Shown: positions 1 through 64,000, counted from the stretch's first letter. The stretch: 64,000 nt of DNA from Eubacterium sp. (GCA_024690665.1 JAILOU010000039.1:104779-168778), one strand, 5' to 3'. The notes: generated from the letters alone by a model not told the origin. Program-made: numbers and translations.

Positions 1-1
1 T

Positions 2-853
2 TTCGATTCCTGGGTTGAAGAGATGATGAAGACCTATCGCAGCGATAAGAATGCCATCGATAACCCGAATGTTCTGATTACAGATTTTGAGGATGCTGTC
101 ACCAAGAGTGATATTACAAGATTTTTAGAAGCATTTAAAAAGAAAGGCTATAATGTAAGATTTGTAGATACAAGAAAGCTTGCATTTGACGGAGAACACC
201 TGATTGATCCTTCTGACGGTACTCCGTTCCATGTGGTTTATCGAAGACTTGTTACGAGTGATATTGTGGCGAACAAGGACAAGTGTAAGGCATTTATTGA
301 TGCGGTAGCACAAGAAAAGGTCTGTATTATCGGACATTTTAGAACGACCGTTACACATTCTAAGATGATTAATGTTGCGCTCTTAGATGAGATGACAAAG
401 GCCATCATGACACAGGAAGAATGGGATTTTATTCAAGAACATGTTCTGCCAACATACAGACTTCGCAATGATCAAAAGAATCTGGATATTACTGTCGTTA
501 AGAATAATCCTGCCGGATGGATTTTAAAACCGGAAGATGACTATGATGCGAAGGGGGTATATGCCGGCATCAATTATACGCAGGAGGAGTGGGCGAAGAT
601 TGTCGATGAGAATATCGATAATGATTATGTTGCCATGGAATTTTATAATCCACCACTTGCGAAGATCTTCCCGATTCGTCCGCTTCCATATGAGCCGGAT
701 CTTATGGAACCGGAAGAATGGCATTCCATGACAGGAATCTATTCCTATAACGGAACTTTCTATGGATTCTTCTCGCGTATGGGAAAAGAGGGCGTAATCT
801 CAGAAAGTCATGACGGCGTCAGCATTCCTTCATTTGGCGTAGACCTTAATTAG
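2..853 (+). CDS. circularly permuted ATP-grasp family protein (5'-truncated by window)
   Basis: The frame is open from the first bases of the window (FDSWVEEMMK...), so the true start lies upstream and only the C-terminal 283 residues are visible. The fold assignment rests on the segment WILKPEDDYDAKGVYAG followed by an EEW...I helix and a YVAMEFY strand. This resembles the nucleotide-binding core of circularly permuted (type 2, glutathionylspermidine-synthase-like) ATP-grasp enzymes, which join a carboxylate to an amine using ATP. The substrate cannot be told. The next gene is a dehydrogenase with its own promoter 120 bases downstream. The two could act in one pathway, but no terminator or overlap proves it. 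ATP-grasp assignment is moderately sure; specific function is unknown. Confidence 0.6.
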   Translation, partial: FDSWVEEMMKTYRSDKNAIDNPNVLITDFEDAVTKSDITRFLEAFKKKGYNVRFVDTRKLAFDGEHLIDPSDGTPFHVVYRRLVTSDIVANKDKCKAFIDAVAQEKVCIIGHFRTTVTHSKMINVALLDEMTKAIMTQEEWDFIQEHVLPTYRLRNDQKNLDITVVKNNPAGWILKPEDDYDAKGVYAGINYTQEEWAKIVDENIDNDYVAMEFYNPPLAKIFPIRPLPYEPDLMEPEEWHSMTGIYSYNGTFYGFFSRMGKEGVISESHDGVSIPSFGVDLN

Positions 854-874
854 AACATAACAGATTTTATACCA

Positions 875-948
875 TTTTTAACAGGAAACATCCTATTATC
901 GTGCCTTTTTCTGTGTCATAATTGGTTTATCAAAAGAAACTATAAAAT
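875..948 (+). promoter_or_regulatory. AraC-type operator and promoter upstream of the dehydrogenase
   Basis: TTTTTAACAG (875-884) is followed, at fixed distance, by a CATAAT block (917-922) and by ATCAAAAGAAACTATAAAAT (929-948), which contains a TATAAA -10 box at 941. No good -35 hexamer lies 17 bases upstream, as expected of an activator-dependent promoter. The same layout with identical spacing recurs at 3361-3434 in front of the beta-helix gene, with the AraC-family gene lying between the two. Assignment to that regulator is inferred. Confidence 0.6.
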
Positions 949-972
949 GTAAGAGAAACGAGGTATATTAGG

Positions 973-2022
973 ATGAAAACAATTTATGCGCAGGCTCAGG
1001 CCGACGGATCGGTTGAGTTAAAAGAAAAAGAAGTAGGAACTCCGGGAAAAGGTGAAGTCTTATTAAAGGCGAAGTACAGTGCCATGAGCCCGGGAACTGA
1101 GTGTGGACTTTTACATAACGCAATTGTTCCACTTCCGACAGGCATCGGATATGCAATGGCTGCAGAAGTAATTGAGGTTGGAGAAGGTGTAGAAGAGTTT
1201 AAGGTTGGTGATCATGTTGTTGCAACGGTAGAACATGCACAGTATGTCATCACATCAGAACTTAATTGTACGCTTTGTCCGGAAGGCGTTGATTTAAAGC
1301 AGGCAGCATTCTGGAATCTTGGTCATACCGGTATGTATGCTCTTCGTCGCTCTAAGATTGAGATGGGCGAGCCTTGTGCAGTACTTGGTCAGGGATTTGT
1401 CGGAGCCATCACTGCGCAGTGTGCAAGACTTGCAGGTGCCTGCCCGGTTATCGTAACAGACTTAGATCAGGGACGTCTTGATGCCGCTAAGAAGATGGGC
1501 GTTGATTATGCAATCAATACCAAGGAGGATCCTAAGGGTCTTGAAAAAGTTGTAGAAGAACTTGGACTTGACGGACTTCCTGTCATCTATGAAGCAACAG
1601 GAGCAAGAGGACCTCTTATGCAGGCTGCTGAGCTTGTAAGTGAAAGAGGACGCGTTGTAATGATTTCACAGGTACATGGACAGGAAATGCCTCCAATTGA
1701 CGATCCAATTATGCAAAAGGGTGCAAGTCTGATTGGTACATACGTAAACTCTAAACCATATAAGCTTAAGAGAGCAGATCTTCTGATTGATGGAACCTGG
1801 CCACCTGTTATGGGCAAGAAGTTAAATGCTTATAAAAACGCAGATGTATGGACATCAGATGAGGATATCAAAGTATTCTTAAATATGATCAAATACGGAA
1901 AACTTGATATTACACCGCTCATTAGTCATGAGTTTAAGTATACGGATATTCCGAAAGCATATGCAGAGCATGTCTTCCCGGACGTTGACCCTGCAGTAAC
2001 CGGTGGTTTGATTATTTGGTAG
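973..2022 (+). CDS. MDR-superfamily (zinc-type alcohol dehydrogenase-like) oxidoreductase
   Basis: The 349-residue product has the two-domain layout of medium-chain dehydrogenases: a GroES-like N-terminal part (GEVLLKAKYSAMSPGTE, then GEGVEEFKVGDHVVA) and a Rossmann domain with the dinucleotide motif VLGQGFVGAITAQ near residue 140. The structural-zinc four-cysteine lobe is missing and the usual catalytic GHE signature reads GYAMAAE. It is therefore closer to the zinc-poor branch that includes BchC-like and bi-domain oxidoreductases than to classical alcohol dehydrogenases. The start is supported by GAGGT about nine bases upstream. It probably acts on a hydroxyl or keto group with NAD(P)H; the substrate is unknown. 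Its promoter matches that of the beta-helix gene at 3461. Confidence 0.75.
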   Translation: MKTIYAQAQADGSVELKEKEVGTPGKGEVLLKAKYSAMSPGTECGLLHNAIVPLPTGIGYAMAAEVIEVGEGVEEFKVGDHVVATVEHAQYVITSELNCTLCPEGVDLKQAAFWNLGHTGMYALRRSKIEMGEPCAVLGQGFVGAITAQCARLAGACPVIVTDLDQGRLDAAKKMGVDYAINTKEDPKGLEKVVEELGLDGLPVIYEATGARGPLMQAAELVSERGRVVMISQVHGQEMPPIDDPIMQKGASLIGTYVNSKPYKLKRADLLIDGTWPPVMGKKLNAYKNADVWTSDEDIKVFLNMIKYGKLDITPLISHEFKYTDIPKAYAEHVFPDVDPAVTGGLIIW

Positions 2023-2048
2023 TAGAATCTCCTTAAAATAAGAAAAGC

Positions 2049-2094
2049 AAGAAAAGAGAGAATTTTGTCTTCGGGCAAAATTCTCTCTTTTCTT
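2049..2094. terminator. bidirectional intrinsic terminator
   Basis: A perfect 19-bp inverted repeat (AAGAAAAGAGAGAATTTTG and its complement) encloses an 8-base loop between two convergent genes. T-rich tracts on both strands let it serve both the dehydrogenase and the AraC gene. It overlaps the stop codon of the latter. Confidence 0.85.
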
Positions 2095-3280
2095 ATTTGC
2101 TTTGTATTTTCTTTTTGTATCTGGTAGGGGGTTCGCCATAGGTGTCCTTAAATACATTTGTAAAATTACGGGTGTTTGAATATCCGACGGCTTCTGAGAT
2201 CTTGCCGATGCTGTAATCTGTGTTTAGTACAAGATCGAGTGCATGGTCCATACGGACCTGTTTGAGATATTCCGTATAATTGCATCCAACTTCTTTTTTG
2301 AACATGTGACTAAAGTAATTTGGGCTTACGCAGGCAATGTCAGCAAGGATATCAACAGACATCTCTTCCATGTAATTTTCATTTATATAAGTCTTAACCT
2401 TCTCGATGATGGCAGAACCGGATAGACGTCCACTGTTGTAGATGTTAGGAAGAAACTTTTCGTAGTATTCATGAATATGTTGTTTTAATTCTGTGTAGGT
2501 AATGGAGTTTAAGACCTTCTCCTGGAGAGAGTCTTGCATAAAGTAAAAATCTCCATCAAAGAGTTTGTATTTTTGTAGCGAAGACGTTAAAGAACCTGTC
2601 ATATTCATGGCTCTCATACGGACAGCAAAGTGGTTGCCATAGTGAATCTTTTTAATCACATCGATTAAGTAATCAATTTTATCAAGAGCATGTTCGTCCT
2701 TGATTAAGATGGCATGTAAAGCGTCGTCAAAGTAACGGTCATAGTCTTCTTGAGACAGGTTGTAGACTTGTTTTACATTTTGAAAGTCAATCAATGGATA
2801 CGGTTCAAAAAAGTATAGTCGATAGGCAAAGCGAGCGGTTGTCAGTGAATTATGAATCTGACGCAGGGATTTGGCACGAAGGCCGATTCCAACATAAATT
2901 GGAACCTGAAAAGAATCGCTCAGCTGTTTTTGCAAAGGTTTGATTTTTTGCTCAACAAAGGTTGTAATCTCACTAAGAGGATAGATGCCTAAAAGTGTAA
3001 TCATATACTGAGAGTATTCAATCATAAATCCTGTTTCGCTCATGCGAAATTCATCAATTAGCTGGTTATACAGAGTAAATAAAAGTTTTGTTGTTTCCAG
3101 ATAAGAACGTTCCATGGAATCTGTGAAGATATCTCTTAGATAACCAAATGTAATTCCGACGGCAAAATGTGTGTCAAAATCAATTTTTTCAATCAGAGCA
3201 GAATCGTCGTTATCGGAGCTAAGATTTTGATTAAAGGTATTAAAAAAATTTGTATTAACATAATCAGATCGATGCAACAT
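2093..3280 (-). CDS. AraC/XylS-family transcriptional regulator
   Basis: The 395-residue protein ends in a typical AraC double helix-turn-helix domain (about residues 290-392): MSVDILADIACVSPNYFSHMF for the first helix pair and IGKISEAVGYSNTRNFTNVF for the second. The first ~280 residues contain no receiver domain. They resemble the GGDEF-like or ligand-sensing cores of YesN-type regulators only loosely, so the inducer is unknown. The start is backed by GGAGGTA seven bases upstream on the minus strand. The gene faces away from the beta-helix gene and converges on the dehydrogenase. Two identically arranged operator-like blocks flank it, so it most likely activates both neighbours. Confidence 0.88.
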   Translation of the reverse strand: MLHRSDYVNTNFFNTFNQNLSSDNDDSALIEKIDFDTHFAVGITFGYLRDIFTDSMERSYLETTKLLFTLYNQLIDEFRMSETGFMIEYSQYMITLLGIYPLSEITTFVEQKIKPLQKQLSDSFQVPIYVGIGLRAKSLRQIHNSLTTARFAYRLYFFEPYPLIDFQNVKQVYNLSQEDYDRYFDDALHAILIKDEHALDKIDYLIDVIKKIHYGNHFAVRMRAMNMTGSLTSSLQKYKLFDGDFYFMQDSLQEKVLNSITYTELKQHIHEYYEKFLPNIYNSGRLSGSAIIEKVKTYINENYMEEMSVDILADIACVSPNYFSHMFKKEVGCNYTEYLKQVRMDHALDLVLNTDYSIGKISEAVGYSNTRNFTNVFKDTYGEPPTRYKKKIQSK

Positions 3281-3360
3281 ATCAGGCTACCTCCATGGTT
3301 TTCATGTTTTATGATTTTATTATAAAATATAAAGACAAAAAAACAACAGATTATTACTGT

Positions 3361-3434
3361 TTTTTAACAGAAAATGACATATAAATCGGTCAAAATTAAT
3401 GACATAATAAGACTATCAAAAGAAACTATAAAAT
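3361..3434 (+). promoter_or_regulatory. AraC-type operator and promoter upstream of the beta-helix gene
   Basis: TTTTTAACAG (3361-3370), CATAAT (3403-3408) and ATCAAAAGAAACTATAAAAT (3415-3434) repeat the block at 875-948 with the same distances; the TATAAA box starts 66 bases after the first element in both. The intergenic region (3281-3460) must also hold the promoter of the divergent AraC gene. Confidence 0.62.
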
Positions 3435-3460
3435 TATATGGAACAAAGGAGCAATTGACT

Positions 3461-4864
3461 ATGGAATTAAAAAATGTAAAGGGTGTTTACAAAACACATC
3501 CGGAAAGACGCGAAAGTAAAAATATCGCAACCATGGCAGAAATTATTGAAGCGGTAAATGGAATCTTAAATCCAAACGGACCTAAGATCAACTGGTTTGC
3601 ACCTGCTGAAGATGCAGTTGCAGCAGTGCATTTTAAGGATGGAAAGTACGATGAGAAAACTTCAAATCCGGCTGTTGTATATGGCGGTGAAATCTCGGAT
3701 AAGGAAGTAAAAGACCTTAAGGTCGTAGCATACGAAGGAAACCGCGGAGCAATCTATGCAGAAGGAGCCGGAACAGATGTAACGGTAGACGGAGCTTATA
3801 TCTCTCTTCAGGGAGACGGTACCGGAATCGGTGGACCTGCTAGTGGTGCTTCCGTTAAATATGATGCAAAACTTACCATCAAGAATGCAATTATTGACAC
3901 AATGGGAAGAACCCGTTACTCAACAGCAGCAGAAGAAGGTGCAGTACTGAAAGTATATGATTCTGTAATCTGGTCTCATGGTATTCCATATGGAGAAGGT
4001 ATCGAGAAGCCAACCGCACTGATGTCAACACCACCTGGAGCACTTGAGATGGATGGTAATACCCGTACGCACTGCTCTATGTCTAATTCACTCAGTTATT
4101 TCTATAATTCTAAGATTATCTGTGATGGATGGGCAGCACTTTCAACAGAGTCTTCAGAAGGTTTTGTATATCTAGAGGCAAATGACTGCGATATCGTATG
4201 TACCAAGAATGGTTACGGCGCATATGCAGACCCTGGATGCCACGACTTTTTCAATGATTGTCATTTTGACATGGCTCGTATGGCTGCAATTATCGCAGGT
4301 AACTCTGATATGACATTTAATGACTGTGATTGTGACTGCGGTACTTACTTTGCGCTGAGCCACTGCGTAAACGGATGGCCGGAAGAAGTTGGTGAGATTA
4401 CGGTAAATGGCGGTAAGATTAAGACGAAGAAAGAAGCTTTCTTAATCAAGAGCCATAACTTTATTATGGATATGTGTGATGTAGACCTGTCTTCTGAATG
4501 CGGTGTATTAGTTCATACAATCGTAAATGATGACCCGTGTGCAACCGAGGCTGTTGATCCATATGGCGTTAACGTACTGATGACAGATATGGATGTTGCA
4601 GGAGACCTGGTTCATGAGGATACGACTCGTGAGATGTGGGTAGAACTGACAAGTACTGTTCTTACAGGTGCAATCAAGAATGCCAATATCACCATCGATG
4701 GCGGCAGCAAGTGGATTGCAACAGCAGATTCTACTGTTACATTTATGAATGATGTTTCACCGGCACAGATTGATGCAAAGGCTGGTGTAACCATTACTGC
4801 TAAGGGTGCTGAAGCAATGACGATAGATCTTCCAAGCGGAGGAAAACTGGTCGTTACTGCTTAA
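3461..4864 (+). CDS. cytosolic right-handed beta-helix protein of unknown function
   Basis: I place the start at MELKNVKG, 87 bases inside the listed ORF, because AAAGGAG lies eight bases upstream and the promoter box overlaps the longer version. The 467-residue product has no signal peptide or membrane segment. It is built of short strand repeats (for example ITVNGGKIKTKKEAFLIKSHN, LKVYDSVIWSHG) typical of parallel beta-helices as in pectate-lyase-like folds. It is rich in cysteine and aspartate around NDCDCDCG. Exported beta-helix proteins usually degrade or bind polysaccharides; a cytosolic one is unusual. Co-regulation with the dehydrogenase, and perhaps the ATP-grasp enzyme, hints at a metabolic or assembly role. 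No catalytic residues could be assigned. Confidence 0.7.
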   Translation: MELKNVKGVYKTHPERRESKNIATMAEIIEAVNGILNPNGPKINWFAPAEDAVAAVHFKDGKYDEKTSNPAVVYGGEISDKEVKDLKVVAYEGNRGAIYAEGAGTDVTVDGAYISLQGDGTGIGGPASGASVKYDAKLTIKNAIIDTMGRTRYSTAAEEGAVLKVYDSVIWSHGIPYGEGIEKPTALMSTPPGALEMDGNTRTHCSMSNSLSYFYNSKIICDGWAALSTESSEGFVYLEANDCDIVCTKNGYGAYADPGCHDFFNDCHFDMARMAAIIAGNSDMTFNDCDCDCGTYFALSHCVNGWPEEVGEITVNGGKIKTKKEAFLIKSHNFIMDMCDVDLSSECGVLVHTIVNDDPCATEAVDPYGVNVLMTDMDVAGDLVHEDTTREMWVELTSTVLTGAIKNANITIDGGSKWIATADSTVTFMNDVSPAQIDAKAGVTITAKGAEAMTIDLPSGGKLVVTA

Positions 4865-4879
4865 GGTATATAGTTCAAT

Positions 4880-4926
4880 AAAAAGATTCCGGAAGTGAGT
4901 GATATCCATTTCCGGGATTTTTTTGT
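4880..4926 (+). terminator. intrinsic terminator after the beta-helix gene
   Basis: GATTCCGGAA pairs with TTCCGGGATT (with wobbles) around a ~14-base loop, followed by a run of seven T. Confidence 0.75.
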
Positions 4927-4971
4927 GCGCAAAAATGGGGTATACTTAACTTAATATTGGAGGAGATAAGC

Positions 4972-5772
4972 ATGAAGGCAAAGATTGCGGTGGCACAGAT
5001 GAATTCCGGTGCGGATGCAAAAAAGAATCTGGATAAGATGTGTGCGATGACAAAGGAAGCGAAAGCGCAGGGGGCAGATCTGATTTTGTTTCCGGAGCAT
5101 GCTGATTATCTGGGGCATGGAATGCGAAAACAGGCACAGCTTATAGATGGAGAACTGATTGGTACATTGTCTGCGTGTGCAGCGCTTAATCGTATCTATC
5201 TGCATCTGGGAAGCTTTACGGAAAAAAGTGATACGAACAGACCTTATAACACGAGCGTATTATTTGACCGTGATGGGAAGACGGTGGCAACTTATCGAAA
5301 GACGCATTTATTTGAAGTGGATATAGAAGGTGGCACGAAGGTAAGGGAAGCGGACACGGTTTCGCCCGGTGATCAGATTGTGGTATGTGATACTGATTTT
5401 GGCAGGGTGGGATTCGCAATCTGCTATGACCTTCGTTTTCCACAGCTGTTTCAAAAGATGGCTAAGGCAGGGGCTGATATCATCTGTATGCCGGCAAACT
5501 TTACTTATGAAACGGGCAAGGCGCACTGGGAAGTGCTTCTTAGGGCCAGAGCTATTGAAAATACCTGTTATATTGTGGCAGCGGATCAGGTAGGAGAAAA
5601 GCCGGAATTTACAGCATATGGACATTCCATGATTATAGATGCGTGGGGAAATGTCTTAACTCAAAGTGAGCAAACAGAGGGACTGATTTACGCGACGATT
5701 GATTTAGAATATTTAAAGCAGGTTAGACGTCAGATGCCTTCGCTTCACAATACGAGAGAAGACTTATATTAA
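4972..5772 (+). CDS. carbon-nitrogen hydrolase (nitrilase superfamily)
   Basis: The start is set at MKAKIAVAQM, preceded by GGAGGAG; the five extra residues in the ORF track are untranslated leader. The 266-residue protein has the full catalytic set of the family: glutamate in LFPEHADY, lysine in YRKTHLF and cysteine in GFAICYDLRFP. Members hydrolyse amides or nitriles, and this size and the conserved LRARAIENTCY segment fit the Nit1/omega-amidase-like branch, which repairs deaminated metabolites. The gene leads a tight run with the phosphomutase, Memo/AMMECR1 and radical SAM genes (18-37 base gaps). Its exact substrate is not determinable. Confidence 0.88.
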   Translation: MKAKIAVAQMNSGADAKKNLDKMCAMTKEAKAQGADLILFPEHADYLGHGMRKQAQLIDGELIGTLSACAALNRIYLHLGSFTEKSDTNRPYNTSVLFDRDGKTVATYRKTHLFEVDIEGGTKVREADTVSPGDQIVVCDTDFGRVGFAICYDLRFPQLFQKMAKAGADIICMPANFTYETGKAHWEVLLRARAIENTCYIVAADQVGEKPEFTAYGHSMIIDAWGNVLTQSEQTEGLIYATIDLEYLKQVRRQMPSLHNTREDLY

Positions 5773-5789
5773 GACTGGGAGATGATAAG

Positions 5790-7484
5790 ATGGGATATCT
5801 TGAAACTTATACAAAATGGGTAAAACAGCTAGAAGAAGGCAATCCACTAAAAAAAGAACTTATAGCGATAAAAGACGATGCGCGGGAGATTGAAGAGCGG
5901 TTTTATCAGGAATTGTCATTTGGCACAGCAGGACTTCGCGGAAAAGTCGGTGCAGGTACCAATCGTATGAATATATACACGGTTGGGAAAGCAACGCAGG
6001 GAATTGCCAATTATATCAAAACCTACGGACAAGAGGCTATGAAGCGAGGCGTTGTAATTGCACATGATCCAAGACATTTTTCCAGAGAATTTTGTGAACT
6101 GACAGCCGGCATACTGGCGGCTAATCAGATCCGGGCATATACATTTATGTCTCTTCGTCCGACACCACAGCTGGCCTATATGGTAACGCGGCTTCACTGC
6201 ATAGCCGGAATAAATATTACGGCGTCCCATAACCCTAAGGAATACAATGGCTATAAGGTGTACTGGGAAGATGGATGCCAGGTGTCTTCAAAGATCGCCG
6301 ATGCGATGACATCTTGTATTAACGAGGTGGATTTGTTTGAGGATGTTTTAAACTATGACTATGAAAAAGGCGTTCAGGAAGGGAAGATTAAAGTTCTTGG
6401 AGCCGAGTATGATGATGAGTATCTAAAGAAAGTGGAAGCGCAGGCGATACATGAAGGGGAGGAGCTTGACCTTACGATTCCGCTTGTCTATACACCACTC
6501 AATGGTTGCGGGGCGATTCCATTTCGCCGTATGTTAGAAGAGCGAGGTTTTACTAATTATAAGATTGTGCCGGAACAAGAACAACCGGATCCGGATTTTA
6601 CGACGGTGGGATATCCAAATCCCGAGGATCCAAAGGCATTCGCACTTAGTGAAACATATGCTAAGGAGTTTGGGGCCGAACTGATTATGGCTACCGATCC
6701 GGACGCAGACAGATTCGCGATTGAGATTCGAGATCATAATGGAAATTATGTTCCGCTAAATGGAAATCAGACGGGGTATCTGCTGGTAAATTATATCCTG
6801 GAGGGCCATAAGAGCGCCGGGACTTTACCGCAAAAGGGTGCGATGGTGAAATCGATTGTAACATCTACGCTTTCGACACGTATCGCGAATGCTTATGGAG
6901 TCGAGATGTTTGAGACGCTGACAGGGTTTAAAAATATCTGCGGAAGAATTCCAAGACTTCACGAAGAAGGATACACGTATCTGTTTGGCTATGAGGAATC
7001 GGTCGGATATGCAGCCTGCGAAGAGATCCGCGATAAGGATGGCATATCGGCAGGTATGCTGATTGCAGAGGCGGCAGCATATTATCGAAAACAGAATAAG
7101 ACGCTGTGGGATGTGCTTATGGAAATCTATGAAACATACGGATATTTTGCGGAAGACGAGCCGAATATTGTCTTAGATGGAATTGCCGGGGCGAAAAGAA
7201 TACAAAGGATGATGAGCTGGTTTCGGTCTCATACGCCAAAAACGGTAGCAAACATTAGAGTGAAAGATGTCATTGACTATGCGGACGGTTATGAAGACCT
7301 TGAGCCGCACAATGCCATCCGGGTATTTTTGGAAGATGGATCCTGGTTTGCAATTCGTCCGAGCGGAACAGAGCCTAAGATTAAATTTTATTTTTATGCA
7401 ACTGCTGATTCTAAGGAGGCTGCGCTGCAGGAAAATAAAATGATTAAAAATGAAATATTTGAACTTATTCAGGCAGTCGAATAA
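5790..7484 (+). CDS. alpha-D-phosphohexomutase (phosphoglucomutase/phosphomannomutase)
   Basis: This 564-residue enzyme interconverts hexose 1- and 6-phosphates in the cytosol. All four signature loops are visible: the phosphoserine loop INITASHNPKEYNG (near residue 145), the metal loop ATDPDADRFAIE, the sugar loop FGYEESVGY and the phosphate-binding loop RPSGTEPKIKFYF near the C terminus. Its length matches the Gram-positive PgcA/YbbT group rather than the shorter GlmM mutases. GGGAG is well placed before the ATG. It supplies glucose 1-phosphate for glycogen or envelope sugar synthesis. Its place in this operon is probably housekeeping. Confidence 0.93.
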   Translation: MGYLETYTKWVKQLEEGNPLKKELIAIKDDAREIEERFYQELSFGTAGLRGKVGAGTNRMNIYTVGKATQGIANYIKTYGQEAMKRGVVIAHDPRHFSREFCELTAGILAANQIRAYTFMSLRPTPQLAYMVTRLHCIAGINITASHNPKEYNGYKVYWEDGCQVSSKIADAMTSCINEVDLFEDVLNYDYEKGVQEGKIKVLGAEYDDEYLKKVEAQAIHEGEELDLTIPLVYTPLNGCGAIPFRRMLEERGFTNYKIVPEQEQPDPDFTTVGYPNPEDPKAFALSETYAKEFGAELIMATDPDADRFAIEIRDHNGNYVPLNGNQTGYLLVNYILEGHKSAGTLPQKGAMVKSIVTSTLSTRIANAYGVEMFETLTGFKNICGRIPRLHEEGYTYLFGYEESVGYAACEEIRDKDGISAGMLIAEAAAYYRKQNKTLWDVLMEIYETYGYFAEDEPNIVLDGIAGAKRIQRMMSWFRSHTPKTVANIRVKDVIDYADGYEDLEPHNAIRVFLEDGSWFAIRPSGTEPKIKFYFYATADSKEAALQENKMIKNEIFELIQAVE

Positions 7485-7520
7485 AAAGTAGCGTAATTGA
7501 ATTGTGAAAGGGGGCGTTTG

Positions 7521-8909
7521 ATGTCAGTTGTAGGTGGAATTATGGTGCCGCATCCACCACTAATCATACCGGAGGTTGGTAGAGGTCAGGAGAGCGTCAT
7601 CAGGAAGACGAGCGAAGCTTATGAAAAGGCTGCACAATTTGTTGCTGATTTAAAACCGGATACAATCGTGGTCATCTCTCCTCATACGATTATGTATTCA
7701 GATTATCTGCATATATCTCCGGGGTATCGGGCGAGTGGTGATTTTGGCAGCTTTGGAGCAGGTCAGGTACGGATTGCGGTAGAGTATGATGCCGATTTGT
7801 CTAATCGATTTTGTGAACTGGCAGAAGATGCACATATTCCGGCAGGCTATGAGGGAGAACGAGATGCATCGCTGGATCATGGGACGCTTGTGCCGCTTTA
7901 TTTCATTTGCAAAAAATATAGAGACTTTAAGGTGGTTCGCGTGGGAATTTCGGGAATACCATTGGCGCAGCAGTACCGATTTGGAACGCTGATTGCGCAG
8001 GCGGCTAAAGAGATGAACCGAAGAGTTGTTGTTGTGGCAAGCGGAGATCTGTCACACAAACTGCAAAAGAGCGGACCATACGGCTTTGATCCTTCAGGAC
8101 CTGTCTATGATGAGAAGGTTATGGATGTGATGGGAAAGGGAGAATTTTACAAATTGCTTCACTTTGATGCAGGACTGCTCGACAAAGCTGCAGAGTGTGG
8201 ACACCGTTCCTTTGTCATCATGGGAGGAGCGTTTGACTGTCTTAGTGTGGAGACAACAAAGTATTCCCATCAGGATGTAACAGGGGTCGGATATGGCATT
8301 TGTACCTATAAAGTATTACATGATGATGAAACAAAAGATTATCTAAATCGTTATGAACAGGAACTGGAAAAAAAGAGGGAAGAGCAGATGTTAATGGAAG
8401 ATGCTTATGTTTCTTTGGCCAGAAGGACGATTGAAAACTATATTGCTGGAGAAAAATTAATCGGCGTGCCGGAAGGGCTGCCGCAGGAGATGTATCAAAA
8501 GAGAGCCGGAGCATTTGTGTCCTTACATATTGACGGAGGGCTTAGAGGCTGCATTGGAACAATTGGGCCGACAACAGGGTCTGTAGCAGAAGAAATTATT
8601 CAAAATGCGGTTTCTGCGTCTACGAAGGATCCGAGGTTCTCACCGGTGCGAGAAGAGGAACTGCCGTACCTTGAATATTCTGTCGATGTGCTTGGAGAGC
8701 CGGAAATAATCGATTCGCCCAGTCAGCTGGATGTCAAAAGATATGGTGTAATCGTGACAAAGGGATTAAAGCGGGGGCTTTTACTTCCGGACCTTGATGG
8801 CGTAGATACGGTAGAGCAGCAGATCGCAATTGCAAAGCAAAAGGCAGGCATCGCGCAGGAGGACAAGAAGGTACAATTAGAACGTTTTGAAGTCATCAGA
8901 CATCATTAG
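7521..8909 (+). CDS. AmmeMemoRadiSam system protein: Memo-like (B) and AMMECR1 (A) domains fused
   Basis: I choose the ATG at 7521 (MSVVGGIMVPHPPL), with GAAAGGGGG upstream. Residues ~1-265 form a Memo/LigB-type (class III extradiol dioxygenase-like) domain, with the early VPHPPLIIP histidines and the later VVASGDLSH motif. Residues ~285-462 form an AMMECR1 domain with the signature LRGCIGT. The family is known by its genomic partnership with a radical SAM gene, found here 12 bases downstream. The reaction is not established to my knowledge. Metal binding by the Memo half and modification of a shared substrate are plausible. The domain calls are firm. Confidence 0.9.
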   Translation: MSVVGGIMVPHPPLIIPEVGRGQESVIRKTSEAYEKAAQFVADLKPDTIVVISPHTIMYSDYLHISPGYRASGDFGSFGAGQVRIAVEYDADLSNRFCELAEDAHIPAGYEGERDASLDHGTLVPLYFICKKYRDFKVVRVGISGIPLAQQYRFGTLIAQAAKEMNRRVVVVASGDLSHKLQKSGPYGFDPSGPVYDEKVMDVMGKGEFYKLLHFDAGLLDKAAECGHRSFVIMGGAFDCLSVETTKYSHQDVTGVGYGICTYKVLHDDETKDYLNRYEQELEKKREEQMLMEDAYVSLARRTIENYIAGEKLIGVPEGLPQEMYQKRAGAFVSLHIDGGLRGCIGTIGPTTGSVAEEIIQNAVSASTKDPRFSPVREEELPYLEYSVDVLGEPEIIDSPSQLDVKRYGVIVTKGLKRGLLLPDLDGVDTVEQQIAIAKQKAGIAQEDKKVQLERFEVIRHH

Positions 8910-8921
8910 GTGGGATGGAAT

Positions 8922-9782
8922 ATGGAATATAATGAAAGGACGAGCAAGGCAGTATGTCCGGTCTGTTTTCGCCATTGTAACCTTATGGAAGGGCAGCTGG
9001 GAGAGTGTCATGCAAGGCGGTGCGTGGATGGCAGGGTGATTGCGGATAATTATGGAAAGGTGACGGCACTTGCGTTAGATCCGATTGAGAAAAAACCGTT
9101 AAACAGATTTTATCCGGGAAGCATGATTGTATCGGTCGGCAGCTATGGATGCAATTTATCCTGCCCGTTTTGTCAAAATCATGATATTTCCTTTGCCGGT
9201 TATCATAAAGTTCCGGACATTCAGACAAAATATATTGCTCCGGCGTTGCTGCGTGACATTGCGATTGAGCAGACTTTGCATGGCAATATCGGCGTAGCGT
9301 TTACTTACAATGAACCTGTAGTTGGGTACGAATATGTACGAGACAGTGCTAAACTAATCAAAGAAGCAAATTTGAAAACTGTGATGGTGACAAATGGAAC
9401 TGCGGAGCTTGAAGTCTTAGAAGAACTTCTTCCATATATGGATGCCATGAATATTGATTTGAAAGGATTTTCGGACGAATATTATCAATATGTGGGAGGC
9501 AGTCTTGAGCAAACCATGAGATTTATTCAAAAAGCGATACAGCATTGTCATGTAGAACTTACAATGTTGATTGTTCCGGGAAGAAACGATGAGGAAACCA
9601 AGATGCAGCAGATGACAAAGTGGATTGCATCTTTACCGCACGGAAATGAGATTCCACTGCATATTTCCAGGTATTTTCCGAGACATAAAGAGCTGGCGCA
9701 GGCAACGAATGTGGAAACCGTATATAAACTGACAAATATCGCAAAAAAGCGACTATTGTATGTATATACGGGAAATTGTTAA
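8922..9782 (+). CDS. AmmeMemoRadiSam system radical SAM enzyme
   Basis: The product (286 residues from the ATG at 8922, AGGTGGG upstream) carries the radical SAM cluster motif CNLSCPFC near residue 80 in GCNLSCPFCQNHDISF. It also has an extra N-terminal cysteine set (CPVCFRHC...GECHARRC), which suggests a second metal or Fe-S site. It resembles pyruvate-formate-lyase-activating-type enzymes (FTYNEPVVGYEYV, MNIDLKGF, HISRYFP). It cleaves S-adenosylmethionine to a 5'-deoxyadenosyl radical; the target is unknown but should be shared with the fused Memo/AMMECR1 protein just upstream. A GTG at 8910 is an alternative start. Confidence 0.92.
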   Translation: MEYNERTSKAVCPVCFRHCNLMEGQLGECHARRCVDGRVIADNYGKVTALALDPIEKKPLNRFYPGSMIVSVGSYGCNLSCPFCQNHDISFAGYHKVPDIQTKYIAPALLRDIAIEQTLHGNIGVAFTYNEPVVGYEYVRDSAKLIKEANLKTVMVTNGTAELEVLEELLPYMDAMNIDLKGFSDEYYQYVGGSLEQTMRFIQKAIQHCHVELTMLIVPGRNDEETKMQQMTKWIASLPHGNEIPLHISRYFPRHKELAQATNVETVYKLTNIAKKRLLYVYTGNC

Positions 9783-9788
9783 AAAATA

Positions 9789-9817
9789 TTGTCGTTGCAA
9801 TAAATATGCTTTATAAT
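9789..9817 (+). promoter_or_regulatory. sigma-A-type promoter of the diguanylate cyclase gene
   Basis: TTGTCG and TATAAT are separated by 17 bases, about 40 bases before the ATG at 9858. This separates the gene from the radical SAM operon. Confidence 0.65.
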
Positions 9818-9857
9818 AACTAAAAAAAACGAAGAGGAATGAAATTGAGGGGGAAAC

Positions 9858-11000
9858 ATGACAACCATTATCGTAACAGCAGAAGTTGTTAGCGCCGTGT
9901 TTTTAATGATTGTCTTGCTTGGTAGTTACTTAGGACGAGGTGCAAGCAGCTCAAAGAGAAGAACAAGATATTTTCGTCTTATGGCGCTTTTTTGTATGGG
10001 AGCGCTTATTATTGATGCCATCAGTTATATGATGGAAGGGCATAAGATCCCAAGCGGGGTTGTATTTACATTTACCATGATAGCTTTTTTGATGGTGGAT
10101 ATCTTAATTGCGATGTATGCAAGATATGTTTCAACGGTAATAACCGAGAAGGGGCATCTGTATTCGAAACTTGGGAATGTAGTTTGCTTTTTGTGTATAA
10201 TTGATATGGTCATCGTTGTAATTACATCTTTTAGTGGAGCTTTATTTCGAATTGAAAATCATGTAATGGTTTATGGACCGTGGCAGGCGTACATGGCATT
10301 GCTTCCGGTAATTTGTGTCGTTATTATATTTGCGGCAATTCTTTATAATCATAAACTGATTGGAAAGAAAAGCTGTCATGTGCTTTGCTCATATATTATC
10401 TTCCCGATGATTGCACTTGGAATTCAGAGCTTTATCATCGCGCTTGATTTTACTTACGTTGGCGTGGCAATGTCAATTCTACTTGTTTATGTCTTTATGC
10501 AAGATAGTATTATTACGGAAATTAAGACAAGAGAAGAAATTCTCGCAGAAGTATCGGCGACAGATACACTGACAGGACTTTATAACCGAAGAAGTTATGA
10601 GAAGTTTTTAAAGGCAATGGACTCAGAATTGGAAGTTGGCGTTATATTTTGTGATATTAACGGATTAAAATATGCTAATGATAACTATGGACATGAGGCC
10701 GGTGATCAGCTAATCTGCAATTTTGCCGAGTTATTAAAAGAACGATTCGAGACAAAAGGAATCTTTCGGATATCCGGTGATGAATTTGTTATCTTTTCGT
10801 TATCTACGGTAAAACGTAAGTTTGATGATGATGTACAGCGGCTTAAAGCGGATGTGCAACAATATGATGAGATGGCGGCGGTTGGCTGGGCCTATGGTTC
10901 AAGTGAACAGATTGATGACTTGATTAAGGCTTCAGAAAAGATTATGTATAAGAATAAAGAGCTGTATTATAAAGCGAGACACATTCAAAAACGTTTGTAA
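9858..11000 (+). CDS. membrane-anchored diguanylate cyclase (7TM-GGDEF)
   Basis: About seven hydrophobic segments fill residues 1-215, followed by a GGDEF domain (about 225-375) with SATDTLTGLYNRRSYEKF, ICDIN-like GVIFCDINGLKYANDNYG and the active-site loop FRISGDEFVIF. The loop reads SGDEF instead of GGDEF, a substitution tolerated in some active cyclases. It should make cyclic di-GMP from two GTP at the membrane in response to an unknown signal sensed by the seven-helix part. It has its own promoter and terminator. The C terminus is shorter than usual and no inhibitory RxxD site is evident. Confidence 0.88.
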   Translation: MTTIIVTAEVVSAVFLMIVLLGSYLGRGASSSKRRTRYFRLMALFCMGALIIDAISYMMEGHKIPSGVVFTFTMIAFLMVDILIAMYARYVSTVITEKGHLYSKLGNVVCFLCIIDMVIVVITSFSGALFRIENHVMVYGPWQAYMALLPVICVVIIFAAILYNHKLIGKKSCHVLCSYIIFPMIALGIQSFIIALDFTYVGVAMSILLVYVFMQDSIITEIKTREEILAEVSATDTLTGLYNRRSYEKFLKAMDSELEVGVIFCDINGLKYANDNYGHEAGDQLICNFAELLKERFETKGIFRISGDEFVIFSLSTVKRKFDDDVQRLKADVQQYDEMAAVGWAYGSSEQIDDLIKASEKIMYKNKELYYKARHIQKRL

Positions 11001-11034
11001 GCCATACCTGTTGTGAGGTGTGGCTTATTTTAGT
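10998..11034 (+). terminator. intrinsic terminator after the diguanylate cyclase
   Basis: AAGCCATACCT and AGGTGTGGCTT pair around GTTGTG, followed by ATTTTA. The stem begins at the stop codon of the cyclase gene. Confidence 0.75.
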
Positions 11035-11100
11035 TTGCTGAAATTAAAATAGGAGAAATCTCCTATGGAACAAGCGATTTAATCGTGTTAGTATGACGAT

Positions 11101-11280
11101 AAGGGGAATAAATGAGTTATGAACTATGTATAATGGAAGTCGGTGAAAGACCGACGCTGTGTCTCAGCAACCGTAACAGTTTACAACAAAGCAATATGTC
11201 ACTGGGAGTAATTCTGGGAAGGCGCTTTGGAGGTTTTTGTAAATGAAGACTGGAGCCGGTAGACCTGCAAGTTCGTAAGC
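11101..11280 (+). ncRNA. cobalamin riboswitch
   Basis: The segment has the conserved parts of the B12 aptamer in order: GGAAGTCGGTGAAAGACCGAC (11135 onward), then CTCAGCAACCGTAA, then GTCACTGGG, then AGCCGGTAGACCTGC (11254-11268), which matches the consensus AGCCAGGAGACCTGC closely. A hairpin with eight T and a second hairpin with six T follow directly, consistent with transcriptional control by ligand-dependent termination. The only gene downstream is the Lys-tailed exported protein at 11385, so B12 or a related corrinoid should repress that protein. Edges are approximate. Confidence 0.92.
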
Positions 11281-11282
11281 AT

Positions 11283-11318
11283 CCTGTCATCTGAGGAAGT
11301 GGCAGCGGGCTTTTTTTT
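11283..11318 (+). terminator. riboswitch expression-platform terminator
   Basis: CCTGTCA pairs with TGGCAG..GG, with one bulge, and is followed by T8. It sits directly after the cobalamin aptamer, so it is probably the ligand-controlled terminator. Confidence 0.7.
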
Positions 11319-11320
11319 GT

Positions 11321-11349
11321 GCGCGCATTTCCGGATGCGTGCTTTTTTG
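11321..11349 (+). terminator. second tandem terminator before the Lys-tailed gene
   Basis: GCGCGCAT and ATGCGTGC form an 8-bp stem (one G-U) around TTCCGG, followed by T6. Two terminators in series between the riboswitch and the gene suggest tight shut-off. Confidence 0.75.
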
Positions 11350-11384
11350 TTCTCCAAAATATCAATTTATATGAGGAGGAAGTC

Positions 11385-14261
11385 ATGAAAAAGATGAAAC
11401 TCGCAAGAGTACTGTCCTGTGCATTGGCTGTAACGGTTTTTACAACATTCACAGGATTTGGCAGCAATTTGACAAGTGCTTATGCTGCCGACGGAACGAT
11501 GAGCGGCGAAGGTACAGCTGAGTCGCCTTATATTGTGGAAGATGCTGCTGATTTTGCAGCAATGCAGGCCGAAGGATACTATAAGCTGGGGTCTGATATT
11601 ACAATTACCGCATCATGTGAGCAGGATTTTGTTGGTACATTCGACGGAGCGGGACATACCATTACGGTAACTGGATCAGACGGAGCGTTTTGCTATCTTT
11701 ATGATGGTGGAGTGATTAAGAATCTTACAATTGCTGGTCAGATTGAAGGTTCCGGAGAAGTTGGCGCAGTTGTAGATGTAGCTAAGGGTGGAACAATTAC
11801 AAAATGCATTAATACTGCTTCACTTAATATTACTGGTAGAGGAAGAGCCGGCGGAATTGTCGGTAATTCAACCGGTAGCTCAAATACAACAAATGTAGAA
11901 AATTGTGTGAATAAAGGAGAAATTGTAACTACCGGTACGAATTCTTTTGCCGGTGGTATATATGGCAATATATCGGGTAAAGTGACGGTTACAAATTGTT
12001 ATAATACAGGCACTATTACCAGTGCGAACAGAGCAGGTGGAATTGTTGGAAATAACGGGGTGACTCTGACAAAGTGTTATAATGCAGGAACTGTCACCGG
12101 AGAAAGTGATACGGGTCTTTTGGTTGGATGGAATAATGGATCATTAAATAACTGTTATGATATTCATACAGAGACAGCGCTCGAATTAGTCGGCGCAGGA
12201 AGCGGAACACAGACAGAGTGTGCAAAGCTGACAGATGCAGCAACCTTACTCACAAATCTTGGAGATGCTTACGTTGCTGATACTACAAGCATTAACGGAG
12301 GTAATCCGATTCTGGCATGGCAGGCTCCGCAGCAGGTTGTAACAGATCCTGCCGATCAGAGCGTTGTAAATGCATTAAAGAGTGCATTTGACAAAGAAAA
12401 AAAGACGTATCGTCCGGAATATGGAACAGATGAAAATATCTGCGATATGGTAAAGGCTGATGTTAGTGCGTATAAGGATATTCCGAATTTTGATAAAGAA
12501 AAGCTTGAAGTTACCGTATATTCCGCAGATATTCCTGATGTCATTGGTACAGACGGTGCAATTCATTATATAAATGCAGAAGAATTAAATACCGTCAGTG
12601 GAATAAATTCCAAAAATGTAGGATGCAGATTTACTTTTACATATGGAACAGCAAGTGCCGTAACCGGTGAAGATGAAATCGAAGGTGACGACTGGTATGA
12701 TGATGGAACTCCTGAGGTCAATACAACCGTTCAGGTTGGCTGGGACCGCGACCATGTAAATACGAAGATAGATGCTGAGGCTGAACTTCTTACAGCAGAT
12801 GTTATGAAGAAAGATAATGAAAGTCTTGACAGCGTTAAGAGTGATCTTTCCCTTCCGCAGATTCTTGGTGCTAATCCTGTAAGAAAGGTATGGTCTCAGA
12901 TTTCATGGGAGTCTTCTAATACCGATGTAATTGCAATTGAGGAAGAAGCGTATAGTGGATTAACAACGCCTCTTAAGGGTGTGATTACACAGCCGGAAGA
13001 AGATACGCAGGTAACTCTCACTGCAACGATTAAGGTGAATGATTCTATATTGAATTCTAATCTGGAGAAGGTAACAGATTTTAAAACCATTACAAAGACC
13101 TTTACAGTAACAGTTAAGGCAGCAGAAAAACATTTTGCAACAGAAGAAGAATTACAACAACTTCTTAAGACATATTACACAAAGGATGTATTAAAAGACT
13201 CCGCAACCGGTGAGAAACTAGATACGGAGAATTGTACAGGAGACATCCAGCTCTTAAGATATACAAAAGTAAAAGATCAGGATGGAAATCTGGTATTTAA
13301 TAACAAAGAAATTACCGTTACATCTTCGGATGAAAAAGTTATTTCTATTTCCGGATATACAGCGAATGTGGATCGTTTTCAGACAGAGAATAAGACGGTT
13401 AACCTGATTGTAACCATGACCAGAGATAACGTAACGGCAAGCATTCAGATTCCGGTTACCGTAATTGCAGTGACCGATGCAGAACTTGATGCGGAAATTG
13501 AGAAGATGGAAGTAGTAAAAGCGCATTATTTCGATGCTTTAAATGATGGTACTTATGAAAGTGCTAATTGCATTACCGGCAATCTTCATCCATTCCAGGA
13601 AGCTAATGTAGATGAGCAGGGAAAAGTAACCTGGGTTTATGAGAAAAACAAAATGACAGATGCAGGTATCGTGCCGGATAGTTATTTTGACGATCCATGG
13701 AAGATGGAAGCAAAAGGTTATAACTTATTTAAGTCTTCCAATGACAATGTACTGCAGCATGAGAACCTTGTATATCATCAGCCGGACAAGGATACGAAGG
13801 TTACCATTACTTCGTGGCTTTCCAGCGAGAAGTTTGGAAAGTTTGCCAAGAATCATCCTGAGAACGAAAAACTGCAAAAACTCTATAAGCAGGAAGTATC
13901 GGTTACCGTGACGGTGATTGGAAAGAATGCCGGTGATTCTGGTAATGAGCAGGTGAAAGATCCGGATGACAAGGATAAGAAGGACCCGGTAGACAATAAA
14001 GATCAAAAAGACAAGAAGGACAAAAAAGACAAGAAGGACAAAAAAGACAAGAAGGATAAAAAAGACAAGAAGGATAAAAAGGACAAGAAGGATAAAAAGG
14101 ACAAGAAGAAAGATAAGAAATCCAAGAAGAAGGATAAGAAAGACAAGAAGTCTAAGAAGTCTAAGAAGTCTAAGAAGTCCAAAAAATCCAAGAAGTCCAA
14201 GAAATCTAAGAAGTCTAAAAAATCTAAGAAGAAAAAGGGCTCAAAAAAGGAAAACAGATAG
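11385..14261 (+). CDS. B12-riboswitch-controlled exported protein with GLUG-like repeats, Ig-like domains and a Lys-rich tail
   Basis: The start at 11385 (MKKMKLARVL) has GAGGAGG six bases upstream; the 22 extra residues in the ORF track overlap the terminator hairpin. The 958-residue protein has a signal peptide ending near SAYAADG. Residues ~60-300 hold repeated GGIVGN...VTNCYNTGTI units of the GLUG/beta-helix type. Several atypical Ig-like domains follow (ISWESSNTDVIAI, TVTSSDEKVISISG). The last ~110 residues are almost only K, D and S, first KDK repeats and then KKS repeats. There is no LPXTG or membrane anchor; the basic tail may hold it to anionic wall polymers. The riboswitch points to a role in corrinoid capture or B12-responsive colonisation, which is inference. 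Confidence 0.85.
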   Translation: MKKMKLARVLSCALAVTVFTTFTGFGSNLTSAYAADGTMSGEGTAESPYIVEDAADFAAMQAEGYYKLGSDITITASCEQDFVGTFDGAGHTITVTGSDGAFCYLYDGGVIKNLTIAGQIEGSGEVGAVVDVAKGGTITKCINTASLNITGRGRAGGIVGNSTGSSNTTNVENCVNKGEIVTTGTNSFAGGIYGNISGKVTVTNCYNTGTITSANRAGGIVGNNGVTLTKCYNAGTVTGESDTGLLVGWNNGSLNNCYDIHTETALELVGAGSGTQTECAKLTDAATLLTNLGDAYVADTTSINGGNPILAWQAPQQVVTDPADQSVVNALKSAFDKEKKTYRPEYGTDENICDMVKADVSAYKDIPNFDKEKLEVTVYSADIPDVIGTDGAIHYINAEELNTVSGINSKNVGCRFTFTYGTASAVTGEDEIEGDDWYDDGTPEVNTTVQVGWDRDHVNTKIDAEAELLTADVMKKDNESLDSVKSDLSLPQILGANPVRKVWSQISWESSNTDVIAIEEEAYSGLTTPLKGVITQPEEDTQVTLTATIKVNDSILNSNLEKVTDFKTITKTFTVTVKAAEKHFATEEELQQLLKTYYTKDVLKDSATGEKLDTENCTGDIQLLRYTKVKDQDGNLVFNNKEITVTSSDEKVISISGYTANVDRFQTENKTVNLIVTMTRDNVTASIQIPVTVIAVTDAELDAEIEKMEVVKAHYFDALNDGTYESANCITGNLHPFQEANVDEQGKVTWVYEKNKMTDAGIVPDSYFDDPWKMEAKGYNLFKSSNDNVLQHENLVYHQPDKDTKVTITSWLSSEKFGKFAKNHPENEKLQKLYKQEVSVTVTVIGKNAGDSGNEQVKDPDDKDKKDPVDNKDQKDKKDKKDKKDKKDKKDKKDKKDKKDKKDKKDKKKDKKSKKKDKKDKKSKKSKKSKKSKKSKKSKKSKKSKKSKKKKGSKKENR
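14000..14245 (+). repeat. tandem coding repeats encoding the Lys-rich tail
   Basis: Units of GACAAGAAGGA(C/T)AAAAAA are repeated about nine times, then units of TCTAAGAAG about fifteen times. They encode (KDK) and (KKS) tracts at the end of the surface protein. Copy number is likely to vary between strains. Confidence 0.85.
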
Positions 14262-14265
14262 GAGT

Positions 14266-14298
14266 AAAGGAGAAGATGCGAGCATCTTCTCCTTTTTT
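14266..14298 (+). terminator. intrinsic terminator after the Lys-tailed gene
   Basis: GGAGAAGATGC pairs perfectly with GCATCTTCTCC, followed by T6. Confidence 0.9.
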
Positions 14299-14345
14299 CT
14301 TTCGTAAGGTATAATAAAGCTTATGAAAGACAGAGGATAAAAGCA

Positions 14346-15845
14346 GTGTTTAAATATTATATCGATGAGAAAAAACAAATTACAATCACCGGTTACAGCG
14401 GCCACGAGACAAGACTTCAGATTCCGGCAAATATAGATGGATACCCGGTAAGAGAGGTTGCAGAAAGTGCATTTTGGGGCGCTGCCCAGTTAGAAGAAGT
14501 GATAATGCCGGAAAGCATTGTTACCATGAGCAGGCGGTCGTTTCGAGAGTGTGCGAATCTTAGGCGCGTAGAGTTTTCGAAAAATCTGACAAGTCTTCCG
14601 GCGAATACATTTACAGAATGCTACATGCTGCGGGAGTTAAAACTGCCAAAGAGATTGCTGACATGTGATCATGTGGCATTTGAAGATTCCCCGATTGCAA
14701 GGATAGAATTCGACAAAGAAGTTAAGGAAGTTGATCTGGAATTGTTTCGGGCGAATGCTTCGACAATTGAAGAGATTGTGGTAGAAGCAGGTCATAATGT
14801 TTACCGGGTTGATGACAGTGCGCTCTTTCAAAAAACAAAGGAAGGAGAAGTGCTGCTGTTTTGTTATGCACAAAAATACAGAAAGACAAGTGGTTATGAC
14901 AAAGCGACATATACTGTTCTAGATGGGACAGTTGCAATTGCGCAAGAGGCATTTAAAAACTGTTATAATTTGGGTAATGTAATATTTCCGGACTCGTTAA
15001 AGCGGATAGGTGCATATGCATTTAAAGGTTCTGCCGTGGAAGAATTCGTACTTCCGGCAACTGTTAGGGAGATTGAGATAGAGGCATTGCTTAGCGGAAG
15101 TGTGTTTTTGGCAAGACGCAGGATGCTTCGAAGTATCAAGGTTTCTGCGGAGAATCCAGTTTATGAAGTAAATGGAGCGTTTTTGATGCGACGGGGAGAA
15201 CATACCTATGCAGCAGCTGTTTACTTTGGCGATGAGATGGATGTGGAGATCCCGCAGGGAACAACGGACATCTTGGACGGCGCTTTTATGAGAAGCAATA
15301 TCAGGCAAATTGTGATTGGAGACAGCGTACAAAGAATTGGAGAACGCGCCTTTGAAGGTTGCAAAAAATTGATACGCGTGAAGATGCAGGATGTGACCTG
15401 GTATGTGCCAAAGACCACGCGGGGGATGGATTATATCGTCTCTGAGATTCGGGAAGAGTATCTGTCCTGTATTAAAATCTGTGCAGACGGAAGACGATTT
15501 GACGAGCGAAAGTATGATGCACTCTATTCTCAGCTCGAACTGGTAAGTGACCGTATTTTAGTGGCAGTCAATCGCCTGAAGAGCGGATGTCATCTGTCGA
15601 ATTCGATGCACAGGGAATATCTGGGGTATTTAAAAGAGCACGACTGGGAAAGCGTGGTAGTTGTGGCGGATTATGATGAACTGGAAGGGCTTGAATTATT
15701 AATTAAGACAGAGGTAGTTGGAGAACATAATATTGACCGGCTTATTGAACGGGCGAATCGCGAGAAGAAGCCGGCCGTGCAAAGTTATCTGATGAATTAT
15801 AAAAATCAGGCATTTGGAGAGACGCTTACGGATTATGAATTGTAA
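14346..15845 (+). CDS. BspA-type leucine-rich repeat protein, cytosolic
   Basis: The 499-residue product (GTG start, GAGGAT upstream) has no signal peptide. Residues ~20-370 are built of LRR_5/BspA-type repeats such as IPANIDGYPVREVAESAFWG and ERAFEGCKKLIRVKM. The C-terminal ~130 residues are helical and unassigned. BspA repeats are usually on exported adhesins, but cytosolic copies are common in Lachnospiraceae with unknown function. The gene is 17 bases from a VWA gene and then a MoxR ATPase, so it may serve as an adaptor or substrate scaffold for that pair. This is inference from gene order. Confidence 0.8.
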   Translation: MFKYYIDEKKQITITGYSGHETRLQIPANIDGYPVREVAESAFWGAAQLEEVIMPESIVTMSRRSFRECANLRRVEFSKNLTSLPANTFTECYMLRELKLPKRLLTCDHVAFEDSPIARIEFDKEVKEVDLELFRANASTIEEIVVEAGHNVYRVDDSALFQKTKEGEVLLFCYAQKYRKTSGYDKATYTVLDGTVAIAQEAFKNCYNLGNVIFPDSLKRIGAYAFKGSAVEEFVLPATVREIEIEALLSGSVFLARRRMLRSIKVSAENPVYEVNGAFLMRRGEHTYAAAVYFGDEMDVEIPQGTTDILDGAFMRSNIRQIVIGDSVQRIGERAFEGCKKLIRVKMQDVTWYVPKTTRGMDYIVSEIREEYLSCIKICADGRRFDERKYDALYSQLELVSDRILVAVNRLKSGCHLSNSMHREYLGYLKEHDWESVVVVADYDELEGLELLIKTEVVGEHNIDRLIERANREKKPAVQSYLMNYKNQAFGETLTDYEL

Positions 15846-15862
15846 AAGGAGGTAGGCGGCAG

Positions 15863-17188
15863 GTGATAGAAAGTCTTGTGCGCGAAGAAGCGCTTGCGGT
15901 AGAGATATTAAAATATTCGAGAAATGAACTGCTCGTCTCATTTCGCTTTTTGGACCTTGCAATCTGCAAGTTAAAGTATCTGCACGGTATGGGCATGCGT
16001 ATGGGGACGGATGGAAATTATCTGTACTATGAGCCCGATGAAGTGTTTGCAATCTATAAAGAGAGCTCGGCGCTTCTCAATCATATCTATTTTCACAGTT
16101 TGCTTCATTGCATCTTCTATCATCCATTTGCCCATGGAGATGTAGATGAAACGCTTTGGAATCTTGCTTGTGATATTGCCGTGGAAAGCATTATCAGTGA
16201 ACTTTCGATGTCGCAACTTGAAGTGGAACGGCAGGAAGAAATTGCGAATAAGCTTGAGTCGTTGTCACAGCGTTATGGCACATTGACGGCACATAGATTG
16301 TACGATTCCTTTCTTAAAAAGGGGATTGCACCGGAAGAGATGGCTTATTTGCAGCAGCTGTTTACCTTCGATTGTCACGATGCCTGGTACGATACAAAAC
16401 GGCAAAATCAGGAAGGTCAGCCACCGAAAGATGAAACCGATCAGCTCGAAACTTTATCACAGTGGCAGCAGATTAGCGAACGCATCAAAGTGGAGATGGA
16501 AACCGTTTCAAAGGAGTGGAGTGATAAGTCCGATCAGTTGATTAAGAATCTTGAAGAAGTGCATAAAGAGCACTATGACTATGAGCAGTTTTTAAAAAAG
16601 TTCGCGGTTACGGTGGAAGAGATGATAATCAGTAAGGATGAATTTGATTATATCTTCTATACCTATGGATTGGAATTATATGACAATGTTCCGCTGATTG
16701 AGCCGCTTGAATACTGTGAAGACAAGAAGGTGACGGACTTTGTCATAGCAATTGATACATCAGGATCTGTCGAAGGAGAGCTGGTAAAAAAGTTTATGAC
16801 AAAGACCTATAATATCTTATCGCAGCAGTCGAATTTCTTTCGAAAAGTGAATGTACACATCATTCAGTGTGATGCGAAGGTGCAGCGCGATGATAAGATT
16901 ACATCAGAGGAAGAATTTGATGAATATATCAGCCATCTTACGCTTCAAGGATTTGGCGGGACGGACTTTCGACCGGTCTTTTCTTACGTAAATGAGTTAG
17001 TAGAGCAGGGCGAATTTACAAATCTAAAGGGCATGATTTATTTTACGGATGGGAAGGGTGTCTTTCCGGAGAATAAACCGCCTTATGATACGGCATTTGT
17101 ATTTGTGGATGAAACATACGATACGCCGCAGGTGCCGGTGTGGGCGATGAAAGTGTGTCTGACTAAAAAAGAAATATGGGAAGGATAA
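15863..17188 (+). CDS. VWA-domain metallopeptidase-like protein (DUF2201 type)
   Basis: The 441-residue product starts at GTG with a strong AAAGGAGGT site. The N-terminal half contains an HCIFYHP segment in a helical region, resembling the putative zinc-peptidase-like part of the YwqB/DUF2201 group. The C-terminal part (about 285-435) is a von Willebrand A domain with a MIDAS motif (IAIDTSGSV, then GGTDFRP and YFTDGKG). Such proteins pair with MoxR-type AAA ATPases, here three bases downstream. They are thought to act as metal-dependent chaperone modules, for instance in cofactor insertion. The client is unknown. Confidence 0.85.
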   Translation: MIESLVREEALAVEILKYSRNELLVSFRFLDLAICKLKYLHGMGMRMGTDGNYLYYEPDEVFAIYKESSALLNHIYFHSLLHCIFYHPFAHGDVDETLWNLACDIAVESIISELSMSQLEVERQEEIANKLESLSQRYGTLTAHRLYDSFLKKGIAPEEMAYLQQLFTFDCHDAWYDTKRQNQEGQPPKDETDQLETLSQWQQISERIKVEMETVSKEWSDKSDQLIKNLEEVHKEHYDYEQFLKKFAVTVEEMIISKDEFDYIFYTYGLELYDNVPLIEPLEYCEDKKVTDFVIAIDTSGSVEGELVKKFMTKTYNILSQQSNFFRKVNVHIIQCDAKVQRDDKITSEEEFDEYISHLTLQGFGGTDFRPVFSYVNELVEQGEFTNLKGMIYFTDGKGVFPENKPPYDTAFVFVDETYDTPQVPVWAMKVCLTKKEIWEG

Positions 17189-17191
17189 CAG

Positions 17192-18703
17192 ATGAATATA
17201 CAAGAGGCAAAACAGCAGATTAAAAATGCCATAACGGCGTATTTTACAAAAGATGAATTCGGACAATATCGCATTCCGATTGAGCGGCAGCGTCCGGTCT
17301 TCTTGATCGGAGCACCCGGCATCGGTAAGACAGCAGTTATGGAACAGATTGCGCAGGAGATGAACATCGGACTGGTGTCTTATTCCATGACGCATCACAC
17401 ACGCCAGAGTGCTTTGGGACTGCCGTTTATCGAAACGCAGGAATTTGACGACGAGACGTATCAGGTATCGGAATATACGATGAGTGAGATTCTGGCAGCC
17501 GTTTATAAACTGAAAAAAGAAACCGGATATGAAGAAGGCATCTTGTTTTTGGACGAAATCAATTGCGTTTCTGAGACGCTTGCACCTTCAATGCTTCAGT
17601 TTTTGCAGTATAAGACTTTTGGAACGCATCATCTGCCATATGGCTGGATTGTCGTCACGGCAGGAAATCCGCCGGAGTATAATCGTTCGGTGCGCGACTA
17701 TGATATCGTAACCTGGGACCGCTTAAAGCGCATTGATGTGGAACCTGATTTTGATGCCTGGAAAGAATATGCATATAAGAAGGGCATACACGGAGCTGTC
17801 ATGACCTTCTTGGAAATCAAAAAGCAGTATTTTTATGTCGTGGAGATTACAGCAGACAGAAAGAGCTTTGTAACGGCCAGAGGCTGGGAAGACTTGTCTG
17901 AGATGATGAAGCTGTATGAGGAAAATGAAATCGAAATCGACTTAAAACTAATCGGGCAGTATGTTCAAAATCCGCAGATTGCCAAGGAGTTTTCCATCTA
18001 TTATGACCTGTATCGCAAGTATCAAAGCGATTATCAGATTCAGGATATCCTATCCGGATGTGAGAGCGAGACGATTCGGGGGCGAGCTAAAAAAGCGGTG
18101 TTTGATGAGCGCTTATCATTATTGGGACTGCTTCTTGATACCGTAGATGGGGAAATGAAGACATTTGACCAAAAAGACCGTGCCATCTTAGAGACGCTTC
18201 GTATTTTGAAACTGATAAAAGGTGAACTTGCGACAGAATTTACTTCCTATACAGAGGTTTTAGAAACTTATATCAAAGAGGAAGAAACTGGTAGGAAGAC
18301 GCAGAAAAAAGCGGGCTCTTTGTCGAAAGAAACGGAATATGCGCAGCAATATGCCATTCGCTTTCTAGAGCAGATGCTGACACAGCTAAAGCGTGAGCAG
18401 GTGTCGACAAATGAAGAGGCGTTTTTGATGATTAAGAATGCTTATAATGAACAGGTTGCTGAGCACAAAGAACAGATTGAACGCATTAAGAGCAGACTGT
18501 CGAATCTGTTTCATTTTGTGGAACAGGTCTACGAAGACGGCCAGGAGATGCTGATTGTGGTGAGTGAGCTGACTGTTCGGTATTATTGCTCGCAGTTTAT
18601 CTCCAAGCGAGGATGCACAGAGTATTTTAAGCATAATGAAGAACTGAAATTCTATGAGAAAAAACAGGAACTTTTAGATAAAATCGATCAACTGCAAAAG
18701 TAA
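17192..18703 (+). CDS. MoxR-type AAA+ ATPase
   Basis: This 503-residue protein has Walker A GAPGIGKTAVME (about residue 35), Walker B ILFLDEINC (about 115) and a sensor region VVTAGNPPEYNRSVRDYD, all typical of MoxR ATPases. The C-terminal ~200 residues are helical and highly charged, longer than in minimal MoxR proteins. The stop of the VWA gene and this start are three bases apart, so the two are translated together and should form an ATPase-VWA chaperone complex. RBS GGAAGG lies just before the ATG. Confidence 0.9.
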   Translation: MNIQEAKQQIKNAITAYFTKDEFGQYRIPIERQRPVFLIGAPGIGKTAVMEQIAQEMNIGLVSYSMTHHTRQSALGLPFIETQEFDDETYQVSEYTMSEILAAVYKLKKETGYEEGILFLDEINCVSETLAPSMLQFLQYKTFGTHHLPYGWIVVTAGNPPEYNRSVRDYDIVTWDRLKRIDVEPDFDAWKEYAYKKGIHGAVMTFLEIKKQYFYVVEITADRKSFVTARGWEDLSEMMKLYEENEIEIDLKLIGQYVQNPQIAKEFSIYYDLYRKYQSDYQIQDILSGCESETIRGRAKKAVFDERLSLLGLLLDTVDGEMKTFDQKDRAILETLRILKLIKGELATEFTSYTEVLETYIKEEETGRKTQKKAGSLSKETEYAQQYAIRFLEQMLTQLKREQVSTNEEAFLMIKNAYNEQVAEHKEQIERIKSRLSNLFHFVEQVYEDGQEMLIVVSELTVRYYCSQFISKRGCTEYFKHNEELKFYEKKQELLDKIDQLQK

Positions 18704-18716
18704 AAGGAACGAGAAG

Positions 18717-19928
18717 ATGAAGTTTGATTTTACAACGATATTAGACCGTAAAGGGCATGATGCCATCGCTTATGACGGCGTTGGAAGAAAAAAGTGGGGA
18801 ATTGAACCAAATCCGCCCAAAGATGGATATGAGTTTATCCCGATGTGGGTGGCGGATATGTGTTTTGCCACGGCACCGGCGGTCATAAGACAAATGAAAG
18901 AGCGGCTAAATTACCCGACATTTGGTTATTTTGAAGCTTCAAAGGAATATGAGCAGGCCATTATTGACTGGCATAAGTGTCAGCATCAGACCGAGATTCT
19001 TACGGCGCAGGATATTGGATATGAAAATGGCATGCATGGCCTGGTAAACTCAGTGATTGAACTTCTTACCCAAAAGGGCGATGCCGTCTTGCTAAATTCG
19101 CCCTATTATGTAGCGTTTCGAGGTGATGTAAAGCATAAGGGAAGAGAGTGTATCTTTTCAGAGTTATATCTTGATCAAGATGGGATTTATCGCATGGACT
19201 ATGAAGATATGGATCGCAAGATAAAAAAGCACAATATTCACCTGGCCATCTTTTGTTCGCCACACAATCCAACGGGAAGGGTGTGGACGAAGGAGGAACT
19301 TGAGCGGGCGATGAAGGTATTTGAGGACAATGATTGCTATGTGCTCAGCGATGAGATCTGGGCAGACCTTGTCTTTGAAGAACATCGTCACATTCCGACG
19401 CAGCAGGTTAATGACTGGACCCGTGAGCATGTGATTGCCGGATATGCGCCGAGTAAGACTTTTAATCTGGCGGGATTAATCGGTAGTTATCATATTATCT
19501 ATAATCGTGAATTAAGAGAGCGGTTAAGACGTTATGAAGCGACGCTGTCTTACAACGAAATGAATGTGATGAGTATGCATGCACTAATCGGTGCTTACTC
19601 GAAGGAAGGTGCGCAGTGGAAAGATGAACTTATGACGGTTTTAGAAGGAAATTGTCGCTATGCCGCGTCTTTTATAAAGGAGCAGATTACAGGGGTGAAT
19701 ACATCTATGCCTGAGGGGACTTATATGATGTTTTTGGATTGTAGTGAATACTGCAAGAAAACAGGACGCAGCATTGAGGAAGTGATAAAGGCCGGCTGGG
19801 ACTATGGCATTGGCTGGGAAGACGGACGTTTATTCGGCGGAGCATGTCATATCAGAATTAACCTGGCGCTTCCACATGCACTGGAAGTAGAGGCGTTTCA
19901 GAGAATGAAAGAATTGGTGTTTGTATGA
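18717..19928 (+). CDS. PatB/MalY-family aminotransferase (putative C-S lyase)
   Basis: The 403-residue PLP enzyme shows class I/II aminotransferase motifs: SPHNPTGRVWTKEE, YVLSDEIWADLVFE and the PLP-lysine site GYAPSKTFNLAGL. The opening FTTILDRKGHDAIAYD and MWVADMCFATAP are typical of PatB/MalY proteins, which cleave cystathionine or cysteine to give sulfide or homocysteine, pyruvate and ammonia. RBS AAAGGAACGAG. It overlaps the downstream channel gene by four bases (ATGA). The choice between lyase and transaminase activity cannot be made from sequence. Confidence 0.87.
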   Translation: MKFDFTTILDRKGHDAIAYDGVGRKKWGIEPNPPKDGYEFIPMWVADMCFATAPAVIRQMKERLNYPTFGYFEASKEYEQAIIDWHKCQHQTEILTAQDIGYENGMHGLVNSVIELLTQKGDAVLLNSPYYVAFRGDVKHKGRECIFSELYLDQDGIYRMDYEDMDRKIKKHNIHLAIFCSPHNPTGRVWTKEELERAMKVFEDNDCYVLSDEIWADLVFEEHRHIPTQQVNDWTREHVIAGYAPSKTFNLAGLIGSYHIIYNRELRERLRRYEATLSYNEMNVMSMHALIGAYSKEGAQWKDELMTVLEGNCRYAASFIKEQITGVNTSMPEGTYMMFLDCSEYCKKTGRSIEEVIKAGWDYGIGWEDGRLFGGACHIRINLALPHALEVEAFQRMKELVFV

Positions 19929-20350
19929 GTAGGAGAAGGAAGATTATACGCCAGGTATTAAAAAATACAGGAGTAACGAGAATCGTTCTTGTGTTTTTGG
20001 CGGTGTTTTTTATCATTGCATTTTTGATTTTTTTATTAGAAGATGATATGCAAACTTACGCAGATTCATTGTGGTTTTGTTTTTCCGTAGTGACCACAAT
20101 CGGGCTCGGAGATTTTGTCGCGGATACGGGAATTGGACGTGTGCTGACAGTGATTTTATCAGTATATTCGATTGGAATCATTGCACTTGTAACTGCGGTC
20201 ATTACGAATTACTACATTGAGGCGAGCCGGTTGAAGCGTAATGAAAGCGTCGCAGAGTTTATTGACGATCTGCAGCATCTAGAAGAACTTTCCAAGGAGG
20301 AACTTAGAGCAATCTCTCAAAAAGTTAAAAATTGGGATAAAAAAAGATAG
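19925..20350 (+). CDS. two-TM potassium channel-like protein
   Basis: The 141-residue protein has two hydrophobic helices (about 19-40 and 75-100) around a pore loop with the filter TTIGLGDF, preceded by WFCFSVV. This is the Ion_trans_2 layout; the filter differs from the canonical TVGYGD and resembles the TIGLGD filters of two-pore K+ channels. The cytosolic tail is a short charged helix with no RCK domain. It starts inside the stop of the aminotransferase gene, so the two are translationally coupled, though a functional link is not obvious. Confidence 0.85.
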   Translation: MSRRRKIIRQVLKNTGVTRIVLVFLAVFFIIAFLIFLLEDDMQTYADSLWFCFSVVTTIGLGDFVADTGIGRVLTVILSVYSIGIIALVTAVITNYYIEASRLKRNESVAEFIDDLQHLEELSKEELRAISQKVKNWDKKR

Positions 20351-20375
20351 AAATGTAGTGTTTTGTGATGTATCG

Positions 20376-20404
20376 TTGAGAATTGTTTTGTGTTGTGGTA
20401 GATT
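20376..20404 (+). promoter_or_regulatory. sigma-A-type promoter of the MoeA-like gene
   Basis: TTGAGA and TAGATT are separated by 17 bases, ~28 bases before the ATG at 20433, which has GGGAGG upstream. Confidence 0.55.
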
Positions 20405-20432
20405 AGAACAAGAACATATTGGGAGGTAACAC

Positions 20433-21704
20433 ATGAGGGATCATTCAAAACATATTCAGGTGAACAAACAAGAGGCAGTGGACATAATTACCGCACACTG
20501 CACATTTACACCACAGGCAGAAGAAGTGCCGGTGGAAGACGCAATTGGACGGGTACTTGCAAGTGATGTGTGCGCAAATTGGGACAGCCCTAACACCCTG
20601 ACTTGCAGGATGGATTCGGTTGCGGTTCACTGGGCAGATTTTGCACAGGGAATGCCGGATACTTCTGATTGGGAACGAGGAAAACAGTGGGAATTTGCCA
20701 ATACCGGAGTTGGAATGCCACAGGGGTTTGATACGGCAATTGTGGTCGAACATGTCATTTTTTCGGAAGATGATACGAAGGTTGCATTTGATGCGATGCC
20801 GTCCGGTCAGTATGCAGGAACTTCGCAGCCGGGAAGCAAGATGAAAGCCGGCGATCTTCTTGTTCCAAAAGGAACGGTAATTACACCGCTGCTTGCAGCA
20901 CATATCGTAAGTGGTAATGTGACAAGCGTAAGCGTCGTGAAAAAGCCAATGGTATTATTTATGCCTACCGGTAATGAACTGGTGCATCCGGGACGCGAGA
21001 TTCCAAAGGGAAAGAATATCGAAAGTAATTCGTATATGATTGCGGCAAAGATTCGTGAATGGGGCGGAGAGCCAATCGTATCGGAGATTGTACCGGATTC
21101 AAAAGAAGCGCTTAAGGAAGCTCTTCACAGTGCGGCAGCCAAAGCAGATATTATTGTATTAAATGCCGGATCATCAAAAGGAAATGACGACTGGGGTATT
21201 GAGATGCTTGAAGAGGAAGGAACCATCTATTATCATCAGACCAATCACGGACCGGGACATCACAGTTCGTTTGGAGTGCTGGATGAAACACCGGTTGTGG
21301 GAATCTCAGGACCGCCGGGAGGAGCTGCATTTACAACGGATTATTATCTGTATCCGGCTATGATGGTATATTATGGCATGGAGCCAATGCTTCGTAAGAT
21401 TACAGTGCGACTGGCAGAAGAGATTGCCGGTGGCAAGATGCATAAGAAGCCGGATGGCCACAGGCCTAAGGCTAAGGGCGAAGATAGGCCGATGGAAGGC
21501 GGAGAGTTTTATTCCGTAAAGCAGCTGATTTTAAAGCAGGGTAAGGATGGTGTAATGGAAGCCTATCCAACCAGGAGTATGCGTCCAGGTCCACTGGAAG
21601 CAGAAGGCGCAGATGCGTATTATCTGATGCCGACCTGGGAAGGAAAAAAGCCGCTAAAAGCCGGAGATATGATAGAAGTAGAACTTAGACCGAAGTGGAG
21701 CTAA
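20433..21704 (+). CDS. MoeA-like molybdopterin-binding protein
   Basis: The 423-residue product follows the MoeA plan: an N-terminal part (VEDAIGRVLASDV, DSVAVHW) and a central MoCF domain with PTGNELVHPG, IESNSYMIAAKIREWG and a NAGSSKGNDDWG loop in place of the usual SGGVSxGDxD. A C-terminal MoeA domain IV-like part is present. MoeA inserts molybdate into molybdopterin adenylate. The loop differences and absence of other moa/mob genes nearby fit the divergent molybdopterin-binding branch linked to molybdenum hydroxylases. It has its own promoter and terminator. Confidence 0.8.
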   Translation: MRDHSKHIQVNKQEAVDIITAHCTFTPQAEEVPVEDAIGRVLASDVCANWDSPNTLTCRMDSVAVHWADFAQGMPDTSDWERGKQWEFANTGVGMPQGFDTAIVVEHVIFSEDDTKVAFDAMPSGQYAGTSQPGSKMKAGDLLVPKGTVITPLLAAHIVSGNVTSVSVVKKPMVLFMPTGNELVHPGREIPKGKNIESNSYMIAAKIREWGGEPIVSEIVPDSKEALKEALHSAAAKADIIVLNAGSSKGNDDWGIEMLEEEGTIYYHQTNHGPGHHSSFGVLDETPVVGISGPPGGAAFTTDYYLYPAMMVYYGMEPMLRKITVRLAEEIAGGKMHKKPDGHRPKAKGEDRPMEGGEFYSVKQLILKQGKDGVMEAYPTRSMRPGPLEAEGADAYYLMPTWEGKKPLKAGDMIEVELRPKWS

Positions 21705-21710
21705 GAGGTG

Positions 21711-21748
21711 AAAAAAGTCGCAGGGTATGATTGCCCGGCGACTTTTTG
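21711..21748 (+). terminator. intrinsic terminator after the MoeA-like gene
   Basis: AAAAAGTCGC and GCGACTTTTTG form a stem around a GGGTATGATTGCCC inner region, ending in T5. Confidence 0.85.
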
Positions 21749-21788
21749 TGCATCTGTGAAAATACACTATGGAAGGCATTGGTTATGG

Positions 21789-21794
21789 TATAAT
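21789..21794 (+). promoter_or_regulatory. extended -10 promoter of carB
   Basis: TGGTATAAT (extended -10 form) lies 40 bases before the carB ATG; no clear -35 box. No PyrR-type attenuator could be recognised in this short leader. Confidence 0.5.
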
Positions 21795-21833
21795 CGTATG
21801 TGGAAAAATAATAGATAATGGAGAACTGATTTT

Positions 21834-24800
21834 ATGCCACAAAGAACTGATATTAAGAAGATACTGATTATTGGCTCGGGACCGATTGTCATTGGCCAGG
21901 CGTGTGAATTTGACTATTCCGGAACCCAGGCTTGTAAGGCACTTAGAAGTCTCGGATATGAGATTGTACTTGTGAACTCAAATCCGGCAACGATTATGAC
22001 TGATCCGGAGATGGCGGACATTACCTATATTGAGCCGCTGAATGTAAGACGTGTAGAGCAGATTATTGCCAAGGAACGTCCGGATGCACTTCTTCCGAAT
22101 CTGGGAGGACAGTCAGGACTGAATCTGTGTGCGGAATTATACAAGGAAGGTGTACTTGATAAGTACAATGTGAAGGTCATTGGTGTTCAGGTGGATGCCA
22201 TTGAACGAGGAGAAGACCGTATTGAATTCAAGGAGACCATGAATAAGCTTGGTGTTGAGATGGCGCGAAGCGAAGTCGCATACAGCGTAGAGGAAGCACT
22301 GAAGATTGCAGAGGAACTTGGATATCCGGTCGTGCTTCGTCCGGCCTATACCATGGGCGGTGCAGGCGGCGGTCTTGTCTACAACAAAGAAGAACTTAAG
22401 ACTGTCTGCTCAAGAGGTCTGCAGGCGAGCTTAATCGGACAGGTGCTTGTAGAAGAGTCCATTCTTGGATGGGAAGAGTTGGAACTTGAGGTTGTGCGTG
22501 ATAAGGACAACAACATGATTACCATATGCTTTATTGAAAATGTTGACCCGGTTGGAATGCATACCGGAGATTCATTTTGTACGGCGCCGTTCCTTACAAT
22601 TGATGATGAGCTTGCGCAAGAACTGCAAAGACAGGCCTATAAGATTGTCGAGCATATCGGCGTAATCGGAGGAACTAATGTACAGTTTGCGCATGACCCG
22701 GTATCCGGCCGCGTAGTGGTAATTGAAATTAATCCAAGAACGTCGCGTTCTTCAGCACTTGCATCTAAGGCAACCGGATTTCCAATTGCACTTGTATCGG
22801 CGAAACTGGCAACCGGTCTGACACTGGCAGAACTGCCATGCGGAAAGTATGGAACACTTGATAAGTATGTTCCGGACGGCGACTATGTTGTAGTGAAATT
22901 TGCTAGGTGGGCATTTGAGAAATTCAAAGGTGTAGAAGATAAACTTGGTACGCAGATGAGAGCTGTAGGCGAAGTCATGAGTATCGGTAAGAATTATAAG
23001 GAAGCGTTCCAAAAGGCAATTCGATCTCTTGAAAAAGACAGATTTGGTCTTGGATTTGTAAAGAATTTTAACGAGATGACAAAAGCGGATTTGTTAAAAG
23101 CGCTTGTTACGCCGTCGAGTGAGCGACATTTCCAGATGTATGAGGCACTGAGAAAAGGCGCAACAGTTGATGAAATCTTCGAGATTACCAAAGTAAAGAA
23201 GTATTTTATTCAGCAGATGAAAGAACTGGTGGACGAAGAAGAAGAGCTCCTTAAATACAAGGGTGAAGTACCGGCAGATGAAGTGCTCGTTCAGGCAAAG
23301 AAAGACGGATTCTCAGATAAATATCTCGCGCAGATCTTGGAGATTTCCGAAGACGAGATTCGCAATAAGAGAGAAGCGCTTGGCGTAAGCGAAACCTGGG
23401 ACGGTGTTCATGTAAGTGGTACACCGGACAGTTCTTACTTCTATTCCACTTATAATGCTCCGGACAACAATCCGGTACAGTCAGGAAAGCCTAAGGTTAT
23501 GATTTTAGGTGGAGGTCCTAATAGAATCGGACAGGGTATTGAATTTGACTATTGCTGTGTACATGCAGCGCAGTCGCTAAAGAAACTCGGCTTTGAGACG
23601 ATTATCGTAAACTGTAATCCGGAGACGGTTTCAACGGATTATGATACTTCAGATAAATTATATTTTGAACCTTTAACATTAGAGGATGTTCTTAGTATCT
23701 ATAAGAAGGAACAGCCGGTAGGTGTGATTGCACAGTTTGGTGGACAGACACCGCTTAACCTGGCAGAAAGCTTAAAGGCGAACGGCGTGAAGATCTTAGG
23801 AACAACGCCGGAAGTTATTGCGCTTGCAGAAGACAGAGACTTATTTAGAGCCATGATGGATAAGCTTGAGATTCCGATGCCGGAAGCCGGAATGGCAACA
23901 ACGGTGGAAGAAGCACTTGAGACGGCTCATAAAATCGGTTATCCCGTTATGGTTCGTCCGTCCTTCGTTCTGGGTGGACGAGGCATGGAAGTCGTTTATG
24001 ATGATGAGAGCTTAAGAGACTATATGGCTGCAGCCATCGGGGTAACACCGGATCGTCCAATCTTGATTGACCGGTTCTTAAATCATGCGATGGAATGCGA
24101 AGCGGATGCCATCTCTGATGGAACGACGGCTTATGTACCGGCGGTTATGGAGCATATTGAACTTGCGGGAATTCATTCCGGCGACTCTGCATGTATCATT
24201 CCGTCCAAGCATATTTCTGAGAAGAATCTTGAGACGATTAAGGAATATACGAGAAAGATTGCAGAAGAGATGCATGTTGTCGGGCTTATGAATATGCAGT
24301 ATGCAATTGAGAATGATAAGGTCTATGTGATAGAAGCGAATCCAAGAGCGTCTCGTACAGTGCCGCTTGTATCGAAGGTATGCGGCATCAGTATGGTTCC
24401 GCTTGCGGTAGATATTGTGACCTCCGAGCTGACCGGAAGACCTTCACCGGTAGCCGGTTTGGGAGAACGAAAGATTCCATATTATGGAGTGAAAGAAGCG
24501 GTATTTCCATTTAACATGTTCCCGGAGGTAGACCCAATCTTAGGACCGGAGATGCGTTCTACGGGAGAAGTGCTAGGCATGTCAATGTCCAATGGAGAAG
24601 CATACTTTAAGGCACAGGAAGGTGCCAAGGCGGAACTTCCGCTTGAAGGCGTGGCATTAATCTCCGTGAATAAAAAAGACAAGCCGGAGGCTCCGGAAGT
24701 TGCGAGAATGCTCTACGAGGCAGGATTTAAAATTCTTGCAACCGGTGAAACCTGTGATCTGATTCAAAAAGAAGGAATTCCTGCCGAGAAGGTGAAAAAA

Positions 24801-25052
24801 CTTTACGAGGGAAGACCAAACATTATGGATATGATTACCAATGGTGAGATTGACTTTATTGTCAATACACCAAGCGGAAAAGATGCAGTTCATGATGACA
24901 GTTATCTTCGTAAGACTGCAATTAAGGCACGCGTTCCTTATATAACAACCATTACCGGGGCGAAAGCAGCAGCGGAAGGCATTAAATATGTAAAGGAACA
25001 TGGAGATGATGATATCCAATCACTTCAGGAATGGCATGCGATGATTAAGTAA
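21834..25052 (+). CDS. carB: carbamoyl-phosphate synthase large subunit
   Basis: The 1072-residue protein has the duplicated ATP-grasp halves of CarB, with paired motifs IGSGPIVIGQACEFDYSG / LGGGPNRIGQGIEFDYCC, EINPRTSRSSALASKATG / EANPRASRTVPLVSK, and a C-terminal MGS-like regulatory domain (about 940-1072). It makes carbamoyl phosphate from bicarbonate, ATP and glutamine-derived ammonia for pyrimidines and arginine. The glutaminase partner carA is not next to it, which is unusual, as most genomes have carAB; it must be elsewhere. GGAG lies upstream of the ATG. pyrG follows after its own leader. Confidence 0.97.
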   Translation: MPQRTDIKKILIIGSGPIVIGQACEFDYSGTQACKALRSLGYEIVLVNSNPATIMTDPEMADITYIEPLNVRRVEQIIAKERPDALLPNLGGQSGLNLCAELYKEGVLDKYNVKVIGVQVDAIERGEDRIEFKETMNKLGVEMARSEVAYSVEEALKIAEELGYPVVLRPAYTMGGAGGGLVYNKEELKTVCSRGLQASLIGQVLVEESILGWEELELEVVRDKDNNMITICFIENVDPVGMHTGDSFCTAPFLTIDDELAQELQRQAYKIVEHIGVIGGTNVQFAHDPVSGRVVVIEINPRTSRSSALASKATGFPIALVSAKLATGLTLAELPCGKYGTLDKYVPDGDYVVVKFARWAFEKFKGVEDKLGTQMRAVGEVMSIGKNYKEAFQKAIRSLEKDRFGLGFVKNFNEMTKADLLKALVTPSSERHFQMYEALRKGATVDEIFEITKVKKYFIQQMKELVDEEEELLKYKGEVPADEVLVQAKKDGFSDKYLAQILEISEDEIRNKREALGVSETWDGVHVSGTPDSSYFYSTYNAPDNNPVQSGKPKVMILGGGPNRIGQGIEFDYCCVHAAQSLKKLGFETIIVNCNPETVSTDYDTSDKLYFEPLTLEDVLSIYKKEQPVGVIAQFGGQTPLNLAESLKANGVKILGTTPEVIALAEDRDLFRAMMDKLEIPMPEAGMATTVEEALETAHKIGYPVMVRPSFVLGGRGMEVVYDDESLRDYMAAAIGVTPDRPILIDRFLNHAMECEADAISDGTTAYVPAVMEHIELAGIHSGDSACIIPSKHISEKNLETIKEYTRKIAEEMHVVGLMNMQYAIENDKVYVIEANPRASRTVPLVSKVCGISMVPLAVDIVTSELTGRPSPVAGLGERKIPYYGVKEAVFPFNMFPEVDPILGPEMRSTGEVLGMSMSNGEAYFKAQEGAKAELPLEGVALISVNKKDKPEAPEVARMLYEAGFKILATGETCDLIQKEGIPAEKVKKLYEGRPNIMDMITNGEIDFIVNTPSGKDAVHDDSYLRKTAIKARVPYITTITGAKAAAEGIKYVKEHGDDDIQSLQEWHAMIK

Positions 25053-25084
25053 AGAGTACTTCTAAGGAATTTATAGATTCTTTA

Positions 25085-25113
25085 TTGACATTGTATCTAA
25101 TTCAGTTTAAGAT
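25085..25113 (+). promoter_or_regulatory. sigma-A-type promoter of the pyrG-gltBD-dapF operon
   Basis: TTGACA and TAAGAT are separated by 17 bases. The transcript would start about 25120, at the left arm of the first leader hairpin. Confidence 0.65.
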
Positions 25114-25117
25114 AGTT

Positions 25118-25165
25118 AAAGCGACAAAGGAGTCGAAGTTTACGGCCGTTTTGTCGCTTTTTTTA
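25118..25165 (+). terminator. first leader hairpin / terminator upstream of pyrG
   Basis: AAAGCGACAAA pairs with TTTGTCGCTTT and is followed by a T run. It could end carB transcription, act as the first attenuator of pyrG transcripts, or both, because the putative pyrG start site falls in its left arm. Confidence 0.75.
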
Positions 25166-25195
25166 TGCAAAATGATTTTTTGTGTTGGCGATGGA

Positions 25196-25230
25196 GTCAA
25201 TCGGCAGTGAGCTGATTGGCTTTTTTTTTT
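25196..25230 (+). terminator. second leader hairpin / attenuator directly upstream of pyrG
   Basis: GTCAATCGGC pairs with GCTGATTGGC (two wobbles) around AGTGA, followed by T10, ending 20 bases before the pyrG start codon. A strong terminator placed after a promoter and before the gene suggests attenuation, as known for Gram-positive pyrG. Confidence 0.75.
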
Positions 25231-25250
25231 ATTACTGGAAGGGGAAACAG

Positions 25251-26861
25251 ATGGTTAAATATGTATTTATTACAGGCGGTGTTGTATCCGGACTTGGAAA
25301 AGGGATTACAGCAGCGTCGCTAGGAAGATTGTTAAAAGCAAGAGGTTACCATGTAACCATGCAAAAGTTTGATCCGTATATCAATATGGATCCGGGCACG
25401 ATGAATCCGATTCAGCACGGAGAAGTGTTCGTAACAGATGACGGCACGGAAACAGATCTTGACCTTGGACATTATGAAAGATTTATCAATGAAAATCTGA
25501 ATAAGAATTCCAATGTGACAACCGGAAAAGTATATTGGTCTGTTTTGAATAAAGAGCGTCACGGAGACTATGGCGGAGGAACTGTGCAGGTTATTCCGCA
25601 TATTACAAATGAAATTAAAGACAGAATTCACAAAGAGCAGCCTGGCGATCCGGATACGATTTCTATTATTGAAATCGGAGGAACCGTCGGAGATATCGAA
25701 AGTCAGCCGTTTTTGGAGTCAATCAGACAGTTTCAGGCAGAAGTGGGACGGGAAAATGCAATCCTGGTTCACGTAACCCTGATTCCGTATCTGAAGGCAT
25801 CCGGAGAGATGAAGACAAAACCGACACAGATGAGTGTTAAGAGCCTTCAAAGTATGGGAATCTGGCCGGACATCCTGGTGTGTCGTTCCGATTATCCGGT
25901 GGACGATCATATGCGGGAGAAGATTGCTCTGTTTTGTAATGTCAAAAAAGAACATATCTTACAAAACTTAGATGCAAAATCCTTATATGAAGTGCCACTT
26001 ATGATGGAGAAAGAACATCTTGCACAAGCGGTATGTGAATGTCTGAAGATTGACTGCCCGACACCGGATCTTGAAGAGTGGACCAAGATGGTAGAGGTCT
26101 TCCAAAATCCGACAAGCAGTGTGGAAATTGGTTTAGTTGGAAAGTATGTAGAACTTCACGATGCATATCTTAGTGTTGCTGAGGCACTTAGTCACGGAGG
26201 TATTGCGAACCATGCATCCGTGGAAATCAGATGGATTGATTCAGAGGAGCTGACTCCGGATAATCTAGAAGAATATCTGCATGATGTTGATGGGATATTA
26301 GTACCGGGCGGTTTTGGAATCCGCGGTATTGAAGGAAAGATTCTGGCGGCAGAGTATGCCCGCAAAAACAAGGTGCCATACCTTGGAATCTGTCTGGGAA
26401 TGCAGCTTGCGATTATTGAATTTGCAAGAAATGTATGCGGACTTAAGGACGCATCGAGCATTGAATTTGATGAAGATACTAAGCATCCTTTGATTAATCT
26501 GCTTCCGGGTCAGGAAGAAATTGAGGATATTGGAGGAACCTTAAGACTTGGAGCTTATCCTTGTAAACTTAAGGAAGGAACCCTGATTCGATCCCTATAC
26601 GGTCAGGAAGATATCTCTGAAAGACATCGTCACAGATATGAAGTTAACAATGATTACAGAGAGATTCTTGAAAAGAACGGAATGGTACTTGCAGGATTGT
26701 CACCGGACAACCGTATCGTTGAGATGATTGAACTAAAAGATCATCCTTATTACGTCGGAATCCAGGCACATCCGGAATTTAAATCAAGACCGGATGCACC
26801 ACATCCATTATTTGCAGGGCTTATAAATGCTGCTCTTGACAGGAAGGAGAAACAGGTATGA
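25251..26861 (+). CDS. pyrG: CTP synthase
   Basis: The true start is [10 protein letters not shown] at 25251, with GGAAGGGG upstream; the longer ORF runs through the terminator. The 536-residue enzyme aminates UTP to CTP using glutamine. The synthetase half has [17 protein letters not shown] and [15 protein letters not shown]; the glutaminase half has the nucleophile loop [11 protein letters not shown] (Cys near residue 380) and the HPEFKSRP catalytic end. It overlaps gltB by four bases (ATGA), so supply of glutamate and CTP is coupled in one transcript. Its leader carries two terminator hairpins. Confidence 0.97.
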
Positions 26862-29800
26862 ACCAACAGATAAATAATACGTTATATGACCAAAGCTTTG
26901 AACATGATAACTGCGGAATCGGAGCAGTTACGAATATATACGGTAAGAAAAGTCACGGTGTTGTTGCAGATGCGCTCAGTATCGTAGAAAACTTAGAACA
27001 TAGAGCCGGTAAAGATGCAGAAGGAAAGACCGGAGATGGTGTCGGAATCTTAACACAGATTCCGCACAAATTTTTTCAGAAAGTCTGTTCAAAAGAAGGC
27101 ATTGAAATCGGTGAGGAGAGAGAGTATGGCGTAGGTATGTTCTTCTTTCCACAAAATGAAATGAAACGTCGTCAGGCAATGAAGATGTTTGAAATCATCG
27201 TGCGAAAAGAAAACTTAGAGTTTTTAGGCTGGAGAAAGGTTACCACCTACGAACATGTACTTGGACCAAAGGCGCTTGAAAGTTGCCCGTTTATCTACCA
27301 GGCATTTATTAAACGCCCGGCAGATGTGAAGACGGATCTTGACTTCGACAGACGCTTATATATTGTGCGACGTGTATTTGAGCAAAGTAATGAAAGTACG
27401 TATGTACCGTCTTTATCATCCAGAACTATTGTCTATAAGGGTATGTTTCTGGTAAGTCAGCTTCGCACGTTCTTTGCCGACCTGCAGGATGAAGACTATG
27501 TTTCAGCAATTGCACTTGTGCATTCCAGATTCTCAACGAATACACAGCCAAGCTGGCTTCGTGCACATCCAAACAGATTCATCGTTCATAATGGTGAAAT
27601 TAATACGATTAAGGGTAATGTGGATAAGATGTGTGCAAGAGAAGAGACACTTGAGATGAGTATCTTCTCAGATGAAGATCTGTCCAAGGTGCTTCCGATT
27701 ATTTCAGCGGAAGGTTCCGACTCTGCCATGCTTGATAACGCACTTGAATTCATGATTATGGGCGGAATGGATCCTGCACTTGCAGCGATGATTCTGATTC
27801 CGGAACCATGGGAGAACAACGATACCATCTCACAGGAAGAAAGAGATTTCTACCAGTATTATGCTACCATGATGGAGCCATGGGACGGACCTGCAGCGAT
27901 TATGTTTTCTGATGGTGATGTTATGGGAGCCATCCTTGACAGAAACGGACTTCGTCCATCGAGATATTATCTGATGGATGACGGAAGACTGATTTTATCT
28001 TCAGAAGTCGGAGTACTGGATTTAGATGAGCGTCATATTCTTCGTAAGGAAAGACTGCATCCGGGTAAGATGCTTTTGGTCGATACCAAGCAAGGTAAGA
28101 TTATCGACGATTCTGAATTAAAGGATCGTTATGCGAGAAGCAATCCATACGGTGAGTGGTTAGATGCCAATTTGTATACCTTAAAAGATCTGAAACTGCC
28201 GAACGAGCAGGTTGTTTCATTTTCAAAAGAGGAATTACAAAGACTGGAAAAGGCATTTGGCTATACCTATGAAGATTACAGAGACCAGATCTGTAAGATG
28301 GCATTAAACGGAAGTGAAAGTATCGGCGCAATGGGTGTGGATACACCGCTTGCCGTTCTTTCCAAAGAAAATCAGCCACTGTTTTACTATTTTAAACAGT
28401 TATTTGCACAGGTAACCAATCCGCCAATTGATGCAGTCAGAGAGAAGATTGTAACGGCTACAACGGTTTATGTTGGTAAAAATGGTAATCTGCTTGCAGA
28501 AAAGCCGGAGAACTGTCATGTGCTTAAGATTCAAAATCCGATTCTTTCAGACCTTGATATGATGAAGATTGCACATCTTGATAAGCCGGGACTTAAGGTT
28601 GAGAAGATATCAATGCTTTATTATAAGAGTACGCCGCTTGACAGAGCAATTGAGCATCTGTTCGTAGAAGTTGACCGTGCTTATAAAAATGGAGCCAATA
28701 TCTTAATATTATCTGACCGCGGCGTTGATGAAAATCATGTACCGATTCCTTCACTTTTATGTGTTGCTGCCGTACATAACTATCTTGTTAAAACGAAAAA
28801 ATGTATGGCAATGTCACTCATTTTAGAGACGGCAGAGCCAAGAGGCGTGCATCATTTTGCAACGCTCTTAGGTTATGGTGCTAGCGCGGTAAATCCATAC
28901 CTGGCACATGCGTCGATTAAACAGCTGATAGAGGAGAAACTGCTTGATAAGGATTACTATGCAGCAGTAACTGATTATGATAAAGCAATTTTATCAGGCA
29001 TTGTTAAGATCGCATCCAAGATGGGGATTTCCACGATTCAGTCTTACCAGGGCAGCCGAATCTTTGAGGCAATCGGAATTGATAAGAGCCTGATTGACAA
29101 ATACTTCCCTGGTACGGTATCCAGAATCGGCGGTATTAAATTAGATGACCTTGCAGCAACGGTAGACAGACAGCATTCAAGAGCATTTGACCCACTTGGA
29201 CTTTCGTCTGATCTGACCATTGCATCTGTGGGACGACATAAGCTTCGCTCTAACGGGGAACTTCATCGTTACAACCCGCAGACCATTCATATGCTCCAGC
29301 TTTCTACCAGAGAAGGCAGCTATGAGAAATTTAAAGAATACACGAAGATGGTGGATGCTGAGCAGTCCGGCTATCTTAGAAGTCTGATGGACTTTAAATA
29401 TCCGGAACAGGGAATCAGTATCGATGAAGTAGAACCGGCATCAGAAATTGTTAAGCGATTTAAGACAGGGGCGATGTCTTATGGTTCTATCTCAGAAGAA
29501 GCGCATGAAACTCTTGCAATTGCCATGAACAGACTTCATGGTAAGAGTAATTCCGGAGAGGGTGGAGAGAGCGATGAGCGTCTTGCCAGTGCCGGAACAA
29601 AGAAGGACAGAAGTTCTGCAATCAAGCAGGTTGCAAGTGGACGATTCGGTGTTACCAGCAAGTATCTGATTAGTGCAAAGGAAATTCAAATTAAGCTGGC
29701 GCAGGGTGCTAAGCCGGGAGAAGGTGGACATCTTCCGGGCAAGAAAGTATATCCTTGGGTTGCCAAGACAAGACATTCAACGCCTGGTGTAAGTCTGATT

Positions 29801-31396
29801 TCACCACCACCTCATCATGATATCTATTCGATTGAGGATTTGGCACAGCTTATTTATGATTTGAAAAATGCCAATAAGGATGCAAGAATTTCTGTAAAAC
29901 TTGTATCAGAAACAGGTGTAGGAACGATTGCTGCCGGTGTTGCCAAAGCAGGTGCCGGATGTATCTTAATCTCCGGTTATGACGGAGGAACAGGTGCAGC
30001 TCCTTTAAGTTCGATTCATAACGCAGGACTTCCATGGGAACTTGGACTTGCAGAAACACATCAGACCTTACTGCAAAATGGACTTCGCGGAAAGGTTACC
30101 ATCGAAACTGACGGTAAGCTGATGAGCGGAAGAGATGTGGCAATTGCTGCAATCCTTGGTGCGGAAGAATTTGGATTTGCAACGGCTCCACTTGTTACAA
30201 TCGGATGTGTTATGATGCGTCTTTGCAACCAGGATACCTGCCCATATGGCGTGGCAACACAAAATCCTGAGCTTCGTAAGAAATTCGCCGGTAAGCCGGA
30301 ATATGTAGAGAACTTCATGCTCTTTGTAGCAGAAGAACTGCGTGAATATATGGCTCGTCTAGGTGTGAAGACGGTAGATGAACTTGTCGGTCGTACAGAC
30401 CTGATCTGCAAAAAAGAGTACACAGATGGTATTGAATCGCAGATTGACCTTAGTAAGATTATCAATCATCAGGCATATGAGCCATGTAACCAGAATGAAA
30501 AATCGTTATATGACTTTGAGCTTTCTACAAAGAAGGATCAGATGCTGATGGATCAGGATAAATCCTTTATGAGTGCTATTAAGAACGGAAAAGAAAAGAC
30601 CGTGGATGTGGAACTTACGAATATCGACAGAGCATTTGGTACGCTAATCGGAGCAGAGATTACAAGAAATCATGCAGAAGGGTTAGACGATGATACCATC
30701 ACGATTAATTGTAAGGGCGCCGGCGGACAGAGCTTTGGAGCATTTATTCCATCCGGTCTTACCTTGAATCTTACCGGAGACAGTAACGATTACTTTGGTA
30801 AGGGATTATCCGGTGGTAAGCTGATCTTAAAGGCACCAAAAGAAGCGGCATATGATGCAGAGAATAATATTATTGTCGGAAACGTTGCATTATACGGAGC
30901 AACCAGCGGAGAAGCTTATATTGCCGGTATGGCAGGTGAACGTTTCTGCGTTCGTAATTCCGGTGTTAAGACGGTCGTTGAAGGTGTCGGCGAGCATGGC
31001 TGCGAATATATGACAGGTGGTCTTGCCGTAATCCTCGGAAAAACCGGGAAAAACTTTGCCGCAGGTATGAGCGGCGGCGTCGCATATGTACTTGATGAAG
31101 ACAATCATCTGTACCGTAACCTGAATAAGGAGATGGTACTTATGGAGAAATTCGAGAATAAGAACGATAAAGACGAACTAAGGACGATGCTCGAAAATCA
31201 TTTGAAATATACGAATTCTACCAAGGCAAAAGAAATCCTGGATGATTTTGATCATTACCTTCCAAAATTCAAGAAAATCATTCCGGCGGATTATAAGAAG
31301 ATGATCCAGATGACTGCTGACTTTATGGAGCAGGGAATGAGCACGGAAAAAGCACAGATTGAGGCCTTTTATGCAAGCCTTGAGAAATACGCGTAA
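26858..31396 (+). CDS. gltB: glutamate synthase large subunit
   Basis: The 1512-residue protein is a full-length alpha subunit. Removal of a short propeptide (about 18 residues) would expose the nucleophilic cysteine of CGIGAV. The N-terminal class II glutaminase, the central domain, the FMN-binding synthase domain ([20 protein letters not shown]) and the C-terminal GXGXG beta-helix are all recognisable. The 3Fe-4S cysteines lie in [12 protein letters not shown] near residue 1116. It converts 2-oxoglutarate and glutamine to two glutamates with electrons from GltD. Start overlaps the pyrG stop. Confidence 0.97.
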
Positions 31397-31410
31397 GGGA
31401 GGTAGATAAG

Positions 31411-32889
31411 ATGAGCAATATTGTTAATGTAGAAGAAAGAATCAAGAATTTTGACGAATTTCATCTGACGGCATCTTATGAGCAGCAAAGCTGCGATGCC
31501 TCTAGATGTATGGAGTGCGGTGTACCGTTTTGTCAGGCCGGAACGATGATTTCGGGGATGGCATCCGGTTGCCCGCTTCACAACCTGGTACCTGAGACGA
31601 ACGAACTTGTCAGCATGGGCAACTACGAGCAGGCATACATGCGTCTTAGCAAGACACATAGCTTCCCGGAATTTACTTCCAGAGTGTGTCCGGCTTTGTG
31701 TGAAGCGGCATGTACTCAGGGAAACTGCACAGGAGAGCCGGTTCACACAAAGGAAAATGAAGCAGCTATTATCGATTATGCGTTTGAGCAGAACCTGGTT
31801 ACGGAAGAAGCTCCTAAGCTTCGCACAGGAAAGCGCGTGGCAATCATTGGAAGTGGTCCTTCGGGACTTGCTGCTGCGCAGCTGTTAAACCGTCGTGGCC
31901 ATACGGTAACGGTTTATGAAAGAAGTGACAGACCGGGCGGACTTCTTCGTTATGGAATTCCAAACATGAAGCTGGACAAGCGAATGATTGACAGACGTGT
32001 GCAGCTTATGGAAGAAGCCGGCGTAATCTTTAAGTGCAATGTCAATGTCGGTGTAGACATTACGGCAAAGGAGATTATGGCGGAAAATGATCGTGTAATC
32101 TTATGCTGCGGCGCATCTAATCCAAGAGATATTGCTGCTCCCGGACGTGATGCGAAAGGCATTTACTTTGCGGTTGATTTCTTGTCTGAAGTCAGCAAAA
32201 AACTGATGGATCAGGACTATGATTCGGATAAAGTATTAAAGGCAAAGGACTTTTCATTTGGAAGTTTAAAAGGAAAGCATGTGATTGTCATCGGTGGCGG
32301 TGATACCGGTAATGACTGTGTTGGTACCAGCGTAAGACTTGGTGCTGCCAAAGTAACGCAGCTTGAGATGATGCCGGCTGCACCGGCCAAAAGAGCAGAC
32401 AACAATCCATGGCCGGAATGGCCGAAGGTGTTAAAGACCGATTATGGCCAGGAAGAAGCAGCTTTTTGTTATGGCGCAGATCCACGTGTGTTCCAGACGA
32501 CAGTTACGGAATATCTGAAAGACAAAAAGGGCAACTTAAAAGGAATCAAGACGACAAAGCTTGAAAGTAAGCTTGATAAGAAGACAGGACGCATGAACAT
32601 GGTTCCGGTAGAAGGCACAGAAGAAGAATTAAAGGCAGATTTAGTTTTAATTGCAGCCGGATTTCTTGGAAGTGAAGCTTATGTTACCGATCAGTTTGGC
32701 GTGGCGAAAAATGCGAGAACCAATATTGAGACAAAGGCTGATGGCTATGAAACCAGTGTAAATAACGTATTTGCAGCCGGTGATGTCAGAAGAGGCCAGT
32801 CGCTTGTGGTATGGGCCATTGCCGAAGGAAGAGCTGTTGCGCATGATGTCGATGAATCAATGATGGGCTATACGAACTTAGAACGCTAG
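31411..32889 (+). CDS. gltD: glutamate synthase small subunit
   Basis: The 492-residue beta subunit has the N-terminal cysteine clusters that hold 4Fe-4S centres (CMECGVPFCQ, GCPLHNLVP, CPALCEAACTQGNC), an FAD-binding motif IIGSGPSGLAAAQLL, an NADPH-binding motif VIGGGDTGNDC and a C-terminal second FAD contact FAAGDVRRGQSLVVWAI. It takes electrons from NADPH and passes them to GltB. It starts 14 bases after gltB with AAGGGAGGT upstream. The gltBD order is conventional; the link to pyrG and dapF is less common. Confidence 0.97.
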   Translation: MSNIVNVEERIKNFDEFHLTASYEQQSCDASRCMECGVPFCQAGTMISGMASGCPLHNLVPETNELVSMGNYEQAYMRLSKTHSFPEFTSRVCPALCEAACTQGNCTGEPVHTKENEAAIIDYAFEQNLVTEEAPKLRTGKRVAIIGSGPSGLAAAQLLNRRGHTVTVYERSDRPGGLLRYGIPNMKLDKRMIDRRVQLMEEAGVIFKCNVNVGVDITAKEIMAENDRVILCCGASNPRDIAAPGRDAKGIYFAVDFLSEVSKKLMDQDYDSDKVLKAKDFSFGSLKGKHVIVIGGGDTGNDCVGTSVRLGAAKVTQLEMMPAAPAKRADNNPWPEWPKVLKTDYGQEEAAFCYGADPRVFQTTVTEYLKDKKGNLKGIKTTKLESKLDKKTGRMNMVPVEGTEEELKADLVLIAAGFLGSEAYVTDQFGVAKNARTNIETKADGYETSVNNVFAAGDVRRGQSLVVWAIAEGRAVAHDVDESMMGYTNLER

Positions 32890-32908
32890 AAAGAAGTGGT
32901 AGCAGTTT

Positions 32909-33751
32909 ATGAAAATGAAATTTGAAAAAATGCATGGATGTGGCAATGACTATATCTATGTAAACGGAGCAGATTATTCATTCTCGCCGGAAGAAAAAAG
33001 TAAACTGGCAATTCAGCTGTCAGACCGTCATATGGGAATTGGTGCGGATGGACTGATTTTTATCAACCCATCCGAGATTGCCGATTTTGAAATGGAGATG
33101 TACAACGCTGATGGGAGCCGCGGTGAGATGTGCGGAAATGGAATGCGATGCGTATCACGTTATGTCTATGATCATGGTATGGTAGATTCCACTGAATTTT
33201 CTGTTGAGAGTATGGGTAAGATTAAGTATATTCAGCTCTTTTTAAAAGAAGGACAGGTGGATTTGATTAAGGTTGATATGGGAGAGCCGATTTTGGTGCC
33301 GAAAGACATTCCTGTGGCATCAGAGCAGGAGCGGTTTATCGACGAGACAGTTACGGTAAAGGATAAGGAGTTTCAGATGACGGCGGTTTCGATGGGAAAT
33401 CCACATGTTGTTTTGTTTACTGATCCCGATCTGGTGCTGGAGTATGGACCGACGGTGGAGACGCTGGAACTGTTCCCAAATCGCGTAAATGCTGAGTTCG
33501 TTGAGGTGCTTGACCGTAGTCATGTGCGTATGCGCGTGTGGGAGCGTGGAACCGGTGAGACGCTTTGTTGCGGAACCGGATGCTGCGCAACAGCGGTTGC
33601 TTGTATCTTAAACGGTTATACGAACCGTGAAGTTACCATTCAGGTAATCGGCGGAGAAGTGCATGTGCATTGGAATGAGGAAGATGGACATGTATATATG
33701 ACAGGACCTGCAACATCGGTATTTGAAGGTGAAATAGAAATTGATGTATAA
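32909..33751 (+). CDS. dapF: diaminopimelate epimerase
   Basis: The 280-residue enzyme has the two catalytic cysteine loops NADGSRGEMCGNGMRC and GTGETLCCGTGCCATAVA. It converts LL- to meso-diaminopimelate, needed for lysine and peptidoglycan. The start MKMKFEKMHGCGNDY is typical of the family; the ATG two codons later is an alternative. It is the last gene of the pyrG-gltBD run, 19 bases after gltD and before a clear terminator. Confidence 0.96.
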   Translation: MKMKFEKMHGCGNDYIYVNGADYSFSPEEKSKLAIQLSDRHMGIGADGLIFINPSEIADFEMEMYNADGSRGEMCGNGMRCVSRYVYDHGMVDSTEFSVESMGKIKYIQLFLKEGQVDLIKVDMGEPILVPKDIPVASEQERFIDETVTVKDKEFQMTAVSMGNPHVVLFTDPDLVLEYGPTVETLELFPNRVNAEFVEVLDRSHVRMRVWERGTGETLCCGTGCCATAVACILNGYTNREVTIQVIGGEVHVHWNEEDGHVYMTGPATSVFEGEIEIDV

Positions 33752-33755
33752 GATA

Positions 33756-33790
33756 AGTTTGGCAACGCAGTTTGTTGCCAAACTTTTTTT
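33756..33790 (+). terminator. intrinsic terminator after dapF
   Basis: AAGTTTGGCAAC and GTTGCCAAACTT pair perfectly around GCAGTTT, followed by T5 or more. Confidence 0.92.
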
Positions 33791-33817
33791 GTGGGAATAA
33801 TTGCCTATGCGATGTGC

Positions 33818-33823
33818 TATAAT
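33818..33823 (+). promoter_or_regulatory. extended -10 promoter of the amylase-family gene
   Basis: TGCTATAAT (extended -10) lies ~38 bases before the start; the -35 region is poor. AAGGAGGT precedes the start codon. Confidence 0.5.
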
Positions 33824-33861
33824 GAGAAATAAGTAAGAGACCGAAAAGGAGGTAGCATGTG

Positions 33862-35169
33862 ATGTGGGCGTATGAAAGTGTATTTTATCAGATCTATCCT
33901 TTGGGGTTGTGTGGAGCACCATTTGACAATGATGGCATAGTGCAAAGCAGGATTCTAAAGGTGATGGACTGGTGTGAGCATATCAAAAAGCTTGGCTGTA
34001 ATGCTGTCTATTTCTCGCCGGTGTTTGAATCGGATTCTCATGGATATAACACTAGAGATTACACGAAGATTGATGCGCGGCTAGGTACGAATGAAGACTT
34101 TAAAGAGGTCTGTGACAAATTGCATGAAGAGGGTATTAAGGTTGTATTAGACGGAGTGTTCAATCATGTGGGGCGCGGATTTTGGGCCTTTCAGGATGTG
34201 CAGGAGAAAAAGTGGGATTCACCCTATAAAGATTGGTTTCATATCAGCTTTGAAGGGAATTCCGGCTATGATGACGGATTTTGGTATGAAGGCTGGGAAG
34301 GTCACTACGACCTGGTTAAATTAAATCTGCACAATGAAGACGTCGTGCAGCACCTTTTTAAAGCGATAAAAGGCTGGGTTGAAGAATTTGATATCGATGG
34401 ATTAAGACTCGATGTGGCATATTGTCTGGATGGGGAATTCTTAAGGAGGCTCAGAGAGTTTACGGGAAGCTTAAAGAAGGATTTCTTTTTGCTCGGAGAG
34501 ACGCTTCACGGTGATTATAACCAGTGGATGAACGATGGGGCTTGTCACAGCGTAACAAACTATGAGTGTTATAAGGGGCTTCATTCTAGTTTTAATTCTA
34601 TGAATCTGTTTGAAATTGTACATTCCTTGCTTCGGCAGTTTGGGCCGGAAGAGTGGACTTTGTATAAAGGCAGACATCTGCTTTCATTTGTCGATAATCA
34701 TGATGTTACAAGAGTAGCAAGTATCCTTCAAAATGAACGACACATTCCACTGATTTATACGCTGATGTATGGAATGCCGGGTGTTCCATGTGTGTATTAC
34801 GGAAGTGAGTGGGGCGAAAAGGCTGACAAGTCACAGGGCGATCCGGCGCTTCGGCCTGCGTTTGATGCACCTTTATGGAATGAACTGACCGATGTGATTG
34901 CGGCGCTTGGAAAAGCACGGACAGAATCGAAGGCGTTAAATTACGGAGCATTTAAGAGTCTGGTGCTGACAAATCATCAGTGCGTTTTTGAACGTGAGTG
35001 CGAGGGTGATCGTGTGATGGTCGCCATTAATGCCGGTGATTATGAATATACGGCACATTTTGATGCGAGAGCAGGACGCGCAAGAGACCTTGTGAGCGGA
35101 CAGACGATTGATTTTGGCGGAGGGCTTACGATGCCACCGTATACGGGAATGCTGTTACAGCCATACTAG
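33862..35169 (+). CDS. alpha-amylase family glycoside hydrolase (GH13), intracellular
   Basis: The 435-residue protein has the GH13 conserved regions: VVLDGVFNHVG, DGLRLDVAYCLD (nucleophile Asp), FFLLGETLHG (acid/base Glu) and LSFVDNHDVTR. There is no signal peptide, so it acts in the cytosol, probably on maltodextrins or related oligosaccharides taken up from outside. The domain order lacks the N-terminal domain of cyclomaltodextrinases and ends with a short beta-domain. GTG at 33859 is an equally possible start. It stands alone between two terminators. Confidence 0.9.
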   Translation: MWAYESVFYQIYPLGLCGAPFDNDGIVQSRILKVMDWCEHIKKLGCNAVYFSPVFESDSHGYNTRDYTKIDARLGTNEDFKEVCDKLHEEGIKVVLDGVFNHVGRGFWAFQDVQEKKWDSPYKDWFHISFEGNSGYDDGFWYEGWEGHYDLVKLNLHNEDVVQHLFKAIKGWVEEFDIDGLRLDVAYCLDGEFLRRLREFTGSLKKDFFLLGETLHGDYNQWMNDGACHSVTNYECYKGLHSSFNSMNLFEIVHSLLRQFGPEEWTLYKGRHLLSFVDNHDVTRVASILQNERHIPLIYTLMYGMPGVPCVYYGSEWGEKADKSQGDPALRPAFDAPLWNELTDVIAALGKARTESKALNYGAFKSLVLTNHQCVFERECEGDRVMVAINAGDYEYTAHFDARAGRARDLVSGQTIDFGGGLTMPPYTGMLLQPY

Positions 35170-35184
35170 ATAACAATAAAAAAT

Positions 35185-35222
35185 GGAGCTGCCGATATAA
35201 TTGAGGCAGCTCCATGTGTGTG
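35185..35222 (-). terminator. intrinsic terminator of the chemoreceptor gene (minus strand)
   Basis: ATGGAGCTGCC and GGCAGCTCCAT pair perfectly around an 11-base loop; on the minus strand it is followed by ATTTTTTATTG. It may also stop the converging amylase transcript. Confidence 0.85.
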
Positions 35223-35231
35223 TCTGGTTGT

Positions 35232-36947
35232 TTAATCATGGAAATAGCTGATGGTGTTAAGCATATCTTCGGCAAGCTGCTGGAGCATTGCGGAATTATC
35301 TGCAATTACCGTGAATTCAGCATTTAATTCTTCCATGGAAGCATTGGTTTCTTCGGTAGCGGCTGCATTCTCTTCAGAGATAGCAGACAGGTCGGAGATG
35401 ACATCCATAAGGTTTGCCTTAGACTGGTTAAGTTCTCCGATGCGGCCGTTGATGTTTTGTGTACTTTCGGTTACATTTTCAACGTTGTCGGCCATGGTCT
35501 TCATGTCAACTTTTGTAGAATCTAAGTGTTTAAACTGCATCTCGAAGTTTTCATTTAAGGTATTCATAACGGCAACGGATTCTTCAACATCGGCAACAAG
35601 TTGTCCAACAATGTCTTTGATACGCGTTGCGCTTTCGTTACTCTGAATAGCAAGCTGTCCGATTTCGGTTGCTACAACTGCGAATCCACGACCGGCTTCT
35701 CCGGCTCTTGCAGCTTCGATGGAAGCATTTAAGGAAAGCAGATTGGTCTCGGATGCGATAGCAGCAATATCTTCTGTAAAGGTTGCGATTTCCTTGGCAG
35801 ACTTATTGGTAGAATCAATAGTCTTACCGATGGCATCAACAGAAGTTTGTACTTCCTGGCTTTGTCCGACTAAGGTTTCGAGTGCGCTCATCGCAGTTGC
35901 ACAAGCGTTTTTCATTTCTTCTGCATATTGATCGAGTAAGTCAACGCTTTCGGTAATGCTGTCAATGTCATCACCAATGCTGGCGGTATCTTCTGCAGCG
36001 GTCTGCATGCTTTCAGCTTGATTTACAGCACCTCTTGAAATTTCTTCTACGGCATTGCTGACCTGATGTGAGACATTGGCAGAAGTATCGGCAGACATAT
36101 TAAGATCGGTGCCGGCCTGGTGAAGATCTGCGGAAATCTGCTGTGAGGTCTTGATCACGTGAACCAGTTTTTCATTGATGTTTTCAACGCTGGCGGCAAT
36201 GACACCAATCTCATCATTTCGATCACTGACACCTTCTTGCATTACCATATTAAGATCACCTTCGGCAAGTTCTTTTAACTCGTCTGCGACATTATTCATA
36301 ATCTTTGAGGTTGAATTGGCAATCTTCTTACCAATGATAAAGATAATGACAACACCAATGATGGCAATCAGAATCATGACGGTAATAGCATGCTTGATGG
36401 CGGCTGTAACATCTTCGGCAAGCCGGGCAGTACTTACCATGCCCTGGCAGGTGCCGTCTGAATTCATCATAGGAATGTAATAGATGTCATATCTGGTTCC
36501 ATCAATTTCAATGCCTCTTGCATAATATTCGGCTTGCCCGTCTACAACTTTTGATACGATATCTGCATCGGCGGTGGTTCCGATGTCACGATCACCGCCG
36601 GAGTTGGTGATGGTGGTAAGAATACGTGTGTCCATGTAAAACAAAGTATAATCCATGTCTGTTTTGGATTTTAAGTCATCGATGAGTTCAAAGTCGTCGC
36701 TCATCTGCTTGTCGCCTTTATATAACACACCATCTGTCATAGACCAGTCGCCATCGTAAGCATAGTTATATAAATCGGCCATTTGTTCAGCAGTGGCTTT
36801 TAGCTCTTCTTCTGTCATTTCCTCGTATGCACGATCAATTAAGATGCCGCCAATCACGGTTAGGATTGCAGCGATGATGGCAACACATACAAGGGAAATA
36901 TTAATGATTTTTCCGACAAGTTTTTGGTTTTTCTTTTTTTGTTTCAT
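35232..36947 (-). CDS. methyl-accepting chemotaxis protein (Cache-HAMP-MA)
   Basis: The start is placed at MKQKKKNQK (36947), with AAAGGA upstream; the longer ORF lacks a site. The product (571 residues) has a membrane helix (~12-35), an extracellular single-Cache-like sensor (~45-190, with [10 protein letters not shown]-type strands), a second helix, HAMP (~215-270) and a long signalling coiled coil. The tip reads [32 protein letters not shown] (partly quoted as [20 protein letters not shown]). It reports to CheA/CheW, showing the organism is chemotactic. Ligand unknown. It is monocistronic. Confidence 0.95.
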
Positions 36948-37136
36948 AATTTCGTCCCGTCCTTTATTCATTTGTTATATTAAAAAGCATAAATATTGTA
37001 GAAAGCACTGTTTCTTCACATTATGCATAAATGTTCAACATTTACATACATAATACAATTAAATGCACGGAAAAACAATGGGGGAAAATGAGAGAAAAGT
37101 ACTAAAAACAAAATAATATGAGAAATAAGTCACAAT

Positions 37137-37164
37137 TTGCATTATAAAAATCAAGTGATATAAT
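37137..37164 (+). promoter_or_regulatory. sigma-A-type promoter of the REC-GGDEF-EAL gene
   Basis: TTGCAT and TATAAT are spaced 16 bases apart, about 50 bases before the TTG start at 37214. The rest of the 36948-37213 interval is A/T-rich and holds the divergent chemoreceptor promoter. Confidence 0.55.
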
Positions 37165-37213
37165 GAAACGTAAGAAGGTGACATAAGTACTATATTAAGA
37201 AAAAGGTGATACC

Positions 37214-38926
37214 TTGCAGGATAAATTACATTATAATGAAAAACTTTTAAAAACAGCATTGATTGTAGACGACGAGATGGTAAACCGGGAATTGCTAGGT
37301 GGAATCTTAGAGGATCATTATCATCTGCTTTATGCAGAAGATGGTCAACAGGCAATGGATATCCTTGAATTGGAACATGCGACAATTTCAATTATTTTAT
37401 TGGATCTGATTATGCCACATGTTTCCGGTCTTAATGTATTGCAGTTTATACAAGAACATGAAGAGTACCGCAATATTCCTGTTATCGTGCTTACTTCGCA
37501 GACGACAGCGGAAGTAGACAGTTTGAATATGGGAGCGGTAGATTTTATTCCGAAACCGTATAATATGCCTGAGGTAATTTTAAGTCGTGTTAATAGAATG
37601 GTGGAACTGTTCGAAGACCGTCAGATTATTAAAGCGGCAGAGCGGGATGTTTTAACAGGACTGTTTTCACAAAACTTTTTCTATGAGTACTGTGACATGA
37701 TGGAAAATTATCATCCTGAACGAGATACAGATGCTGTTGTGGTGAACATCGACCGTTTTCATCTTATTAACGAGGTGTATGGACGGAAATACGGCGATGA
37801 TGTGCTGAAAATTCTGGCGAACATCTTAAAAGATTATGCCAACAATCATGAAGGCATTGCGGGAAGAGGAGAAGATGATACCTTCTATATGTACCTAAAT
37901 CATCAAGACCGTTATGCAGACCTTACGAAAAAGATTCAAAGTAAATTCGCAACTTCAATAAAAAATAGTTATATGCATGTCAGAATCGGTGTATATAACA
38001 AGATGTACGAACCGACACTTCTTAAGGATATGTTTTATAAAGCAACTCTGGCTTGCAATACCATCCGAAATAAATATCATATGTCGGTTGTGAATTTTGA
38101 TAAGAATTTAAGAACGAAGATTGTATTTCGTGAAAGGCTGATTCACGATATTCACAAGGCAATCGAGCGAAAGCAATTTATTCCTTATTTTCAGCCCAAA
38201 TATAATATTCAGGGAGAACAGCCGGTGCTTGCCGGGGCAGAGGCGCTTGTAAGGTGGAAACATCCGGAATTTGGCATGATTTCCCCGGGTTCCTTTATCT
38301 CTCTTTTTGAGGCGAATGGGCTGATTCAGATTGTGGATCATTATATCTGGCAGGAAGCCGCGGCGCAGATTAAAAGATGGAAAGAAAAGTATGGATTCAG
38401 CATTCCGATTTCGGTGAACATTTCCCGTATTGATTTTTATAATCCCAAACTGGAAGAGTGGCTGACGCAGATTGTTGAGGAAAATGAATTGCGATATGAT
38501 GAGCTGCATCTGGAGATTACGGAATCGTGCTATGCGGATAATGCGCAGCAACTTATGACAACAGTGGAGCGTCTTCGCAAGAAAGGATTTGTGATAGAAC
38601 TTGATGATTTCGGAACCGGGTATTCATCGTTAAGTGTTCTTTCTTCGTTGCCGATTGATGTGATTAAGATTGATATGAAGTTTATCAATTCGATGCATGA
38701 GAATCATATGAATATGCGTATCGTGGAAATGATTATGGATATTGCGAGAATTTTGAAAACGCCGACGATTGCAGAAGGGGTAGAGACAAAGCAGCAACAC
38801 GATGATCTTAAGACAATGGGATGCAATATGATTCAGGGCTATTATTTTTCCAAGCCGCTTCCGGCTGAAGAGTTTGAAGATTTCTTCAAATTATCTCCGC
38901 ATGAAAAAATAAAAGCCCAAAAGTAA
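37214..38926 (+). CDS. response regulator with degenerate GGDEF and EAL phosphodiesterase domains
   Basis: The 570-residue protein starts with TTG (AAAAGGTGAT upstream). Residues ~14-130 are a receiver domain with acidic pocket IVDDE, phospho-Asp in IILLDLIMP and the conserved Lys in FIPKPYN. A GGDEF-like domain (~160-300) has the degenerate loop GRGEDDTF and cannot be a standard cyclase. The EAL domain (~315-560) keeps EALVRWKHP, EITESCYAD, ELDDFGTGYSSLS and AEGVET, so c-di-GMP hydrolysis is expected. It lies 10 bases from the convergent HPt gene and is the likely output of that phosphorelay. Confidence 0.92.
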   Translation: MQDKLHYNEKLLKTALIVDDEMVNRELLGGILEDHYHLLYAEDGQQAMDILELEHATISIILLDLIMPHVSGLNVLQFIQEHEEYRNIPVIVLTSQTTAEVDSLNMGAVDFIPKPYNMPEVILSRVNRMVELFEDRQIIKAAERDVLTGLFSQNFFYEYCDMMENYHPERDTDAVVVNIDRFHLINEVYGRKYGDDVLKILANILKDYANNHEGIAGRGEDDTFYMYLNHQDRYADLTKKIQSKFATSIKNSYMHVRIGVYNKMYEPTLLKDMFYKATLACNTIRNKYHMSVVNFDKNLRTKIVFRERLIHDIHKAIERKQFIPYFQPKYNIQGEQPVLAGAEALVRWKHPEFGMISPGSFISLFEANGLIQIVDHYIWQEAAAQIKRWKEKYGFSIPISVNISRIDFYNPKLEEWLTQIVEENELRYDELHLEITESCYADNAQQLMTTVERLRKKGFVIELDDFGTGYSSLSVLSSLPIDVIKIDMKFINSMHENHMNMRIVEMIMDIARILKTPTIAEGVETKQQHDDLKTMGCNMIQGYYFSKPLPAEEFEDFFKLSPHEKIKAQK

Positions 38927-38936
38927 ATAGCAGAAT

Positions 38937-39275
38937 TTAGAACAAGGCCTTTAATTCATCAAGGGCCTTGTTTATTTTTGTAAGAAAATCCTGATAATCC
39001 ATGTCTGTGTGCGCTCTTAGAAGTTCTGTCATCTCACTTGCCGGTTCGCTAAGCGGTGTTAGAGCCAGATTGGCACAGATTCCCTTTAGTGCATGGGCAG
39101 CTTCAAAGGCTTTTTCAAGATCTTGTTCAGCAATTGCCTGATTGAGCAGTTCAAAAGAATCAGATTGTGGAATCTTTTGTACAAGTTTTAAGTATAAGGC
39201 TTCTTTCCCCGCGCAGCGTTTTAATCCTGTTGTGGTGTCGGCACCGTATTCTTGTAAGGCATCAATGGTTAACAT
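38937..39275 (-). CDS. HPt (histidine phosphotransfer) protein
   Basis: The start MLTIDALQEYG at 39275 has GAAAGGAG upstream; it lies 14 bases inside the end of the kinase gene, so it is translated by coupling. The 112-residue product is a single HPt domain with the phospho-histidine in AAHALKGICANL (about residue 54). It should shuttle phosphate from the second receiver of the hybrid kinase to a response regulator, plausibly the neighbouring REC-GGDEF-EAL protein. A stem-loop that looks like the terminator of that convergent gene lies within its last codons. Confidence 0.92.
   Translation of the reverse strand: MLTIDALQEYGADTTTGLKRCAGKEALYLKLVQKIPQSDSFELLNQAIAEQDLEKAFEAAHALKGICANLALTPLSEPASEMTELLRAHTDMDYQDFLTKINKALDELKALF
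38941..38977 (+). terminator. terminator of the REC-GGDEF-EAL gene, inside the HPt coding end
   Basis: AACAAGGCC (38941-38949) pairs with GGCCTTGTT (38964-38972), followed by TATTTTTG on the plus strand. It overlaps the last codons of the convergent HPt gene. Confidence 0.65.
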
Positions 39276-41889
39276 AGGAGTCTCCTTTCTGTAAAAAGTT
39301 TTCGAGGGTCTGATAGAGTTCTTCTTCATCAATTGGTTTAGCCAGATGTGCGTTCATACCTGCGCTTAAACATTTTTTAATGTCTTCTGCAAAAGCATCT
39401 GCCGTCATGGCAATAATCGGAAGGTTATAGTCGCTTCTATGTGTACGGCGAATATGTTCGGTTGCTTCGAAACCATTCATATGCGGCATACGAAGATCCA
39501 TTAAGATGGCGTCGTAGTAGCCTTCCTTAGAATCTTCAAACATCTTCGTGGCTTCTTGGCCGTCCCAGGCGTGTTCAACACATATTCCGACATCCTCTAA
39601 TAATGCAGTAGCAACTTCTGCATTGATTTCATAATCTTCCGCAAGAAGAATTCGTTTTCCTCTCAGATGATAACGGTTGTGATTGTAATCCGTAGACAGA
39701 GAGTATCCGTCAGACAAGGCTGTCAGCTCATGATACAGCGTGGATTTAAAAAGTGGTTTTGCGGCAAAGCCGTTGATGCCAACAGCACGTGCGCGATCTT
39801 CAATGTCGCTCCAGTCATAAGCGGTGATTAAAAGCAGTGGGAGATCCTTGCTATATTGCTCGCGGATACACCCGGCAATTTCAATACCATCCATTGGTTT
39901 CATGCGATAATCTATAAGAGCTGCAAAGTATTCTTTGCCTTCTTCTCGGGCTTTTTGCAGTTGTAGGAGAGCGTCTGAGCCATTGAGACACCAGTCAGAG
40001 GTAACGCCCATCTCCATAAGAGCGGTTTGTACAGATTGACATAGTTCTTCATCATCATCGACAATCAGGATATTCCAATTCGGAAGTGTCATATCTTCAT
40101 CATCAAAATTAGCGCGTTCAAGATCAAGGGTAACGGTAAATGTCGTGCCTTTTCCTTCTTCGCTTTCCACCTTGATGTTACCGCCCATAGCATCCACAAT
40201 GTATTTTGTGATGGCCATGCCAAGTCCCGTTCCCTGCGTTTTATCAACACGAGTGGAGTCCTCGCGTTCAAATGCGGTAAACACTTTCTTCTTGAATTCG
40301 TCAGACATGCCGATGCCATCGTCCTTAACAACGAAGATGGTGCGAATCTTTTTGTCCTGATCAGGAATTGGCTCCTGGGTTATGGAGATGCTGATATGTC
40401 CTTCTTCCGGAGTAAACTTGACAGCATTACTAAGGAGATTGAGAAGCATCTGGTTTAAGCGAAGTTCATCGCAGTAGAGTTTTTCTACGACAATATTATT
40501 GATGGAAATATCAAAATGCTGATTCTTATCCTTAATCTGTGGACGAATAATGTTGCAGATGGTATTCATCTCTTCGTTTAACGACATCACTTCAAAGCGA
40601 AGTGTTAGCTTGCCGCTTTCAATCTTGGACATGTCCAGGATATCATTAATCAGACCAAGAAGCTGCTTGCCGGACATGCTAATCTTTCGAAGCGTTTCTT
40701 CCATCTTAATCGGATCGTCAGTATTCGACCTTGCGATGGAAGTCAGTCCCATAATGGCATTCATTGGAGTTCTGATATCGTGACTCATATTGGACAAGAA
40801 TTCACTTTTGGCTTTGTTTGCCTTTTCGGCATCGAATCGAGCCCGCTCAGCCGCTTTCCTTGCAGATTTTTCAGATTCCGTAGCTTTTTTAAGAAGCTGC
40901 AATTGTTTTGCCTGCTGGCGGAAGAAAAATCCGAAGAAGATGACAAGCACAATGGCAATGGATACGAGTGCAACAAGTGTAGCTCGTGAGCGGTTGGCAC
41001 CCAGATCTTCAATGGCTTCATCTAAGACACCGTAAGGAAGACTGGATACCAAAAACCAATCGGTATCTTCAATTGGAGTAACGCATACGGTACGTCTTTC
41101 TGTGACGGAATCTGTTTCAGCGCCGTCAGAGTAGGTCAAAGAAGCAGAGAACTTTTCAGAGTTTTCGATACATTCTTTTAAGCGCGAAACACTTTCCTTG
41201 GCGGTTTCACCAACCGGCGTATCATGATACAAGATTTTTTCGTAATAGCTGTCTTCTGTATTTTCTTTGTGACTAATCACATAGGTGCTGTCATTTCGAA
41301 TGACGCTAAAGTATACCAGCTTATCATCGTCATTTGTACCTAGTAAATTGCTGTATTGTTCTACTGTGCAGGTGATTAAAAGCGCCTTTGATGTCTGATT
41401 GTCATCAATGGCAAGAGCGGCATCAACGGCGAAAACCATCAAGATGTTGCCGGCTTCATCCGTTCCTGAGGCAATGGACTGTCCGGTATTGTTAAGGCGC
41501 TGTAAGAATGCATCCTGTTCATCGATAGAGGCAATTTGGGTTCCGGCGATAAACGTAATAGAATCGTCTGTGCCAAGTAAAGAACAGCTGGTTAAGTCGT
41601 GTTCTTTTAATCCGGTCTTTAATCCCTTTTTCACTTTTTTTGGATTTGCTAAATCAGATTTTGAAATAGAAGAAATGATTGCCGTTTCGGTCGCATAATA
41701 AGAGTCGTTGACAAGTTCAATTTCATCATTGAACTGCGCAACAACACCATCTAAATAAGTTTCGGCAATCTTTTGAATGTCTTTTGTGTTTTGGTGCGCC
41801 ATATAGATATTCAGACACAAGAAGGCGCAGATAATAAAGACTGCAATGAAAATCAGACTGATTAAGATAAAACGTGATGATTTTTTCAT
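39262..41889 (-). CDS. hybrid sensor histidine kinase with two receiver domains
   Basis: The 875-residue protein has an N-terminal membrane helix (~8-30), a ~270-residue extracellular sensor of the Cache type, a second helix (~305-325), a coiled coil, HisKA with the phospho-His in FLSNMSHDIRTPMNA (near 371), HATPase_c (NLLSNAVKF, DDGIGM, GTGLGMAI) and two receivers: one from ~603 (LIVDDDEE, LIDYRMKP) and one from ~743 (LLAEDYE, ILMDLRMPHMNG). Phosphate should pass His-Asp-His-Asp through the overlapping HPt gene product. The signal is unknown. The first receiver may be regulatory. Confidence 0.95.
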   Translation of the reverse strand: MKKSSRFILISLIFIAVFIICAFLCLNIYMAHQNTKDIQKIAETYLDGVVAQFNDEIELVNDSYYATETAIISSISKSDLANPKKVKKGLKTGLKEHDLTSCSLLGTDDSITFIAGTQIASIDEQDAFLQRLNNTGQSIASGTDEAGNILMVFAVDAALAIDDNQTSKALLITCTVEQYSNLLGTNDDDKLVYFSVIRNDSTYVISHKENTEDSYYEKILYHDTPVGETAKESVSRLKECIENSEKFSASLTYSDGAETDSVTERRTVCVTPIEDTDWFLVSSLPYGVLDEAIEDLGANRSRATLVALVSIAIVLVIFFGFFFRQQAKQLQLLKKATESEKSARKAAERARFDAEKANKAKSEFLSNMSHDIRTPMNAIMGLTSIARSNTDDPIKMEETLRKISMSGKQLLGLINDILDMSKIESGKLTLRFEVMSLNEEMNTICNIIRPQIKDKNQHFDISINNIVVEKLYCDELRLNQMLLNLLSNAVKFTPEEGHISISITQEPIPDQDKKIRTIFVVKDDGIGMSDEFKKKVFTAFEREDSTRVDKTQGTGLGMAITKYIVDAMGGNIKVESEEGKGTTFTVTLDLERANFDDEDMTLPNWNILIVDDDEELCQSVQTALMEMGVTSDWCLNGSDALLQLQKAREEGKEYFAALIDYRMKPMDGIEIAGCIREQYSKDLPLLLITAYDWSDIEDRARAVGINGFAAKPLFKSTLYHELTALSDGYSLSTDYNHNRYHLRGKRILLAEDYEINAEVATALLEDVGICVEHAWDGQEATKMFEDSKEGYYDAILMDLRMPHMNGFEATEHIRRTHRSDYNLPIIAMTADAFAEDIKKCLSAGMNAHLAKPIDEEELYQTLENFLQKGDSYVNH

Positions 41890-41990
41890 AATATATTTCT
41901 CCCATAATTATTACCGTATCAACACTGCTAGTATAAATGTAACATATTTTTTAGTGATGCGGCAATAAAATATGGGAAGAAATTCCTATT

Positions 41991-44153
41991 TTACATAGGG
42001 AGATATTTGTAAATGTAATCGTCGCTGCCGCTAATCTTTACAGCAGCAAGATACCCGCTTCGCGTCATGTTGTAGACGCTTCGCATCTGGCTGACTAATT
42101 CTGAAATTTGATCCGGATCGGTGATGGCTTGCTTCGAACCAAAATCTTCTTTGACGACAAAGCTGTCAACATCGTCGCTTTTGTAAGATAAAAACAGATT
42201 CGACAAAGGCTCGGTTCGGCCATTTACAACGCCTCCATAAGGGTCGTATTCCTGCAAGGTAATGCTTTCAATCTCGCCTTCGAATGTCATAAGATCCATG
42301 AGATGGTTTTCCTCTAAGAACGCAATGGTATTCGTGTAGGCAGAGGTAATATAGACTGACGCATTACCTAGATGGTAAGCAAAAGTATCCAAGTCTGTTT
42401 CACCCGAGGTAGTAAAAAATAAGACGCCAAGCGCATCTTCATCAGGAAAGTAACGTTCCTCAACAGACATGCTCAGAAGATCTGTTTTTAGGGCGCTTAG
42501 TAACTGCCCTCGTGCCTCGTCGGTAATATCCAAATAACAAGGATCGCTAAACCAGATATCAGACAGATAGATGTCACCTTCTGCGAAAGCAGTAGAGGAC
42601 GGAGTGGATTCTTCTAAGGAATTATCCAGTACGCTTGCAATCTGCTCACTTACGGTTGTCGTCTCATCAAGTGCTAAAAAGTCTTCCAGTATACTAAGAC
42701 TTGCACGATCGTAGTACCAGGTTTTCGTGTTGCCATCCTTTAAGGTGTAGGTGATTTGAATATCATATGGCACGACAGTTTGGGTGAAGTCAGAATCATC
42801 TGTTTCTAAGTCTGCCATGTTCAGTGAAATCATTTCCTGATGAAGTGACAGAATGGATTCGATTTCATCGGTATTCTCATAGGAGTATTGACTGTCCATG
42901 TAAAAAGAAGAGTCGTTACTGCTTCCGTTTGCGGTGGTAGCCAGATAAGAGGGATTGCCAACATAGGTGACAGATGCCATTTGAATCCGGGATGCATCCG
43001 GAAGTGAGGATGCTGCTTGATTGGCAATTGTCGTAATTCCACAGGTTGTCAGAATTGGAACAATCAGTGTAAGGGTACAGGAAATTGTCATTAGCTTTCC
43101 CTTTGGAAGTGCTCGTTTATATAGTGCTTTATGCCATAAACAATTAACAATCACAGCAAAAAAAACAGCAATGATAACGGCCATCACATGGTTGCCTTCC
43201 CAAAATGTGAGCGTACCGATGGCAAATACGGCAAATTCGCTGATTAGCATGCACAGATAAATCAGAGGTTTCTTTCGGCCGATTGTACCGGCCTGTTCAG
43301 CCGCTCTTTTTTTCAAAGACATAATGCAAAGTAAGATTAAAACCACCAAAAGGACAGCCCATAATAGCAGAGCAAAGCCACCATCATAAGAAATCGCTGT
43401 AGAGTCAAGTTCGCGGTAATAATAGTAGTGCTCTTTTAGATTCGGATAAAAGAACAAAACGGGGTTATAGCGCATGGTCAGATTTAAAAAGCTGTCAAGA
43501 ACGCTGTTGCCAAGATAGGTAACCGCCATGTAAGCGTTGCCCCATACGAGTTTTATAAACAGTCTGTTACAGACATAGAATAAAACGCTCATGCCAAAGA
43601 AAAATAATAGACAGTAGATAAGTGTTTCTGAAATGGTTCCGGATAAGGTGGTACACAGCGCGGTTAGCGTATAGATGATAAGCCCGAACAGTAAAAGCCC
43701 AAAGGTAAGATACAGATAACTGCTTCCCATGCCATCGCAATTGCCAAGTGCCTTTCGGTTCAGTACATAAGAGAGCGTCATCGGAAAGAATATGGTGACA
43801 AACAGCCCGATCAGGCCGGTCAGATAGCGCGAGGCAAAAAGCTTGCCACGTGACAGACCGATTGAAAAATATAACGTAACCTGTTTTAAATCAATGAGGA
43901 AGGAGAAAGAAAAAATTGCAAGTAAAAATGCGAACACCAAATAAGCTGCATAGACGACCGTGACAAAGTCATCGCCGATAAAGCGGAAGAGCAGCTGGTT
44001 GTGCGTGGTATTGATGTTAAAGATAGAATCATCCGGAATCCCTGCTGTGGTAAATGGTATCAGGATAAAAAACAAACAAAGACCCACCAGGATGAACGCT
44101 AAGTGGGCTTTTAATACATATTTAAAATCATGAGAAAATACGGTCGATTTCAT
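41991..44153 (-). CDS. ABC-2-type transporter permease with large C-terminal domain
   Basis: The start MKSTVFSHDF at 44153 has GAAAGGAAAC upstream and overlaps the ATPase gene by 26 bases. The first ~360 residues contain about ten hydrophobic helices (LAFILVGLCLFFILIPF, LIGLFVTIFF and others), resembling exporter permeases such as the YtrC group. The last ~350 residues are soluble, with mixed alpha/beta character, perhaps a DUF6449-like domain, and probably lie outside the membrane. With the upstream ATPase it forms an ABC exporter or membrane-stress transporter. It ends the minus-strand operon that starts with the lipoprotein at 47002. Confidence 0.82.
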   Translation of the reverse strand: MKSTVFSHDFKYVLKAHLAFILVGLCLFFILIPFTTAGIPDDSIFNINTTHNQLLFRFIGDDFVTVVYAAYLVFAFLLAIFSFSFLIDLKQVTLYFSIGLSRGKLFASRYLTGLIGLFVTIFFPMTLSYVLNRKALGNCDGMGSSYLYLTFGLLLFGLIIYTLTALCTTLSGTISETLIYCLLFFFGMSVLFYVCNRLFIKLVWGNAYMAVTYLGNSVLDSFLNLTMRYNPVLFFYPNLKEHYYYYRELDSTAISYDGGFALLLWAVLLVVLILLCIMSLKKRAAEQAGTIGRKKPLIYLCMLISEFAVFAIGTLTFWEGNHVMAVIIAVFFAVIVNCLWHKALYKRALPKGKLMTISCTLTLIVPILTTCGITTIANQAASSLPDASRIQMASVTYVGNPSYLATTANGSSNDSSFYMDSQYSYENTDEIESILSLHQEMISLNMADLETDDSDFTQTVVPYDIQITYTLKDGNTKTWYYDRASLSILEDFLALDETTTVSEQIASVLDNSLEESTPSSTAFAEGDIYLSDIWFSDPCYLDITDEARGQLLSALKTDLLSMSVEERYFPDEDALGVLFFTTSGETDLDTFAYHLGNASVYITSAYTNTIAFLEENHLMDLMTFEGEIESITLQEYDPYGGVVNGRTEPLSNLFLSYKSDDVDSFVVKEDFGSKQAITDPDQISELVSQMRSVYNMTRSGYLAAVKISGSDDYIYKYLPM

Positions 44154-44853
44154 GGGTTGGTTGTTTCCTTTCATCTAAGAAATATTCTTCAAGAGAAGAA
44201 CCGCTTTTGGTAATCTCATCCACATTCATATCATAGATAAGGCTTGAAGCGTTAAGCATACCAAATCGGTCGGCGCATTCTTCGAGTTCGCTCAAGTTGT
44301 GTGAGGTTAGAATTACGGTTGCGTCTGTTTGTTTTACATAAGTAAATAAAAGCTCGCGCATGGTTTTACGAATCCCAAGGTCTAGTCCGTCAAAGGCTTC
44401 ATCCAAAAGCAGATATTTTGGCATGGAGGCAAATGCAAGAGCGAGAGCAGCCTGGCGCTGCATACCTTTGGAAAACTCTAAAATGCGTTCTTTGGGGTCG
44501 AGTTCAAATAATGAAACCAACTTTTGGAAGACATCGCTGTTCCAGTTGGGATAGTAGCCCCGATAGAACTTTTGCGCATCAAGAAGACTTGCCTGCTTAA
44601 AAAAGTACAGTTCTTCTGTCATAAGAAACAACTGTCGTTTTGCAAGTTCATTTTCATAGATTTTTTCTCCGTTTACTAGGACATGTCCTTCATCGCTGCG
44701 GTAGATGCCGGCGATGATTTTAAGCAGCGTCGTCTTGCCGGCGCCATTATATCCAATCAGACCATAGATACAGCCGGAAGGAATTGATATCGAGATGTCC
44801 TTTAGGACACAATGTGAGCCAAAGTGTTTGGAGATGTGTTCAATATCAATCAT
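44128..44853 (-). CDS. ABC transporter ATP-binding protein
   Basis: The 241-residue ATPase has Walker A GYNGAGKTTLLK, signature FSKGMQRQAALA, Walker B KYLLLDEAFDGLD and H-loop TSHNLSELEE. The signature FSKGMQ is typical of ATPases of ABC-2 exporters of the YtrB/YxlF type rather than importers. Its start overlaps the end of the Cys-rich surface protein gene by eight bases and its end overlaps the permease start, so all three are translationally linked. Confidence 0.93.
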   Translation of the reverse strand: MIDIEHISKHFGSHCVLKDISISIPSGCIYGLIGYNGAGKTTLLKIIAGIYRSDEGHVLVNGEKIYENELAKRQLFLMTEELYFFKQASLLDAQKFYRGYYPNWNSDVFQKLVSLFELDPKERILEFSKGMQRQAALALAFASMPKYLLLDEAFDGLDLGIRKTMRELLFTYVKQTDATVILTSHNLSELEECADRFGMLNASSLIYDMNVDEITKSGSSLEEYFLDERKQPTHEIDRIFS

Positions 44854-46186
44854 TACGCTTCACCGTTATAATCCCTTTCTTTACCAAGATGCCAAGTACA
44901 ATCACGACAATCAAGGCTATGATGATGATTGCAACAATCAGAGGTGTATAAGAATGCTGTGTGCCGGTAGAAGTTTCTGTTGAGGAAGTTGACACAAAAG
45001 AAGCGTCGTCTTCGGTCGCAGCAGCAACTTCTTCTGTGACAGGGCTAAGCAGATAAGTGCCACCCTCTGAAAGCGTTGCAGTGACGTATCCGGACTGAAC
45101 GCTTAGATCTTCGGCAAGTAAAACCGGCGTATGAGAGTCGTCTAGATAGTAGAGATCTACGAGGGATTCATCTGCATAATAGTCTGTAACGCGAAGAGAT
45201 ACCTCTGCCTTTCCCGGAAAGGCATCTTCTTTTGCGATGTCAAAGGAAATCGCGGAAGAATCAAGGCCATAATCAGAGGATACGGAATCGGACATGGTAA
45301 TAGTCATATTCAAACTGTTTTTGGCAGTTAAGTCTTTTCCGTAGAATTCGTAAGAGTAAAGAAGCTGGTCTTGCTCATCAATATATTGAAAGAGACCATA
45401 GGCTTTTTTTCCGTAGATCTTTTGAAAGATTTTTTTGCCCTGCTTCTTACCGGTAATCGCTGTCTGGTAGACGGTTCCTTTTTCGCTGTCAATCACCGTA
45501 ATGTTGGACTCTTTTTTTTCTGTCTGGTCGGCAGAGTCTTCTTCGTCTGTCTCTTCTGATGAGTCATCGGAATCCTCATCATCAGAAGAATCACCGACTT
45601 TAACTTTCTTCTTATTACTTGAAGAATCAGAATCCTTTTTCTTTTTATTGCTATTAGAAGAGCTGTCGGAAGAACTGTCGGAAGAACTGTCGGAAGAACT
45701 ACTTGCAGAAGCTGCTTTGGAAACGGTGACTTTGATGGTATCGCTTCCGTCCGTGTACTGGCGCAAGGAGCCGGTTACGGTAATTGTGGCACTTCCGGCG
45801 GCGACACCTTTGATTACAAGGTTGCCGTTATTGTAAGAGGCACTTGCAACAGAGGTGTTAGAAGACGAAACGGTAACATCTGTGTAATAAGTGGTGTATT
45901 CCGTTCCGTTACAGGTGCAGTTGCCATTGGCATCGAGACATCCATCGCCGCAGTTTTGTGGACAGTCTGCCATACCGCAGCCTTCTGTCTCGCGGGCAGA
46001 GACCGGAGACAAGGATACGGAAACATTGAGCGTATCACCGGTTGTGACAGTGGCTTCGCTTTTACCAAGTGTGACGGTTACATCGCCGCGGTCAAAATAA
46101 GCATAAGCCGGCATCGCAGTGCCAATCAGTAAAAGCATGCAAAGGATGCCTGCGCATAATCTTCGTGATAATAAAAACTTCTTCAT
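44846..46186 (-). CDS. membrane-anchored surface protein with Big_2-like domain, Cys cluster and acidic linker
   Basis: The 446-residue product has a signal peptide (cut near AYAYF), an Ig-like Big_2-type domain (~33-150) interrupted by a compact six-cysteine insert (CGMADCPQNCGDGC, then CTC), a ~75-residue Ser/Asp/Lys/Glu linker, a C-terminal beta domain (~235-385) and a final membrane helix (~412-438) with a basic tail. It is thus held to the membrane with its domains in or beyond the wall. It sits between the lipoprotein gene (12 bases) and the ABC-2 ATPase (8-base overlap). The cysteine insert could bind a metal or be disulfide-bonded; the function is unknown. Confidence 0.8.
   Translation of the reverse strand: MKKFLLSRRLCAGILCMLLLIGTAMPAYAYFDRGDVTVTLGKSEATVTTGDTLNVSVSLSPVSARETEGCGMADCPQNCGDGCLDANGNCTCNGTEYTTYYTDVTVSSSNTSVASASYNNGNLVIKGVAAGSATITVTGSLRQYTDGSDTIKVTVSKAASASSSSDSSSDSSSDSSSNSNKKKKDSDSSSNKKKVKVGDSSDDEDSDDSSEETDEEDSADQTEKKESNITVIDSEKGTVYQTAITGKKQGKKIFQKIYGKKAYGLFQYIDEQDQLLYSYEFYGKDLTAKNSLNMTITMSDSVSSDYGLDSSAISFDIAKEDAFPGKAEVSLRVTDYYADESLVDLYYLDDSHTPVLLAEDLSVQSGYVTATLSEGGTYLLSPVTEEVAAATEDDASFVSTSSTETSTGTQHSYTPLIVAIIIIALIVVIVLGILVKKGIITVKRND
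45658..45702 (-). repeat. 12-bp tandem repeat encoding Ser/Asp linker
   Basis: ACTGTCGGAAGA is repeated three to four times, encoding SSDSSSDSS-type residues of the surface protein linker. Too short and too regular to be a CRISPR. Confidence 0.8.
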
Positions 46187-46198
46187 GGTATACTCCCT

Positions 46199-47002
46199 TT
46201 ATTTTTCTTCAATGGTTTTATAGGTATAAATCTTAAGTTCTAGCTGCGCCGTGTCTGTGTTATCCAGTTTTTCACAGGTAACGCTTGTGCCGTCTGCATA
46301 GAAGGCGTAACTGCTGCCAAAATGCCTGGTTAAAGTCTCAGCAATTGTCTCTGCAATCATGGTTTCATCGCTAAGCAGAAAGTCATGACCGTGTACGGCA
46401 ATGGCTGTGTCCTGATATAGCTCTGACGTATCACTTACCTGACTCGTAACAGGAGCGTCGTCACTTAAAAGTTCTAACCATGTGATGGAACGAATGTCCC
46501 AGGTGCCTTCTACATTTACCCTTGTACCGCCTCCGCTGTAAGAATCATCTGTGGTAAGGGTGATTCCGCTCGGAATTAATAATTCACAGGTAAATGGATA
46601 CGCACAAGCCGAGCCATCTTCGTTTAGGATACCCGGGTAGCCGGTATCTTCTTCTTTTTCATCAATGACCAGATTGCCGGTCGTAATAGCGGTTACCGGA
46701 ATTGCTATAGTCAGTGCATTATCGGCGGATTGGGTAATGGTCAATTCATCATAATCCGGACTTTCTCCACTGATTGTGATATCCATATTAGAAAGTGGAT
46801 CATCGCCTAAAGTAATGGCTTTCTCAAAGGTTATGGTGACATCGACATATTGTGAGCTTTCAGACCCTTCGTTTCGGCCGGAAGCGGTTACGTCGCTAAT
46901 ATGTGGAGAAGTTTCGGAATTGTATTTGGCATCAGAGCATCCGGTTAAAGTGGATGCAATGATAAAAATCATACAAAATGTAGTTAAAAATATCTTTTTC
47001 AT
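46199..47002 (-). CDS. lipoprotein with the locus-specific exported domain
   Basis: The 267-residue product has a lipobox (STLTGCSD, Cys at 22) and is tethered to the outer face of the membrane. The mature part aligns by eye, over nearly its whole length, with residues ~65-310 of the secreted protein encoded by the divergent gene at 47199: VDVTITFEKAITL / VVLNLTFDDTVTI, LIPSGITL / FIPNGVTL, DIRS / NVRS, then AETIAETLTRHF / ATNIVSALNSGF. I do not recognise the domain. It leads the minus-strand operon with the Cys-cluster protein and ABC-2 transporter, from a promoter back-to-back with the importer operon. Confidence 0.78.
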   Translation of the reverse strand: MKKIFLTTFCMIFIIASTLTGCSDAKYNSETSPHISDVTASGRNEGSESSQYVDVTITFEKAITLGDDPLSNMDITISGESPDYDELTITQSADNALTIAIPVTAITTGNLVIDEKEEDTGYPGILNEDGSACAYPFTCELLIPSGITLTTDDSYSGGGTRVNVEGTWDIRSITWLELLSDDAPVTSQVSDTSELYQDTAIAVHGHDFLLSDETMIAETIAETLTRHFGSSYAFYADGTSVTCEKLDNTDTAQLELKIYTYKTIEEK

Positions 47003-47198
47003 AGTGGTTCCTCTTTTATTGTATTGTTTCCTTGACTATACTATCGCAATATGCTTTTGAAAGTCAACGGATATAGTTACAATACAGTTGTTTTGTTGCG
47101 TTTTATTGGTTGACATCATGCTTTTGAGAGTTTTATAATCGTTTCTACAGGGGATAAAAAACCAAACAAAAAATAACAAAAGGAGAGGGGTAAAACAA
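47003..47198. promoter_or_regulatory. divergent promoter region with a repeated 13-bp motif
   Basis: The plus promoter is TTGACA (47110-47115) and TATAAT (47134-47139), 18 bases apart. A likely minus promoter has TTGACT (complement of 47061-47066) and a -10 about 18 bases on. ATGCTTTTGARAG occurs at 47051-47063 and 47118-47130, in the spacer of each promoter. A repressor bound there would block both operons. AAAGGAGAGGGG precedes the 47199 start. Confidence 0.6.
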
Positions 47199-48851
47199 AT
47201 GACACAGTTAAAACTGAAACAAAAGATGAGTGCCTGCTTTAAAGTGGCGCTTGCTGGAATTACTGCAATCTCGATGAGCGGTCTTAGTCAGATTGCAACT
47301 TATGCGGACACAACTACGGTGTCACCGACTTCATATTCACTAAGTACTTATCATGACGAGGAGATATCATCATTATCTGATTATGATCAGCATGTTGTAT
47401 TAAATCTGACGTTTGATGATACGGTAACGATTGAGGATGAAACTGCTCTTAATGATTCTATCTTTGGAGATAATGCAACGTATACCATTACAATTAGGGG
47501 CCTTGACATCACAAGCAGCTCATATTATCGGCCTTGTGAGTACAGTGCAAGCGGTAAGACTTTGACTATTGATATGGGAAATGTGATGGCAGATTCTGAT
47601 AGTGACGGAACATGTGAAACAGCGGCGTTTACTGCTATTTACAATGGTCTGATTGTTGCAAAGGGAACGCTTTCCGGTATTTCAGTTGGAGGTACCGCGT
47701 GTGATGTTAGCACCGCAATAAAGACTTTTATTCCTAATGGGGTGACTTTAGATGCAACATCCGGAGAAAAGACGAATGCACTCACAATGAAAGTGACAGA
47801 TGTTGCCAATGTGCGCTCTATGTATCACTTTGTTGTTTACAATTACCAGGATGGTGAGTATATTCCAATTACAGCGGATACAGGATTAAGTGCGCTTGGT
47901 TCGGCAGCTTATAGTTTATCGTCTCATGCGCATACATATTACAGTATGTCAACGACGACTTTGGCAACAAATATTGTTTCGGCATTGAATAGTGGATTTA
48001 TTGATGGTGGTAAATACAGTGCAACAGATAACGGAGACGGAACATTTACCATAAACTCAACAGATAGTGCTGACAAGCTTGTTATGTATATGTATAATGA
48101 TGATTTTATTCAGTCAGGTGATTATGTAACACCGACTGTTCCTTCATCCGAGACGATTTCACTTACATCTGCATATGCAACATCGATTAATAACAAGGCA
48201 GATGGAACCGGTTATTATGAATATGATCTTACAGCATCATCAGAAGATGCAATGCCGGCATGGGTAGCCAATGTCAGTGCCATTACCGTTGGAGATATTA
48301 CATATACTTTGACACACAGTAGTTCAGATGTAGAAGGTGCTTATACAACAACAGATAGTGATGGAGATACAACGCAATATGCGTATCTGTTCCAGGATGG
48401 GGATTCTTATAAACTTCGCATTGCAAGTTATCCTCTTACAGCGTCAAAATCATACACTGTTAAGATTACAAATGACCAGTATGGCGATACAAACTTTACT
48501 ATTCAGACAGCAAAAAAGTCTTCTTCTTCCGCGACTACCACATCGGGTAAGAAAGCGAATAGCATCAAGGTTAAGACAAAATCGAAAACCATTAAGGCAA
48601 AATTAAAGAAAAAGAAAACAACGAAAAAATATACCTTTAAGATTGGTGCTTCTTCCAAGACGAGCGTGAAAGTCGTTAAGAAGAGTGGTAATAAGAAAAT
48701 AACGGTTTCTAAAAAAGGTAAAGTTACTGTTAAGAAGGGAATTAAAAAAGGAACTTACAAGGTAAAAGTTAAAATCACGGCTCCTGCTTCTTCAAAGTAT
48801 AAAAAAGCAACCAAGACCGTAACATTGAAAATTAAGGTAAAGAGTAAATAA
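47199..48851 (+). CDS. secreted protein: locus-specific domain plus Lys-rich Ig-like tail
   Basis: The 550-residue product has a signal peptide (ends near ATYADT). Residues ~65-310 hold the unrecognised domain also found in the divergent lipoprotein. Residues ~325-435 are a second beta-rich unit. The C terminus (~450-550) is a strongly basic Ig-like domain (KKGTYKVKVKITAP) common on Lachnospiraceae exported proteins and probably holds the protein to the wall. No sortase motif. Its stop overlaps the start of the next gene by one base (TAATG), so it is co-expressed with the ABC importer. Likely role: surface ligand binding; ligand unknown. Confidence 0.8.
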   Translation: MTQLKLKQKMSACFKVALAGITAISMSGLSQIATYADTTTVSPTSYSLSTYHDEEISSLSDYDQHVVLNLTFDDTVTIEDETALNDSIFGDNATYTITIRGLDITSSSYYRPCEYSASGKTLTIDMGNVMADSDSDGTCETAAFTAIYNGLIVAKGTLSGISVGGTACDVSTAIKTFIPNGVTLDATSGEKTNALTMKVTDVANVRSMYHFVVYNYQDGEYIPITADTGLSALGSAAYSLSSHAHTYYSMSTTTLATNIVSALNSGFIDGGKYSATDNGDGTFTINSTDSADKLVMYMYNDDFIQSGDYVTPTVPSSETISLTSAYATSINNKADGTGYYEYDLTASSEDAMPAWVANVSAITVGDITYTLTHSSSDVEGAYTTTDSDGDTTQYAYLFQDGDSYKLRIASYPLTASKSYTVKITNDQYGDTNFTIQTAKKSSSSATTTSGKKANSIKVKTKSKTIKAKLKKKKTTKKYTFKIGASSKTSVKVVKKSGNKKITVSKKGKVTVKKGIKKGTYKVKVKITAPASSKYKKATKTVTLKIKVKSK

Positions 48852-50206
48852 TGATGAAAAAGGCAATGATATCAATTGCATTAACTGGCGCGCTCATAAT
48901 TTCAATTGGGCACGCCGGTTCTTGTTATGCAGCAGACCGACAAGATGTGAATCTTGCCATTGAAGGAGCCAATAATCCGACAAAGGGACCGGCAGAATCG
49001 GATGCATCGGAGTATTCGTCTCACTCGTGGAAGGGAAATTACCTGTATTTTGGACAGGGACAATTTTGGAGCCTTCTTGATAATGATGAGGAAAGTCTTT
49101 TGATTTTAGCGGATGTGTTAAAGGAAGATGGCGAAGTTTTGTATAAAACATTTGATTCAACAACAAATGTCTGGGCGGATTCTTCTTTGAAACAGTACTT
49201 AAATGGTTCTTCGTATTTATCAAGTACGAATCGATTTACAGTATTGGAAAAGAGCCTAATAACGGATGGAGTCACGATTCCGACAATGGCGCAATTAGTG
49301 AATCAATCATACGGATTTAGTGCAGAAAATGCGCCGGATGGAACGAGAGCAGCATCCGCTCCATATTGGGTTCAAGATCAACATTCTTCTGATGGGTCAG
49401 CAATATTTGTATGTCAATATGGAAGTTTATTTACGGGCGGAACCTCAATCAGTGATTCGACGATAGGAGTGCGTCCGATGATTACGATGGATACTTCTAT
49501 GGTGTTATTTTCGGTTGCGGGACAATATGCAAAATCAACATTTGCAGACATATCCTCAGATCTTGTGGCAAACAATAATTGGAAATTAACACTCAAAGAC
49601 GGGAACACGTCCTTTAAGGCTTCTGTTACATCAAATAAAGTGGTTGCCGGTAAAAAGATTAAGGTTCAAGTTAAAAGTCTTGGAAGCGGTACATCCTATA
49701 ACCACATCTCAGCAATGTTGCTTGATCAGGACGGAGAACTTGTGGCTTACGGATTTGCCAACAAGAGCGGGGCGTCTAAAGGAACCTATACATTTACAAT
49801 TCCGTCTGACACAGAGGTTGGAACCTATACACTTCGCGTCTTTGCGGAATCGGCAAAGCAGACATCAGCTTCAGTCGTAACAAGTGATACGGCAAGTAAT
49901 ACCTGTGACCTTAAGGTTAAGGTGACACCGAAGAAAGCAACAATTAAAAGCTGTAAAGCAAAAAAGAAAAAGGTGAAGCTAAAGCTTAAAAAAATCGCCG
50001 GTGTAGATGGATACCAGATTAAATATTCTTACAAAAAGAATATGAAAAAAGCAAAGTCACTTACGACAAGTAAAGTCACAAAGACAATTAAGAAATTAAA
50101 GTCCAAAAAGAAGGTGTATATTAAGGTACGCGCTTATAAAAAGGACACATCCGGCAACCGTGTATACGGAGCCTGGAGTAAAAAAATAAAAGTTAAGGTT
50201 AAGTAA
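48851..50206 (+). CDS. secreted DUF6273-like protein with Lys-rich FnIII-like tail
   Basis: The 451-residue protein has a signal peptide (ends near CYAADR), a DUF6273-like domain (~40-230, with GNYLYFGQ, WADSSLKQYLNGS and IGVRPMITM, a C-type-lectin-like FGE pattern in my reading), a beta domain (~250-355) and a basic fibronectin-III-like end (KKIAGVDGYQIKYSYKK, IKVRAYKK). The start overlaps the stop of the previous gene and its stop touches the ATG of the permease (TAAATG). A second ATG one codon on is equally possible. Likely a second surface component of the uptake system. Confidence 0.78.
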   Translation: MMKKAMISIALTGALIISIGHAGSCYAADRQDVNLAIEGANNPTKGPAESDASEYSSHSWKGNYLYFGQGQFWSLLDNDEESLLILADVLKEDGEVLYKTFDSTTNVWADSSLKQYLNGSSYLSSTNRFTVLEKSLITDGVTIPTMAQLVNQSYGFSAENAPDGTRAASAPYWVQDQHSSDGSAIFVCQYGSLFTGGTSISDSTIGVRPMITMDTSMVLFSVAGQYAKSTFADISSDLVANNNWKLTLKDGNTSFKASVTSNKVVAGKKIKVQVKSLGSGTSYNHISAMLLDQDGELVAYGFANKSGASKGTYTFTIPSDTEVGTYTLRVFAESAKQTSASVVTSDTASNTCDLKVKVTPKKATIKSCKAKKKKVKLKLKKIAGVDGYQIKYSYKKNMKKAKSLTTSKVTKTIKKLKSKKKVYIKVRAYKKDTSGNRVYGAWSKKIKVKVK

Positions 50207-51229
50207 ATGAGAAATTATACATCCAAACTGATTGTCACGATTATGATACTGATTGTAGTATTTTTTGTTTCGCTGGCAGTTGGTCGATATGCAATTAATC
50301 CAAGAGATGTATTGGAACTTTTGTTTCATGGAATCACGGGAAAAGAAGTAACGGTAGAGGAGATGACGCAGTCCGTATTTTATGGGGTGCGACTTCCAAG
50401 AGCAATAGCGGCAGTCATTATAGGAGCGGCATTGTCTTTGTCGGGCGCCGGGTATCAGGGGATTTTAAGAAATCCGATTGTTGCACCGGATATCTTAGGA
50501 GCTTCTTCCGGGGCAAGCCTTGGAGCAGCGATTGGCATTATGTTTGAACTTCCGGTAATCGGAATTGAGGCGCTTGCATTTGCCGGTGGCCTTTTGGCGG
50601 TTGGGATTGCATTTTTCATCAGCCGGTCTTTTGCGCAGGGAGGACATAGTCATACTCTTATTTTGGTGCTGACAGGAATGGTGGTTGCAGCATTTTTCTC
50701 AGCAGGAATTTCCATTATTAAGTATGTGGGCGATCCATATGACACACTTCCGGCTTTGACGTTCTGGCTGATGGGAGGACTGTCTTATGTGGAAAAAAGT
50801 GATCTGCTGGTGCTCATCATACCATTTGTAATTGGTGCAGTTCCCTTATTTTTACTCAGGTGGAAATTAAACATCTTGTGCTTTTCAGATGAAGAGGCCA
50901 AGACGCTGGGCTCGCAGGCAGAAAAAGTGCGTACGATTGTGATTTTGTGCGCGACACTGCTTACCTGCTCATCTGTTGCAGTCGGGGGGATGATTGGCTG
51001 GGTCGGTCTTGTGATTCCACACATTGCAAGAATGCTGACTGGTCCTGACTTTCGAAAACTGCTTCCGATGACGGCAGTGATTGGAGGGAGCTTTTTGCTT
51101 GCGGTTGATGATGTGGCAAGAAGTGTGCTGGCACAGGAAATTCCGATTGGAATCTTAACGGCAATTATTGGAGCACCGGTCTTTTTATACATGCTGGCGA
51201 GAAGCGGTCATGTAATCGGAGATGCGTAA
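50207..51229 (+). CDS. FecCD-family ABC importer permease
   Basis: The 340-residue membrane protein has nine to ten hydrophobic helices and the family motifs RLPRAIAAVIIGAALSLSGAGYQG (shown in part), RNPIVAPDILGASSGASLG, and near the C terminus GWVGLVIPHIARMLTG, which contacts the ATPase. FecCD permeases import iron-siderophores, haem or vitamin B12. It starts immediately after the stop of the secreted DUF6273-like gene, which ties surface proteins and importer in one transcript. A 14-base gap leads to the binding protein. Confidence 0.94.
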   Translation: MRNYTSKLIVTIMILIVVFFVSLAVGRYAINPRDVLELLFHGITGKEVTVEEMTQSVFYGVRLPRAIAAVIIGAALSLSGAGYQGILRNPIVAPDILGASSGASLGAAIGIMFELPVIGIEALAFAGGLLAVGIAFFISRSFAQGGHSHTLILVLTGMVVAAFFSAGISIIKYVGDPYDTLPALTFWLMGGLSYVEKSDLLVLIIPFVIGAVPLFLLRWKLNILCFSDEEAKTLGSQAEKVRTIVILCATLLTCSSVAVGGMIGWVGLVIPHIARMLTGPDFRKLLPMTAVIGGSFLLAVDDVARSVLAQEIPIGILTAIIGAPVFLYMLARSGHVIGDA

Positions 51230-51243
51230 CGAGAGGAGATAAA

Positions 51244-52683
51244 ATGAGTCGAAGAATAGTAAGTGTTGTCTGTATGATTGCAATGGTGGCAGCTCTTTTT
51301 ACAATCGGTGGCTGTTCCGGTCAAAATGAAGAAGTTACAACGTATCAAATTACATTTGACGGAACAGCAGATGAAGCCGGTGTGATTTCTTTTTTGGATT
51401 ATACAATTAATGTGTATCAGGATGAAGCAAGTAACAGCTGCGGAGACTGCGCAGACCAGCCGGCGCATCTGTATGTCGGGGCGAGCGCTGAAGATGCAGC
51501 GGAGCAGGCGGCCGAGGCTGTGGAAAGAGCAGCGCATACCTGGGAAGTGTCAGAGGTTTCAGAGGGTACGTTAACCTTAACCGTGATGGAGGGAGAAACG
51601 GTTCAGGTTAAGGATATCAGTGAAATCTCTGTGCCGGTTGGCATGACGGCATCGGATAACTATGAACATACGGCAGACGGCAGTGAAAGCAGCGAGGCGG
51701 AAGGCGAAAAAACGATATACGATCTGGACGGGAATGAAGTAACCGTACCAACTGACCCGGAAAAACTGGCGGCCGTGTATGGACCGTCATATGAGGCGCT
51801 TGTTGTATTGGGACAAGAAGATCGAATCGTGGTTTGTTCCGATGTACAAAAGGAGAATTTTCCGTGGGCACAGAAAATCTTTTCTAAGCTGGATACACTT
51901 CCGTGCCTTGAGAACGTGCATACATCGGTAAATATTGAAGAATTGATGACATATTCGCCGGATCTTGTGTTTTCCTTTAACAGGCCAAATGAGCTTGAGC
52001 AGCTTGCGGCTATGGATATCTGCTCGGTTGCCGGAACGACGACCACGACGCTTGAAGAAGTACCGGAGCAGCTGCTGTTCTATGCGCATGCAGTTGGCAA
52101 CGGAGCTGTGGAAAAGGCAGAGGAGTACGAATCCTATTTCAATGAAAAAATGGATTATATACAGGAAAAAACAAAAGATCTTGACGAATCGGACAGACCA
52201 AGTGTCTATTATTGTGGAATTGATTTGCTGACGACATATGGTTCGTATTCGGATCTTCCTGAGCTGATTGAAGTTGCAGGCGGAACTGCAGTTATGGGAG
52301 AATTAAAGGCCGGAAATCATACACAGATTGATTATGAGCAGCTGGCGACCTGGAATCCGGACTATATCTTTATTGACCATGGCGGGATATCAGATGGGGA
52401 AAGCGTTGAACAGTTAAGGGATGAGGCATATGGAAATGACAACTACAGTAAGATTACCGCGGTAGCGAATGAAGACGTGTATCTGACACCATCCGGTGTG
52501 TTTTACTGGGATATGGGACTTCAGAAGATTTTGCTACTGGAATATGTGGCAAAAACGATTCATCCCGAGCTCTTTGAAGAGCTCGATATGGTGACAGAAG
52601 TGCAGACATTTTACAAACAATTCTATGGCTATGACCTTACGAAGGAGCAGGCACAAAAGATTTTGGAAAGAGAGGATCCGTAA
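51244..52683 (+). CDS. BtuF/FecB-type substrate-binding lipoprotein with an extra N-terminal domain
   Basis: The 479-residue product has a lipobox (TIGGCSG, Cys ~24). Residues ~150-475 form a helical-backbone binding protein (VPTDPEKLAAVYGPSYEALVVLG, YSPDLVFSF, EVAGGTAVMG, WNPDYIFID), the partner of FecCD permeases. It is ~130 residues longer than usual, because residues ~30-135 form an added domain with NSCGDCADQPAHLYVG and an Ala-rich helix. That region may be related to the domain shared by the other exported proteins (VISF...NVYQD versus VRSM...YNYQD), but the match is weak. It overlaps nothing; the ATPase follows directly. Ligand: chelated metal or corrinoid, unresolved. Confidence 0.9.
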   Translation: MSRRIVSVVCMIAMVAALFTIGGCSGQNEEVTTYQITFDGTADEAGVISFLDYTINVYQDEASNSCGDCADQPAHLYVGASAEDAAEQAAEAVERAAHTWEVSEVSEGTLTLTVMEGETVQVKDISEISVPVGMTASDNYEHTADGSESSEAEGEKTIYDLDGNEVTVPTDPEKLAAVYGPSYEALVVLGQEDRIVVCSDVQKENFPWAQKIFSKLDTLPCLENVHTSVNIEELMTYSPDLVFSFNRPNELEQLAAMDICSVAGTTTTTLEEVPEQLLFYAHAVGNGAVEKAEEYESYFNEKMDYIQEKTKDLDESDRPSVYYCGIDLLTTYGSYSDLPELIEVAGGTAVMGELKAGNHTQIDYEQLATWNPDYIFIDHGGISDGESVEQLRDEAYGNDNYSKITAVANEDVYLTPSGVFYWDMGLQKILLLEYVAKTIHPELFEELDMVTEVQTFYKQFYGYDLTKEQAQKILEREDP

Positions 52684-53472
52684 ATGCTTGAACTTAGGGA
52701 TGTATCATGTGGTTATAAATCGGCAAAAGGAAAAGGCGAAGCAGTACTAAAGCATGTCAATCTGACGATGAAAGAAGGTGAAATCTGGTGCATTCTCGGT
52801 CATAACGGTGTGGGTAAGACAACGCTGTATAAGACAATATTGGGACTTCTTCCTGCGTTTGGCGGAGAAGTCATTATTGATGATGAAAAGGCATCTGATA
52901 TGACGAGAACAGATCTGGCTAAAAAGATTGCTTATGTGCCGCAGTATCATACGCCGCCATTTTCCTTTCGCGTGATTGAAGTGGTGCTGATGGGAAGAAA
53001 TGTGTATGTCAGCGCATTTGGTTCGCCATCTAAGGAAGATGAGCAGATTGCAATGCAGGCACTTGAAAGCCTTGGAATTGCGCATCTTAAGAATCGACCG
53101 TATACCAAGATTAGTGGTGGAGAGCGGCAACTTGTGCTGATTGCAAGAGCTATAGCGCAGCAGCCGAAGTTCTTAATGATGGATGAGCCCACAGCGAACC
53201 TCGACTATGGCAACCAGGTGCGAATTATTCGTCAGATGAAAGAACTTGCAAGGCAGGGAATCGGAATCTTATTTACCACACATCATCCGGAACATGCTTT
53301 TTACTGTGAGGCTAATGTTGCAGCTGTCATTAATGAAGAAGAGATTCTGACCGGTGCTTCAGATGATGTGGTAGATGAATCGCTTCTTAGCAAGATGTAT
53401 GGAATTGATTCAGTGGTAATGGAAGAAAACTGGCACGAAAATCATCTAAAAGCAGTCATCCCGTTAGTATAA
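52684..53472 (+). CDS. ABC importer ATPase (FepC/BtuD type)
   Basis: The 262-residue ATPase has Walker A GHNGVGKTTLYK, signature ISGGERQLVLIARAIAQQP, Walker B FLMMDEPTANLD and H-loop FTTHHPEH, as in iron-siderophore and B12 importers. Its ATG directly follows the stop of the binding-protein gene (TAAATG). It ends a five-gene coupled operon (47199-53472). No strong terminator was seen in the 90 bases that follow, so some read-through to the GGDEF gene is possible. Confidence 0.95.
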   Translation: MLELRDVSCGYKSAKGKGEAVLKHVNLTMKEGEIWCILGHNGVGKTTLYKTILGLLPAFGGEVIIDDEKASDMTRTDLAKKIAYVPQYHTPPFSFRVIEVVLMGRNVYVSAFGSPSKEDEQIAMQALESLGIAHLKNRPYTKISGGERQLVLIARAIAQQPKFLMMDEPTANLDYGNQVRIIRQMKELARQGIGILFTTHHPEHAFYCEANVAAVINEEEILTGASDDVVDESLLSKMYGIDSVVMEENWHENHLKAVIPLV

Positions 53473-53561
53473 CTATTCAGATAATGCGTGACAAATGAAA
53501 AGAAGATATAGTAGAATATAGGTAAGTAGTATCGGGAGTCATTTGTTATGGAGAAAATAAG

Positions 53562-53588
53562 ATGATTTTTGTGTGGGATGTTCTATGA
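53562..53588 (+). promoter_or_regulatory. 8-codon upstream ORF overlapping the start of the SBP-GGDEF gene
   Basis: ATG at 53562 preceded by GGAG reads MIFVWDVL and stops at TGA (53586-53588), overlapping the ATG of the next gene (ATGA). The main gene has no good site of its own, so this ORF could deliver ribosomes to it. The GTG at 53573 is the alternative start. Confidence 0.4.
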
Positions 53589-55684
53589 TTAACATTATTA
53601 AGAGAAAAGTGATTTATATGGTGGTAGTATCATTACTGATACTGCCACTTTGTGCTTTTTTTACCGGCAGGACGGTTCAGGCAGACGAAACAGATACGCA
53701 GGAAAAGACAACGGTGCGTGTTGGATTTCCGACGGATATGCAGTATATGATGAGTCGGAACACGCAAAGCGGTGATATGAGCGGATATGGATATGATTAT
53801 CTGCAAAAGGTTGCCGGATATACCGGTTGGGAATATGAATATGTAGAAGGCGAGTGGACGGAACTGTGGCAGATGCTTCAAGATGGTGAGATTGATCTGC
53901 TGGAAGATGTATCTTATACAAAGGAAAGAGCTAAGACATTATTGTTCCCGGATCGAAGTATAGGAACGGAGTTGTATCGTCTATATGTTTTAGCAAATAA
54001 TGAAGAGATTACCACAACGAATTATAAGGAGACGCTAAACGGAACCGTTATTGGAGTAACGGGAGGGACGTATCAGGAAGACCTGTTTCGCCAATGGGTG
54101 AAGGACAACGACATTGATTGTACCATTAAGGGATATCCATCAGATGAAGAGAGAAATGAATTATTTGGTGATGGCGAATTAGATGCCGTTGTAGAGATTG
54201 AGACAGCAGCGCATTCTACCTGGGAGCCGATTGCGGAGATTGGAAGCAGTGATTTTTATATTGCGTTGTCAGCGGGCAATGAAGACCTTCTAGATGAGCT
54301 GAATGAGGCGCTGAATAATATTATAGAAGTCAATCCGCAATACAATGAAGAATTGTATTCTGAGTATCTGCTTGATCGGGTGATTAGTAAGAAACTTTCG
54401 GATGGAGAAAGCGCCTGGTTAAGTGAAAATGACGAAATTAAGATTGGCTACTTTGATGATGAAGAAAGCTGTGACGTGTCGAAGATGATGGAGCAGTTGT
54501 TCACACAGATATTTAGACTGGTTGGAGAGAAAGATCTGGCAATAAATTGTATTGAATATACGTCGCTTGAAGCGATGGAAAGTGATCTGCAATCGGGTGA
54601 CATCGATGTCATGTATCCGACATTCGATGAACTTACCTTGAATGAAGAAAAGAATGCAACAGTAGTTGCGGAAATTGAGCCAATCAAGATTAATGGAATT
54701 CTTCCGGAGGGGATGTCGATAGAGGAAGTATCGAAGATTGGTATCAATAATTCGGGGCTGATTCAGCATTATATTGAAACTTTTTATCCGGATGTAACAA
54801 TTGTAAGTTATGAGGATGTAGAAACTCTGATTAAGGCAGTGACCAGTGGAGAGGTTGATGCGGGATTTTCAGAAGGAATCACACCGAGTACCATCAGTAG
54901 TTCAAAAAATAATGTTGGTTCATTGTCTATCATTGGGAATTCAGAAACATATCATAAATGCCTGGCAGTAAAGCGAGGAAACAGTGAATTATACATGCTG
55001 TTAGAACGTGGAATTAACCAGTTGGACAGCGGATATATTACGAATCTGATAGATGATAATACGAAGATTACGGTGGAGTTTTCATGGGATGATTTTTACA
55101 GTGAGTATGGAAGTCAGATTACCATGTTTTTAATTGTGATTGCAGTGATTATCATCTTGCTGATTGTTACATATACACATGTAAGAGGGAAAAATCTGTT
55201 AAGGATTTCCAGGACAGATAGTCTTACAAACATTATGAACCGTAGTGGAGAGCAACTCATTCGGGAAAGAATTGAGCAAAACATCGGCGGTATGTTATGT
55301 CTGATAGATGTAGATAAGTTTAAAAAATTCAATGATACTTATGGACACAGTGCAGGAGACCAGGTGCTGATTGAAATTGCAAATGGACTTAAAAGAGTAT
55401 TTCGTTCTGACGATCTTGTGGTTCGACTTGGAGGAGATGAATTCGCAGTATTTGTATCCTTTGTCGTTGATGAGGAAAAGGCAGAACCTATTCTTGACAG
55501 GTTGATTGCTGAGATTCAGGCCATTCAGTGTGAGGCTGTAGAAGAGATGCCTATACAAATCAGCGTAGGTGTAACCTTCTATCATCCGGAGGAAAAAGTT
55601 GAATTTGAAGACCTATATAAGAAAGCTGATGAAGCGTGCTATGAAGGTAAAAAAGAAGAAGGATGTAGTTATAAAATTCAGTAA
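53585..55684 (+). CDS. diguanylate cyclase with two periplasmic-binding-protein (SBP_bac_3) sensor domains
   Basis: The ~699-residue protein has a signal/anchor helix, two tandem family-3 solute-binding domains outside the cell (~40-260 with VRVGFPTDMQYM and ~275-500 with IKIGYFDDEES), a membrane helix (~512-534) and a cytosolic GGDEF domain with ISRTDSLTNIMNRSG and the intact loop VRLGGDEFAVFV. It should make c-di-GMP in response to small molecules such as amino acids bound outside. It lies just after the importer operon but probably has its own promoter near TAGAAT at 53512. Confidence 0.92.
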   Translation: MINIIKRKVIYMVVVSLLILPLCAFFTGRTVQADETDTQEKTTVRVGFPTDMQYMMSRNTQSGDMSGYGYDYLQKVAGYTGWEYEYVEGEWTELWQMLQDGEIDLLEDVSYTKERAKTLLFPDRSIGTELYRLYVLANNEEITTTNYKETLNGTVIGVTGGTYQEDLFRQWVKDNDIDCTIKGYPSDEERNELFGDGELDAVVEIETAAHSTWEPIAEIGSSDFYIALSAGNEDLLDELNEALNNIIEVNPQYNEELYSEYLLDRVISKKLSDGESAWLSENDEIKIGYFDDEESCDVSKMMEQLFTQIFRLVGEKDLAINCIEYTSLEAMESDLQSGDIDVMYPTFDELTLNEEKNATVVAEIEPIKINGILPEGMSIEEVSKIGINNSGLIQHYIETFYPDVTIVSYEDVETLIKAVTSGEVDAGFSEGITPSTISSSKNNVGSLSIIGNSETYHKCLAVKRGNSELYMLLERGINQLDSGYITNLIDDNTKITVEFSWDDFYSEYGSQITMFLIVIAVIIILLIVTYTHVRGKNLLRISRTDSLTNIMNRSGEQLIRERIEQNIGGMLCLIDVDKFKKFNDTYGHSAGDQVLIEIANGLKRVFRSDDLVVRLGGDEFAVFVSFVVDEEKAEPILDRLIAEIQAIQCEAVEEMPIQISVGVTFYHPEEKVEFEDLYKKADEACYEGKKEEGCSYKIQ

Positions 55685-55696
55685 ATAAGACTGAAA

Positions 55697-55732
55697 AAAG
55701 GCGTTACACAAATTGTTGTGTAACGCCTTTTA
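55697..55732. terminator. bidirectional intrinsic terminator
   Basis: AAAGGCGTTACACAA and TTGTGTAACGCCTTT pair perfectly around a short loop between convergent genes, with T/A-rich flanks on both sides. Confidence 0.92.
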
Positions 55733-55749
55733 TGATGGTCAACTTCTTT

Positions 55750-57810
55750 TTATTCGATTGATTCGTTAGCTGCAGAGGCTTCTTGTTCGAGACGGAAGGT
55801 CTCTAAGAAGTTGGAAATATGATCGGCGGATTCCGATACGGTAATCGCACTTTCATCAACGCCTCGGCTGCTCGAAGCAACAGATTCGGCACTGGCAGTA
55901 AGTTCGTTGGCGGTTGAGGTAACGTTCTCTGTGCTGGCGAGCTGTTCTTCAGAAATGGCTGCTACAGAAGAAGCAATGTCGTCAACGGTAGAAACTTTAT
56001 CAATCATTTCTCCAACAATTTCACCGGCTTCATCAAGGCTCCTAAAGATTTCTTCAAAGGTACCACCGGCAACATTTACAGCTTCTACATTCTCTGCGAT
56101 TCGGTCTTTGTTTTCCTCTGAACGATTGGAAAGCTGCTGTACGAGTTCGGTAATTTCCTTGACAATGTCAGCAATCTGAGCGGTAGATTCAGCACTGTTT
56201 TGGGCAAGGGCGCCAATCTCAGTAGCAACAACGGCAAATCCTTTACCGGCTTCACCGGCTCTTGCAGCTTCAATGCTGGCATTTAAGGACAGCAGATTCG
56301 TCTGGGAAGAAATCGAGCTAATGATATCAATAATCGAGTTGATCTGCTGAGCAGAAGCGTCGACTTTTTCTACGACTTCGTTCATATCATTCATGGAATC
56401 AGCGATAGCGGTCATACCATTTTGCACGATATGCATATCGTTTTGTCCTGTTTGCGCTTTGGTAACAAGAGTTTCCATGGTTTCTTTGGTTGTATGTGAC
56501 TTGTCATTAAGTTCGGATACTTCCTGAGCAAGGATTGTGGCATTACTTGCAAGCTCTGCAACGGCATCTGACATATCGTCCATAGCTGCCTGGATATTTT
56601 GCATAGCATCGGACTGTTCATTGGCCTGCTGCGTAAGTGTTTCAGAAGCATCTTTGGAATTACCTGCTTCCGTAGCAAGTTGCGAAGTGATATCTTTGAT
56701 TTCACCCATGGATTCGCGCATGCTTCTTACATAGTCTGCCATCTTGGCATTCATGGTACCAATCTCATTAGCACTGCCGTCTGTCGCGATATCAACACTA
56801 AAGTCACCATCTGCAATGCGTGTGATATTAGCTGTTAATGCAGTAACAGGTTTTGTGATCATTCTACTGATGATTCTGGAAAGTGTAATTGAAATTGCTA
56901 CGACAATAATAATTGCGATAATGGCACTGATCATGATGAAGGTTCTTAATGCTGATAATACATCAGAAGTATCAACATAAGAAACTAAGATCCAGTCGGT
57001 TCCTTCTACTGCATTAAAGGATACATAGTAGTCATTGCTTCCGTCTGAAATAATTTTAATTTCTTCGGATCCACCATCTGTAACAACTTCAGATACAGAT
57101 TGAATAAAGGAATCGTCGGATAAATCAGCAACGTCGCTTCCAACATAGTCTTCATTAGGCGATGCAATGATGGTAGAGCCGCTAAATAAAGTACTATGAC
57201 CAGTTCCATACGGAGTATACGCACTTACCGTTTCGGAAATGCTCGATAATATGATATCAATAGACATAACCCCGGTTCTTCCGTCTTTTAAATTAACAGA
57301 TCTTGAACCACATACAACCATATTGCCTGTTGTTAAATCAAGAGAAGGTGAACCAAGAACAACTTCGTCAGTAGAAGAGCCAAGTTCATACCAGCTTCTT
57401 GTAGTTGGATCGTAATCGGCTTCCGGTTCCCATCCGCTTCCGTCGATAAAGGAATCATCAGACAGAGCGATGTAATAGTCGCTGACCATTTCTGTGTATT
57501 CGCCTAGTCCCGTTTCTAATGTTTTTAAAATTGCATCATTGGTGTCATAAGAAGATGCCTCGATAACATCCGTTGTTCCATCATAGTATTTTTTAATTCC
57601 GGTGATGGTAGAACTGATGTCGGCAGCGTTAGAACGAGATTCCTGATAAAGCGATTCCGTCGCTTCCTCAACTATGATTGACTTTGCCTGGAGCGAAATA
57701 AAGATCGTGATAAAAGCCAAGGCAACTACAATCATAGGAATCAGTACAATCAATAATTGTTGACTGATTTTTTTCTTTGAATGTGAATTGTTTGTTTTTC
57801 TTTTGCTCAT
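55750..57810 (-). CDS. methyl-accepting chemotaxis protein (dCache-HAMP-MA)
   Basis: The 686-residue receptor has a membrane helix (~18-42), a double-Cache extracellular sensor (~48-285; [19 protein letters not shown] and [14 protein letters not shown]), a second helix (~290-313), HAMP and a long signalling domain with tip [20 protein letters not shown]. Double-Cache receptors often bind amino acids or organic acids. It has AATGGAGG upstream of the ATG. It differs in sensor type from the receptor at 35232. The structured repeat lies just upstream of its promoter. Confidence 0.95.
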
Positions 57811-57942
57811 AAACTTCCTCCATTTTTATTTTTAGTATCGATTTGCTATATTCTATAATAACACAAATGGTACTTTTGGCATAGGAGTTTTGATACATTT
57901 TATAGAAAAATGTTATATTTTTACAAACAAATAAAACAATAT

Positions 57943-58137
57943 GTTTAACTCAGTCGGAGAAATCCCCCACCTCTAAGCGTTAGCGTAGGTGGGGGATTTC
58001 TCCGACTGAGTTAAACGCTCCGCGAGGATGCACACGGATTCGGACAGGAATTTGTCTGCTGAAGCAGACCCGAATCCGGCACGCAAGACTCGCGAGCGAG
58101 TCTTGACAAACGAGTTCTCAAAGGAGAACTCGTTTTT
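57943..58137 (+). repeat. structured dispersed repeat, copy 1
   Basis: A perfect 30-bp palindrome arm pair (57943-57972 and 57987-58016, beginning GTTTAACTCAGTCGG) with a 14-base loop is followed by a conserved stretch. That stretch has two further hairpins: CGGATTCGG...CCGAATCCG enclosing GTCTGC...GCAGAC, and CAAGACTCGC/GCGAGTCTTG. A last hairpin (AACGAGTTCTC/GAGAACTCGTT with T6) ends this copy at the 3' end of the beta-helix gene. From CCGACTGAGTTAAACGC to TCTTGACA it is nearly identical to the copy at 63864. No transposase is near. It may be a MITE or palindromic element, possibly related to IS200/IS605 ends. Confidence 0.85.
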
Positions 58138-58143
58138 TAGATA

Positions 58144-59244
58144 TTACCATTTGTATTTTTTGTTTTTAGATGCTGACAGTTTCGAAACTGAGGCTGTCTT
58201 TAAAGCGTTAGAAGCGCCGGCTTTACAGTATAACTTATTGGAACGAATGGTTGTTTTACCAAATCGGGAAGAAGAATGTGAATACATCAATAGTGCGTGT
58301 CGTCCACCCTTAATGGTATTGTTTTTAATCGTGTATTTTCCACCGGAGGCACCGGAACCAAAATATGTAATTGCCATGCCATCTGAATATGAGTCACGAC
58401 TGGTTGGAGTTGTGTTAATGATCGTGTTTCCTGTTACCGTCGCACCGGTTGTGTTAAATAAAGCTAAAGCTTCAGCAGATTTGCCGCGCAACTTACAATT
58501 TTTGACTTTGATATTCTTATGAAAATGATTTTTGTATTTGCCGCCATTAGCCGCTGTATAGTTTGCACATACGGCCCGGCTTCCAACGACATCGCATTTG
58601 CTGATGGTGATATTTGCACAGCATTTACCGTTGTGAACACCGGTTGTAGGTGCGGTGGCAGGTGCATCAATATCAATTTGAATCTGCTCTTCGTTACTGG
58701 TTGATTTTACTTTGCCATAACAGCGAATCTTGCAGTTTTTTATAGAAACATTCTTGCAGGCAATGAGCTCAAAGGTGTGTCCTTGATAAGTGCAGTACTT
58801 AATATTCATGTTTTTAAAGGTTACACCATTAACATGAGAAAGCTGGATGGCAGTCAGGGAGTGGCCGCTTTTTCCGTCGTAGCGCCAGATACCGCCGGTT
58901 ACAGTAGCATTTAATTTTTTGTATCCTTTAATGGAATAGTTACATTCCATGATTCGTCCGGTGGTGTAGATTTTGGCTTTCTTTGCATTGATTTTCCAAC
59001 CTTTTTCGAGATAAAGGGTGCTATCCAGATAATATTTCTCACCACTTACAAGTGTAACGCTACCGCATTGCTCTAATTCGTCATTAATATTATCAGAATC
59101 GCTTTCGGTAGAGTGCTCATCATCATCATTTTTTTCGTAGTAACTTGCTGAGTGAACGGTGCCGGCTGATGCATCTTTAGGAATAATAATTAAAAATAAT
59201 GCAAAAGCACATAAAGGCAGAAGTTTTAAGAGTGTCTTTTTCAT
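58144..59244 (-). CDS. secreted right-handed beta-helix protein
   Basis: I place the start at MKKTLLKLLP (59244), with GGAGGATC upstream; the longer ORF adds 20 residues without a site. The 366-residue product has a signal peptide (ends near DASAGT), an acidic stretch (NDDDEHSTESDSD) and then parallel beta-helix coils such as ISKCDVVGSRAVCANYT and ATVTGNTIINTTP, as in pectate-lyase-like and PbH1-repeat proteins. It could be a polysaccharide lyase or a surface binding protein; I see no clear catalytic set. No wall anchor is present. It is flanked downstream by repeat copy 1. Confidence 0.82.
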   Translation of the reverse strand: MKKTLLKLLPLCAFALFLIIIPKDASAGTVHSASYYEKNDDDEHSTESDSDNINDELEQCGSVTLVSGEKYYLDSTLYLEKGWKINAKKAKIYTTGRIMECNYSIKGYKKLNATVTGGIWRYDGKSGHSLTAIQLSHVNGVTFKNMNIKYCTYQGHTFELIACKNVSIKNCKIRCYGKVKSTSNEEQIQIDIDAPATAPTTGVHNGKCCANITISKCDVVGSRAVCANYTAANGGKYKNHFHKNIKVKNCKLRGKSAEALALFNTTGATVTGNTIINTTPTSRDSYSDGMAITYFGSGASGGKYTIKNNTIKGGRHALLMYSHSSSRFGKTTIRSNKLYCKAGASNALKTASVSKLSASKNKKYKW

Positions 59245-59381
59245 AGTCTGATCCTCCGTTAATGTTAATAATAGAATTATAAATTGGAGCAAAAGTACTG
59301 TCAAATATATGTATCTTATAGCTTGTGTAGAATTGAATTTATGCGATGTATGAGATATTATGAATTTAAGGAGTTACACAA

Positions 59382-59696
59382 ATGCAGGTATTAGAGCAAA
59401 TTGAGCAATTACGTCATAAGGCAAATGAAAATCAAAATTTAAGAAGACAAATCTTACAGACAAAATATCAAGATGATCCTCTGGTATCTTTTTGTAATAT
59501 TTGTCGCCAAGAAGGCTATGAATTATATCCGATGGACATCGTAGTAGCCGGAGAGGAACTGTATGCAAGAATGAAACGGTCAACGAACGGTGGCGGGGAG
59601 AATTCACCTGTGCTTTCCTATGAGGATGATATATATGAGATGCTGGTTGCAGCACTGAAACAGGTTGAAGAAGGAATAAAAATAATTGAAATTTAA
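59382..59696 (+). CDS. small Nif11-like protein
   Basis: The 104-residue product (AAGGAG upstream) has a helical N-terminal part where NLRRQILQTKYQDD...FCNICRQEGYELYPMD resembles the Nif11-like leader pattern (helix, then LAxxxGYxhs). It is followed by a Gly-rich KRSTNGGGENSP segment and an acidic helix (YEDDIYEMLVAAL). Nif11-like leaders guide peptide-modifying enzymes, but here the segment after the leader is too long and lacks a clear core peptide, so a precursor role is uncertain. It overlaps the next gene by 11 bases, so the two are translated together. Specific function unknown. Confidence 0.6.
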   Translation: MQVLEQIEQLRHKANENQNLRRQILQTKYQDDPLVSFCNICRQEGYELYPMDIVVAGEELYARMKRSTNGGGENSPVLSYEDDIYEMLVAALKQVEEGIKIIEI

Positions 59697-60630
59697 AATT
59701 GCAGTTATTTATCAAGGCGTATTATATAGTTGCTTTTTGGGTGTTGTATGCTTAATGTTATTGCTTGCAGAGGTGACGGGTGAAACGGAAATTATATTTC
59801 CGGAACTTGCTGCTATCGGATTGGGAATATTTTTATCGCCGAAACGTTCTTGGGCGACTAATAAAAAACGAATGTTGATTTTGCTTTCGCTAGCTGCGGT
59901 GATTGGTATATTGATTGTAAGATTTGTACCGGGACCGCAGTGGGGACAGATGTTGCTGGCTTATGCTGTCAGTCAATTGATGTTGCTTTATTCACGAACG
60001 ACATTTGCACCATTTATTTCTGCGATTGTATTGCCGGTTATGCTTGGTTCGGATTCAATCGTTTATGTGATATCTGCAATCGGGCTCACGGCATTTGTTT
60101 TAGGGATTACTTGGATTTTGGAACAGTTTAAAATCTGGGATAAAGAACCGTTCGTGCAAAGACAAAAGGCGACACCGATGGAATACTTAAAGGCGTTGGT
60201 TCGAATTATAATTATTGGGATTAGCATATATCTGGCATTTCGAATTGATATACAATATGCGGTTGCACCGCCTGTGTTGGTGGCGTTTACAGAATTTATG
60301 CGTCCGGGAGGACAGCCTCCACAAAAGCCGGTAAGAGTCTGTGTGTTTGTTGTGTTATGCAGTATGCTTGGAGTAATTTGTCGAATGGCGTTTGATGTGA
60401 ATTTTGTCCATTCGTTAATCCTGGCCGGTGCTTTTGCGGCGGTTGGAGTTTTGTTTTTGGTTCGATGGTTTAAATTATATATTCCACCGGCTGCAGCACT
60501 GGCAATATTACCTATGCTGATAGATGTCAATAAACTGATTTGGTATCCACTTCAGGTTGCCATAGGAATGAGTATTTTAACAGGTATTGCATTTTGGATA
60601 AACGGAAAACGTTTGGAAGGAAAGGGTTAA
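59686..60630 (+). CDS. integral membrane protein, HPP/FUSC-like
   Basis: The 314-residue protein (TTG start inside the end of the small gene, AAGGAA upstream) has eight to nine hydrophobic segments. A central loop carries PPVLVAFTEFMRPGGQPPQKPVRV, whose proline/glycine pattern resembles HPP-family or aromatic acid exporter-like permeases. It repeats in two halves. Substrate unknown. Coupling with the 104-residue gene suggests the two act together. Confidence 0.65.
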   Translation: MKFKIAVIYQGVLYSCFLGVVCLMLLLAEVTGETEIIFPELAAIGLGIFLSPKRSWATNKKRMLILLSLAAVIGILIVRFVPGPQWGQMLLAYAVSQLMLLYSRTTFAPFISAIVLPVMLGSDSIVYVISAIGLTAFVLGITWILEQFKIWDKEPFVQRQKATPMEYLKALVRIIIIGISIYLAFRIDIQYAVAPPVLVAFTEFMRPGGQPPQKPVRVCVFVVLCSMLGVICRMAFDVNFVHSLILAGAFAAVGVLFLVRWFKLYIPPAAALAILPMLIDVNKLIWYPLQVAIGMSILTGIAFWINGKRLEGKG

Positions 60631-60635
60631 ATATA

Positions 60636-60809
60636 TGGGACTTCGGAATCGGAAAAGTTCAAAAAAATATATTTGAAGATTCATGGGGCAATCAGGTTGT
60701 TATGCTGCAAGACCCGGACGGTCATCTGATAGAAGTAGCAAAAAAAGCGGAATGCGCAGATAATGAGGCAAAGAAAGATTGGGCTTTGTATGCAAAAGAT
60801 TGTATATAG
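60636..60809 (+). pseudogene. remnant of a VOC (glyoxalase-like) family gene
   Basis: After the membrane protein stop, a frame with WDFGIGKVQKNIFEDSWGNQ...MLQDPDGHLIEVA continues to 60809. The end PDGHLIEVA is the C-terminal metal-site motif of glyoxalase/bleomycin-resistance proteins. The N-terminal half is absent, and the listed ORF start at 60540 is inside the membrane gene. So this is a 3' fragment left by deletion or recombination. Confidence 0.6.
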
Positions 60810-60889
60810 GTATTATTTTTTGTATAATAGAATAGTAAGAAATACTGAATAATTAGATTAGAATGACTTAAAGTTGAGGGGGACCCAAG

Positions 60890-61552
60890 ATGAGAAATCA
60901 CATGTCTAGAATCGTGATTTTAGGGCTTGCTTTGATTTTGACAACAATAGTATTTACAGCGTGCGGCCAACAAGAAGATGAATTATCTGTTTCTTCACAA
61001 GAAAAAACGAAGCTTGCCGTTATATCGGATGAAACCACTGATGTTTCATCAACGGCAGAGCAAAGCAGTATGAGTAAAAAAGAACCAACCAGTTATAAAC
61101 TTGCTATAGAAGAATACATTATAGATAAGATTGGTATGTTTTTTGATGATAGCGATATATGTATTCCATGTATGAAGATTATTGCCACAGATAAAAGTGA
61201 TAAATCAGATATTAAAGCATGGGGAATCTATTGGATCTATAATTATAAAATCGAAGGCGATACATTAGTATGTGAGTCGGGGGGCTCGAATCCCGGACTG
61301 ATGCATGTGGTTGAGACGGATGGAGTATACCAGGCAAAATCATTTGAGATTGTATCGGATGGTTCTAAGCACGATGAGAGTGCCAAAAAAATCTTTGGAG
61401 AATATTATAAGAAGTTTATAAAGGCCTCTGAGAACGAAAAGGCAAATAAAAAAATCAGAGAAAAGGCCATTGTTAAGTATATTAAAGATAACCATCTTAA
61501 TGTAACAAAATACCGAGATGAAGGGGCAGATCCTGTTAAACTCGATTTATAG
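60890..61552 (+). CDS. hypothetical lipoprotein
   Basis: The 220-residue product has a lipobox signal (VFTACGQ, Cys ~25) and a strong GAGGGGG ribosome site. The mature part has a Ser/Thr/Glu-rich stretch, then a conserved-looking alpha/beta domain (YIIDKIGMFFDDSDICIPC, AWGIYWIYNYKIEGDTLVCESGG) and a Lys-rich helix. I recognise no family by name; similar lipoproteins of unknown role are common in gut Clostridia. Anchored on the outer membrane face. A terminator follows at 61563. Confidence 0.7.
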   Translation: MRNHMSRIVILGLALILTTIVFTACGQQEDELSVSSQEKTKLAVISDETTDVSSTAEQSSMSKKEPTSYKLAIEEYIIDKIGMFFDDSDICIPCMKIIATDKSDKSDIKAWGIYWIYNYKIEGDTLVCESGGSNPGLMHVVETDGVYQAKSFEIVSDGSKHDESAKKIFGEYYKKFIKASENEKANKKIREKAIVKYIKDNHLNVTKYRDEGADPVKLDL

Positions 61553-61873
61553 GGGAATATGATGAGACTTTCTATAACCAAGGTTATGGAAAGTCTTTTT
61601 TATAAAAGATAATTATTGCAAAACTTAGAGAATGGCTTGAAAAAATATTTGAGTTATTATATATTATTGGTGCAGAGGAGACTAACTATAGTTGCACTTG
61701 TGATAAGTGCTTATTTTTTTACACAGATGTTAGGTGACTCTAACACAAATAATGATAGCCGGCCATCTAAGTTATTAAACTATAGTTAATCTTAAGCGGA
61801 TAAGTTTCTTTCCCCGGCATCTGCCGGGGAAGAATTTATCATATGAATTTTGATTGGAAATGAGGTGTAGGTT
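61553..61873 (+). other. gene-free stretch with hairpins and a duplicated palindrome
   Basis: This 321-base interval holds a terminator (AGACTTTCTATAACC pairing with GGTTATGGAAAGTCT, then T6, 61563-61601), a second terminator-like hairpin (GCACTT/AAGTGC with T7, 61694-61719), two copies of the palindrome AACTATAGTT (61684-61693 and 61778-61787) and a strong GC-rich hairpin TTCCCCGGCA/TGCCGGGGAA (61809-61830) with pairing flanks, 33 bases before the methyltransferase RBS. No coding ORF was seen. Confidence 0.7.
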
Positions 61874-62671
61874 ATGGAATTACAACTAGGAGATGTACAG
61901 ACAACGGCATTAATACCATTGGTGATTAAAGCGAATGAGACGCAACGAAAGAATGCTCGCATTAACGATGTAAAGGCAGTTGAAATTGTTCGTTCATTAA
62001 ATGTTGATATGAATCAATATGATAAATTCATGTCTCATGAAGGGGTCGTTGCGCGTACAATTATGTTAGATCAGCAGCTTAAAAAGTTGATTTTAGATAA
62101 TCCGGATGCTGTCATCGTGAATGTTGGAGCCGGATTTGACGACCGGTTTTCCCGTGTGGATAATGGGTCGATTCTATGGTTTGATTTAGATCTTCCGGAT
62201 GCAATTAATGCCAGAAAAAAAGCCTTTTCTAATCAAGAACGTGTGACGATGATTGCCGGAAATGCTCTTAACAGTCAATGGTGTAAACCGGTTCAAGATG
62301 CAGTTGCCAACCGTTTTTCAAAACCAATCTTTCTTGCGGAAGGTCTTTTTATGTATCTGACAATGGAACAAATCAGAACTTTCTTGGATGTTTTGGTAGA
62401 AAATTTTCCGGATGGTGGGATGTTGATTGCCGAACAAAATCCAAAGATTATGGTAAAAAATGAAAAGCATCATGATACTGTAAAAAGCACTAACGCGCAT
62501 TTTAAATCAGGAACCGATTCTGGACAAGAGATTGCAGAATTGGTGGATGGTGTACATCTGGTAGAAGAACATAGCTTTAATGAAGAGATGCGAAAGTATA
62601 GCATGCGGGGGAAATTATTTGCACTGATATTGCCTAAGATGAATGATAGATGGGCGACATTTGCCTGGTAA
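61874..62671 (+). CDS. SAM-dependent methyltransferase, leucine carboxyl methyltransferase (LCM) family
   Basis: The 265-residue protein follows the LCM/PpmB pattern: VARTIMLDQQLKKLI, the SAM site VIVNVGAGFDDRF, the aspartate strand ILWFDLDLPDAI and FLAEGLFMYLTMEQI. Bacterial members methylate carboxyl or hydroxyl groups of small molecules, often in secondary metabolism. Start ATG with GAGGTG upstream. The flavin reductase gene follows within ~40 bases, so an operon is likely. Substrate unknown. Confidence 0.88.
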   Translation: MELQLGDVQTTALIPLVIKANETQRKNARINDVKAVEIVRSLNVDMNQYDKFMSHEGVVARTIMLDQQLKKLILDNPDAVIVNVGAGFDDRFSRVDNGSILWFDLDLPDAINARKKAFSNQERVTMIAGNALNSQWCKPVQDAVANRFSKPIFLAEGLFMYLTMEQIRTFLDVLVENFPDGGMLIAEQNPKIMVKNEKHHDTVKSTNAHFKSGTDSGQEIAELVDGVHLVEEHSFNEEMRKYSMRGKLFALILPKMNDRWATFAW

Positions 62672-62713
62672 TAGTTGCGCGTTTATCCAAGATGCAGTAT
62701 GATGCTTTTAATT

Positions 62714-63403
62714 ATGAAAATTACTATTATTCATGGTCAGAGTCATAAAGGCTCTACCTATCATATTGCACATAATCTCGCCGAAAGAATCGGAGGAGAT
62801 ATAATTGAATATTTTTTACCAAGGGATTTTGGTGAGTTTTGCATAGGCTGTACTAAGTGTTTTATGGAGCATGAACAACTGTGCCCTCATTATTCTAAAT
62901 TGTTGCCAATTACAAAAGCGCTAGATGAGGCGGATGTTATTATTCTTGCAAGTCCGGTCTATGTATATCATGCCACCGGTCCGATGAAAAGCTTTTTGGA
63001 TCATTATGGATATCGCTGGATGGTTCACCGTCCACAGGCAGCCATGTTTCAAAAGCAGGGGGTCTGTATCAGCACTGCTGCCGGTGCCGGCATGAAATCT
63101 ACCAATAAAGATATGGCGGACAGTTTGTTCTTCTGGGGAGTTGCCCGAATCTATAAGTATGGAATGCGGGTGGCAGCTGTTGATTGGAGCAAGATAAGTG
63201 CCACACGAAGACAGAAGATTGACAAGGCTCTTACCCACATTGCTGCTAAGATTGTAAGGCGGCAGGGAAGAGTGAAACCGGGGCTTAAAACCAAAGTTTT
63301 TTTTACTATTATGCGATTAATGCAAAAGAAGGGGTTTAATCCAAGTGATAATGAATACTGGAAACAGTATGGCTGGACAGGGACAAAAAGACCTTGGAAA
63401 TAA
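62714..63403 (+). CDS. NADPH-dependent FMN reductase / flavodoxin-like protein with Cys pair
   Basis: The start is taken as MKITIIHGQSHKGST by family pattern; no good ribosome site is seen at any in-frame start (62675 TTG and 62699 ATG are alternatives), so confidence in the start is low. The 229-residue protein has the flavin phosphate loop HGQSHKGSTYHIA, a FCIGCTKCFMEHEQLCPH cysteine set as in iron-sulfur flavoproteins, and the SPVYVYHATGPMKSFLDH motif. It likely reduces quinones, nitro compounds or chelates with flavin. The C-terminal ~60 residues are basic with one hydrophobic stretch. Confidence 0.82.
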   Translation: MKITIIHGQSHKGSTYHIAHNLAERIGGDIIEYFLPRDFGEFCIGCTKCFMEHEQLCPHYSKLLPITKALDEADVIILASPVYVYHATGPMKSFLDHYGYRWMVHRPQAAMFQKQGVCISTAAGAGMKSTNKDMADSLFFWGVARIYKYGMRVAAVDWSKISATRRQKIDKALTHIAAKIVRRQGRVKPGLKTKVFFTIMRLMQKKGFNPSDNEYWKQYGWTGTKRPWK

Positions 63404-63546
63404 AATATAAGATGTTAAAGAAACTCTTTTTAAGTTTGTCAAATAGACAGATTTAGGAAGGGTTTTTTGTTATGAGAAGATATGAAAAGTCAAGATAAAT
63501 ATGATAAAAATTTACTGTGTATAAGATTTTAAGAGGAGATGATTGT

Positions 63547-63868
63547 ATGAAAAAAATGACTTGTTTATTGGTAATTGCAATCTTTATCTTTGTACTTAGT
63601 GGCTGCGGTAAAACGGAAGTTACAAGTATGACGCCAAGATATTGAGTATCAGTATCCATATCAATACTGTTTAAATATCAGTTTCAACGAAGATGGGACA
63701 CCGGGAAGAGGTTCTGCAATCTTCCTTCATTGTTTTGGTGATCGATGTCCGTATACAGGTGGCTGCGTATCTATTCCGATGGACCAGATGTATTATGTGA
63801 TGCAACATGTTGCGAAGGACTGTGTGGTCGTAATTGATGAATTAGAAGATATGAACGGTGAATTTTAA
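63547..63868 (+). pseudogene. broken L,D-transpeptidase lipoprotein gene
   Basis: A 32-codon ORF (63547-63645, GAGGAG upstream) encodes a lipoprotein signal peptide (FVLSGCGK) and then stops. In the next frame (from ~63632) the sequence reads YCLNISFNEDGTP, then GSAIFLHCFG..CPYTGGCVSIP, the YkuD active-site pattern (His and Cys), and ends at TAA 63866. The intervening domain is missing, so the gene has lost most of its middle part and its frame. It was absent from the ORF track. Its stop codon lies inside the TTTAAC start of repeat copy 2. Confidence 0.72.
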
Positions 63869-64000
63869 CTCAGTCGGGGTACAAGCTCCGACTGAGTTAA
63901 ACGCTCCGCGAGGATGCACACGGATTCGGACAGGAATTTGTCTGCTGAAGCAGACCCGAATCCGGCGCGCAAGACTCGCGAGCGAGTCTTGACATGAGCA
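63864..64000 (+). repeat. structured dispersed repeat, copy 2 (cut by window end)
   Basis: Starts TTTAACTCAGTCGG (63864) and has a shorter first hairpin (arms 63864-63879 and 63886-63901 with a small loop) than copy 1. It then follows the same sequence from CCGACTGAGTTAAACGC through TCTTGACA (63994), with one difference (GGCGCG for GGCACG). After GACA the two copies diverge. The first hairpin therefore varies in its apical part while the rest is fixed. Confidence 0.85.

Follow-up and report, generated by a model that had tools for sequence, protein, structure and literature searches.

An apparently undescribed non-autonomous mobile element of the Lachnospiraceae that probably inserts in the manner of IS200/IS605

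The window analyzed here, a stretch of 64,000 nt from a Eubacterium sp. genome (G000), carries near its end two structured repeats that are almost identical except for their first hairpins, which raises the question of whether they are copies of a mobile palindromic element, of a structured RNA, or of both. The repeat is direct and covers 109 nt with 99% identity (58000-58108 versus 63886-63994). In comparison to shuffled sequences, copy 1 together with its downstream terminator hairpin folds with a z of -13.4 (-119.7 kcal/mol) and copy 2 with a z of -7.8. The sequence-only reading of the window, which had described such a repeat with constant outer arms and a differing apical part in the first hairpin, thus agrees with the measured structures: this hairpin has perfect 30-bp arms in copy 1 (57943-57972 and 57987-58016, with a loop of 14 nt) and a 17-bp stem in copy 2 (approximately 63864-63901). 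In aligned copies, the order from 5' to 3' is left flank TTTAA, hairpin P1, guide TTAAA, hairpins P2 (CGCTCC-GCGA-GGA(T)GCG), P3, and P4, and right end TTGAC. The positions of these parts are listed in Table 1.

Table 1. Features of the two element copies, in positions of the window.
Feature	Position	Strand	Basis
Copy 1, TTTAA as target and left flank (C_L-like), complement of the internal guide	57944..57948	+	logo of 94 copies; TTAA in empty sites; flank-guide pairing in 185 copies
Copy 1, element of 159 nt, with P1 in its long, perfectly palindromic form	57949..58107	+	boundaries from copy comparison and empty sites
Copy 1, P1, the variable first hairpin, with module B (CCCCCACCT..AGGTGGGGG) nested in it	57944..58015	+	repeat and fold analysis
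Copy 1, guide TTAAA immediately 5' of P2, the reverse complement of TTTAA	58011..58015	+	aligned copies; flank/guide pairs TTTAT/ATAAA and TATAT/ATATA in other subfamilies
Copy 1, P2 hairpin CGCTCC-GCGA-GGA(T)GC, T bulged	58016..58031	+	alignment and consensus structure
Copy 1, P3, a long stem whose asymmetric bulge is conserved (ACAGGAATTT)	58030..58083	+	fold, consensus structure; 7 compensatory pairs in P3 helix
Copy 1, P4 terminal hairpin CAAGACTCGCGAGCGAGTCTTG	58084..58105	+	repeat, consensus structure, covariation
Copy 1, right end TTGAC (C_R-like), which other subfamilies have as TTGAA	58103..58107	+	logo; subfamily copies
Terminator-like hairpin adjoining copy 1, flanking host DNA outside the element	58108..58138		fold; missing from other copies
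Copy 2, target TTTAA; TAA 63866-63868 closes upstream frame ..NGEF*	63864..63868	+	sequence, copy alignment
Copy 2, element of 125 nt in the short form, which at 130 nt including TTTAA is the most frequent one	63869..63993	+	repeat, copy comparison, logo
Copy 2, P1, short form without nested modules; guide TTAAA 63897-63901	63864..63901	+	fold, aligned copies
Copy 2, P2	63902..63917	+	sequence read by consensus structure
Copy 2, P4 and right end TTGAC	63970..63993	+	repeat, logo

The window ends together with contig C54 (168,778 nt), 7 nt past copy 2. As many further contigs of this assembly likewise end inside the element, it probably breaks the assembly. The proposal that the interval between the two copies is rich in remnants and was shaped by recombination is partly right: only two stretches of its genes have homologues in Eubacterium oxidoreducens, on two different contigs, and the region before copy 2 (63540-63868) contains fragmentary ORFs. 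There, a lipoprotein-like start ending in ..MTPRY* is followed by another frame with HCFGDRCPYTGGCVSIP, which we take to resemble an L,D-transpeptidase motif, and this frame terminates at the TAA of the copy 2 target. At 60631-60809, a short fragment (..SWGNQVVMLQDPDGHLIEVAKK..) without a complete gene is presumably glyoxalase-like. Elsewhere in the window, a cobalamin riboswitch was found at 11108-11286 (Rfam RF00174, 59.1 bits).

Copy number, spread, and core structure

Copies were counted with a 20-base core pattern (AACGCTCCGCGAGGATGNGCA) at up to 3 mismatches, with the reversed pattern as a control that had no match in the counted genomes. There were 45 copies in G000, 78 in E. oxidoreducens DSM 3217 (G001), 33 in Lachnospira multipara ATCC 19207 (G338), 24 in G321, 29 in G224, and 4 in G193, and 112 nt of the element were 100% identical between genera. 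A wider search with a covariance model of the 94-nt core matched 147 of the 397 Lachnospiraceae genomes and 133 of the 334 genera; in a sample of 391 Clostridia genomes, it gave six matches, five of them in Lachnospiraceae and one in another family. No match was found in the phage and plasmid records searched, and among the viral contigs searched the element matched on one contig. When the window and divergent copies were compared with Rfam, in strict and permissive mode, the element reached no family's gathering score, and within the open-licence papers searched, neither a description of the element nor its core sequence was found. This repeat is therefore neither confined to the two window copies nor an annotated Rfam element, the two outcomes named in the sequence-only reading as speaking against its view. 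We conclude that a real and family-wide element of the Lachnospiraceae has apparently gone undescribed.

The structure of the core is conserved. Under the consensus structure of the aligned copies, 98.1% of the cells pair in the 94-nt core, and 9 of its 29 pairs show compensatory changes on both sides. The covariation score was 0.233 versus 0.083 with shuffled alignments, none of 500 shuffles reached it, and control scores with slid partners were at most 0.034, which bears out the description of the repeat as structured.

Precise insertion and the internal guide

Filled and empty sites demonstrate that the element is mobile and define its exact boundaries. The clearest case is found in G028, a genome with four copies of an IS605-type insertion sequence (TnpA 97-100% identical). 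Two of these copies have an empty site, in which ..CGT(A/C)GTTATAT is directly followed by CGAGACGCAGGG.., and in the other two, which are near-identical to them (TnpA 97-98% identical), a divergent family member (CAGCTGG..ATTCTTGAA) is inserted between ..GTTATAT and CGAGAAGCAGGG... No base was lost or duplicated by this insertion, the TATAT was already there, and the guide of the inserted element is ATATA. In the filled copies (L369 on C65 and L377 on C67), the element lies between tnpA and tnpB and provides the last residues and the stop codon of TnpA. We considered whether this arrangement represents an autonomous form of the element, and rejected this as the sister copies show an insertion.

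E. oxidoreducens is empty at TTAA for two copies of G000 (L020/L220 and L015/L236; these junctions were read by hand, as aligner gaps were badly placed there), and at a third site (L034/L226), the TAA that ends the gene at the target is its native stop codon. The element inserts on the 3' side of a target of 4-5 nt, TTTAA in the window copies, which is present before the insertion and is not duplicated: over 94 copies no target duplication was detected, and the best z of the scan, 3.3 in about 1,500 windows, was taken as noise. Together with the dispersal of the copies, these sites support the mobile palindromic element that had been suspected. At L012/L228, the whole block TTAACTCAG..CTTGAC is inverted between unchanged flanks, which corresponds to two opposite insertions at the palindromic TTAA or to an inversion in place.

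The target is complementary to the guide. In 185 copies with a locatable left arm of P1, the guide TTAAA was accompanied by the flank TTTAA in 79 of 126 cases, ATAAA by TTTAT in 31 of 36, and ATATA by TATAT in three of four. Because copies with the guide TTAAA also have ATTAA, TTCAA, GTTAA, and other flanks, the flank is not simply copied along with the element. At the level of aligned sequences, this comparison shows complementarity of target and guide as well as their covariation between subfamilies. As a side aspect, two divergent members (L391 in G574 and L392 in G323) are located directly 3' of terminator-like hairpins, the T-tract of which is the flank that pairs with the internal A-run of the element.

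With TTTAA included, 56 of 94 boundary-defined copies have 130 nt and 17 have 192 nt; the remaining ones have other lengths, up to 255 nt. In the 192-nt form, module B (CCCCCACCT..AGGTGGGGG) is added and CTCAGTCGG is directly repeated, the 226-nt form additionally contains module D, and copy 1 of the window represents a third state of P1, in which the right arm perfectly complements the left arm through module B. P1 is able to vary because its outer stem consists only of target, guide, and a short constant part. The apical loop of P1 was found in both orientations among otherwise near-identical copies (L108 versus L001; L182), as would be expected if one arm of the palindrome served as the template for the other. 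Individual copies whose flank and guide match (TGTAA, TTGAA, and ATTAA) could point further, to a minimal single-stranded DNA transposon that retargets itself throughout the family: repair or template switching of P1 against itself would rewrite the guide to the new flank and shuttle nested hairpins, and target specificity and loop content would evolve within one hairpin. We regard this idea as tentative and less likely than not.

A candidate mechanism and its alternatives

As IS608 inserts exactly 3' of TTAC, which is kept in the left flank and pairs with a guide 5' to a hairpin foot (PMC5934647), it offers a model for the multicopy, non-coding, and gene-less element described here. We consider it probable, at about 70%, that this non-autonomous element works like IS200/IS605 members, with a single-stranded intermediate and guide-directed insertion by a candidate Y1 TnpA in trans. 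The single strand would be excised and re-inserted by this Y1 (HUH) TnpA, and the target would be recognized through its pairing with the internal TTAAA guide immediately 5' of P2. The right end (TTGAC or TTGAA) follows P4, the 5' foot of which (CAAG) pairs with it. P1 lies between target and guide, which form its outer stem, so that modules B and D can be gained, lost, or inverted in the loop. In the excised circle, the right end ..GAGTCTTGAC would be joined to the left end CTCAGTCGG.. (TTGAC to CTCAG). The single-stranded intermediate, TnpA as the enzyme, and the roles of P2-P4 are the parts of this scheme that we infer; the subterminal hairpins at both ends, P2/P4 and also P1, are visible in the element itself.

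Mobilization in trans by a Y1 TnpA is favored because of the IS608-like layout of target, guide, and ends, the TTTAA target shared with IS605-type elements of the family, the match of module B to the left end of such elements, and an association with a TnpA subtype: the element is carried by 20 of 36 genomes with the TnpA subtype of these IS605-type elements and by 127 of 361 others (p=0.014). Two aspects count against this link, namely the right end of the IS605-type elements (TTCAC/TTCAA versus TTGAC) and the fact that the short form without module B is the most dispersed one. Neither G000 nor its genus yielded a Y1 TnpA whose ends match those of the element; the Y1 genes of G000 belong to ordinary IS605-type elements with other ends. 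The early suspicion of an IS200/IS605 relation agrees with the insertion 3' of a guide-complementary sequence without duplication, but no RAYT/TnpA_REP partner turned up, and in G000 there was no Y1 gene with such ends.

This leads to the strongest alternative, in which the mover is not a Y1 enzyme but another recombinase or transposase that recognizes the folded ends, and the target pairing merely extends hairpin P1. Six element-rich genomes (G002, G370, G014, G307, G330, and G070) had no Y1 match, although most of these assemblies are fragmented and multicopy insertion sequences are easily lost from such assemblies. Furthermore, no transposase family recurs beside the copies, which also means that no autonomous version was found there, and the conservation of P3 and its bulge exceeds the known needs of an IS608-type end. 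We nevertheless consider another enzyme unlikely, as the observed insertion, on the 3' side of a short sequence that complements the guide and is not duplicated, follows the IS200/IS605 pattern, and the target duplication expected of DDE enzymes was not seen.

The genomic placement of the copies bears on a second alternative, a functional structured RNA (a 3'-UTR element, mRNA stabilizer, or sRNA) that would spread as a mobile element and be retained because of what its RNA does. Of the 37 E. oxidoreducens copies located outside ORFs, 14 coincide exactly with a stop codon, compared with 6.5% for TTTAA sites of this kind (p=3e-8), an expectation that is generous since it includes sites now carrying elements. 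Such a placement, the majority of copies being sense to the upstream gene, and a structure kept with compensatory changes would suit an RNA. However, a folded single DNA strand accounts for the same covariation, there is no Rfam match, the copies of G321 have no sense preference, and copies come and go between sister species, all of which make a retained RNA function improbable. Selection for harmless sites may contribute to this stop-codon excess, which is several-fold in relation to other non-disruptive TTTAA sites.

With respect to replication, 42 of 47 E. oxidoreducens copies are in leading orientation, with the element's top strand as lagging-strand template; as about 83% of the genes have the same orientation, gene direction is a confounder, and in contexts untied to it the ratio was 12:3 (p=0.018). 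In G321, only 10 of 19 copies are in leading orientation, and a replication-strand bias was therefore rejected as a general rule.

A DDE-type MITE, a BOX-like repeat, or a REP/BIME is very improbable: the element is small, intergenic, modular, and palindromic as is BOX (PMC3049150), but there is no target duplication and no transposase beside the copies, and the P2-P3-P4 core differs from REP hairpins. Two further candidates were rejected. An integron attC site (R'' RYYYAAC, R' GTTRRRY) fits the sequence of the TTTAA subfamily, but in the subfamilies with TTTAT and TATAT these positions read ..GATAAAC and ..GATATAC. As for a TnpB omega-RNA, neither G000 nor G002 had a match to the TnpB domain PF07282, and the core is, by eye, unlike an IS605-type right-end region.

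Rearrangements and relation to known systems

The element sits at rearrangement points between sister species. In G000, two direct copies (L017/L005, C47:1707-6622) flank about 4.6 kb that are missing at the counterpart in E. oxidoreducens (C23:7051-7394), and L034 shares its right flank, at 95% identity, with a different E. oxidoreducens copy. An element that occurs in more than one third of the searched Lachnospiraceae species, with up to about 80 copies per genome where counted, is of relevance for genome assembly, which it probably breaks, for rearrangements, and, in E. oxidoreducens, for stop codons, which it prefers. Its natural covariation of flank and guide would test target choice by base pairing, which in IS608 has so far been reprogrammed by engineering, and its subfamilies would supply ready-made guide/target pairs for programmable single-strand insertion.

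Among known repeats, BOX of Streptococcus pneumoniae is likewise short, intergenic, and modular, can contain an additional middle module, and forms stable hairpins. However, BOX has terminal inverted repeats and a target duplication (PMC3049150), and the element described here is unrelated in sequence and follows a different insertion rule. REP/BIME sequences with their RAYT are also high-copy intergenic palindromes, but the element is larger, has a three-hairpin core, and no RAYT gene was found beside its copies.

Similarities also exist to IS605-type insertion sequences of the Lachnospiraceae, such as those of L. multipara (G338:C11), G158:C19, and G273. Like the element, they have TTTAA as target, and the hairpin at their left end, AGAAATCCCCCACCTC..GGTGG, is 84-92% identical to module B (G338 and G158). 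Unlike the element, they encode tnpA/tnpB, end with TTCAC or TTCAA, and are devoid of P2-P4. With IS200/IS605 members in general (IS608, ISDra2), the element has in common the insertion 3' of a short sequence that is retained in the left flank, the lack of target duplication, terminal hairpins, a guide directly 5' of a hairpin foot, and a right end that resembles the target (TTGAC versus TTTAA here). It differs by having no gene, by a variable hairpin that bridges target and guide, by the conserved third stem P3, by a genus in which no autonomous partner with the same ends was found, and by a strand bias in one species only. In its target rule and the anatomy of its ends, the element thus appears to work like the IS200/IS605 family.
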